Shown: piece after piece, positions 1 through 36,461 of the stretch
How the letters are laid out: each line of letters begins with the position of its first letter
Numbering within the stretch: the stretch's first letter is position 1
DNA from: Bacillota bacterium
Lineage (GTDB): Bacteria > Bacillota > Dethiobacteria > DTU022
Assembly: GCA_016874655.1 (NCBI GenBank)
Contig: VGTO01000008.1
Span: 1-36,461, forward strand
DNA: 36,461 nt
Direction of reading: 5' to 3'
Translations under genes and position numbers: made by a program
Notes under the pieces: model-generated
What the model was told of the DNA's origin: nothing
The model's database searches: none
Seen by the model: the letters and a program-made list of their open reading frames with translations, nothing else

Positions 1-1123
1 CCACCAGTTCAAACCCGAGTTCGGCGGGTAACCCTCCGACGTTATGGTGTGATTTGATCACCGCAGCGCCGCTGATCGAGCCGCTTTCAATCACATCGGG
101 ATAGATGGTGCCCTGGGCCAGGTAGGTAATATCGCCCATGGAAAGGGCCTTTTCTTTAAAAACATCGATAAACTCCTTACCGATAATCATCCGCTTTTCT
201 TCCGGGTCCATTACTCCGGCCAGGCGCTCTAAAAAACGCTCGCGGGCATCGATATGAATAAATTTACCCTTAAGTTTTTCGCTGTACAGTCTGGTCACCT
301 GCGCAGCTTCATCTTTGCGCAGCAGGCCGTGATCGACAAAAATGTACACCGCCCTTTCACCCACCGCCCGGTCCAGGATGAACGCCACAACTGAAGAATC
401 AACTCCGCCGCTCAGTGCACAAACCACCTTACCAGTAGCGCTAAGTGTCTCATTGATCTTCTTAACAGCATCGTTAACAAAATTGCCGGGGGTCCAGCTT
501 TTGTGGCAGCCGCAGACTTTAAAAAGAAACTCCTGCAGCACCTGGTTGCCCCCGGGGGTATGAAAGACCTCGGGGTGGAACTGAACACCGTATATTTTTC
601 GCTTGTGGTCACCGATCGCAGCCAGGGTGGCGTTTTCAGTTCTGGCCAGCACGTTGAAACCCGGCGGTGGCTTCAGGACCTCATCCTGGTGACTCATCCA
701 ACCACAGTTATTCTCAGGTTTTATAAAGAGCTGGTCACTAAAAAGAGGCTCTTTCTCCACGATGGTAAAAGAGGTGCGTCCGAACTCGGAACGGTCGCCT
801 CTTTGCACCTCGCCACCCAGCTTCTTGGCCAGGAGCTGCATTCCGTAACAAATCCCGAGAATCGGGATACCGCCTTCGAAAATCTTTTCGTCGCAGCGAG
901 GTGCCTGATCGCTGTAAACACTTGCCGGGCTTCCGGAAAGAATAATTCCGGCCGGTTTTAAAGCAGCAATATCGCTGAAGGCTGTATCATAAGGCAAGAG
1001 TTCACAATAAACACCCGCCTCCCTGATCCGCCTGGCAATCAGCATACTGTACTGGCCGCCAAAATCGAGAATTACCACTTTCTCGCGCAGGCTGCTGGAA
1101 TCATCGTTTAAAAAGTGTTTCAT
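1..1123 (-). CDS. guaA: GMP synthase (glutamine-hydrolysing), 3' end outside the window
   Basis: Converts XMP to GMP with glutamine as nitrogen donor, the last step of GMP synthesis. The frame is open from the ATG at 1123 to the left edge, about 374 of an expected ~510 residues. The translation begins MKHFLNDDSS and shows the class I glutamine amidotransferase domain: GGQYSMLIARRI near the start, the nucleophile motif GICYGMQ, and the QFHPEV histidine/glutamate pair. The ATP-pyrophosphatase domain follows with the P-loop ALSGGVDSSV, and the frame runs into HHNVGGLP, typical of GuaA. The gene starts immediately after the purF stop, so the two are probably co-transcribed. The C-terminal dimerisation domain is not in the window. 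Family assignment is very secure; only completeness is unknown. Confidence 0.95.
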   Translation of the reverse strand, partial: MKHFLNDDSSSLREKVVILDFGGQYSMLIARRIREAGVYCELLPYDTAFSDIAALKPAGIILSGSPASVYSDQAPRCDEKIFEGGIPILGICYGMQLLAKKLGGEVQRGDRSEFGRTSFTIVEKEPLFSDQLFIKPENNCGWMSHQDEVLKPPPGFNVLARTENATLAAIGDHKRKIYGVQFHPEVFHTPGGNQVLQEFLFKVCGCHKSWTPGNFVNDAVKKINETLSATGKVVCALSGGVDSSVVAFILDRAVGERAVYIFVDHGLLRKDEAAQVTRLYSEKLKGKFIHIDARERFLERLAGVMDPEEKRMIIGKEFIDVFKEKALSMGDITYLAQGTIYPDVIESGSISGAAVIKSHHNVGGLPAELGFELV

Positions 1124-1124
1124 C

Positions 1125-2552
1125 TCAACACACCTTTCTTCTTCTGGCTCTTAAACCGGGATATTCCCCCGAGAAACAAGCTGTGCAATAGTCGCTACTA
1201 CCATGGCCGAGTGCACGGTATAGATCTTCTGGTTCGGCAAAGGTAATGCTGTCGGCTCCAATCTGCTCAGCTAAAATTTGCAACCCTTCGCTGCTAAAAG
1301 CCAGGTCGGCCGCAACAGGTATGTCAATGCCGTAGTAGCAGGGGTTCTTATAGGGCGGAGAGGCAATACAGAGGTGCACTTCCCTCGCCCCGGCAGCACG
1401 CAACAAGGAGGTTAAAATGCGGGCGGTAGTGCCCCTCACCAGAGAATCATCGACAACGGCAACTTTTTTTCCCTTTACCAGACCGGCAATTGGGTTAAAT
1501 TTAAGGCGCACTGCCAGTTCACGCTCGTTTTGGGTCGGCTCGATAAAAGTTCTGCCCAGATAGGGATTACGGTGAACCGCCCACTCCAGGGGCAGTTTCA
1601 GGGCTTCAGCCAGGCCCATCGCTGCCGACACACCGGAGTCAGGGGAAGGGATAATCATGTCAAGGGTTTGTTTGACCCTCCCGGCCAGCAGCGAACCAAC
1701 CGCTTTGCGCACCTGGTGAACATTACTGCCGCTAATTACACTATCCGGACGGGCAAAGTAGACATACTCAAAAATGCAGAGCGACTTCCTTACATCCGCT
1801 TTTCCGCTGTGGCTGATCAGCCCATCCGGACCAATGGACACAATTTCCCCCGGTTCAACCTCACGGACCAGGCTGGCCCCGACAGTATCCAGGGCAGCCG
1901 TTTCCGATGCCAGGTAATAGGTGTCATCTATCTTGCCGATCACCAGCGGCCTGAAACCATTCGGATCCCTGAAAGCATACAGGTGATCTTCATCAATCAA
2001 CACGGCAGCGTAGGCGCCCCTAATCTCCTGCATCGTCTGCTCAATCGCCCTTAGCAAACCCTGGCGCCGGTAACGAAAGATCAGGGCCAGGATAATCTCG
2101 GTATCGGATGTGGTATGAAAAATTTGCCCCTCTTCCAGCAAACGGTTATGAAGATGGCGTGTATTGGTCAGGTTACCGTTGTGAGCCAAGGCCATCGCTT
2201 TACCGTCAAAGGTGCGGGCTACTAGGGGCTGCGCATTATAAGGATTGCTTGAGCCAGTGGTTGAGTAACGAACGTGTCCTAAGATGGTAGAAGCCTTAAC
2301 CGCATCGAGGGTCGGTCGGCTAAAAACCTGGTCAACCAGCCCCATCCCTTTCACCAGCTCAATGCCGGAGGTGCTGGCGTAAGCCATGCCGGCGCTTTCC
2401 TGCCCGCGATGCTGTAGGGCCAACAACCCTAAGTAGGTAACAATCGCCGCATTACCCGGCCCCATGTAATTATAGACAGCAAAAACTCCGCACTGCTCCC
2501 GCGGTTTACAATCGGCTAGTAACATTGGCTCGACTGAATTTCTCATCTTCAT
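1125..2552 (-). CDS. purF: Amidophosphoribosyltransferase
   Basis: Catalyses the first committed step of purine synthesis, PRPP plus glutamine to 5-phosphoribosylamine. The 475-residue product has a short propeptide ending just before Cys21 (REQ|CGVFAVY), the N-terminal nucleophile exposed by autocleavage in this family. The Ntn-hydrolase glutaminase domain covers about residues 21-250, and the phosphoribosyltransferase domain carries the PRPP loop VAVVDDSLVRGTT near residue 365. Cysteines in the C-terminal part (CIASPPYKNPC and DYCTACFSGEYPG) match the Fe-S-containing Bacillus-type enzymes. The ATG at 2552 is followed by a second ATG two codons later; an AGGGG element lies upstream. It precedes guaA by one base and is divergent from glnA. 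Confidence 0.96.
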   Translation of the reverse strand: MKMRNSVEPMLLADCKPREQCGVFAVYNYMGPGNAAIVTYLGLLALQHRGQESAGMAYASTSGIELVKGMGLVDQVFSRPTLDAVKASTILGHVRYSTTGSSNPYNAQPLVARTFDGKAMALAHNGNLTNTRHLHNRLLEEGQIFHTTSDTEIILALIFRYRRQGLLRAIEQTMQEIRGAYAAVLIDEDHLYAFRDPNGFRPLVIGKIDDTYYLASETAALDTVGASLVREVEPGEIVSIGPDGLISHSGKADVRKSLCIFEYVYFARPDSVISGSNVHQVRKAVGSLLAGRVKQTLDMIIPSPDSGVSAAMGLAEALKLPLEWAVHRNPYLGRTFIEPTQNERELAVRLKFNPIAGLVKGKKVAVVDDSLVRGTTARILTSLLRAAGAREVHLCIASPPYKNPCYYGIDIPVAADLAFSSEGLQILAEQIGADSITFAEPEDLYRALGHGSSDYCTACFSGEYPGLRARRRKVC

Positions 2553-2596
2553 TTTTTTATTATTCCCCTTGCAAAGAATTTTATCCTTTCATTTTA

Positions 2597-2625
2597 TTGA
2601 CTTAATAAAATTAATTGGTTATACT
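2597..2625 (+). promoter_or_regulatory. Sigma-A promoter of glnA
   Basis: TTGACT at 2597-2602 and TATACT at 2620-2625 are separated by exactly 17 bases. Transcription would begin near 2632, giving a leader of about 84 bases before glnA. The match to the vegetative consensus is good in both boxes. Confidence 0.75.
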
Positions 2626-2637
2626 ACTGAAGAGCAA

Positions 2638-2690
2638 AGACGCTCGCAAGTACAGCTTAAGTAAAGCTGTCTGGCGGGCGTCTCTTATTT
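2638..2690 (+). promoter_or_regulatory. glnA leader hairpin with U-rich tract (candidate attenuator)
   Basis: An outer stem pairs AGACGCTCGC (2638-2647) with GCGGGCGTCT (2674-2683), allowing one G-U pair. Inside it ACAGCTT (2652-2658) pairs perfectly with AAGCTGT (2664-2670) around a five-base loop. The structure starts within about 10 bases of the predicted transcript end and is followed by the T-rich run TCTCTTATTTT. This looks like a Rho-independent terminator placed before glnA, so a leader attenuator is plausible. The neighbouring ANTAR protein, a class that acts by antitermination, is the obvious candidate partner. The canonical pair of hexaloop ANTAR hairpins is not recognisable, so that link is inference. 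Confidence 0.55.
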
Positions 2691-2715
2691 TATCAACTAA
2701 AAAGGAGCTAAAACA

Positions 2716-4044
2716 ATGGGTAAAACAAAAGAAGACATTCTCCATAATGTAAAAGAATCCGGGGTCAGGTTTATTCACATGCAATTTACCGATCTGGCCG
2801 GACAGCTAAAAAATGTGGCGATAACCAGAGACCAGCTGGACAAAGCTCTGGACGGAGAAATTATGTTTGACGGCTCTTCGATTGAAGGTTTCGTGCGGAT
2901 TGAGGAGTCTGATATGTATTTAAGACCCGATTTTGACACATTTGCCATCTTTCCCTGGCATCCGCGCGAGGGCGGTATGGCCAGGTTAATGTGCGATGTT
3001 TACAACCCGGACGGCAGCCCCTTTGAAGGATGCCCGCGCAGCCAACTGAAACGAATGATCGAGCTGGCAAAAAAAGATAATTACACGATGAACTGCGGCC
3101 CCGAGGCGGAATTTTTTATGTTTCATATTGATGAAAACGGCGCCCCCACACTAGAGACCCACGATCAAGGCGGCTATTTCGACCTGGCCCCGACCGACTT
3201 AGGCGAAAGCGCCCGTCGTGATATGGTTTTAAGCCTTGAGGAAATGGGTCTGGAAATCGAAGCATCGCACCACGAGGTTGCTCCGGGGCAGCATGAGATC
3301 GACTTCAAATACAGTGATGCGCTGCACACTGCGGACAGTCTATCAACGTTTCGGTTTGTAATCAGAACAATTGCACAGCGCCACGGCCTTTATGCCACCT
3401 TTATGCCGAAGCCGATTGCCATGATTAACGGCTCTGGGATGCACACCCACCTCTCTCTCTTTACAAACGGGAAAAACATTTTCCATGACCCAAACGCTCC
3501 TGAAGAGATGAGCCAGGAGATGCTTTACTTTATCGGTGGCCTGCTCCAACACGCGAAGAGTTACACTGCTGTTACCAATCCGCTGGTTAACTCCTACAAG
3601 CGCCTGGTTCCCGGTTACGAGGCTCCGGTCTATATTGCCTGGTCCTACCGCAACCGTAGCCCACTGGTCAGAGTGCCGGCCAGACGAGGCATCGGCACCA
3701 GGGTGGAGCTGCGCAGCCCCGATCCCTCCTGTAACCCGTATTTAGCATTCGCCGTGATGCTGCGTGCCGGGCTGGACGGTATTCACAACAAAATTACCCC
3801 GCCGGATCCGGTAAATCTGAATATCTACGACATGACCGATGAAGAAAAAGCAGATTACGGCATCGATCGCCTGCCGGAAAATCTCTATGATGCGGTAGTG
3901 GATTTAGATAACAGCCCGCTGATCCGGGAAGCGCTTGGCGAGCACATTTATAACCGTTTCCGTGAGGGGCGGATTAAAGAATGGCTGGAGTACCGGATCC
4001 AGGTGCATGACTGGGAAGTGAAGCAGTATCTAACCCGTTTTTAG
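2716..4044 (+). CDS. glnA: Glutamine synthetase, type I (GSI-alpha)
   Basis: Makes glutamine from glutamate, ammonia and ATP; dodecameric cytosolic enzyme. The 442 residues match the short GSI-alpha subtype of Bacillota rather than the ~470-residue adenylylated GSI-beta. Visible motifs are [10 protein letters not shown] and GPEAEFFMF (catalytic core), the metal/glutamate-binding [10 protein letters not shown], the [13 protein letters not shown] loop and the [11 protein letters not shown] segment. The region around LPENLYDA resembles enzymes not controlled by adenylylation. The ATG at 2716 follows AAAGGAG at good spacing. It has its own promoter and a structured leader, and an ANTAR regulator follows downstream, matching the known clostridial glnA-nitR arrangement. 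Confidence 0.97.
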
Positions 4045-4074
4045 ATTGTTTTATAGGGCAAAACCAGAAATACG

Positions 4075-4122
4075 TTTTCACCCCCACCCCGACCCTCCCC
4101 CCTCAAGGGGAGGGAGTTTTTT
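4075..4122 (+). terminator. Terminator built from a GC-rich palindromic repeat, copy 1
   Basis: CCCTCCCC and GGGGAGGG form an eight-base-pair stem around CCTCAA, followed by GAG and six T residues. The 42-base unit 4075-4116 is nearly identical to 10343-10386 downstream of nrdJ, differing by two single-base length changes. Lying 30 bases after the glnA stop, it can end glnA transcription and is also one copy of a dispersed repeat. Confidence 0.7.
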
Positions 4123-4124
4123 GT

Positions 4125-4154
4125 CCCTCTATGATAAAAATGGAGGGGGTTTTT
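4125..4154 (+). terminator. Second terminator after glnA
   Basis: CCCTCTA (4125-4131) pairs with TGGAGGG (4141-4147) with one G-U pair and a nine-base A-rich loop, followed by a run of T at 4150-4154. It sits directly after the repeat-derived terminator, so glnA and the ANTAR gene are separated by tandem stops. Confidence 0.5.
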
Positions 4155-4225
4155 GTTGCATGGGAGCAGTAAAAACAATAGTATAATAGAAACAAAATGG
4201 AATCAACAAACCGGTAGGTTAAACG

Positions 4226-4792
4226 ATGGGCATCTATAAATATGACTATTGCATAGGTACTGGAAATGCCGGCTTAAAAAAGGCGGTTGCCGCATATTTA
4301 AGCGAAGCTGGTTTTTATAATTGTGGTGAAGGGAAAAATATTCCTGAATTTTTGAGGGTTTTACGTTTAAATCAGCCCTGGCTGGCGATCATCGACACGG
4401 CGCTTCCACCGGGCAATATCAGGCAGCTGGCTTCAATCATCGAAGAAGACGGCCTTTCGGCAGCGCTATTCATTGACACAGGAATAACGAACATGAACAG
4501 CTATATGCTGCTTAAATGGCCGGTCGAAGCCCAGGTTTTAAGCGCGGTTGCAGAAACGTTATGTCTGGAATTTGCCCGAAAAAAGGCACTTAAGAATCAA
4601 ATCAGGGGTCTCGAAAAGAAGCTGATTAACCGTAAAGAGATAGAGAAAGCTAAAGGCATGCTTATGCAGAACATGAATATCGATGAAGATCGAGCTTACC
4701 GCTACCTGCAGACTAAAAGCATGGAAAAACGGATCACTATGATTGAAATGGCCCGGGAAGTTATCGCTAATCCCGGTTACTTTTATGCTTAA
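4226..4792 (+). CDS. NitR-like ANTAR-domain antiterminator with degenerate receiver
   Basis: The 188-residue product has a receiver-like N-terminal half and an ANTAR RNA-binding domain at about residues 125-180 ([11 protein letters not shown] and the following helices with EDRAYRYLQ). Asp57 in LAIIDTALP occupies the phospho-acceptor position, but the acidic pair normally following the first strand is replaced by CIGTGN, so it may be a pseudo-receiver as in AmiR. ANTAR proteins prevent transcription termination by binding leader hairpins. The position just after glnA matches clostridial NitR, a putative nitrogen-responsive antiterminator. A TATAAT at 4182-4187 may be its -10 box. Its 3' end overlaps the convergent pyrG by 26 bases. 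Domain call is secure; its target is inferred. Confidence 0.85.
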
Positions 4793-6377
4793 TGGCTGCT
4801 CCGATGAACTCCTTAAAAAGTGGATGCGGTCTTGTGGGCCTTGATTTAAACTCCGGATGAAACTGAACAGCTAAAAACCAGGGGTGATCTTTTAACTCTA
4901 CCATCTCCACCAAGTTGTCGTCTTCGTTAATGCCACTTAAAACCATACCCGCCTGCTCAAGCTTGGTAATATATTCGTTGTTAAATTCGTAACGGTGCCG
5001 GTGCCTTTCCGAAATTTTCTCTAAACCATAGGCTTTTTCGGCCAGACTGTTCTTTTTAATTGTGCAGGGATAGGCTCCAAGGCGTAAAGTGCCGCCAATG
5101 CGGGTATTTTCTTTCTGTCCCGGGATAAAATCGATTACCGGAGCAGGAGTCTTAGGATCAAACTCAGTGCTGTGAGCCCCCTGAAGCCCGGCCACGTTGC
5201 GGGAAAATTCGATTACCGCGCACTGCATACCGAGACAGAGACCCAGGAAGGGCACTTGATTTTCTCGCGCATACCTGATCGCACAGATTTTTCCTTCAAT
5301 ACCCCTTTCACCAAATCCGCCCGGGACCAGGATTCCGTCAGCATTGCCAATTAACTCGATCGCTTCCCGGCACTCCAGGTCTTCGGCCTGAACTAGAACA
5401 GTTTCTACCTCTACATCGTGTGCCAGACCGGCATGAAAGAGGGCTTCATTGATGCTGATATAGGCATCGCGCAGCGCAACATATTTGCCAATTAGAGCTA
5501 TCTTGATTTTATTCTCAAAGCTACCGGCCCGCCTAACCATCGCCGTCCACTGATCAAGATCGGCATCCTTGCAGGAAAGATCCAGCTTTTCCAAAACCAT
5601 CTGATCAAGTTTCTGCTCTTTCAATAGAAGCGGCACTTCATAAATAACCCGGGTATCTAAGTTTTCGATCACTTCGTTTGGTTTAACATTACAAAACAGG
5701 GCAATTTTTTTGCGCAGATCTATATTAAGAGGATGTTCGGTGCGGCAGACAATAATATCCGGCTGAATACCGATACTGCGCAACTCCTTAACGCTATGCT
5801 GTGTTGGCTTTGTTTTCAACTCGCCTGACATCGGCAGGTAAGGCACCAGGGTTACATGAATGAAGATTACATTTTCCCAGCCAAGATCATAGCGTAACTG
5901 GCGAATCGCTTCCATGAAAGGCAGGCTCTCAATATCGCCAACCGTTCCGCCAATCTCTGTAATAATTACATCAAGATCACGGTTGTGATCCACTTTTGTT
6001 ACATAGCTTTTTATTTCATCGGTAATATGAGGTATAACCTGAACTGTGTTACCCTGGTAGTGACCTTCCCGTTCGCCTTCAATCACTGACCAGTAAACCC
6101 GGCCTGCTGTTACATTATTATTACGGGTCAGATTTTCGTCGATGAAACGTTCATAATGTCCTAAATCAAGATCGGTTTCTGCTCCGTCATCAGTAACAAA
6201 TACTTCTCCATGCTGGTAGGGGCTCATTGTTCCGGGGTCGTAATTGATGTAGGGATCAAACTTTTGGATGGTCAGTCTTAAACCTCTGCTTTTTAGAAGG
6301 CAGCCGAGAGAAGCTGCCGTGATCCCTTTTCCCAGGGAAGAAACAACACCACCGGTAATAAAAATATACTTAGTCAT
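4767..6377 (-). CDS. pyrG: CTP synthase
   Basis: Aminates UTP to CTP using glutamine and ATP. The 536 residues have the usual two domains: an amidoligase domain (residues 1 to about 270) opening with [16 protein letters not shown], and a class I glutamine amidotransferase domain with the oxyanion motif [11 protein letters not shown], nucleophile motif LGLCLGMQ, and the C-terminal AVQFHPEF. Length is normal. The ATG at 6377 follows a G-rich Shine-Dalgarno. It is the last gene of a run that includes the FmdB-like and small basic proteins. The GGGC-type initially transcribed region used for pyrG control in Bacillus is not apparent near the start, but the promoter may lie further upstream. Confidence 0.97.
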
Positions 6378-6447
6378 AAGCGCCCCCCTAGCATTATAAT
6401 CTAATAAAAACTAAACCGGCTCAGCAACTGCTGCAGCTGGTTTTAGT

Positions 6448-6630
6448 TCACCCACCGCAACTTGAGGAGGCGGTTCCGCCTCCGGTTGAGCTTCTGCCGG
6501 TCCGGAAGTTAGAGATAATTTTACCGGCATCTTTTCCGCAGGCAGGACACTTGATACTGCCGACATCACTGCTACAAAGTTCCTCAGTTTTTTTGCGACA
6601 GTCTGGACAGTAAAATTCATATAGGGGCAA
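6448..6630 (-). CDS. FmdB-family zinc-ribbon protein
   Basis: A 60-residue protein with two CxxC pairs (CPDC at residues 8-11, CPAC near residue 32), the N-terminal PLYEFYCPDC pattern of the FmdB/CxxC_CXXC_SSSS family, and a flexible Gly/Ser-rich tail ending in SSCGG. The family was named from a putative regulator of formamidase, but a general role is not established. The start is TTG (6628-6630), with AGGAGG six bases upstream; no ATG is available in frame. It lies between a small basic protein and pyrG on the same strand. The frame that overlaps it (6411-6638) lacks the family motifs. Confidence 0.85.
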   Translation of the reverse strand: MPLYEFYCPDCRKKTEELCSSDVGSIKCPACGKDAGKIISNFRTGRSSTGGGTASSSCGG

Positions 6631-6675
6631 AACTGCACCTCCTCTCTTATAATCTATTCGCCGCCAAGCGGCTAA

Positions 6676-6768
6676 TTAGGTCCGGCCCTTCAATCTCTTT
6701 CTCTTCTTGGCCCTTCTTCTTTTCTTGCGCTGTCTTTTTAAAGCTTTGCGTGATTTTTCTTTTGCCAT
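6676..6768 (-). CDS. Very small, highly basic protein (30 residues)
   Basis: The reading frame begins MAKEKSRKALKRQRKKR and ends KGRT, with more than half of its residues Lys or Arg. A strong AAAGGAGGG lies upstream, although spaced about 14 bases from the ATG, and no other in-frame start exists because of an upstream TAG. A -10-like TATAAT on this strand (6829-6834) could drive transcription. Composition and length resemble tiny ribosome-associated or nucleic-acid-binding basic proteins, but I cannot name the family with confidence. The gene is followed by a short GCCGC/GCGGC inverted repeat and then the FmdB-like gene, and may share a transcript with pyrG. Confidence 0.55.
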   Translation of the reverse strand: MAKEKSRKALKRQRKKRRRAKKRKRLKGRT

Positions 6769-7020
6769 AGCCTGAGCCTATCCCTCCTTTACGTAACATC
6801 AAAAAAAGCTCAAAAAAACCTAACTGTTATTATATCATTGCTTTAGCAGTGAAAAAAGAGAAATTTTGCCGTTAACCCAAAATCAAGCCGTGAAAAAATA
6901 TAAATATCGACAAGGAATATCTGATAGAAAATAGAAAGAATAACGAGAGAAGATTTGGATAACCCGACTTTCTACTCTTGTAATTCTGCATCAACAGCCG
7001 CTAACCAAGGGGGACTATGA

Positions 7021-10000
7021 TTGATGGACCTAAGCTCCAATGCCCGCATTACTTTTGAAAAAAGGTATTTAATTAAAGATGAGAAAGGGATGCCAACCGA
7101 GGCACCGGAAGATCTTTTACATCGTGTTGCCGCCAACATTGCAGCGATCGACAAGAAGTATGATAAGAGCGACTCCGAGGTTAAGGCAACAGAAGAAAGC
7201 TTCTTTAACGTGATGGCCGAAGGCCGGTTTATGCCCAACTCACCAACCCTGATGAATGCCGGACGGGAGCTACAACAACTAAGCGCCTGCTTTGTCCTGC
7301 CTTTGGAAGACAGTATGGAAGGGATCTTCACCGCCCTGAAAAACATGGCGTTGGTACAAAAAACAGGCGGAGGAACCGGGTTTGCTTTCGACCGTCTCAG
7401 GCCGAGCAACGATCTGGTTAAATCCACCAATGGTGTGGCCAGCGGTCCATTATCGTTCTTAAAAATATTTGATGCGGCAACTGAGGCTGTTAAACAGGGT
7501 GGAACCAGGCGCGGCGCTAATATGGGGTCACTGATTTATAACCATCCAAATATTATCGAGTTTATCTGCTGTAAGGAAAAAGAAGATGAAATTAATAACT
7601 TTAATTTATCAGTTACCGTTTCTGATGAGTTTATGCGTAAAGCAACCGGAGATGATTCAGAATCGTTTTACAACCTGATTAATCCCCGCACGAAACAGAT
7701 CTATTGCGATCCGGAAACCGGCAACCCTGCCCAGCTAGACGCCAGGGCAGTTTTTGATTTAATCGTGCAGAAAGCATGGGAAAAAGGCGATCCTGGCATA
7801 ATTTTCATTGACCGGATGAACGAGTTCAACCCTACCCCTCAAATCGGCAGCTATGAGACGACCAATCCTTGTGTTCCGGGGGATACTTTTGTTATGACCA
7901 GCTATGGCCCAAAACAGGTGAAAGACCTGATCGGTAAAAGGGCTACCCTGATGATTGATGGTGAAGCTTATGAAACGACCGATCAGGGTTTCTTTTATAC
8001 CGGCACCAAACCTCTGCTTTCCTTAAAAACAAAAGAAGGTTTTTCTTTCAGGGCGACAGGTAACCACCTGGTGCTAAAGAGAAATAAAATGTCCCGCTTT
8101 AAAACCGAAGTCGAATGGGTGAAAACAGAAAATCTTAAACCGGGAGATAAACTGGTGTTGCATAATCACCGCCGGTTTAATCGCTGGGAAGGTCTCTATG
8201 GAGAAAACGAGGGTTACCTGATCGGCCTTTTGATCGGCGATGGAACGCTTAAAACAGACAAAGCGATCCTTTCCGCCTGGCCTGATCAGGGCTCATCAGG
8301 GATGATGGAAGCCGCTTTTTCTGCCGCAAAATCAATGCCTCACCGCACTGACTTTAAAGGCTGGTGGAAAGTGAGTGAGAGAAACGAGTATCATATGAGC
8401 CTGGCAGCGCTTAAGAAACTTGCTTTAAATCTTGGGATGCGACCAGGTGACAAAGCAATCACTTCGTACCTCGAGACAGGAACTTCCTCTGATTTTACCA
8501 GGGGGTTTTTGCGCGGTTTCTTTGATGCTGACGGTTCAGTACAGGGTTCACAGGAAAAAGGTCTTTCGATCAGGCTGTCCCAAAGCAGCATCAAGAGGCT
8601 AGAAGCAGCGCAGAGAATGCTGGCTCGCTTTGGCATAATCAGCACGATTTATTTAAACAGGCGGAAAAAGCAAGCTAAAGTGCTTCCGGATGGTAAAAAA
8701 GGCACTGCAGCTTATAGCATCAAACCGCAGCATGAGTTGGTTATCTCCAGGGATAACGTAGCCCAATTTGCCGATCAAATCGGTTTCTGTGACCTTGATA
8801 AACAGAAGAAGCTGATAACAGCCCTGAATAATTATAAGCGAAAAATAAACCGCGAGCCTTTTACTGCTACCGTTAAATCCCTTGTTCCCCTACAGGCAGA
8901 AGCAGTATACGATGTTGTTGTTCCCGGCATTAACGCTTTTGATGCCAATGGAATTTTTGCCCACAATTGCGGCGAACAACCGCTGCTGCCATATGAAGCC
9001 TGCTGTCTCGGTTCAATCAACCTGGGGCGCTTTGTCGACGACAAAGGATCAATTGACTGGGAGCTCTTGCTGCAAACGGTTAAAATTGCCGTCCGCTTTC
9101 TCGACAACGTCATTGACGCCAGCAACTACGTTATTCCGGAAATTGCGGCCATGCACAAAGAAGGTAACCGCAAGATTGGCCTCGGCATCATGGGCTGGCA
9201 TGATCTGCTGGTCCGGCTGGGCATAAATTATGACAGCGAAAAGGCAATTACCACAGCCGAAGAAGTGATGAGTTTTATCAAGGATGAAGCAAAAAAAGAA
9301 TCGGTAAAACTGGCTTTGGAGAGAGACGTATTCCCCAACTTTAGCGGCAGCTTCTATGACACCGGCAATGCAGAAGACCGGGTGCGCAATGCTACCCGTA
9401 CAACAATTGCTCCCACCGGAACGATCTCGATCCTGGCCAGCGCCAGCAGCGGAATTGAACCCTATTTTAGTATCGCTTTTATTCGGAAGAATATTTTAGG
9501 CGGCCTCGATTTGCCGGAAGTAAACCCACTGTTCCTTGAAATTGCTCAAAAAGAGGGTTTTTACAGCGATGAACTAATCCAGGTGATAGCCAGCACTGGG
9601 CGCATCCCTGAAACTTTAGAGGTTCCCGAAAAATATAAAGAGCTATTTAAAACAGCAATGGAGATCGACTACGACTGGCATATCAGACATCAGGCAGCAT
9701 TTCAAAAGTACACCGATAATGCCGTCAGTAAAACGATCAATCTGAAGCAGGATGCCACCATTGATGATGTTAAAAACGCCTATATCAATGCCTGGGAAGC
9801 CGGCTGTAAAGGCATAACCATTTATCGGGACAGTTCAAGAAGCAAACAGGTCCTAAATGTCGGTGACGGAACAAAAGACGATACGCTTAAGCCGACCAAA
9901 AGGCCTAAAACTTTAAGTGGACATACCACCAGCATTAGAACTGCCCTGGGCAACCTTTTTGTAACCGTTAATTCTGCCGACAGTAAACCCTTTGAACTGT

Positions 10001-10341
10001 TTGCCCAGATCGGCAAGGCCGGCAGTGACGTGGTCGCGTTTACCGAAGCGATTGCCCGGTTAATTTCGCTGGCTTTGCGCTGTGGAGTTAATGTTGATGA
10101 AATTGTTGCCCAGTTAGAGGGAATCGGCGGAGCCCGTTCCGTGGGTTTTGGACCAAACCGCATTATGAGTGTGCCCGATGCAATCGGCCAGGGCTTAAGA
10201 AAACTGGCCCAGGTTGAAGCCGGCGACAATCCTGGGAACGGAAGTCACCAACTGGAGCTTTGCCCCGATTGTGGAACCTGCGCAGTAATCAGAGCAGAGG
10301 GTTGCCTGAAATGCGAGGCCTGCGGGTTTAGTGAATGTTAG
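7021..10341 (+). CDS. nrdJ: Adenosylcobalamin-dependent (class II) ribonucleotide reductase with intein
   Basis: Reduces ribonucleotides to deoxyribonucleotides with a thiyl radical generated from adenosylcobalamin, so oxygen is neither needed nor harmful to activation. The host protein shows MPNSPTLMNAGRE, GGGTGFAFDRLRP and GGTRRGANMG in the N-terminal part, NPC|GEQPLLPYE around the radical cysteine, and TIAPTGTISI in the barrel. A Cys-rich tail (CPDCGTC, CEACGFSEC) may pass electrons. The 1106-residue precursor contains a 366-residue intein at residues 284-649; removal leaves about 740, normal for NrdJ. The start is TTG 7021 or, more likely, ATG 7024, preceded by AAGGGGG. No convincing NrdR box or cobalamin riboswitch was seen upstream. 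Confidence 0.96.
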   Translation: MMDLSSNARITFEKRYLIKDEKGMPTEAPEDLLHRVAANIAAIDKKYDKSDSEVKATEESFFNVMAEGRFMPNSPTLMNAGRELQQLSACFVLPLEDSMEGIFTALKNMALVQKTGGGTGFAFDRLRPSNDLVKSTNGVASGPLSFLKIFDAATEAVKQGGTRRGANMGSLIYNHPNIIEFICCKEKEDEINNFNLSVTVSDEFMRKATGDDSESFYNLINPRTKQIYCDPETGNPAQLDARAVFDLIVQKAWEKGDPGIIFIDRMNEFNPTPQIGSYETTNPCVPGDTFVMTSYGPKQVKDLIGKRATLMIDGEAYETTDQGFFYTGTKPLLSLKTKEGFSFRATGNHLVLKRNKMSRFKTEVEWVKTENLKPGDKLVLHNHRRFNRWEGLYGENEGYLIGLLIGDGTLKTDKAILSAWPDQGSSGMMEAAFSAAKSMPHRTDFKGWWKVSERNEYHMSLAALKKLALNLGMRPGDKAITSYLETGTSSDFTRGFLRGFFDADGSVQGSQEKGLSIRLSQSSIKRLEAAQRMLARFGIISTIYLNRRKKQAKVLPDGKKGTAAYSIKPQHELVISRDNVAQFADQIGFCDLDKQKKLITALNNYKRKINREPFTATVKSLVPLQAEAVYDVVVPGINAFDANGIFAHNCGEQPLLPYEACCLGSINLGRFVDDKGSIDWELLLQTVKIAVRFLDNVIDASNYVIPEIAAMHKEGNRKIGLGIMGWHDLLVRLGINYDSEKAITTAEEVMSFIKDEAKKESVKLALERDVFPNFSGSFYDTGNAEDRVRNATRTTIAPTGTISILASASSGIEPYFSIAFIRKNILGGLDLPEVNPLFLEIAQKEGFYSDELIQVIASTGRIPETLEVPEKYKELFKTAMEIDYDWHIRHQAAFQKYTDNAVSKTINLKQDATIDDVKNAYINAWEAGCKGITIYRDSSRSKQVLNVGDGTKDDTLKPTKRPKTLSGHTTSIRTALGNLFVTVNSADSKPFELFAQIGKAGSDVVAFTEAIARLISLALRCGVNVDEIVAQLEGIGGARSVGFGPNRIMSVPDAIGQGLRKLAQVEAGDNPGNGSHQLELCPDCGTCAVIRAEGCLKCEACGFSEC
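7870..8967 (+). mobile_element. In-frame LAGLIDADG intein inside nrdJ
   Basis: Residues 284-649 of the precursor. The first residue is Cys284 (block A, CVPGDTFV), block B contains T346-G-N-H349, and the C-terminus has YDVVVPGINAFDANG (block F) and ends His-Asn before Cys650 (block G). These are all residues needed for standard protein splicing. Two dodecapeptide motifs, YLIGLLIGDG (Asp407) and GFFDADG (Asp502/Asp504), mark a homing endonuclease that appears intact. The reading frame is continuous with both exteins, so splicing rather than gene disruption is expected. The insertion point is NP|CGEQ, placing the +1 extein residue at the catalytic radical cysteine of the reductase. Confidence 0.93.
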
Positions 10342-10342
10342 T

Positions 10343-10386
10343 TTTTCACCCCCACCCCGAACCCTCCCCCCTCAAGGGGGAGGGAG
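10343..10386 (+). repeat. GC-rich palindromic intergenic repeat, copy 2
   Basis: Forty-four bases almost identical to 4075-4116: a pyrimidine-rich arm with CACCCCCACCCC, then CCCTCCCCC paired with GGGGGAGGG around CTCAA. It begins directly after the nrdJ stop codon. Unlike copy 1 it is not followed by a T run, so here it is less likely to be the functional terminator. Confidence 0.75.
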
Positions 10387-10432
10387 CTAAGTTGTTTCTT
10401 TCCAACTAAAGGGGGAAAGGCAAAGCTAAAAT

Positions 10433-10460
10433 AAAAGTGGCCGTTAACACGGCCACTTTT
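10433..10460. terminator. Bidirectional terminator between nrdJ and the tRNA cluster
   Basis: A perfect 12-base-pair stem, AAAAGTGGCCGT against ACGGCCACTTTT, with loop TAAC. The A/T ends provide a U tract in both directions, so it can stop nrdJ on the plus strand and the tRNA operon on the minus strand. Confidence 0.85.
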
Positions 10461-10478
10461 TTAAAAAAGACTTCTTTT

Positions 10479-10568
10479 TGGTGCCGGAGACCGGAATCGA
10501 ACCGGTACGACCATGTTATGGTCGAGGGATTTTAAGTCCCTTGCGTCTGCCTGTTCCGCCACTCCGGC
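10479..10568 (-). tRNA. tRNA-Leu (UAA)
   Basis: Class II tRNA with a long variable arm. Acceptor GCCGGAG pairs with CTCCGGC, the anticodon loop is CTTAAAA with anticodon TAA, the T-loop is GGTTCGATTCC, and CCA is encoded. Last gene of the five-tRNA array. Confidence 0.96.
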
Positions 10569-10574
10569 GAAAGA

Positions 10575-10648
10575 TGGAGGCGACACCCGGATTTGAACCG
10601 GGGATGAAGGATTTGCAGTCCTCTGCCTTACCACTTGGCTATGTCGCC
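10575..10648 (-). tRNA. tRNA-Cys (GCA)
   Basis: Acceptor GGCGACA pairs with TGTCGCC, the anticodon loop is CTGCAAA with anticodon GCA, T-loop GGTTCAAATCC, CCA encoded. Length 74. Confidence 0.96.
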
Positions 10649-10655
10649 AATAAAA

Positions 10656-10730
10656 TGGAGCGGAAGACGAGATTCGAACTCGCGACCCTCGCCTTGGCAA
10701 GGCGATGCTCTACCACTGAGCTACTCCCGC
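10656..10730 (-). tRNA. tRNA-Gly (GCC)
   Basis: The 5' strand GCGGGAG pairs with CTTCCGC allowing one G-U pair; the anticodon loop is TTGCCAA with anticodon GCC; T-loop AGTTCGAATCT; CCA encoded. Length 75. Confidence 0.95.
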
Positions 10731-10735
10731 ATAAC

Positions 10736-10811
<76 letters not shown>

Positions 10812-10815
10812 CAAA

Positions 10816-10892
10816 TGGCGGAGCTGACGGGACTCGAACCCGCGGTCTTCGGCTTGACAGGCCGATATGTTAACCAACTACACCACAGCTCC
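10816..10892 (-). tRNA. tRNA-Asp (GTC)
   Basis: Acceptor GGAGCTG pairs with CAGCTCC, discriminator G, anticodon loop CTGTCAA with anticodon GTC, T-loop GGTTCGAGTCC, CCA encoded. First gene of the array. Length 77. Confidence 0.96.
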
Positions 10893-10905
10893 ATGCGCAT
10901 AAATA

Positions 10906-10934
10906 AGTATACAGAAGGGCCTGCGAAAAGTCAA
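10906..10934 (-). promoter_or_regulatory. Sigma-A promoter of the tRNA operon
   Basis: On the minus strand TTGACT (10929-10934) and TATACT (10906-10911) are 17 bases apart, ending 13 bases before the mature tRNA-Asp. The boxes match those of the glnA promoter, as expected for a strong housekeeping promoter. Confidence 0.8.
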
Positions 10935-10991
10935 CAATACTTAAAGCCTTCGGGCAATAATTTTCGATAATTTTCAACTTCAAATTTAAGG

Positions 10992-11687
10992 TTAATCCAG
11001 AGGCAATGATTTTAGCGATTTTGATCCTTTTACTTCCTGCTTCAATCTCTTTAGGCGATCTTCTTCTGCCGAGCTGTAGTAAATTAAACTTTGCAGTTCG
11101 ATAGTCAGATCGGCATTATGAACATGAACTTCACCGGCCACTTTCAGTTTGACGGGAGCAAAATTTAAGATGGCCTTCACTCCATTTACCGTCAGCAGAT
11201 CGGCGATATCCTGGGCAGCTGCGGCCGGCACAGCTATAATGGCCACTTTGATCTTATTTTCGGCAATAAAAGCAGGTATATCATCAACGGAAAAAATGTC
11301 AATCGAATCAATCTTTTTGCCGATTAACCGCGGATCATGATCAAAAACACCCACAACATTAACGTAGAAATTTTTTGCTGAATTATAGCGGGTCAGAGCA
11401 GTCCCTAAGTTTCCGGCGCCAACAACGATCGTATCAATTACCTGATCGAGCCCGATAATTTTAATGATCTTTTCCCTGAGATAAACAGTATTATAACCTG
11501 CTCCACGGGTTCCAAATGCACCGAAGTAAGCAAAGTCTTTGCGAATCTGCTCCGCGGTGAATCCTGATTCATTGCTGAGATCCTTTGAAGAGACCATCTC
11601 AATTTTTCGCTGAATAAGTTGATCTAAAATACGAAGGTAAACAGGGAGTCTTTTAACCACCGATTTAGAGATATGTTGATAAGGCAT
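10992..11687 (-). CDS. rex: Redox-sensing transcriptional repressor Rex
   Basis: Senses the NADH/NAD+ ratio and represses fermentation and respiratory genes when NADH is low. The 231-residue protein has the N-terminal winged helix (VVKRLPVYLRIL through SNESGFTAEQIRKDFAYFG) and a Rossmann domain with VVGAGNLGTALTRY, followed by the domain-swapping C-terminal helix. Length is normal for the family. The ATG at 11687 lies eight bases after GGAGG; an in-frame TTG immediately upstream is less well placed. It follows the polyprenyl synthase gene and precedes the tRNA operon, which has its own promoter. No full Rex operator (TTGTGA-N6-TCACAA type) was found in the window. Confidence 0.96.
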   Translation of the reverse strand: MPYQHISKSVVKRLPVYLRILDQLIQRKIEMVSSKDLSNESGFTAEQIRKDFAYFGAFGTRGAGYNTVYLREKIIKIIGLDQVIDTIVVGAGNLGTALTRYNSAKNFYVNVVGVFDHDPRLIGKKIDSIDIFSVDDIPAFIAENKIKVAIIAVPAAAAQDIADLLTVNGVKAILNFAPVKLKVAGEVHVHNADLTIELQSLIYYSSAEEDRLKRLKQEVKGSKSLKSLPLD

Positions 11688-11722
11688 CAATTAATCCTCC
11701 ATATTATAGAGATTCAATTAAT

Positions 11723-12694
11723 TTATTTGCTTCGCATCAGCAAATCCGAAGACAGCCCGACTGCTATTGATTTCTGTTCCGCGTTGGCAAGGTTAAGCTT
11801 TTCGATCAGTGCAGCTGAGAGCTGGGCATGGTTTTTTGCCTTTTGCAAGGTGTAGTCCGGTCCATCACTATTTAGGACTAGCTTCGCCATCTCTTCAGCG
11901 CCTACTCTGCGCTCGGCTGGATCACTCTGCAGGTAGTTTTTTAGTACACCGTTACCTGTGGCACTATCCATAGCCCTGATTAGAGGCAGTGTAAGAACCC
12001 CGTTGATTAAATCCCCGTATAAAGGTTTTCCGGTTATCTGATCCGTTCCCTTATAATCAAGATAATCATCAATTAGTTGAAAAGTGATTCCCAGATTATA
12101 GCCATAATCAAACCACAGCTGTTGTTCTGCCAAGTTTCCGCCGGCCATCAGACAGCCGGCCTGGCAGCATCCAGCAAAAAAAGCAGCGCTTTTTTTGCCA
12201 ATCCAGAGAAAATACTTTTCTTCCAGTTGTTCTGTTTCCGGACTGGCAAAGGCCTGCTCAACTTCTCCCTTTGCCATATTATTTACAATATCGACAACAA
12301 CATCCATCAGCTGCCAATTGCGATAGGCAACCAGTAATTCAAAAGCCTGGCTTAGCAAAAAATCACCGGTGAGAACCGAAATCATGTTACCCCACCTGGC
12401 ATGAACCGCATCTTTGCCTCTGCGAATTAACGCCTGATCTATTACATCATCATGCAACAGCGAAGCTGTGTGCAGCAGCTCCAGGGCAACTGCAGCATCA
12501 ACCAAAGATTCCGACTCCTTATTTGGACGGTAAGCAGCCATCAGGAAAAGCGTCGGGCGAATCCTCTTACCTTCGCTATTAAAGATGTAGTTACCGACAT
12601 TTTTAAGGTCAGGCCCGCTGGAATTTACTAAGTGCTGCAAACGCTTCTCTACTAAGTTTAGTTCTTTGCCAACCAGGTGCCATTTCTGTTCCAG
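11723..12694 (-). CDS. Polyprenyl diphosphate synthase (heptaprenyl/octaprenyl type)
   Basis: Extends farnesyl diphosphate with isopentenyl diphosphate to the long prenyl chain used for quinones or related lipids. Both aspartate-rich motifs are present, HDDVID and IDDYLDY, with GKRIRP upstream and RRGKDAVHARWG between. The start matters: an in-frame TTG at 12640 would begin at QHLVNSSG, but upstream codons add LEQKWHLVGKELNLVEKR, matching the normal N-terminus of HepT/IspB proteins. A TGA lies five codons before that, no ATG, GTG or TTG exists in between, and GAGG precedes a CTG at 12694 by 10 bases. I therefore use CTG, giving about 323 residues. The lipid chain length cannot be read from sequence here. 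Confidence 0.85.
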   Translation of the reverse strand: MEQKWHLVGKELNLVEKRLQHLVNSSGPDLKNVGNYIFNSEGKRIRPTLFLMAAYRPNKESESLVDAAVALELLHTASLLHDDVIDQALIRRGKDAVHARWGNMISVLTGDFLLSQAFELLVAYRNWQLMDVVVDIVNNMAKGEVEQAFASPETEQLEEKYFLWIGKKSAAFFAGCCQAGCLMAGGNLAEQQLWFDYGYNLGITFQLIDDYLDYKGTDQITGKPLYGDLINGVLTLPLIRAMDSATGNGVLKNYLQSDPAERRVGAEEMAKLVLNSDGPDYTLQKAKNHAQLSAALIEKLNLANAEQKSIAVGLSSDLLMRSK

Positions 12695-12766
12695 TTTAAA
12701 GATACCTCAATTCTGAAAGATTAAAAACATATCAGATGGATTTCGACAGCTTACTCCAAATATCCT

Positions 12767-13366
12767 TTAAGCATCACCGGGCATGCCAAACAGATTACGC
12801 TGGATAACCAAAAGCTCCGGAGGCTCGTTGGGTTGGTTAATCAAACGGAGATGAAGAACACTATAATCGTGCGGTAAAAGCTTGTAACAATACTTTAAAA
12901 GATGATCTCTTTCGGTTTTACCTTCTCCATGACCGGGATAGAGAACGAGGACGGCCAGACCTCCGTTTTTAAGCAGTGGTAGCGCCTTGCTGAGGCTATT
13001 TAAAGTAGTTTCAGATCTTGTTGTTATATCTCTATCGCCACCCGGCAAAAAACCAAGGTTATAAATAACTGCTGCAACCTTATTTTGAATATATAAATCA
13101 ATTTTTTCATGACCGTCACAGATCAAAGTTACACGATCATCAATACCATGTTCATTCAGTTTATGCTTTGTTATTGCCAGAGCTTCGCTTTGAATATCAA
13201 AAGCATAGACTTGACCACTCTTACCAACAAGGTCGGCCAGAAAGAGGGTATCAAAGCCATTTCCTGCAGTCGCATCAATGACCTGCTCCCCCTCTTTTAC
13301 ATTTAGCCGCAGGTAGAGATGTGCAAGTTCGGTTATTTTTCTGATTCTCAGCATAATCCGCCCCAT
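12767..13366 (-). CDS. mnmM: MnmM/YtqB-like tRNA wobble-uridine methyltransferase
   Basis: A class I SAM-dependent methyltransferase of about 199 residues. The SAM loop is VIDATAGNGFDTLFLA, and the family-specific AAVIYNLGFLPGGD plus TTRSETTLNSL segments identify the YtqB group. YtqB was recently shown to methylate the 5-aminomethyl-2-thiouridine at tRNA position 34 and renamed MnmM; I transfer this by family resemblance. The ATG at 13366 lacks a clear Shine-Dalgarno, and an ATG four codons later (13354) preceded by GGGG is possible. It follows the DUF503 gene by 11 bases in the same direction and precedes the polyprenyl synthase. Confidence 0.8.
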   Translation of the reverse strand: MGRIMLRIRKITELAHLYLRLNVKEGEQVIDATAGNGFDTLFLADLVGKSGQVYAFDIQSEALAITKHKLNEHGIDDRVTLICDGHEKIDLYIQNKVAAVIYNLGFLPGGDRDITTRSETTLNSLSKALPLLKNGGLAVLVLYPGHGEGKTERDHLLKYCYKLLPHDYSVLHLRLINQPNEPPELLVIQRNLFGMPGDA

Positions 13367-13377
13367 AGCGATATTTA

Positions 13378-13659
13378 TCAGTAAATCTCGGACCTTGTCG
13401 CAATGATTTCGATCCCGTTTTCCTCTTCAACAAAGGTAAAGATCTTTTCCATGATGCTGTCGGCGCCTGCCCCATTATAACAGACTACAGCTATCCCCAG
13501 CTCGGCCCTCTGCCATAAATCCTGAAAGCCAATTTCACTGACCGATAGATTAAAGCGGTTACGCAGACGTTGAACCAGGCTTTTAATCACTTTACGCTTA
13601 CCCTTAAGGGAATTAACACCTGGGATATAAAGTTCAAAAACAGTAACAGCAACCCGCAT
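13378..13659 (-). CDS. DUF503 (YlxP-like) protein
   Basis: A 93-residue protein with the family signature at the N-terminus: VAVTVFELYIPGVNSLKGKR, then KVIKSLVQRLRNRFNLSVSEI and WQRAELGIAVV. YlxP-like proteins are small ferredoxin-fold proteins, often near ribosome maturation genes, with no firmly established function. The ATG at 13659 has GGGAGG nine bases upstream, preferable to an in-frame TTG two codons earlier. It starts 15 bases after the radical SAM stop and continues into the methyltransferase, suggesting co-transcription. Confidence 0.85.
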   Translation of the reverse strand: MRVAVTVFELYIPGVNSLKGKRKVIKSLVQRLRNRFNLSVSEIGFQDLWQRAELGIAVVCYNGAGADSIMEKIFTFVEEENGIEIIATRSEIY

Positions 13660-13674
13660 CTGCAACCACCTCCC

Positions 13675-14817
13675 TCAAATAAAGCGAAGCATTAGCTGCC
13701 GGACTTGTTCGTCAACTGTAATATTTTGGCTTTGTAACTGCCGGTAATATTCTTCAACCGGCTGGACAAAAGCCTGATGATCAAGATCATTTAGCTGGCG
13801 GAAGTTGCCAGTCCGACGTCCAAGCCTGAAGATATCCCTTTTATCTTCAGGCCAATTTAGATAGCGCTTAAGTGTGCCGAGCATTTTTTCTTTATCGGCG
13901 GGTAGCTGGCCTTCCACCTCTTCCAATAGGTTAAGAATGTGATCGCTGATAAAGTAACTGTCAATTCCTTCAAGACTTTCGACAAAGAGCAGCTCTTCCC
14001 TGATCACCTGATCATCAGTCAGTGGTGTGAAGCTGCCATCAATAAAACTTTGATAAAGTGGTGAAACAGGGTGAATCGCCAGAGTACGCATCCTGATAAA
14101 ATCCGGATTGACACGGTTGATGACATTCGCTGTATCCAGTGCATGCTCACGCCAGAGAGACTGCCCGCCAAGGCCCAGGATTACATAGAAGCTCAAAGAC
14201 AGGCCTGCCGCTTTTACCAGCAATCCAGCTTTTGTATGCTGCTCACCGGTCACACCTTTTTTCATAAACTCAAGGACTTTGTCACATCCACTTTCTAAAC
14301 CGACATGAATGCGACTTAAGCCCTGATCCCTTAACAGGTTCATTTCAGACTGCGAAAAGCGCAGCAGGGTTTTTGATCGGGCGTAGGTGGTTATTCGATC
14401 AATTGAAGGGAATTGTTCTTTCAGAAAACTCAAAATATCAAGCAGATCATGTAAAGGCAACAGCAGGCTGTCTCCATCCTGCAGAAAGACATTTTTGCCC
14501 CCACCGTAAAGCCAGTAAGCAATCTGAAGCATTTCCGGGTATTCTGTCTGAATTGTTGCAACAGCCTGCCGGCTAATAACACCCGGTGAACTGTCGCCGT
14601 CAGAAATCAACCTGATCTGCTTTGCTGCCTCCGCCATTGCGCTGATATCAGACTTGATCTCATCCACAGAACGCCTGCTGAATTTTTCATTTTTATAGAT
14701 AGGGCAGAAGAGACAACGATTCCAGGGGCAGTTACGAGTCAGGCGAATCAACAGGCTTCCGGCTTCACTGGGAGGGCGAATCGGTCCCTGTTCAAACTTA
14801 AGTCTTTCCCAGGCCAT
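13675..14817 (-). CDS. Radical SAM protein of unknown substrate
   Basis: A 380-residue cytosolic radical SAM enzyme. The cluster-binding cysteines lie in NCPWNRCLFCP (Cys30, Cys35, Cys38), spaced C-x4-C-x2-C instead of the common C-x3-C-x2-C, a pattern recalled from a subgroup with the CPWNxCxFC signature. Downstream are LSRIHVGLESGCDKVLEFMKKG and FYVILGLGGQ, typical barrel strands of HemN/Elp3-like radical SAM proteins. No cobalamin-binding domain and no extra cluster-binding cysteine set is visible. It is first in a run with DUF503, the methyltransferase, the prenyl synthase and rex. The substrate cannot be predicted from the sequence. Confidence 0.85.
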   Translation of the reverse strand: MAWERLKFEQGPIRPPSEAGSLLIRLTRNCPWNRCLFCPIYKNEKFSRRSVDEIKSDISAMAEAAKQIRLISDGDSSPGVISRQAVATIQTEYPEMLQIAYWLYGGGKNVFLQDGDSLLLPLHDLLDILSFLKEQFPSIDRITTYARSKTLLRFSQSEMNLLRDQGLSRIHVGLESGCDKVLEFMKKGVTGEQHTKAGLLVKAAGLSLSFYVILGLGGQSLWREHALDTANVINRVNPDFIRMRTLAIHPVSPLYQSFIDGSFTPLTDDQVIREELLFVESLEGIDSYFISDHILNLLEEVEGQLPADKEKMLGTLKRYLNWPEDKRDIFRLGRRTGNFRQLNDLDHQAFVQPVEEYYRQLQSQNITVDEQVRQLMLRFI

Positions 14818-14872
14818 CAGATACCTCCATCCGGCAACTACTCCTTTTTATTAGGTGGAAAAAGCTTATTTT

Positions 14873-14899
14873 AAAAGGGCACAGCTAGCGTGCCCTTTT
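14873..14899. terminator. Terminator after the two-component genes
   Basis: AAAAGGGCAC pairs perfectly with GTGCCCTTTT around AGCTAGC. It lies after the response regulator stop (minus strand) and upstream of the radical SAM start, so it closes the two-component operon. Confidence 0.8.
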
Positions 14900-14922
14900 A
14901 CTCTTCATTTTAATTAAAGATA

Positions 14923-15291
14923 TTATTCGCTCAGATAACTTTTAAGCCGATCCCATAGTTCCTGGGGCTTGAACGGCTTGGTCATATAATTATTCGCCCC
15001 TAAATCAATAGCGCGTTGCCTGTCTTCTTCTTCCGCCTTGGCGGTGAGGACAATCACTGGAATCATTGCTGTTTCGGGATCACCTTTCAGGACTCTTAAA
15101 ACTTCAAAACCATCGACCTTCGGTAACAGTAAATCAAGCAATATTAAATCGGGATGTTCCCGGTTGACAGCATTTAATGCATCTTCTCCGTTTTCAACTA
15201 TTTCTACATCATAGCCGACAGCATCAAGACAGGTTCTTACCCCTAAAATAACATTTTTTTCATCTTCAACCAATAGAATTTTTTTTCCCAT
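14923..15291 (-). CDS. Single-domain response regulator
   Basis: A 122-residue stand-alone receiver. The acidic cluster is Glu9/Asp10, the phospho-acceptor is Asp53 (LILLDLLLPKVDG), Thr83 lies in VLTAKA, and Lys105 in TKPF. All residues for phosphorylation are present, but there is no DNA-binding or enzymatic output domain. It follows its likely cognate kinase by 12 bases on the same strand. Single-domain receivers act by binding a protein partner or relaying phosphate onward; that partner is not in this operon. Confidence 0.95.
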   Translation of the reverse strand: MGKKILLVEDEKNVILGVRTCLDAVGYDVEIVENGEDALNAVNREHPDLILLDLLLPKVDGFEVLRVLKGDPETAMIPVIVLTAKAEEEDRQRAIDLGANNYMTKPFKPQELWDRLKSYLSE

Positions 15292-15303
15292 CTTTAGCCC
15301 TCC

Positions 15304-16404
15304 TTATTGATCGGCTTCCGGCAAAGTAATAGAATCTTTTTCCTGATAAACGGGGAAGGTAAAGGTAAATTTAGTACCCTTGTCGATATCGCTCTCTACC
15401 CATATTTCACCGCCATGAGCCATCACTATATCCTTGGCAATGGCCAGCCCCAATCCAACGCCACCAGCACCCTTACGGCCCGGTCCGCTTACCTGGACAT
15501 ATTTGCGGAAAATTTTCTCCTGATGTTCTTTGGGTATTCCGCAACCGGTATCTTCCACTGAAAAGAAATGCTTTTTACCTCGCTGCCGGACCCTGACCGT
15601 TATCGTTCCACCAGGATCAGTGTAGCGCATGGCATTGCCGACCAAATTAGCCAATACCCAAACAGCCTTATTAAAGTCAGCCGCAACCGGTGGCAGTTCC
15701 GGTGGCAGATCGGTAATCAGCTCAACGCCCTGTTTATCGGCCTGGATCTTGAGCGGCCTGACCGCTTCCTCAACCAGGTCAGCGATGTCAGTAGATTCTG
15801 CTTCCACGTAGATGGTGCCTGATTCGATGCGGGATAGTTCCATCAAGTTGTCAATCAACCGGTTTAATCTTTCACAGTCTGCTCCAATTGCCTCAAGGAC
15901 CTCTTTACCCCGCGGGGTAAGATCTCCCAGCATGCCTTCTTTTAGCATTTCCACTCCGACGATGATTGTAGTCAGCGGTGTGCGAAACTCGTGCGATACT
16001 ATGGAAACAAAATCAGTTTTGATTTTTTCCAATTCATGAAACCGGGTTACATCGGTTAGCTGAACCAGCGCACCCCAGAGATTACCCTGATGAAAAACAG
16101 GGTTTATAGCAATCTTGAAGAAAAACCGCTCGTCTTTTTTCTTTACTTTTACAGAAGCTTCTTCGTAGGAACATTTTAAGGCTTCCTGCTGTTCAAAAAC
16201 ATCATCTAACAGATACCTGAGCCTCTTTATAGCGGTGATCTCAACTAGATCTTTCCCCACTGCTTCATCGAGTGCTGCATTAAAAAAAACTTCGGCTTTT
16301 CGGTTTAACCAAACTATTTTTTTATCATTATCCACCATCAGTACAGCATCAGCGAGATTGCCTGTAATCGTCTCGAGGTTGACCGGTTCAGGGAAAGTGC
16401 TCAA
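15304..16404 (-). CDS. Soluble PAS-domain sensor histidine kinase
   Basis: A 366-residue kinase with no membrane segment. An N-terminal PAS domain (about residues 8-120, NLADAVLMVDNDKKIVWLN) is followed by HisKA with His138 in VSHEFRTPLTT, and a HATPase domain with the N box (NLVGNAMRYTD), G1 (VEDTGCGIP) and G2 (GVGLGLAIAK). The ligand or cofactor of the PAS domain is not evident. Lack of transmembrane helices implies a cytoplasmic signal. It is co-transcribed with the single-domain receiver. Its promoter candidate lies just upstream. Confidence 0.93.
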   Translation of the reverse strand: MSTFPEPVNLETITGNLADAVLMVDNDKKIVWLNRKAEVFFNAALDEAVGKDLVEITAIKRLRYLLDDVFEQQEALKCSYEEASVKVKKKDERFFFKIAINPVFHQGNLWGALVQLTDVTRFHELEKIKTDFVSIVSHEFRTPLTTIIVGVEMLKEGMLGDLTPRGKEVLEAIGADCERLNRLIDNLMELSRIESGTIYVEAESTDIADLVEEAVRPLKIQADKQGVELITDLPPELPPVAADFNKAVWVLANLVGNAMRYTDPGGTITVRVRQRGKKHFFSVEDTGCGIPKEHQEKIFRKYVQVSGPGRKGAGGVGLGLAIAKDIVMAHGGEIWVESDIDKGTKFTFTFPVYQEKDSITLPEADQ

Positions 16405-16468
16405 GTAAATAACCGCCTTTCAGCCGTGCATTATTGAGGGAAAACCATTGAATTTGCGCTGTCTTTTG

Positions 16469-16497
16469 ATTATATCATCATTGGGTGACCTTGAAAA
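16469..16497 (-). promoter_or_regulatory. Probable promoter of the histidine kinase operon
   Basis: On the minus strand TATAAT (16469-16474) is preceded at 17 bases by TTTTCA (16492-16497). The -10 is perfect, the -35 matches four of six positions. Confidence 0.5.
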
Positions 16498-16530
16498 GAT
16501 AAATGACGTAATCTTGTGAAAAGAGAAGTA

Positions 16531-16558
16531 AGCAGCCTCCGGTCGGCAGGAGGCTGCT
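16531..16558 (-). terminator. Terminator after the PaaK-like operon
   Basis: AGCAGCCTCC and GGAGGCTGCT form a 10-base-pair stem around an eight-base loop. On the minus strand it follows the PaaK-like stop at 16582 and is succeeded by TACTTCTCTTTT, only moderately U-rich. Confidence 0.6.
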
Positions 16559-16581
16559 TTGAAAAAAATGTAGCGCTACAA

Positions 16582-18000
16582 TCAGCGGTTATCAAAGATA
16601 TTCTGTTCTGTAACCAACTTCTCCAGACCAATTTTATTGGCTATAGCATCAAGGCTGCTGCTTTCGACGGTGAACGGCAACTGATACTCTGCCTTAAGGC
16701 TTTCTTCAACCGCTTTTAAAACAGCTGTTTCGTCAGTTTCCGATACGTTTTTCATAACTACCCGCAAATAATCCTCTGCGCCGCTGCTGCTAATTTCAGC
16801 GAACCAAACCAGGACATCATCCCGGGCAAACATCATTCGCCGAATCTGGTTGCCGTTTAATAAAACTTCACCTGCTTTTCCCTGCAGCTTAAAGAAATGT
16901 TCTTTGCGTTCAATATCACCCATAATCCGTGGTACTGTTCGTTTGCAATTAGGGCAGGGTTCGGTAACTAATCCACCGGAAGCAATATCGCCGGTTCTAA
17001 AGCGCAGCAGGGCCGTCCCCCGGGCATCAAGATTGGTGATAACAATCTCGCCTTTCTCGCCTGTACCAAGCACGGTTCCACTCTCCGGATCAACTATTTC
17101 TACCAATAAATGATCGGGGTTAATGTGATAGCCAAAACCAGGTTCACATTCGGCCATGCCAGATTTTGCTTCGGAATTGAAGTAGATTCGCTGAACCAGG
17201 TTATTTTTTGTGCCAACGGATTTCATCAATTTTCTAATGCTCTCGACGACTTCCATTGGGGCAAAGTCAATCCCGATGATAATCCGCTCTAAGTTTGCAG
17301 CACTGAGGCCAAAGTGACCCAGTGTCTGCAAGGCAAAGCGGGCGTAGCCGGGAGAAGCGGCCAACACCGGAGCTTCAAGGTTATCTACTGCCTTCAGGAT
17401 TTTCTCCATTCCCAACACCCGGCCTCCACCAGTCTGCAGGGCAGTGCTACCAATACCAAGAGTGCTGTAGAACATCTGCCAAAAGTAAGCATTCGGCGCA
17501 TACGAAAAAGCATTGATCAGCGTATCATCCCGGGTTAAGCCCAGTATATCAAAAGCCCTGGCGCCGGCTTCCTTCAGGTTTTCCAGATCATAGCCGGTAT
17601 ACTCAATTGGTACCGCTTTAGCAGTCCGTCCGGCTGTAAAATATAGCGATGCAAATCTATACTTAGCGGTATCGGCATCGCTGTCTTTTTTTCCAAAAAG
17701 GCTAAACCCCTTTTTCTTATCTTTTTCTTCATCTTCACTGGGGGGGTCAATGACAAACTGCTTCGGATATAGAGGCTCACCGGGCGGGGCAAGCATATCT
17801 TTTTTTTCAGTAAAAGGTATCCTGCCTAAATCTGAAACACCCTTGATTTCAGCTGCATTGATACCCGATTCTTTAAACAAATTCCGATAATAAGGATGCC
17901 TGACGGCAAATTGTTCCGTAATCATCTTCTGCAGCAGCTCATCCTGCATTTTACTGATTGCCCCCGCCGGCATCCGGCTGATTTTATTCCATGCCTGCAT
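16582..18000 (-). CDS. Divergent PaaK-like adenylate-forming protein (second paralogue)
   Basis: A 472-residue member of the phenylacetate-CoA ligase-like branch of AMP-forming enzymes. The A8 region is kept (ALLRFRTGDIASGG, then CPNCKRTVPRI), and the N-terminal helical region matches its neighbour. The nucleotide loop, normally SSGTTG-like, reads TAGRTAKAVP (residues 122-131), and the YGMTE motif is replaced by YFNSEAK (273-279). A charged, lysine- and aspartate-rich insertion sits at about 88-113. It starts 31 bases after the upstream paralogue. These changes suggest an altered substrate, a non-catalytic partner, or decay; the intact frame and Shine-Dalgarno argue against a pseudogene. Acyl substrate unknown. 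Confidence 0.75.
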   Translation of the reverse strand: MQAWNKISRMPAGAISKMQDELLQKMITEQFAVRHPYYRNLFKESGINAAEIKGVSDLGRIPFTEKKDMLAPPGEPLYPKQFVIDPPSEDEEKDKKKGFSLFGKKDSDADTAKYRFASLYFTAGRTAKAVPIEYTGYDLENLKEAGARAFDILGLTRDDTLINAFSYAPNAYFWQMFYSTLGIGSTALQTGGGRVLGMEKILKAVDNLEAPVLAASPGYARFALQTLGHFGLSAANLERIIIGIDFAPMEVVESIRKLMKSVGTKNNLVQRIYFNSEAKSGMAECEPGFGYHINPDHLLVEIVDPESGTVLGTGEKGEIVITNLDARGTALLRFRTGDIASGGLVTEPCPNCKRTVPRIMGDIERKEHFFKLQGKAGEVLLNGNQIRRMMFARDDVLVWFAEISSSGAEDYLRVVMKNVSETDETAVLKAVEESLKAEYQLPFTVESSSLDAIANKIGLEKLVTEQNIFDNR

Positions 18001-18031
18001 GCTCTTCCTCCTTTCGCCTATCCTTTAGAGA

Positions 18032-19492
18032 TTATGTTGTAGGCCTTTTATCAACTATGCGTTTCTCTTTTAATTCAGTTTCCATACCAAGCTGAGCTAT
18101 CAGTTCGGGAACCGATTTAAAAATGACATCAGTCAGAGATACTTCTGTATCACGCAAAACCTTCTGTTTGATATCGGCCACAAAACTGTCACGGTTGATA
18201 TCGCCCATGGGTGCAACATAAAGAACAATCTCGTCAAGATCAAATGGGTCATTATTGCGCTTACGCATTTCAACCTGCCACTCTTCCACATCAGGATGGC
18301 TCATTAAGAGCGGGAAGAAGTTATTCAGGTTGACAAGGGTTCCTTTGACCTTGGTCATGCTGAACTCCTTCATTTCTGATTTACGCTGAATATTTGAGCT
18401 AATACGCGGTACCGTTCGGCCGCAGTTCGGGCAGGGTTCATAGAGCAGTCCACCCTTAGCGATATCACCGGTCCGGTAACGCAGCACAGCAGTGCCACGC
18501 CAATCAATGGCGGTATAAACTACTTCGCCTTCTTCTCCCTCCCCAACCGGCTCACCGCTTTCGGGGTCAATCGTTTCAAAAACCTCCATATCCGGATAGG
18601 TATGATAACCAAAGTACTCATCATGCGATGGGCACTCACCCCAGGCCACTTTGGCTTCCGTCATGCCGTAAGTAGCCAGCACCATTACATCTTCAGCGCC
18701 AAGCTGGGTCAGCAGCTCTTTGATTTTATCTTTCAGTCCCGGTGGCACTCTCTCTCCGCCGAAAAAGATCTTCTTAATCGAGGAAAAATCCCGACCCTGC
18801 TTGACCGCTTCACGTAAGAAGTAATAGCAGTAGCCGGGAATAAATACTGAAACTGTAGGACGCATGTATTCAAAAGCATCCATCAGGTTATTAGTTCCGA
18901 CAATCTTTCCTCCGCCGCTGTGAAAGCCGGCCACATTCATTTTTTCTGCTCCAAAGTAACTGGTCCAGAAAGCCAGGTGCGGAGCAAAAGGAAAACAGTT
19001 AATAAAAATGTCTTTATTGGTAAATTGAAAAACGTTCATCAGGCGGGTACCTGATTCACGCAGGTTCTCGAGGTCGCGTTTAGAATAAACAAACGGTGTC
19101 GGCAAAGCCGTGCGGCCGGTCGTAAAATGGATGTGCACCGGCTTAAAATCGTAAACTCTATCCTCTACCATATCTTTACCCCCGGTCATCGACATCTTAG
19201 CCAGGTGACCGTATTTCTCGGTAACTTCCTCATCGGGACGGATTACAAAATCTTTATGCTTTTTGGGGTTATCATCGGTCGGCGCTATATCCCACTTGTA
19301 GGTAAAAGGCAAATGCTTCAGATCTTCGATGCCTTTAATTTTTAAGGGGTCAATTTTGTGATCTTTCAGTAATTTGCTGTAGTAGGGACTGTAGAGATAG
19401 ATCTGGTTGCCGATGAAAGCTCTGAGTTTACGATCCTGCATCTCTTTAATATCTTTGTAGGGCATTTTACTTAGCTTGTCCCAATTCTCCAT
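18032..19492 (-). CDS. PaaK-like CoA ligase / adenylate-forming enzyme
   Basis: A 486-residue phenylacetate-CoA ligase-like protein. The YGMTEAK motif (275-281) and VLRYRTGDIAKGG are intact, followed by CPNCGRTVPRI. The phosphate-binding loop is TTGRTALPTP (124-133), a departure from the usual SSGTTGKPT. Such enzymes activate a carboxylic acid with ATP and pass it to CoA. The substrate is not readable, but the symporter gene immediately upstream suggests an imported organic acid. The ATG at 19492 is preceded by GGAGGTGATGG. It and its paralogue at 16582-18000 share architecture and probably arose by duplication. Confidence 0.82.
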   Translation of the reverse strand: MENWDKLSKMPYKDIKEMQDRKLRAFIGNQIYLYSPYYSKLLKDHKIDPLKIKGIEDLKHLPFTYKWDIAPTDDNPKKHKDFVIRPDEEVTEKYGHLAKMSMTGGKDMVEDRVYDFKPVHIHFTTGRTALPTPFVYSKRDLENLRESGTRLMNVFQFTNKDIFINCFPFAPHLAFWTSYFGAEKMNVAGFHSGGGKIVGTNNLMDAFEYMRPTVSVFIPGYCYYFLREAVKQGRDFSSIKKIFFGGERVPPGLKDKIKELLTQLGAEDVMVLATYGMTEAKVAWGECPSHDEYFGYHTYPDMEVFETIDPESGEPVGEGEEGEVVYTAIDWRGTAVLRYRTGDIAKGGLLYEPCPNCGRTVPRISSNIQRKSEMKEFSMTKVKGTLVNLNNFFPLLMSHPDVEEWQVEMRKRNNDPFDLDEIVLYVAPMGDINRDSFVADIKQKVLRDTEVSLTDVIFKSVPELIAQLGMETELKEKRIVDKRPTT

Positions 19493-19573
19493 AAAACCAT
19501 CACCTCCTGCAAGTATTCATTAATAACAGGACCAGGCTCTCCTTAGAATAGCAGAGCCTGGTCAACGATTCAT

Positions 19574-21232
19574 CTATTTTGGAAAAACATCATAAAGCGT
19601 AGTCATGAACCACATGATCAACACGGACAAAACGATAACAGTAATCGGTAAACCTTTACCATTGTAGCGTTTTTGATCATAATCCTGCCAGCCGTGCATT
19701 ACGTCAACCTGTTTCTGCAGTTCCAGCGGTGGCGGCGGCGTTAACCAGGAGACCACTACGGTAAGGATAAACGACACCGGCACAGCGACAGCGGTTATTT
19801 TAATCCAGCCAAGCGGACCGTAAAAATACTTGGCAAAAATGGGGAATGGTATGGTGACCGGATCCATGCCAAGATAGCCAACCATGATCCAGCCATATAA
19901 CCCGATAAGGGCCCCTACAACCATCCCGGCACCAACCCCGTACTTGTTGGTCCGTTTCCACCAGATACCGAGTACAATTGGTACACCCAGGCCGGCGGCC
20001 GCGATCCCGAAGGACCACATGATCGCTTCCAAAATGAACTTGGGCGGGTTAAGCGAAAAGAGAATAACCAGCACACCGACAACAAACATGGCAGCGTAGG
20101 ACAGTTTTAATTTCTTTTCATCGTCTACTTCCGGCTTCAATTCACTGTATAAGTCATGGATCAATCCGGCACCCATAATCAACAGCAAGCCGGCAATAGT
20201 AGAAAGTGCGGCCGCCACTGAGCCGGCAACGGCAATAGCCAGCCATCCCTGCCCGGACAAAGCGTCAAGCAGAATGAAGACCATATAATCATAGGCCGCT
20301 TCGGGAATATCGATCCCCTGTGTGCGCATGTAATACATGGCCGCAAAACCGGTGGCATAAACTGTGGTGTTGACCAGGCCAACCAGAAAAACACAGATAA
20401 CAGTGCTCCATCGCGCTTCCCTGGCATCACGCACCGTAAAGTAGCGCATTACAAAGTGCGGCAGACCGATAATCCCGAAGAAAGAGCCGAGAAAGATCGC
20501 AATATAGACAATAGGGTGCACCAGCATGGGCCAGAAAAAGTGCGGCACGGCCTCGTTCATCAGCGGTACCAAGTTGCCGTAGCCGAGCGGCGGGAAGAAC
20601 CAGCCGGCAGCGCCCAGCGCCTTTAAAACAACGGCCACCGGAAACATCAGGCAAAAGATTAACACTATGGTCTGGAAGGTCTGGTTATAGGTAACCCCAT
20701 ACATTCCGCCCAGGGTAACATAGAGAGTAACAACCAGACCGCCGACAACAATGCCAACGATTTCCGGCACCCCCAGGAGGTAATAAAATATTATACCAAC
20801 TCCTTTCAGGTTACCCCCCAAGTAAAGGACGCTGACGATCAGCATAATAAAAACCGAAATAAAACGAAGCGTTTTGCTGCCGTAGCGCTCCGAAATAAAG
20901 GCCATCGTCGTAAATGATTTATGACGCCTCAGGTAGGGAGCGGCCAGAAGCATCAGCCCAATAAAAGCAGCAGTAAAGGAGGCATAAAGAGCAATAGCAA
21001 TGTAAACACCTTTAAGAATCAGGGCGGTTAAACCGATAAATGTTGTAAGGCTAAGCGCCAGCGATACCATGGCCAAACCGTTATTCAGGGCGCCGATACT
21101 GCGTCCGGCAACATAGTAGTCCCCTAAGTTACGGGTAAAGCGACGGGCCCAGATGCTGATAAAAACAGAAATTAAAAGAACGATGATACTGAGGACTAAA
21201 CCAAGTACAAATATTTCTCCTCTAGGTTCCAT
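19574..21232 (-). CDS. Sodium:solute symporter (SSS family, ActP-like)
   Basis: A 552-residue polytopic membrane protein with about 13 hydrophobic segments, opening with a membrane helix and then RRFTRNLGDYYVAGRSIGALNNGLAMVSLALS in parts typical of the SSS family. The closest general resemblance is to monocarboxylate/acetate permeases of the ActP type. It would import an organic acid with sodium. A small two-helix membrane protein gene sits immediately upstream, as in many ActP-like operons, and two acid-activating enzymes follow downstream. The substrate cannot be assigned; context favours a carboxylate. Confidence 0.88.
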   Translation of the reverse strand: MEPRGEIFVLGLVLSIIVLLISVFISIWARRFTRNLGDYYVAGRSIGALNNGLAMVSLALSLTTFIGLTALILKGVYIAIALYASFTAAFIGLMLLAAPYLRRHKSFTTMAFISERYGSKTLRFISVFIMLIVSVLYLGGNLKGVGIIFYYLLGVPEIVGIVVGGLVVTLYVTLGGMYGVTYNQTFQTIVLIFCLMFPVAVVLKALGAAGWFFPPLGYGNLVPLMNEAVPHFFWPMLVHPIVYIAIFLGSFFGIIGLPHFVMRYFTVRDAREARWSTVICVFLVGLVNTTVYATGFAAMYYMRTQGIDIPEAAYDYMVFILLDALSGQGWLAIAVAGSVAAALSTIAGLLLIMGAGLIHDLYSELKPEVDDEKKLKLSYAAMFVVGVLVILFSLNPPKFILEAIMWSFGIAAAGLGVPIVLGIWWKRTNKYGVGAGMVVGALIGLYGWIMVGYLGMDPVTIPFPIFAKYFYGPLGWIKITAVAVPVSFILTVVVSWLTPPPPLELQKQVDVMHGWQDYDQKRYNGKGLPITVIVLSVLIMWFMTTLYDVFPK

Positions 21233-21260
21233 TAAGGAATTTCCCTCCTTTCAACGGGCT

Positions 21261-21581
21261 CTAGGCCCTCTGTTTTTCTTCCAATCTATCCATCACAATA
21301 CACCAGATTGCACCGACAATCGTAACGCCAATCCAGCTGAGCATGATCAATAAGAAATAGTGGAGCGGAAAACCGAGCACGGTCAGCCCTTCTTTGGCTA
21401 CAAACATAGACTCACCATAATGCTGAACGAGCTGCTCCGGGGTAGGCACTTTATCAAAAAACCGTTCATTCAAAATAACCACAAATGAGCTGAAAAAACC
21501 ACCGGTTATCGCAACAATGATGAAACATATCGCCGTGACCCAAACCTCCAGTTTATAACTCTTTCTGCTCTCGTCTGACAT
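21261..21581 (-). CDS. Small two-helix membrane protein, probable symporter partner
   Basis: A 106-residue protein with two hydrophobic stretches (about residues 14-36 and 68-95) and a charged C-terminus ending in EEKQRA. It begins 29 bases upstream of the symporter and has an excellent AAAGGAGGTG. SSS transporters of the ActP type are often paired with short membrane proteins (DUF4212 or similar); size, topology and position fit, but I do not see a decisive family signature. First gene of the symporter/PaaK-like operon. Confidence 0.7.
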   Translation of the reverse strand: MSDESRKSYKLEVWVTAICFIIVAITGGFFSSFVVILNERFFDKVPTPEQLVQHYGESMFVAKEGLTVLGFPLHYFLLIMLSWIGVTIVGAIWCIVMDRLEEKQRA

Positions 21582-21751
21582 TCTTTCACCTCCTTTTTAG
21601 AATGTATTCAGCTATATGTTTTATTATATTTTATTTTTTTAATATTTCGCCTCCTTCCCAATTTATCCAGATTGCTCTAAATTAATTATATTTCTTCTAC
21701 GTTTAACCAAATAATCCTGCCTGTTTATTCAAAGCCTTGAATATTTTATGG

Positions 21752-21771
21752 CAGGTAAATCATTTTACCTG
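21752..21771. promoter_or_regulatory. Inverted repeat upstream of the symporter operon (possible operator)
   Basis: CAGGTAAA and TTTACCTG are perfect inverted copies separated by TCAT. It lies 170 bases upstream of the small membrane protein start in the intergenic region between the two divergent transcription units. There is no T run on either side, so it reads better as a protein-binding site than as a terminator. Confidence 0.45.
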
Positions 21772-21809
21772 GTCAAAAACACTATGCGCTATAACATTAT
21801 CGACAATAA

Positions 21810-21971
21810 ACCGGTGAACAGGAAAAGCCAAGCGGAGAAATTGGTGAACTCTGTCTGCGCGGGCCACAGGTTATGGAAGGCTACCTGAACATGCCTGAAG
21901 AGACAGCTCAGAGCATTCGCAGTGGCTGGTTCTTCACCGGCGATATTGCCCGTGCCGATGAAGAAGGTGTT
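21810..21971 (+). pseudogene. Fragment of an AMP-forming acyl-CoA synthetase
   Basis: After a TAA at 21807-21809 the frame reads GEIGELCLRGPQVMEGYLNM, then PEETA, SGWFFTGDIARADEEG, which is the A6-A7 stretch of long/medium-chain acyl-CoA synthetases (FadD-like). The rest of the enzyme is absent: there is no N-terminal part upstream and the similarity ends abruptly at the hairpin starting at 21972. About 54 codons of a ~550-residue enzyme survive. This sequence is closer to classical acyl-CoA synthetases than to the PaaK-like proteins across the intergenic region, so it is a remnant of a different gene. Confidence 0.8.
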
Positions 21972-21999
21972 GAGGGTTCTCTTTTAAGAGAGAACCCTC
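21972..21999 (+). terminator. Terminator after the synthetase fragment
   Basis: GAGGGTTCTCT pairs perfectly with AGAGAACCCTC around TTTAAG and is followed by TCTTATTG. It probably served the former acyl-CoA synthetase gene or now insulates the downstream operon. Confidence 0.7.
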
Positions 22000-22004
22000 T
22001 CTTA

Positions 22005-22033
22005 TTGCCGCCGCAAGTCTTTACAGTTATAAT
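22005..22033 (+). promoter_or_regulatory. Promoter of the CBS/DUF294-exonuclease operon
   Basis: TTGCCG (22005-22010), 17 bases, TATAAT (22028-22033), placed 39 bases before the TTG start at 22073. Confidence 0.6.
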
Positions 22034-22072
22034 CCTAACAACAGCAATCTCCCAAAAGTGGGGTGAACCATC

Positions 22073-24007
22073 TTGAGCACACCGGTTCCGGAATACAGTA
22101 ACCGTGAACTTTTTGATACTCTGAAAGCAACGCCGCCTTTTTCTTTTTTAGCGGATCTGGCGATAACTGCGATTATAGTTCAATCCACCGTTAAGAGTTA
22201 TGCTAAGGGCAGTTTTATTTTTCGCGAGGGAGATCCTTCAAAACAGATCCTTTTTTTTATTTTGGCCGGAAAAGCCAAGGCTTTGGCCAGGTTGGGCAGC
22301 GAAGAATCTGTTACTACTATCAGAAGCAAAGGGGATTTATTCGGAGTTACTGTACTGCTCTCTGATGACGCTTACCCTGTCTCAATGGTTGCCGCCGATA
22401 ATGTAACCTGCCTGCTAATCAGTCAGAAAGTCTTTCAGCAAACCCTGGCCGGTAATATTTATTTTGCTGACTTTTTCACCAAAATACTTGCTGCCCGATT
22501 AAAAGAGCTTTATTTGACTTTTGCCGACAGCCGGTATGAAGAACAATTCTTCCAGGGTCAGAGCTTGCGCAGGCGGGTAGCCGATATTGCCCGGGAACAG
22601 GTTGTTACCTGTCTGCCGATGGATAATATTAGCGATGTCGCCAAAAAGATGAATAAGTACAGGGTCAGTTCGGTAGTAGTGGTGGCTTTTAACGGTAAAC
22701 CGATAGGAATAATCACCGAAAAAGACCTGGTCCACAAAGTTCTCTCCAGTGATAAACCGGACTTAAACCGGAGAGCGCACGAAATAATGTCCAGCAATCT
22801 GATCACTGTTAAGCCCGACGATTTCAGTTACCGGGCCCTGTTAATGATGACCAAACATAATATTAAGCACATAGTAATTACTGATGATCATGAAGTTTTA
22901 CATGGCATAATCACCGTCAAGGATTTAATCCGTAACCGCAACAGTGGCGCGCTTTCGATTATCAGGCAAATCGAATATCAGGACAGCTTTGACGGATTGG
23001 CAGGTTTAATCCAGGAAATAGACCAGGTTCAGCAGGCCCTGCTGACTGAAAGGGCTTTTGCTTCTGAAATCTGTTCTCTGCTCTCTGAGCTCTATGATCG
23101 GATTACCCGGCGGGTAATTCAAATTGCAGAAATCGAAATGACTGGTGGAGGTTGGGGAAAACCACCGGCAGAATATTGCTTCATCATCATGGGCAGTGCC
23201 GGTCGTAAGGAGCAGTTTGCGCGAACCGATCAGGATCACGGCATTATTTATGCTGATCAGAACAACGAGAATCAGGAAAAAACTGCTGAATATTTTCTAA
23301 ACCTCGGTAAAAAGATAGTAGCCGGTTTAGAAATGTGCGGTTTTAGCCGCTGCAGCGGATTCGTCATGGCCGATAACCAACAGTGGTGCCAAGCCCTCTC
23401 CGGATGGGAAAAAATGCTAAGCAGTTGGACAACAGCCCTTGACCCGAAGGATATTCGCAACATGACGATTTTTCTTGACTATCGCTACCTCTACGGTGAA
23501 TCTTTTCTATATGAGCAGCTAAAAGATTATAGCACGAAGCTATTCAAAGACTCTAAACATGCGCTGCTCTTTATGGCCGAGGACGACTTGAAACACCGGG
23601 TTCCCCTGAATATTTTTGGTAACATCATCACCCGCAGGACCAGTAGCAAAAGGCGAAAAGTAAACTTAAAGGCTGAAGTTATGGTGCACTTAGTTGACTG
23701 TATTCGCCTGTTTGCCCTGCGCGAGGGAATCCAGGAAACAAACAGCTTCGACCGGATCCATAGTTTAAAAGCCCAGAGAGTATTCAAATCCGATGACGCC
23801 GAGTATATAGAAGCCGCTTTTGAGACTTTATTAATGTTCAGAATCAGAAATTCCTTAGATCGGATCAGGGAAGGGAATAATCCCAATAACATTATCGATT
23901 TAAGCCAACTAAATAAAAAAGAGCGCATCTTGCTTAAGGAATCAATGCTGGTAGTAAACCGTCTGCAAACATTAACAGATCATTCATTTCATGTTCATAA
24001 AGCCTGA
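22073..24007 (+). CDS. cNMP-binding/CBS/DUF294 nucleotidyltransferase-like signalling protein
   Basis: A 644-residue soluble multidomain protein. Residues 15-145 form a cyclic-nucleotide-binding-like barrel (GSFIFREGDPSKQILFFILAG); about 175-290 is a pair of CBS domains (YRVSSVVVV...GIITEKDLV and IKHIVITDDHEVLHGIITVKDL in parts); 320-460 is the DUF294 nucleotidyltransferase-like domain with GSAGRKEQ and TDQDHG (Asp386, Asp388); the rest is the DUF294 C-terminal helical domain. In many bacteria this architecture neighbours ActP-like symporters, acetyl-CoA synthetase and a DnaQ-like exonuclease, the same grouping as here. The start is TTG after a GGGGTG element. Adenine-nucleotide sensing by the CBS pair is likely; the modified target, if any, is unknown. 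Confidence 0.88.
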   Translation: MSTPVPEYSNRELFDTLKATPPFSFLADLAITAIIVQSTVKSYAKGSFIFREGDPSKQILFFILAGKAKALARLGSEESVTTIRSKGDLFGVTVLLSDDAYPVSMVAADNVTCLLISQKVFQQTLAGNIYFADFFTKILAARLKELYLTFADSRYEEQFFQGQSLRRRVADIAREQVVTCLPMDNISDVAKKMNKYRVSSVVVVAFNGKPIGIITEKDLVHKVLSSDKPDLNRRAHEIMSSNLITVKPDDFSYRALLMMTKHNIKHIVITDDHEVLHGIITVKDLIRNRNSGALSIIRQIEYQDSFDGLAGLIQEIDQVQQALLTERAFASEICSLLSELYDRITRRVIQIAEIEMTGGGWGKPPAEYCFIIMGSAGRKEQFARTDQDHGIIYADQNNENQEKTAEYFLNLGKKIVAGLEMCGFSRCSGFVMADNQQWCQALSGWEKMLSSWTTALDPKDIRNMTIFLDYRYLYGESFLYEQLKDYSTKLFKDSKHALLFMAEDDLKHRVPLNIFGNIITRRTSSKRRKVNLKAEVMVHLVDCIRLFALREGIQETNSFDRIHSLKAQRVFKSDDAEYIEAAFETLLMFRIRNSLDRIREGNNPNNIIDLSQLNKKERILLKESMLVVNRLQTLTDHSFHVHKA

Positions 24008-24025
24008 GCAGGGTGGAAAGTAATA

Positions 24026-24850
24026 ATGAACAACAAAAAAATTCACTATGAGCCTGATTACAACCTGCTGAACCGCAAGGCGAAGAAAGATGAAGCGACG
24101 CCCCGAACCAGCAGCAGTGAAAAACTGATCAACCGCCTGTTAACAGGAGCAAAACAACCGGAACCGATCGCTAATGATCCCGCCATCTTTAAAGAGCTTT
24201 CAGAAGAAATATCGACGATTAAAGCAAGTATTGACTGGGGACAGAATCTCTTAGATGCCTCATATGTTGTTTTTGACACCGAGACCACCGGCCTGCACCC
24301 TTATATGGATGATGAAATAATGGCCATCGGTGCCCTGACGATCAACAATGCTAAAATATCGACGCTTCATAGCTTTTATCGCCTTGTCAACCCCAGGCGC
24401 CCAATCCCCTCTGTTGCCAGGCGAATCACCGGTCTCGATGATAGCATGGTTAAAGATGAACCACAAATTATCCCGGTGCTGCTCGATTTTTTAAGGTTTT
24501 GTGGGCCGCGGATCCTCATTGCCCACAACGCGCCCTTTGATCTGGCCTTTATCAATATGAAGATCAGCGAAAGTACCGGCAGACGTATTGTAAACCCGGT
24601 AATTGATACCGTCCTGCTCACCTCAGCCCTTCACTATTCCCTGGGCGACTATTCGCTGGAGAACCTATCTACAGTTTTCAAGCTGGATTTAAGCAACAGG
24701 CACCACGCCCTCGGCGATGCCCACATTGCAGCAGAGCTTTTCTTAAAGCTACTTCCCGAGCTGGTCAACCGCGGTGTCACCAATCTTCATCAGTTGGCCG
24801 CGTTATTCAGCGACTCCGACCTGACAAAAGGTTACCCGCTGATCTTTTAA
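24026..24850 (+). CDS. DEDDh 3'-5' exonuclease (DnaQ-like)
   Basis: A 274-residue protein with an N-terminal extension of about 78 residues and a DnaQ-fold exonuclease. The catalytic residues are Asp84 and Glu86 (FDTETTG), Asp172 (HNAPFDLAF), and His226/Asp231 (HHALGDAH). It follows the DUF294 protein by 18 bases. Proteins of this kind regularly accompany DUF294 proteins beside carboxylate symporters; the reason is unclear and a role in nucleotide or RNA turnover is as likely as DNA proofreading. Its end overlaps convergent argH by four bases. Confidence 0.88.
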   Translation: MNNKKIHYEPDYNLLNRKAKKDEATPRTSSSEKLINRLLTGAKQPEPIANDPAIFKELSEEISTIKASIDWGQNLLDASYVVFDTETTGLHPYMDDEIMAIGALTINNAKISTLHSFYRLVNPRRPIPSVARRITGLDDSMVKDEPQIIPVLLDFLRFCGPRILIAHNAPFDLAFINMKISESTGRRIVNPVIDTVLLTSALHYSLGDYSLENLSTVFKLDLSNRHHALGDAHIAAELFLKLLPELVNRGVTNLHQLAALFSDSDLTKGYPLIF

Positions 24851-26223
24851 GGTGTCAGGGATTCAATGGCCTTTTCAATCTGCACCCTCACCGCTGCCGG
24901 GGCAGTTCCACCCCGACTGTTTCTGGCTTCAACCACCCGGGCCGGATCAAAAAGCTCATCAATTCTTTCAGCCAGCGATGAATGAAAACCTTTCCGCTCC
25001 TCCGTGTTCAGTTCCCGCAGACGTTTATGGTTACGGGCTGCATAGGCAATCATTTCACCAACAATGTGATGGGCGTCCCTAAAGGCAACCCCTTTCGACG
25101 CCAGGTAATCGGCAATATCTGTAGCACACAGGTAATCATCATCAATCGCTTTCGACAATCGATCCCTCTTTACAGTCATGGTTTGCAGCATGCCGGCAAA
25201 AAGAGGCAAGATCGCTTTCAGCTGATCGACAACATCAAAGAGGCCTTCCTTATCTTCCTGCATATCTTTGTTGTAAGCCAGGGGCAGGCCTTTCATCATC
25301 GTTAACATAGCCAGCAGGGCTCCGTAAACCCGGCCTGTTTTGCCCCGTACAAGTTCAGCAACATCAGGATTTTTTTTCTGCGGCATCATACTGCTTCCGG
25401 TTGTGTATGCATCATCAAGTTCAATAAAACCAAACTCAGAGCTGCTCCAAATGATTAACTCTTCGCAAAACCTGCTTAAATGCATAATCAGAATTGATGC
25501 GAAAGATAAAAAATCGATCAGGTAATCGCGATCGCCTACTGCATCAATGCTATTTTCGTAGAGTGAGCCAAAGCCAAGTTTTTCGGCAACTAACTCCCGA
25601 TCAATCGGGAAACCGGTCCCAGCTAAAGCCCCGGCACCAAGGGGCATCAGGTCAGTGCCTTTTGCCACCCCTTTAATTCGTTCACGGTCACGTCCTAACA
25701 TCCAGAAGTAAGCAAGCAAGTGATGGGAGAACAAAAGTGGTTGCGCTCGCTGCAGGTGAGTGTACCCGGGAATGATCAGACCTTCGTTTTCCTTAGCCAG
25801 TTCAACAAGGGCTTCCTGTAGGCTTTTTAACAGTTGATCAATCAAGGCCAGTTCTTCGCGCAGGTAAAGGTGCATGTCAAGCGCTACCTGATCATTGCGA
25901 CTGCGTCCGGTATGCAGCTTTCCCCCTGCCGGACCGATTATTTCGATTAGCCGTTTTTCAATATTCATGTGAATATCTTCAAAGGCAAGATCTTCCGGAA
26001 AAGTTCCGCTTTCGATTTCCACGGCTATTTGCTTCAGTCCATCGACAATAGCAGCCCCTTCGGTGGCAGAAATAATCCCCTGCACGGCGAGCATTTCAGC
26101 ATGGGCAGTACTACCCTTTAGATCACAAAGAGCCAGGCGCCGATCAAAAGGCAGTGATGCTGTAAACTCTAAAACCCGATCATCCAGTTCTTTTTCAAAA
26201 CGGCCCTGCCATGGTTTTTTCAG
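24847..26223 (-). CDS. argH: Argininosuccinate lyase, CTG start
   Basis: Splits argininosuccinate into arginine and fumarate. The signature GSSMMPQKKNPDVAEL, HTGRSRNDQVA and TTGSS-type loop are all present. An internal ATG at 26094 would give 415 residues and remove the conserved N-terminus. Upstream codons in the same frame read KKPWQGRFEKELDDRV, FTASLPFD, DLKGSTAHAEM, exactly as in ArgH. No ATG, GTG or TTG exists between a TAG and this segment; a CTG at 26223 lies 10 bases after GGAGG and overlaps the argG stop as CTGA. That start gives 458 residues, the usual length. The two genes should be translationally coupled. Confidence 0.93.
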   Translation of the reverse strand: MKKPWQGRFEKELDDRVLEFTASLPFDRRLALCDLKGSTAHAEMLAVQGIISATEGAAIVDGLKQIAVEIESGTFPEDLAFEDIHMNIEKRLIEIIGPAGGKLHTGRSRNDQVALDMHLYLREELALIDQLLKSLQEALVELAKENEGLIIPGYTHLQRAQPLLFSHHLLAYFWMLGRDRERIKGVAKGTDLMPLGAGALAGTGFPIDRELVAEKLGFGSLYENSIDAVGDRDYLIDFLSFASILIMHLSRFCEELIIWSSSEFGFIELDDAYTTGSSMMPQKKNPDVAELVRGKTGRVYGALLAMLTMMKGLPLAYNKDMQEDKEGLFDVVDQLKAILPLFAGMLQTMTVKRDRLSKAIDDDYLCATDIADYLASKGVAFRDAHHIVGEMIAYAARNHKRLRELNTEERKGFHSSLAERIDELFDPARVVEARNSRGGTAPAAVRVQIEKAIESLTP

Positions 26224-27452
26224 TTTTTCCCGGCCTCCTTCTTCTGCCTAGCCTTAATTTCAACCATACCCCTGATCGTCATTGGCAGCCCATAAAGATT
26301 GATAAAACCCTGAGCATCTTTCTGTTCGAAAAGCTGATCATCTTCGAACGTAACCATCCCGTGATGATAAAGGGTATGCGCAGACTCCCGGCCACTGACA
26401 GCAATGTTACCCTTATAAAGTTTCATCCCAATTGTGCCGGTCACCTTCTCCTGTGTCTTTTGGATAAAAGCGTCAAGTGCTTCGCGCAGTGGAGTGAACC
26501 AGAGACCGTAGTAGATCATTTCGGCATATTTTAGGGCTATCCCTTCTTTATAATGATACAGGTCGCGATCAAGAGTATAGTGTTCCAGCTCACGGTGAGC
26601 AAATGAGATCAACGTGCCACCCGGGGTCTCGTAAATACCGCGCGATTTCATGCCCAGAAAACGATTTTCCACCATATCGATCCGCCCTATTCCATGGCGA
26701 CCGGCAATAATATTTAGCTCTTCGACCAGCTTTACCGGACTTTGACTTTTACCATTCACCGCGAAGGGAATCCCCTTTTCGAAAGAAATTGTCACTTCTT
26801 CCGCCTGGTCGGGTGCATCAAATGGGTCAACAGTCAGACGATACATATCTTTTTCCGGCTCCCGGTCAGGGTCTTCCAAAATGCCTCCTTCAAAACTGAT
26901 ATGCCAAAGATTGCGATCAATACTGTAGGGTTTTTCTGCCGTAACCGGGATCGGTATGCCGTGACTACAAGCGTAATCCATACAATCACTGCGTCCCTTC
27001 AAATCCCACTCGCGCCACGGCGCAATTATTTTTAAATATGGGTTAAGGGCCTTTACTGCAAATTCAAACCGTACCTGGTCATTGCCCTTACCGGTCGCCC
27101 CGTGCGCCACTGCTGTAGCCCCGACTTTTTCTGCGATTTCTACCAGCTTTTTACCGATCAAGGGTCTTGCAATAGCAGTCCCCAGTAGGTATTTGCCCTC
27201 GTAAACTGCACCGGACTGCACCATTGGAAAGATATAATCCCTTACCAACTCTTCGCGCAGATCTTCGATAAAGATCTGCGAGGCACCGGTTTTGATTGCT
27301 TTCGCTTCCAAACCTTCCAGCTCGCTGTCGCCCTGACCGACATTAGCTGTCATGGCCACAATCTCGTAATCATATTTTTCCTGCAGCCACTTAACAATCA
27401 CCGATGTATCCAGCCCTCCCGAATAAGCAAGGACCACTTTTTCTTTAGCCAT
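26220..27452 (-). CDS. argG: Argininosuccinate synthase
   Basis: Joins citrulline and aspartate with ATP, the penultimate step of arginine synthesis. The 410 residues begin with the PP-loop VVLAYSGGLDTSVIVKWL and include GATGKGNDQVRFE and SDCMDYACSHGIPIPV, all family hallmarks. The ATG at 27452 is preceded by AAAAGGAGGAAG. Expression is controlled by the T-box leader immediately upstream, so it should respond to uncharged tRNA-Arg. It overlaps argH by four bases at its stop codon. Confidence 0.97.
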   Translation of the reverse strand: MAKEKVVLAYSGGLDTSVIVKWLQEKYDYEIVAMTANVGQGDSELEGLEAKAIKTGASQIFIEDLREELVRDYIFPMVQSGAVYEGKYLLGTAIARPLIGKKLVEIAEKVGATAVAHGATGKGNDQVRFEFAVKALNPYLKIIAPWREWDLKGRSDCMDYACSHGIPIPVTAEKPYSIDRNLWHISFEGGILEDPDREPEKDMYRLTVDPFDAPDQAEEVTISFEKGIPFAVNGKSQSPVKLVEELNIIAGRHGIGRIDMVENRFLGMKSRGIYETPGGTLISFAHRELEHYTLDRDLYHYKEGIALKYAEMIYYGLWFTPLREALDAFIQKTQEKVTGTIGMKLYKGNIAVSGRESAHTLYHHGMVTFEDDQLFEQKDAQGFINLYGLPMTIRGMVEIKARQKKEAGKN

Positions 27453-27543
27453 TGATAACTTCCTCCTTTTGATTAAGCAGATTGCTCTGCTTTCGTTTAT
27501 ACTGCTAAAACAGTACTAAAACCGCTTTCTCCTCCAAATAGAA

Positions 27544-27814
27544 AGCCCTTCATCCTAAAAAGGACGAAGGGCTCGCGGTACCACCTTTATTGATCGGCAA
27601 ATTTCATGCCGAACCACTTAAACCGTTTTCATGAAAAACGGCCTTGATAACGGTATAAAACCGGGACAACCTACACACCGGGACAAAACCGGCTTCAACT
27701 GCCACCTCCGGGGTGCGCTTCACCGCTTGCTTAAAGTCCGGACTTTCACCAACTCCGGCTCGCTGCTACCGCCACAATACGGTTACTCTCCCCATCACAG
27801 GCTTTATAATATTG
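27544..27814 (-). ncRNA. T-box riboswitch leader of argG (arginine-type)
   Basis: On the minus strand the leader has, in order: the 5' stem I motif GATGGGGAGAGTA; the distal AGCGAGCCGGAGTTGGTG and AAGTCCGG elements; a specifier region GAAGCGCACC in which CGC (27717-27715) sits at the codon position, predicting arginine; the T-box core AAGGTGGTACCGCGAG (around 27571-27588); and a terminator stem AGCCCTTCGTCC / GGATGAAGGGCT (27544-27573) followed by TTTCTATTT. Uncharged tRNA-Arg would stabilise the antiterminator and switch on argGH. T-box identity is secure; the specifier assignment is supported by its position and by argG itself. Confidence 0.92.
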
Positions 27815-27820
27815 TAAACG

Positions 27821-27850
27821 ATTCTACAACAACAGCTTTCAAACTGTCAA
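27821..27850 (-). promoter_or_regulatory. Promoter of the T-box leader
   Basis: TTGACA (27845-27850) and TAGAAT (27821-27826) on the minus strand, 18 bases apart, just before the start of stem I. Confidence 0.7.
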
Positions 27851-27904
27851 GGATAAATTGTATTTTATTCTCCCATTTTATTCTCCCGCTTTTTACGCCG
27901 CTTT

Positions 27905-29446
27905 TTAAAGTGGTATATTACCGTGCTTACGCATCAACCGCTGTTCGCGTTTATTTTCAACCATTTCGAGACCCCGAATCAGGTACGCCCGTGTTTGACG
28001 GGGATCGATTACCTCATCGATCCAACCCCTGGCCGCGGCAATATAGGGGTTAGCATATTTATCCCGGTATTGCTGAACTAGTTCCTGGCGTTTGGTATTT
28101 TGATCTTCAGCCGCCTCCAACTCCCGCCGGTTGACTATGTTAACCGCCCCTTCGGGACCCATCACCGCAATTTCGGCCATTGGCCAGGCCAGACAAAGAT
28201 CGGCGCCCAGAGAACGGGAGTTCATAGCAATGTAGGCACCACCGTAAGCCTTTCTTAAGATAATAGAAATCTGGGGCACCGTCGCTTCTGAGTAAGCATA
28301 AAGAACTTTTGCTCCATGGCGAATAATGCCACCCCACTCCTGTTCTACTCCGGGCAGGTAACCGGGTACATCCACAAAAGTGATTAGGGGCAGATTAAAA
28401 CAATCGCAAAAGCGAACGAAACGGGCGATCTTATCGGAAGAGTTTACATCAAGGCAACCGGCTTTGAACATTGGCTGGTTAGCAATAATCCCGACCGGTT
28501 TGCCGCCTAAACGGGCAAAACCGACTACTGCATTCTGGGCATAACCCTCATGCACTTCCATCAGGTCGCTGTTATCGACAACCCTTTTAATTACATCGCG
28601 CACATCATAAGAACGGTTTGGATTATCAGGCATAATCGTTAATAGTTCTTCCTGGTTTAATTCAGGCTCGCTAAATGCGGCCAGCGGTGGATTGTCAATA
28701 TTATTGGAGGGCAAAAAACTAAGCAAACGGCGAATCTGAGCGAAGCACTCTTCCTCTTGATCAGCATAAAAATGAGCAACACCACTGGTCTGGTTATGAG
28801 TGGCAGCGCCGCCCAGTTCCTCGGCTGAAACCTCCTCCCCGGTGACCGCCTTGATCACCTGCGGTCCGGTAATAAACATATTGCCGATCTTGCTGACCAT
28901 GAAAACAAAATCGGTGATTGCCGGAGAATACACCGCACCTCCGGCACAGGGGCCAAGGATTACCGAAAGCTGGGGGATCACCCCTGAGCATAAAGTGTTG
29001 CGATAAAAAATCGATCCAAAACCGTTTAGCGAATATACTCCCTCCTGGATCCTCGCGCCGCCGGAATCATTAAGACCGATCACGGGAGCCCCGTTCTGGG
29101 CTGCTAAGTCTAAGATCCGGCAGATCTTAGCTGCGTGCACTTCACCGAGCGAACCGCCGGCAACTGTAAAATCCTGGGCATATACATAGATGCGGCGCCC
29201 TTCAATCGTTCCATAGCCGCTGACCACCCCTTCACCGGGATTGGGGTATTCAAGCGAGCTGGCATCCTCTAAGCTGGTCTGAGCAAAGGTGCCAATCTCC
29301 ACAAAGCTGTCTTCATCCAAGAGCTTGTTCAGCCTTTCCCTGGCCGTCAGTTTGCCTTTGCCATGCTGGTCCTCAATTCTTTTTTCACCGCCACCGGCCA
29401 AAGTCCGGCTTCTCCGTGCTTCCAGGTGTTCTAATTTATCATTCAT
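27905..29446 (-). CDS. Acyl-CoA carboxyltransferase subunit (PccB / methylmalonyl-CoA carboxyltransferase type)
   Basis: A biotin-dependent carboxyltransferase subunit of 513 residues acting on propionyl-/methylmalonyl-CoA, judged by its operon. Motifs: GKLTARERLNKLLDEDSF, GGSLGEVHAAKI, NDSGGARIQEGV, the oxyanion GPCAGGAVYSPA, and PGYLPGVEQEWGGIIRHGAK. These proteins serve as propionyl-CoA carboxylase beta, transcarboxylase 12S or methylmalonyl-CoA decarboxylase alpha; the sequence alone does not separate them. The biotin carrier and its partner carboxylase or decarboxylase subunits are not in the window. I prefer ATG 29446, where the typical N-terminus begins, over a GTG at 29467. Last gene of the operon. 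Confidence 0.9.
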   Translation of the reverse strand: MNDKLEHLEARRSRTLAGGGEKRIEDQHGKGKLTARERLNKLLDEDSFVEIGTFAQTSLEDASSLEYPNPGEGVVSGYGTIEGRRIYVYAQDFTVAGGSLGEVHAAKICRILDLAAQNGAPVIGLNDSGGARIQEGVYSLNGFGSIFYRNTLCSGVIPQLSVILGPCAGGAVYSPAITDFVFMVSKIGNMFITGPQVIKAVTGEEVSAEELGGAATHNQTSGVAHFYADQEEECFAQIRRLLSFLPSNNIDNPPLAAFSEPELNQEELLTIMPDNPNRSYDVRDVIKRVVDNSDLMEVHEGYAQNAVVGFARLGGKPVGIIANQPMFKAGCLDVNSSDKIARFVRFCDCFNLPLITFVDVPGYLPGVEQEWGGIIRHGAKVLYAYSEATVPQISIILRKAYGGAYIAMNSRSLGADLCLAWPMAEIAVMGPEGAVNIVNRRELEAAEDQNTKRQELVQQYRDKYANPYIAAARGWIDEVIDPRQTRAYLIRGLEMVENKREQRLMRKHGNIPL

Positions 29447-29482
29447 AACACTCACCGCTTTCTTCACGATTCTTTTGACAAG

Positions 29483-29881
29483 CTAACGTTCACAAATTTC
29501 GATTAACACCCCGCCCGTTGATTTGGGATGTAGAAAGGCGATCTTCGCCCCACCGGCTCCATAGCGCGGTTTTTGATCAATCAAAGCAACGCCCTGCTGT
29601 TTTAGCTGCTCGAGCTTTTCTTCAATGTTCGAGACCCTGAAGGATAGATGGTGCACACCGCCACCCTTTTTTTCTATAAACTTTCCGACCGGGCCTTCCG
29701 GGTCGGTTGATTCCAACAGTTCAATCTTACTTTCCCCAACCGGTAAAAATGCAACTTTGACTTTTTGCTCTTCTACTACCTCGGTGCCCTTGCATTCCAG
29801 GCCTAGTTGATCGCGGTATAATTCTAGAGCATCTTCAAGGTTAGTTACAGCTATCCCGATATGATCTACCTTTTCAAACAT
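29483..29881 (-). CDS. mce: Methylmalonyl-CoA epimerase
   Basis: Interconverts the (R) and (S) forms of methylmalonyl-CoA, linking the carboxyltransferase to the mutase. The 132-residue glyoxalase-fold protein starts [12 protein letters not shown], has [15 protein letters not shown] and GVLIEICE, supplying the metal-binding His/Glu residues, and the family-typical [21 protein letters not shown] split across its C-terminal half. Length is normal. It lies between the mutase small subunit and the carboxyltransferase. Confidence 0.95.
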
Positions 29882-29898
29882 CCAGATCCCCCCATCAA

Positions 29899-30300
29899 TT
29901 AGTTTAATTCAAGTTTATTCCTAATAAAATTAACAATATCCACCGTTGAAGAACCGGGTGTAAAAACTTCAGCCACACCGTGTTCTTTCAAATAAGCAAT
30001 ATCATCACGGGGAATAATCCCGCCAATAATAACGATTATATCACTGCTCTCCTTCTCACGCAGCATCTCAACCACCGGCGGAATTAATTGCATGTGCGCT
30101 CCGGACAAGATGCTTAAACCGATTACCTGGACATCTTCCTGCAGCGCCGCTTCCACTATTTGTTCCGGAGTCTGCCTTAATCCGGTATAGATAACCTCCA
30201 TACCCGCGTCCCGCAGCGCCTGGGCTACCACCTTTGCCCCACGATCATGGCCATCAAGACCAATCTTACCGACCAGGACCCGAATCAGTTTATCGGACAT
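29899..30300 (-). CDS. Methylmalonyl-CoA mutase, cobalamin-binding small subunit
   Basis: A 133-residue B12-binding domain protein. GLDGHDRG contains the histidine that replaces dimethylbenzimidazole as lower cobalt ligand; SILSG and IIGGIIP complete the DxHxxG...SxL...GG pattern. It pairs with the separately encoded catalytic subunit directly upstream. Split mutases of this kind occur in archaea and many anaerobic Bacillota. The ATG follows GGAGG by seven bases. Confidence 0.95.
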
Positions 30301-30351
30301 CGTACTACCTCCTTCGCAATTTAAACTGCCTATGCAGTTATCAGCTTCAAT

Positions 30352-32025
30352 TTAAATTGTGATCTGCTGCTGGTACTCACCAAATACATCACGTAAAACC
30401 CCGCAAATTTCGCCGAGAGTAGCGTAGGCTTTAACCGCCTCAAATATCGCCGGCATCAGGTTGTCACTGCCCTGAGCAGCTCGCCTCAATTCCTGAAGAG
30501 TTTCTGCCACCTTGGCCTGGTTACGGCTGAGCCTGACCTCTTTAAGTCGCTCAACCTGTCTCTGGCTGGTAGCGGGGTCCATTTTAAGCAAGTCGATCGG
30601 CTGTTCACCACTGATTGTAAATTGGTTTACACCAACCACAACCCGTTCCTGTGATTCAATCTCTTTCTGGTAACGATAGGCGCTGGCCTGAATTTCTTTT
30701 TGAATAAAACCTTTTTCAATCGCTTCCACAGCACCGCCGATCTCATCGATCTTTTTGATATAGCTCAATATTTCGTTTTCAATCTGATCGGTCAGTTTCT
30801 CAATAAAATAAGACCCACCCAACGGATCAACCGTATCAGTAACCCCTATTTCATAGCCGATTACCTGTTGGGTACGCAACGCCAGAAGGACAGAAGGCTC
30901 GCTTGGTAAAGCAAGCGCCTCGTCACGCGAATTGGTATGTAGTGACTGAGTCCCACCTAATACGGCGCTAAGGGCCTGGTAGGCTACGCGCATTAAATTA
31001 ACATCGGGTTGTTGGGCTGTCAGAGTTGAGCCTGCCGTCTGAGTATGAAACCGCAGCATCATCGAGCGCGAATTTTTGGCTCCAAAACGTTCTTTCATCA
31101 AACGAGCCCAAATCCTTCTGGCGGCCCTGAATTTCGCAATTTCTTCAAAGAAATTCGAATGAGCATTGAAGAAGAAGGATAAACGGGGAGCAAACTGGTC
31201 CACTTCCAGACCCGCGGCAACTGCCGCTTCAACATAGGCAATAGCATTACCCAGGGTAAAAGCCACTTCCTGGACCGCCGTGGAACCGGCTTCACGAATA
31301 TGATAGCCGCTGATGCTGATTGTATTCCAGTTTGGAATCATTTTACCAGCATAGGCAAAGATATCGACAATAATGCGCATCGATTCCCGAGGCGGGAAAA
31401 TGTAAGTGCCCCGGGCCACATATTCTTTCAAAATATCATTCTGGATGGTGCCATCGAGCTGCTCCATCGCAATACCCTGTTTTTCAGCTACCGCCATGTA
31501 CATAGCCAGCAATACCGCTGCCGGTGAATTGATTGTCATTGAGGTGCTGACCTGATCAAGGGGGATTTGATCCATCAGGATCTCCATATCAGCCAACGAA
31601 TCGATCGCCACCCCCACTTTACCCACTTCTCCACGGGCCAGGGGGTGATCTGAGTCATAACCGATCTGGGTTGGCAGGTCAAATGCTACGCTGAGGCCGG
31701 TTTGCCCCTGTTCCAGCAGATAGCGAAACCTCTCGTTGGTTTCTTCAGCACTCCCAAAACCCGCGTATTGCCGCATGGTCCAAAGGCGCCCGCGGTACAT
31801 GGTTGGTTGAATACCCCGGGTATAAGGATACTCACCCGGCCAATTAAGCTGTTCGCCGTAGTTAAAAGAATCCAAATCAAGGACATCATAAACTCTTTCG
31901 ATTTCATAATCAGAATCAGTTTTGAAAGTTTTACGCTCCGGGTGCTTTTCCGATGACTTTTGGACTTTTTCATGCCAGGTTTCTTTTGCTGCAACAAGCT
32001 CAGAATCACTCTGTTGCTCACTCAT
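30352..32025 (-). CDS. Methylmalonyl-CoA mutase, catalytic large subunit
   Basis: Rearranges methylmalonyl-CoA and succinyl-CoA by an adenosylcobalamin radical mechanism. The 557-residue protein contains only the TIM-barrel part and no B12 domain. Tyr87 in MRQYAGF and Arg217 in ESMRII correspond to the residues (Tyr/Arg) that distinguish methylmalonyl-CoA mutase from isobutyryl-CoA mutase (Phe/Gln). Other landmarks are [29 protein letters not shown] and [14 protein letters not shown]. No MeaB-type GTPase chaperone gene is found in the operon. It is preceded by sucD-like and followed by the small subunit. Confidence 0.95.
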
Positions 32026-32063
32026 TATTGTTTCAGCCTCCTTTCTGATTACCTTTGAAATAG

Positions 32064-32930
32064 TTAAATTTTTTCCTTGATCAATTGGACAATTTCAGCT
32101 GGTAAAGCGGCAACCTTAACCCCGGCTGCAGTAAGCGCTTTGACCTTACCGTCGAAGGTGCCTTTGCCCCGCTCAATAATCGCCCCGGCATGACCCATTC
32201 TTTTGCCCGGGGGAGCACTTTTCCCGGCCAGATAGGCAATAACCGGCTTTTTGATTTCCCTGGCAATAAATTCAGCGGCCTCTTCCTCGGCGCTACCGCC
32301 GATCTCTCCGACCAGCACAATCGCTTTCGTTTCCGGATCGGCTTCAAACTGCTTTAAAACATCGATAAAGTGCAGGCCCACCACCCGATCTCCACCGAGG
32401 CCGACAACTGTTGTGGTGCCGGTTTGACTGGCCGTCAGGTGGCCGACGATCTCATAACAGAGAGTTCCACTGCGTGAAACCACCCCAACCGGACCGGGGA
32501 TAAAATACTTATTAGGCATAATGCCGATTTTACTCTGGCCCGATGAAACAAGGCCGAAAGTATTTGGACCAACAACCACCGCACCCTTGGTTTTTGCATA
32601 AGCCATGATATCCATGGCATCATGCAGTGGTATATGTTCGGGTATCAGCACTAATAATTTAATACCGGCATCTAAGGCTTCAAGTGCTGCATCACGGGCA
32701 AAAGGCGCAGGAATAAACAGGATTGATGCTTCAGCAGGTTGTTGTTCCATCGCTTCAAAAACTGTATCAAACACCGGCACCCCTTCAACGCTTTGCCCGC
32801 CTTTACCCGGCGATACCCCGCCGACAATACCGGTGCCGTACTCCAGCATCTGCCCGCTATGAAACGAACCCTGCTTTCCGGTAATGCCCTGAACCAAGAC
32901 GCGGGTTTGCTTATTTATATAAATAGCCAT
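32064..32930 (-). CDS. sucD: Succinyl-CoA synthetase (ADP/GDP-forming), alpha subunit
   Basis: With the beta subunit makes ATP or GTP from succinyl-CoA. The 288 residues include the CoA-binding [15 protein letters not shown], the [10 protein letters not shown] motif and the phospho-histidine loop [13 protein letters not shown]. Length is normal. In this operon it converts the mutase product and succinate, giving substrate-level phosphorylation in one direction. Related malate-CoA ligases exist, but the mutase context favours succinate. ATG 32930 follows AAGGAG. Confidence 0.92.
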
Positions 32931-33008
32931 TTAAACTACTCCTTTCAAACTTTTTATCTGGCTGATCCAGATCAAAAAATCAGTATAGTTAACCGTGGAA
33001 ACAGGCTA

Positions 33009-34118
33009 CTAAGAAGCACGTGCAGATTCTACCGCCCGGCGCACAGCATCGTCCATTGTGCTAAAAACCCTGATCCCTGCTTTTTCTAAGATTGCCTTTC
33101 CTTCAGTTTCGTTGGTTCCAACTAAACGGAAAGAAACAGGCAGATCAAACCCCTTACTATCCCTGACCTTGACAAAGGCCTCTGCCACTACATCGCAGCG
33201 GGTAATACCGCCAAAAATATTGATCAAAAGGACCTTGGGATTGGTGCCAAGTAAAAGTTCAAGAGCCTGGGAGGTTCTTTCCACATCTGCTCCGCCTCCG
33301 AAGTCCAGAAAGTTAGCGGGCTGCCCGCCATAGTGTTGAACCATATCTAGAGTAGCCATTGTAATCCCGGCGCCGTTAGCCATGATCGCAATGTTGCCAT
33401 CGAGTTCAACATAGGCCAGATCAAGCTCTTCAGCGCGTAATTCGAGAGCGGTTTTCTCCTTAATCTTCGGCAGGGTGGGGTGACGGTAAAGTGCATCATC
33501 GTCGATGGTCACCTTGGCATCAGCTGCCACCAGACCCTGCGGTGTAACCGCTAGCGGGTTAATCTCAGCCAGTTCAGCATCCAGATCACGGAAAAGCTGA
33601 TACAGTTTGGGCATGAAGGATAAAAATTCTTTTTGTAGCTGGCCGCTTACGCCCAGCCTACGGCATATTTCACGTACCGTATAGTCCTGCATGCCGATCG
33701 AAATATCGATCGGCCACTTAATCATCCGCTCCTCCGGAACTTCCTCAATGTCCATCCCACCGTCCAGGGAAGCAAGGACAATCGGCCTTTTGGCTGAACC
33801 ATCAACGGTCAAAGCTAAATAGAGTTCCTGTTCAATCTGCAGTTTTTCTTCAACCAACAATTTTTCCACTACCAGATCGTTCAATTTCATCTGCAGAATA
33901 CGTCCGGCCTCTTCATGGGCCTGTTCCGGATTGGAAGCAAAAGAGATACCCCCAGCTTTACCTCTTTTGCCGCTTAAAACCTGGGATTTAATGACCACAT
34001 CACCCAGTCCGGCAGCAGCCTCAGCAGCCTCTTTTGCACTGACCACAACTTGTCCGCGCGGTACCGGGATGCCATATTCTTTAAAAAGCTCTTTACCAAG
34101 ATACTCATAAAGCTTCAA
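33009..34118 (-). CDS. sucC: Succinyl-CoA synthetase, beta subunit
   Basis: A 369-residue ATP-grasp beta subunit: MKLYEYLGKELFKEYGIPVP, QVLSGKRGKAGGI, ELYLALTVDGSAKRPIVLAS in parts, AEINPLAV, and the CoA-ligase half with NGAGITMATLD, NFLDFGGGA and INIFGGITRCD. The start is TTG at 34118, seven bases after GGAGG; no in-frame ATG fits better. Slightly shorter than the ~386-residue E. coli protein, as is common in Bacillota. It is the first enzyme gene after the regulator. Confidence 0.92.
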   Translation of the reverse strand: MKLYEYLGKELFKEYGIPVPRGQVVVSAKEAAEAAAGLGDVVIKSQVLSGKRGKAGGISFASNPEQAHEEAGRILQMKLNDLVVEKLLVEEKLQIEQELYLALTVDGSAKRPIVLASLDGGMDIEEVPEERMIKWPIDISIGMQDYTVREICRRLGVSGQLQKEFLSFMPKLYQLFRDLDAELAEINPLAVTPQGLVAADAKVTIDDDALYRHPTLPKIKEKTALELRAEELDLAYVELDGNIAIMANGAGITMATLDMVQHYGGQPANFLDFGGGADVERTSQALELLLGTNPKVLLINIFGGITRCDVVAEAFVKVRDSKGFDLPVSFRLVGTNETEGKAILEKAGIRVFSTMDDAVRRAVESARAS

Positions 34119-34147
34119 TTTAGGGCCTCCATTCTCCTGATCTTTTA

Positions 34148-35836
34148 CTAACTGCTGTATTTTTTCAGCTTATTATATAGAGTAGCAAGTGAAATGTTCA
34201 AGGCCTGGGCTGCTTTTTTCTTACCTTCCAGATTCTCACCATAGCGGGTCAGCGCCAGCTTAAGCATTTTTTCTTCAATTTTTTCAAGCGGTAAGATCTC
34301 CTCAAAAGAGGAGAGGTCGTGTAGCCCAAGGCGTCCAATATATGGCAGCAGGTGATGGTACTCGATAATGGACCCATCGGCTTCAATCATTGCCCGCTCC
34401 AGAGCACTTTTTAATTCGCTGATATTCCCCGGCCACTCGTAGGCCATCAACTCCTGCATTGCCCTGGCTGAAATCTCATTAACTGACCGACCAAGCTTAC
34501 GGTTAAGCCCGACCATTAAATTTTCCGCCAACAATGGGATGTCGTCCTGGCGCTTGCGCAGTGGCGGCAGGTCAATTGACACCAGGCTAAGCTTGCGGTA
34601 AAGTTCTTCCGAAAAGTAGCCCTTATAGGAGGCATCGAGCAGGTTTTCTCCGGCGGAAGCAATAATCCTTACATCTGTGGGAATTTCCTGTTCACCGCCA
34701 ATCCTGACAAATGAATGCTGCTCTAAAACCTTGAGTAACTTTTTCTGTAAAAAGGGATTCAGGGAATTAATCTCTTTGACAAAGAGTGTGCTACCTTCAG
34801 CAAGTTCAAGCTTGCCCAACCTGGTTCGCAGGATGCCCGGCATTGCTCCTTTTTCACAGCCAAATAGTTCAATCTCCTGCAGGGAGTCAGGAACTGATGA
34901 GCAATCGAAAACGATTAGAGGGCGTTTATTCCTTGAACTGCCGCTGTGAATGGCCCGCGCAAAAAGGCTTTTCCCGGTTCCGCTTTCACCACTGATCAGC
35001 AGAGATGATTCACTTCGCGCTACTTTACGGGCCTTTTCGACAGTAGCACAAAATATTCTGCTTTGCCCGACTAACATCTCAAAACTGCATCTAAATCCAG
35101 ATATCTGGTCAATCTGAGCATAAAGATTATCAATAATCGTGTTACTGTGCTTCAGCTCATCCATTAGCTTTAAAATATCGCCAACCGGTTGAAAAACAAC
35201 TACCGCCCCCATTATTTCACCATCAACAACAATCGGCGAAGCATTGGAGATAACATCAGCAGCTGAGCCGCCAACATAAGTCCGGTATCCGGTAACCGGT
35301 TTTTGCTGGATCAAAGCCTGGGCAAGAGCACCATGGGGTGATACATCGAAGATCGAGCGGTTAATCCTTTTCTGCTCGGGGATTCCGGTAACCCGGCTGA
35401 AAGCGGGATTAACATACTTGACCAGGCCCTTGGCATCAACAACCTCTACTGCATCCTGCACCGAATTTAAGATCGCCAGAAGCTCACCTTTGAGCAGCCT
35501 GGTTTCTGATAGTTTTTCACGGGAGCTAAAAATGGCGTGCAGTACTGAACCCGGAATCAGTTGCTCATACTTAACTTTTTTATTGATTCTCTGCTTCAGA
35601 TAATCCCCAACTTCCGGTTCGCCGGTTCCATCGATCACGGCGTCAAGATCACTCAAAGCGATTATTTTATCAAGATCAGCGGTGATGAAATATTTCTTGC
35701 GCTCTGAGTCAGTGATCCAGTCAATTACTCCATCGGGACAAGCCAGGGCAACCAGCTCCAGTTCCGGACACTGTTTAAGAAAATGCAACAGGTCCGAACC
35801 CTGATCACCGCGGAGGACAAGGGCTGTTTTGATCAA
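34148..35836 (-). CDS. Operon regulator: Rossmann-like + PAS + degenerate AAA+ + Fis-type HTH
   Basis: A 562-residue protein resembling sigma-54 activators but altered in the core. Residues 1-105 look Rossmann-like (ALVLRGDQGS; DLDAVIDGTG), 115-225 is a PAS domain, 258-480 an AAA+ domain and 525-562 a Fis-type helix-turn-helix (KKAAQALNISLATLYNKLKK). Walker A is intact (GESGTGKS, 283-290), but the GAFTGA loop reads GAMPGI (330-335), the Walker B aspartate is Lys354 (LFVKEI), and the sensor I region reads ASAGEN. It heads the methylmalonyl-CoA operon, like MmcZ in Pelotomaculum. The start is TTG after GGAG. It probably controls this operon without activating sigma-54 conventionally; that is inference. 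Confidence 0.88.
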   Translation of the reverse strand: MIKTALVLRGDQGSDLLHFLKQCPELELVALACPDGVIDWITDSERKKYFITADLDKIIALSDLDAVIDGTGEPEVGDYLKQRINKKVKYEQLIPGSVLHAIFSSREKLSETRLLKGELLAILNSVQDAVEVVDAKGLVKYVNPAFSRVTGIPEQKRINRSIFDVSPHGALAQALIQQKPVTGYRTYVGGSAADVISNASPIVVDGEIMGAVVVFQPVGDILKLMDELKHSNTIIDNLYAQIDQISGFRCSFEMLVGQSRIFCATVEKARKVARSESSLLISGESGTGKSLFARAIHSGSSRNKRPLIVFDCSSVPDSLQEIELFGCEKGAMPGILRTRLGKLELAEGSTLFVKEINSLNPFLQKKLLKVLEQHSFVRIGGEQEIPTDVRIIASAGENLLDASYKGYFSEELYRKLSLVSIDLPPLRKRQDDIPLLAENLMVGLNRKLGRSVNEISARAMQELMAYEWPGNISELKSALERAMIEADGSIIEYHHLLPYIGRLGLHDLSSFEEILPLEKIEEKMLKLALTRYGENLEGKKKAAQALNISLATLYNKLKKYSS

Positions 35837-35971
35837 AAGCTAACGCTCCTTCCTTCTTCACCTTAGAATATTCGTAAATATTAGAAGAAATCCTGCCTGC
35901 GGCCTTCTTTTTCCACAAACTTCATCGATACTGGCCTTGATCATTAAACGGCGATAGATTGAAGCAACTTG

Positions 35972-36000
35972 TTGTTTTTAGGCAGCAAAGTGTTTATAAT
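35972..36000 (+). promoter_or_regulatory. Promoter of tRNA-Leu
   Basis: TTGTTT (35972-35977), 17 bases, TATAAT (35995-36000), ending 18 bases before the mature tRNA. Confidence 0.7.
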
Positions 36001-36018
36001 GTTAAATGATGTTAAGCT

Positions 36019-36105
36019 GCGGGCGTGGCGGAACTGGCAGACGCGCTGGACTTAGGATCCAGTGGGAGCAATCCTGTGGAGGTTCAAATCCTCTCGCCCG
36101 CACCA
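36019..36105 (+). tRNA. tRNA-Leu (UAG)
   Basis: Acceptor GCGGGCG pairs with CGCCCGC, anticodon loop CTTAGGA with anticodon TAG, long variable arm, T-loop GGTTCAAATCC, CCA encoded at 36103-36105. Second leucine tRNA of the window, with a different anticodon from that at 10479-10568. Confidence 0.96.
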
Positions 36106-36139
36106 GTATTTAAAATAATAGGCGACTTAACCTGAAAAG

Positions 36140-36165
36140 CTCCCTGCTCAGGCGGGAGTTTTTAT
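36140..36165 (+). terminator. Terminator after tRNA-Leu
   Basis: CTCCC (36140-36144) pairs with GGGAG (36154-36158), extended by GC/GC after one bulged base, and is followed by a run of T. Confidence 0.7.
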
Positions 36166-36272
36166 TATAGTCCATCTTTAGATGAAGAACCCTGGCGATA
36201 TGTGCCGATGATCAGAAAAACAAAACCGTCCCGGCAAATCCCGGCACTGGTTACCAAAGGAGAAACTAACCG

Positions 36273-36461
36273 TTGAATAAGAGTAATAAACTGGCGATCC
36301 TGGCCTATTTAACAGTTTGTATTGTCTGGGGCTCCACCTACCTGGCAATCAGAATCGCCGTCACAGATATGCCCTTTCTATCATTTGCCGGAATCCGGTT
36401 TTTTAGTGCCGGTTTAATCATATTGACCGTTTCGCTGCTCAAAGGCTGGGCTTTCCCCAAA
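36273..36461 (+). CDS. EamA/DMT-family transporter, 5' part
   Basis: Sixty-three codons are present before the right edge. The translation begins MNKSNKLAILAYLTVCIVWG followed by STYLAIRIAV, the first membrane helix of drug/metabolite exporters with the characteristic WGSTY motif, then GIRFFSAGLIILTV as the second helix. The start is TTG, with AAGGAG 10 bases upstream; no earlier ATG is in frame. The exported or imported substrate cannot be predicted from this fragment. Confidence 0.85.
   Translation, partial: MNKSNKLAILAYLTVCIVWGSTYLAIRIAVTDMPFLSFAGIRFFSAGLIILTVSLLKGWAFPK

Follow-up and report, generated by a model that had tools for sequence, protein, structure and literature searches.

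A methylmalonyl-CoA operon regulator that appears to have lost its sigma-54 motor, and the conserved SigH-type promoter element beside it

Why would a bacterium keep, at the head of a catabolic operon, a protein built like a sigma-54 activator but lacking the residues needed for ATP hydrolysis, and from what kind of promoter would such an operon be transcribed? The question is raised by a gene in the window, by which we mean the whole stretch of DNA analyzed, 36,461 nucleotides of a Bacillota bacterium that make up the entire contig VGTO01000008.1 of a 2.1 Mb assembly (GCA_016874655.1). Checked against the translation, the open reading frame of the original prediction, its coordinates and all the residues it quoted are correct. 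The gene is followed closely, on the same strand, by genes of the methylmalonyl-CoA pathway:

34148–35836, minus strand: regulator gene, 562 aa, TTG start; Rossmann-like domain, PAS domain, degenerate sigma-54-type AAA+ core with lid, and Fis-type HTH
33009–34118, minus strand: sucC, succinate-CoA ligase beta, beginning 29 bp past the regulator stop
32064–32930, minus strand: sucD, succinate-CoA ligase alpha
30352–32025, minus strand: methylmalonyl-CoA mutase, large part
29899–30300, minus strand: methylmalonyl-CoA mutase, B12-binding part
29483–29881, minus strand: methylmalonyl-CoA epimerase
27905–29467, minus strand: carboxyltransferase, methylmalonyl-CoA decarboxylase alpha family, scoring 824 bits where the curated cut-off is 999

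The TTG start is preceded by a good ribosome-binding sequence, GGAAGGAG, and lies 26 bases past a 34-bp upstream element. Farther along the same strand the methylmalonyl-CoA genes are followed by argG and argH (24847–27452, minus strand), and upstream of the regulator lies a divergent tRNA-Leu (tag; 36019–36105, plus strand), a neighbor apparently kept in several relatives (L035, L037, L038 and L043). This tRNA is also the sole match in an Rfam search for an RNA leader or riboswitch. The order regulator-sucC-sucD-mcmA recurs in nearly all orthologue loci, and the closest named relative, Firmicutes bacterium UBA993, stands at 84% identity. A comparable arrangement is that of MmcZ of Pelotomaculum thermopropionicum, which we take to be the product of the regulator gene heading that organism's methylmalonyl-CoA pathway cluster; the two are likened by gene position at the head of the cluster, not by sequence. 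The mmc cluster is described in PMC6046458, and the part of that source available to us contains no mention of the cluster's regulator.

The features of the core on which the question turns are as follows:

34574–35074, minus strand: AAA+ (Sigma54_activat) core, residues 255–421, a profile match
34967–34990, minus strand: Walker A, GESGTGKS (GESGTGK being residues 283–289), with Gly and Lys unchanged in all 25 clade members
34832–34849, minus strand: GAMPGI, residues 330–335, replacing GAFTGA (L1 loop)
34775–34777, minus strand: codon of Lys354 (in LFVKEI), replacing the Walker B Asp, with Lys in 25 of 25 clade members
34643–34660, minus strand: ASAGEN, residues 393–398, an altered sensor I
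34589–34621, minus strand: GYFSEELYRKL, where Ser409 and Lys415 stand at the two arginine-finger positions

Its membership in the family is clear, as the protein matches PF00158 (Sigma54_activat) at 163.8 bits against a cut-off of 20.2, and in the full-length structure model the AAA+ part is good, with pLDDT mostly 80–93 except in the L1 loop, and the PAS part poor. The original prediction held that the GAFTGA loop, the Walker B Asp and sensor I had changed together with the P-loop and the Fis HTH retained; this is borne out by the sequence, and alignment with intact family members extends the list to both arginine fingers (R-finger 1, Arg to Ser409; R-finger 2, Arg to Lys415) and sensor II (Arg to Ser473), with a switch Asn that has become Asp311. 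Residue roles here are assigned by family alignment and named after PspF and NtrC1, as in PMC7175178. In GAMPGI the F, the T and the final A of GAFTGA are all substituted, which leaves no working loop, and the Walker B Asp and arginine fingers needed for ATP hydrolysis are replaced by Lys354, Ser409 and Lys415. The conclusion that the sigma-54 motor has been lost in this protein is thus supported by its sequence.

The genome as a whole has not lost its sigma-54 system, since it encodes rpoN and six further activators whose loops read GAFTGA or GSFTGA. These same genes, together with an AAA+ fold that is predicted to be kept, give some substance to the idea that the protein is a sigma-54 regulator still, one that joins one of the six in mixed hexamers and has a dominant-negative or modulating role there. 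We consider this very improbable: the operon is without a -24/-12 site, the HTH and the upstream element are co-conserved at this operon only, and both arginine fingers are gone, hence a partner's site would not be completed.

Several catalytic motifs lost jointly might also be taken as the mark of recent decay, or of a pseudogene on its way out, and here the orthologues, which were located in many genera of the window's family and beyond, are decisive. Among 25 clade members related to the window protein, the Walker A Gly and Lys and the Lys at the Walker B Asp position are present in all 25, while Pro at GAFTGA position 4, loss of R-finger 1 and loss of the sensor II Arg are each found in 24. 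The substitutions are therefore conserved as a group, as the homologue alignment called for by the original prediction was meant to reveal, and because 25 orthologues carry them they are no sequencing artefact. That prediction had named intact homologues in sister species as the sign of recent decay; instead, members of the same genus and of many other genera of the family share the changes. Open reading frames are intact in all orthologues located, Lys354 is invariant, and dN/dS over the AAA+ domain is 0.02–0.11 in degenerate pairs, in the range of partly intact pairs, a comparison in which synonymous sites are saturated for most pairs; the degenerate pair of lowest divergence (dS 0.30) has a value of 0.10. 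Purifying selection therefore maintains the domain, and we reject recent decay as scarcely credible on the strength of this conservation and the low dN/dS. Intact copies at the regulator-sucC locus are found in other families only, and because intact-motor relatives hold the same locus in those other lineages, the loss is better described as old and fixed.

The degenerate forms make up one clade (SH-aLRT 99), with the intermediate and intact members outside it. There a graded series starts from intact proteins (GAFTGA, DE, both fingers); in one set of intermediates (L062, L064 and L065) the sensor I Asn and the fingers are lost, and in another (L055 and L057–L059) the Walker B Glu has become Asn and the loop reads GAFSGA. 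On a long branch beside the degenerate clade, L061 (G040) has core losses of its own, DAYPGK in the loop and YIEGV at Walker B.

The domains on either side of the core have fared differently from one another:

35522–35836, minus strand: Rossmann-like domain, residues 1–105, GxGxxG lost (LRGDQGS)
35183–35482, minus strand: PAS domain, residues 119–218, among the most conserved parts in orthologues
34157–34288, minus strand: Fis-type HTH, residues 517–560, nearly identical in intact and degenerate members

The N-terminal domain has no Pfam match. AlphaFold gives the approximately 105 N-terminal residues, which include DAVIDGTG at residues 65–72, a Rossmann-like fold (pLDDT 85), and a fold search with this model returns as nearest the NAD(P)-binding domains of aldolase-dehydrogenases, homoserine dehydrogenase and GFO/IDH/MocA proteins, the best match reaching Z up to 10.4 over 111 residues at an rmsd of 3.7. 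As to the earlier suggestion of a dinucleotide-binding-like N-terminus that might sense NAD(H), then, structure prediction upholds the fold, and the sensing is weakened. Most intact orthologues have both GxGxxG and an Asp after beta 2, but these are lost in the window's clade (LRGDQG and Cys33 in the window protein itself), and because of this loss NAD binding and sensing by the window protein are doubtful.

If the protein no longer works with sigma-54, one may ask what lies upstream of it. Directly before the regulator is a conserved element with the following parts:

35863–35896, minus strand: 34-bp element GCAGGATTTCTTCTAATATTTACGAATATTCTAA, proposed promoter and operator
35891–35896, minus strand: -35 box of SigH type, GCAGGA
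35869–35874, minus strand: -10 box of SigH type, CGAATA, in AGGA-N17-GAAT spacing
35863–35886, minus strand: TTCTAA-N12-TTCTAA across the promoter spacer and the -10 box, a putative operator

Both intact and degenerate members have the element in front of the regulator. Searched with a relaxed pattern, it occurs in 25 of 60 genomes, one copy in each, with no control matches, and those copies that could be placed adjoin the regulator gene; in the window's genome it is unique, no further operator copy being found at up to 3 mismatches. Its boxes resemble those upstream of spoVG, a known SigH gene, in relatives, and it is from the relatives that this support comes, because upstream of the window's own spoVG (L131) there is a weak SigH-type match only. 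The spacer is conserved beyond what is seen at spoVG (mean identity 0.83 vs 0.54, for spacer lists picked by hand). An A-tract upstream of the -35 box is conserved too. The dyad within the putative operator is weak (8 of 12 positions by eye), and the direct repeat is clearer. On account of the extra spacer conservation and the TTCTAA repeat, we read the conserved spacer as probably an operator.

With a spacing of 17, AGGATTTCTTCTAATATTTACGAAT fits the SigH pattern of AGGA, 17–18 nt and GAAT, and sigH is encoded in the window's genome. The same motif, AGGA-N17/18-GAAT, was derived in Sporomusa from mapped transcription starts, and energy metabolism is among the functions that SigH serves there (PMC12456013). 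From this motif resemblance we infer that the element may be used by SigH. The original prediction assigned the operon to ordinary RNA polymerase; a sigma-70-class polymerase is indeed most likely, and its housekeeping form is probably not the one, the conserved element being of SigH type. A consensus scan of the coding strand from the gene to the tRNA yielded no housekeeping sigma-A promoter.

Two departures from the usual layout were seen among the relatives. In one locus (L056:7672-10448) some 2.8 kb of other sequence lies between the regulator and sucC, and sucC has a copy of the element in front of it, the second at this locus; in two others (L062 and L065) a second copy of the repeat, TTCTAA-N11-TTCTAA, lies about 60 bp farther upstream than the main element, and that of L065 comes without an AGGA box, as would fit a site for a separate protein contact.

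Intact members of the family, for their part, mostly have a sigma-54 promoter nearby. The absence of a -24/-12 promoter upstream of the window's gene, claimed at the outset, was confirmed by scan, and the regulator-sucC gap has none either. Across 1.16 Mb of strand-summed locus DNA there were 19 strict matches, the majority lying a short way downstream of intact regulators of this family. In a scan of 400 nt downstream at each locus, 16 of 20 loci that lack the element gave a -24/-12 site, against 0 of the 34 that have it and 0 of 33 with damaged cores. These counts are not independent of one another: on the tree the exclusion amounts to one or two independent events and the element state to two changes, and in a phylogeny-corrected test of element against sigma-54 promoter there are too few independent changes for significance. 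The weakest of the 16 calls (L087, 279 nt downstream) may fall within sucC. In intact members the sites precede fumarase, sdhC or, in L082, sucC of the mmc operon, and in the window's clade the regulator-sucC gap is mostly 27–70 nt and without such a site.

The direct relatives of the window protein are intact Rossmann-PAS activators beside fumarase, sdhC or sucC in other Bacillota (L069–L072, L082 and L090–L103). They share its four-domain layout, a close HTH and the same class of targets; they differ in having a working-type motor, a mostly intact Rossmann motif and, in most cases, a -24/-12 promoter 100–360 nt downstream. These activators appear to control fumarase, succinate dehydrogenase or succinyl-CoA synthetase through that promoter in many Bacillota. 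We did not find such control in the literature searched, and the main text of a survey of sigma-54 regulons in Clostridiales contains no Pelotomaculum, methylmalonyl-CoA, fumarate or succinate.

We think it reasonably probable that the window protein regulates its own operon independently of sigma-54, at a SigH-type promoter, and that it does so as a PAS-gated autorepressor. The ancestor would have been a sigma-54 activator of C4-dicarboxylate or methylmalonyl-CoA genes, with its own SigH-type promoter and an activated -24/-12 promoter just downstream. What looks like this layout survives at the same operon in L082, where an intact core has a SigH-type promoter upstream of the regulator and a -24/-12 site, ATGGCATGAAAATTGCT, before sucC. 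In the window's lineage the downstream promoter would have been lost and the regulator and sucC merged into one tight operon; with that loss the regulator's promoter would become the operon promoter by read-through, so that the whole operon would now be transcribed from it. The protein would no longer remodel sigma-54 polymerase, and its unchanged Fis HTH would bind the predicted operator TTCTAA-N12-TTCTAA, most likely to repress its own operon, with its grip altered by a PAS ligand. The AAA+ part may have been retained as an oligomerizing, probably nucleotide-binding but non-hydrolyzing module.

The placement of the putative operator over the promoter suggests repression. The alternative is a sigma-54-independent activator at the same SigH-type promoter, recruiting or remodeling polymerase when PAS ligand or nucleotide is bound. 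Precedent exists in Rhodobacter capsulatus NtrC, which acts via sigma-70 and needs ATP binding but not hydrolysis, and in VpsR, which needs no ATP (PMC10274813); the Walker A motif is invariant in the clade, and the conserved A-tract 5' of the -35 box leaves space for upstream contacts. Against this, the extra conserved bases fall within the spacer and on the -10 box, positions at which a bound protein usually blocks polymerase, and a second upstream copy of the repeat occurs in only two loci of one clade (L062 and L065). Activation is in our judgment rather unlikely. Less likely again is that the element is another regulator's site, or an unusually strong SigH promoter, and that the protein acts elsewhere. 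SigH use alone would account for the two boxes; but the spacer and the TTCTAA repeats are conserved far beyond the spoVG promoters of relatives, no genome searched gave more than one copy of the element, which lies beside the regulator gene where it can be placed, and the locus whose sucC lies 2.8 kb from the regulator has a second copy before sucC.

The order of events can be read in part from the survivors. Seven orthologues combine the element with an intact motor. The presence of the element thus does not by itself call for motor loss, and these seven loci suggest that the promoter change preceded that loss. Dismantling would then have run from sensor I and the arginine fingers, through the Walker B Glu, to the L1 loop, the Walker B Asp-to-Lys change, sensor II and the NAD motif. 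Adjoining sdhC, L098 and L104 have a deleted GAFTGA loop (ELFGQES---EGPEKI) with Walker B intact, sdhC about 38 nt downstream, a SigH-type promoter upstream and no -24/-12 site, apparently a second, independent loss. It is possible, though we would stop short of calling it probable, that such promoter capture has happened at least two times, in the mmc operon and in the sdh operon of L098/L104: the -24/-12 promoter is lost, the SigH-type promoter takes over, the idle motor is dismantled stepwise and the sensor and DNA-binding parts stay, with Lys354 marking a new hydrolysis-dead function of the P-loop in binding a nucleotide or metabolite.

The general kind of protein is already established. 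Relatives of sigma-54 activators that work at sigma-70 promoters include TyrR, DhaR, HupR, the NtrC proteins of R. capsulatus and Caulobacter, and VpsR (PMC3162934, PMC10274813); in these the GAFTGA loop is lost or altered, the AAA+ domain and HTH are kept, and the targets are of sigma-70 class. Pro at GAFTGA position 4, as in GAMPGI, is a preferred substitution among aberrant homologues (PMC3162934). The window protein belongs with TyrR, HupR and VpsR by its activator ancestry and lost sigma-54 contact loop, but is also altered in the Walker B Asp (to Lys), sensor I, both arginine fingers and sensor II, and its system differs in the Rossmann and PAS sensor, the SigH-like promoter and the graded intermediates surviving at the same locus. 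By score its best named equivalog is PrdR (NCBIfam NF041552), at 317 bits over PAS-AAA+-HTH, well short of the cut-off of 795 bits. The SigH regulon of Sporomusa and related acetogens likewise has AGGA-N17/18-GAAT upstream of central energy-metabolism genes; unlike for the window's element, no operator-like conserved spacer is mentioned in the available part of that account (PMC12456013). What is new here is the combination of a degenerate Rossmann domain with PAS, a clade-fixed Walker B Asp-to-Lys change, a SigH-type promoter with an operator-like spacer, and preserved intermediates.

Switching from sigma-54 to sigma-70-class promoters has been known mostly from scattered end points such as TyrR, HupR and VpsR. 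Here intact, intermediate and converted forms stand at one conserved operon with the promoter change beside them, which makes the order and the cause of the switch testable. For the degenerate clade, annotation as a sigma-54 regulator would be wrong, and the prediction that follows for these anaerobes is that their propionate/methylmalonyl-CoA pathway would be under SigH-type control.
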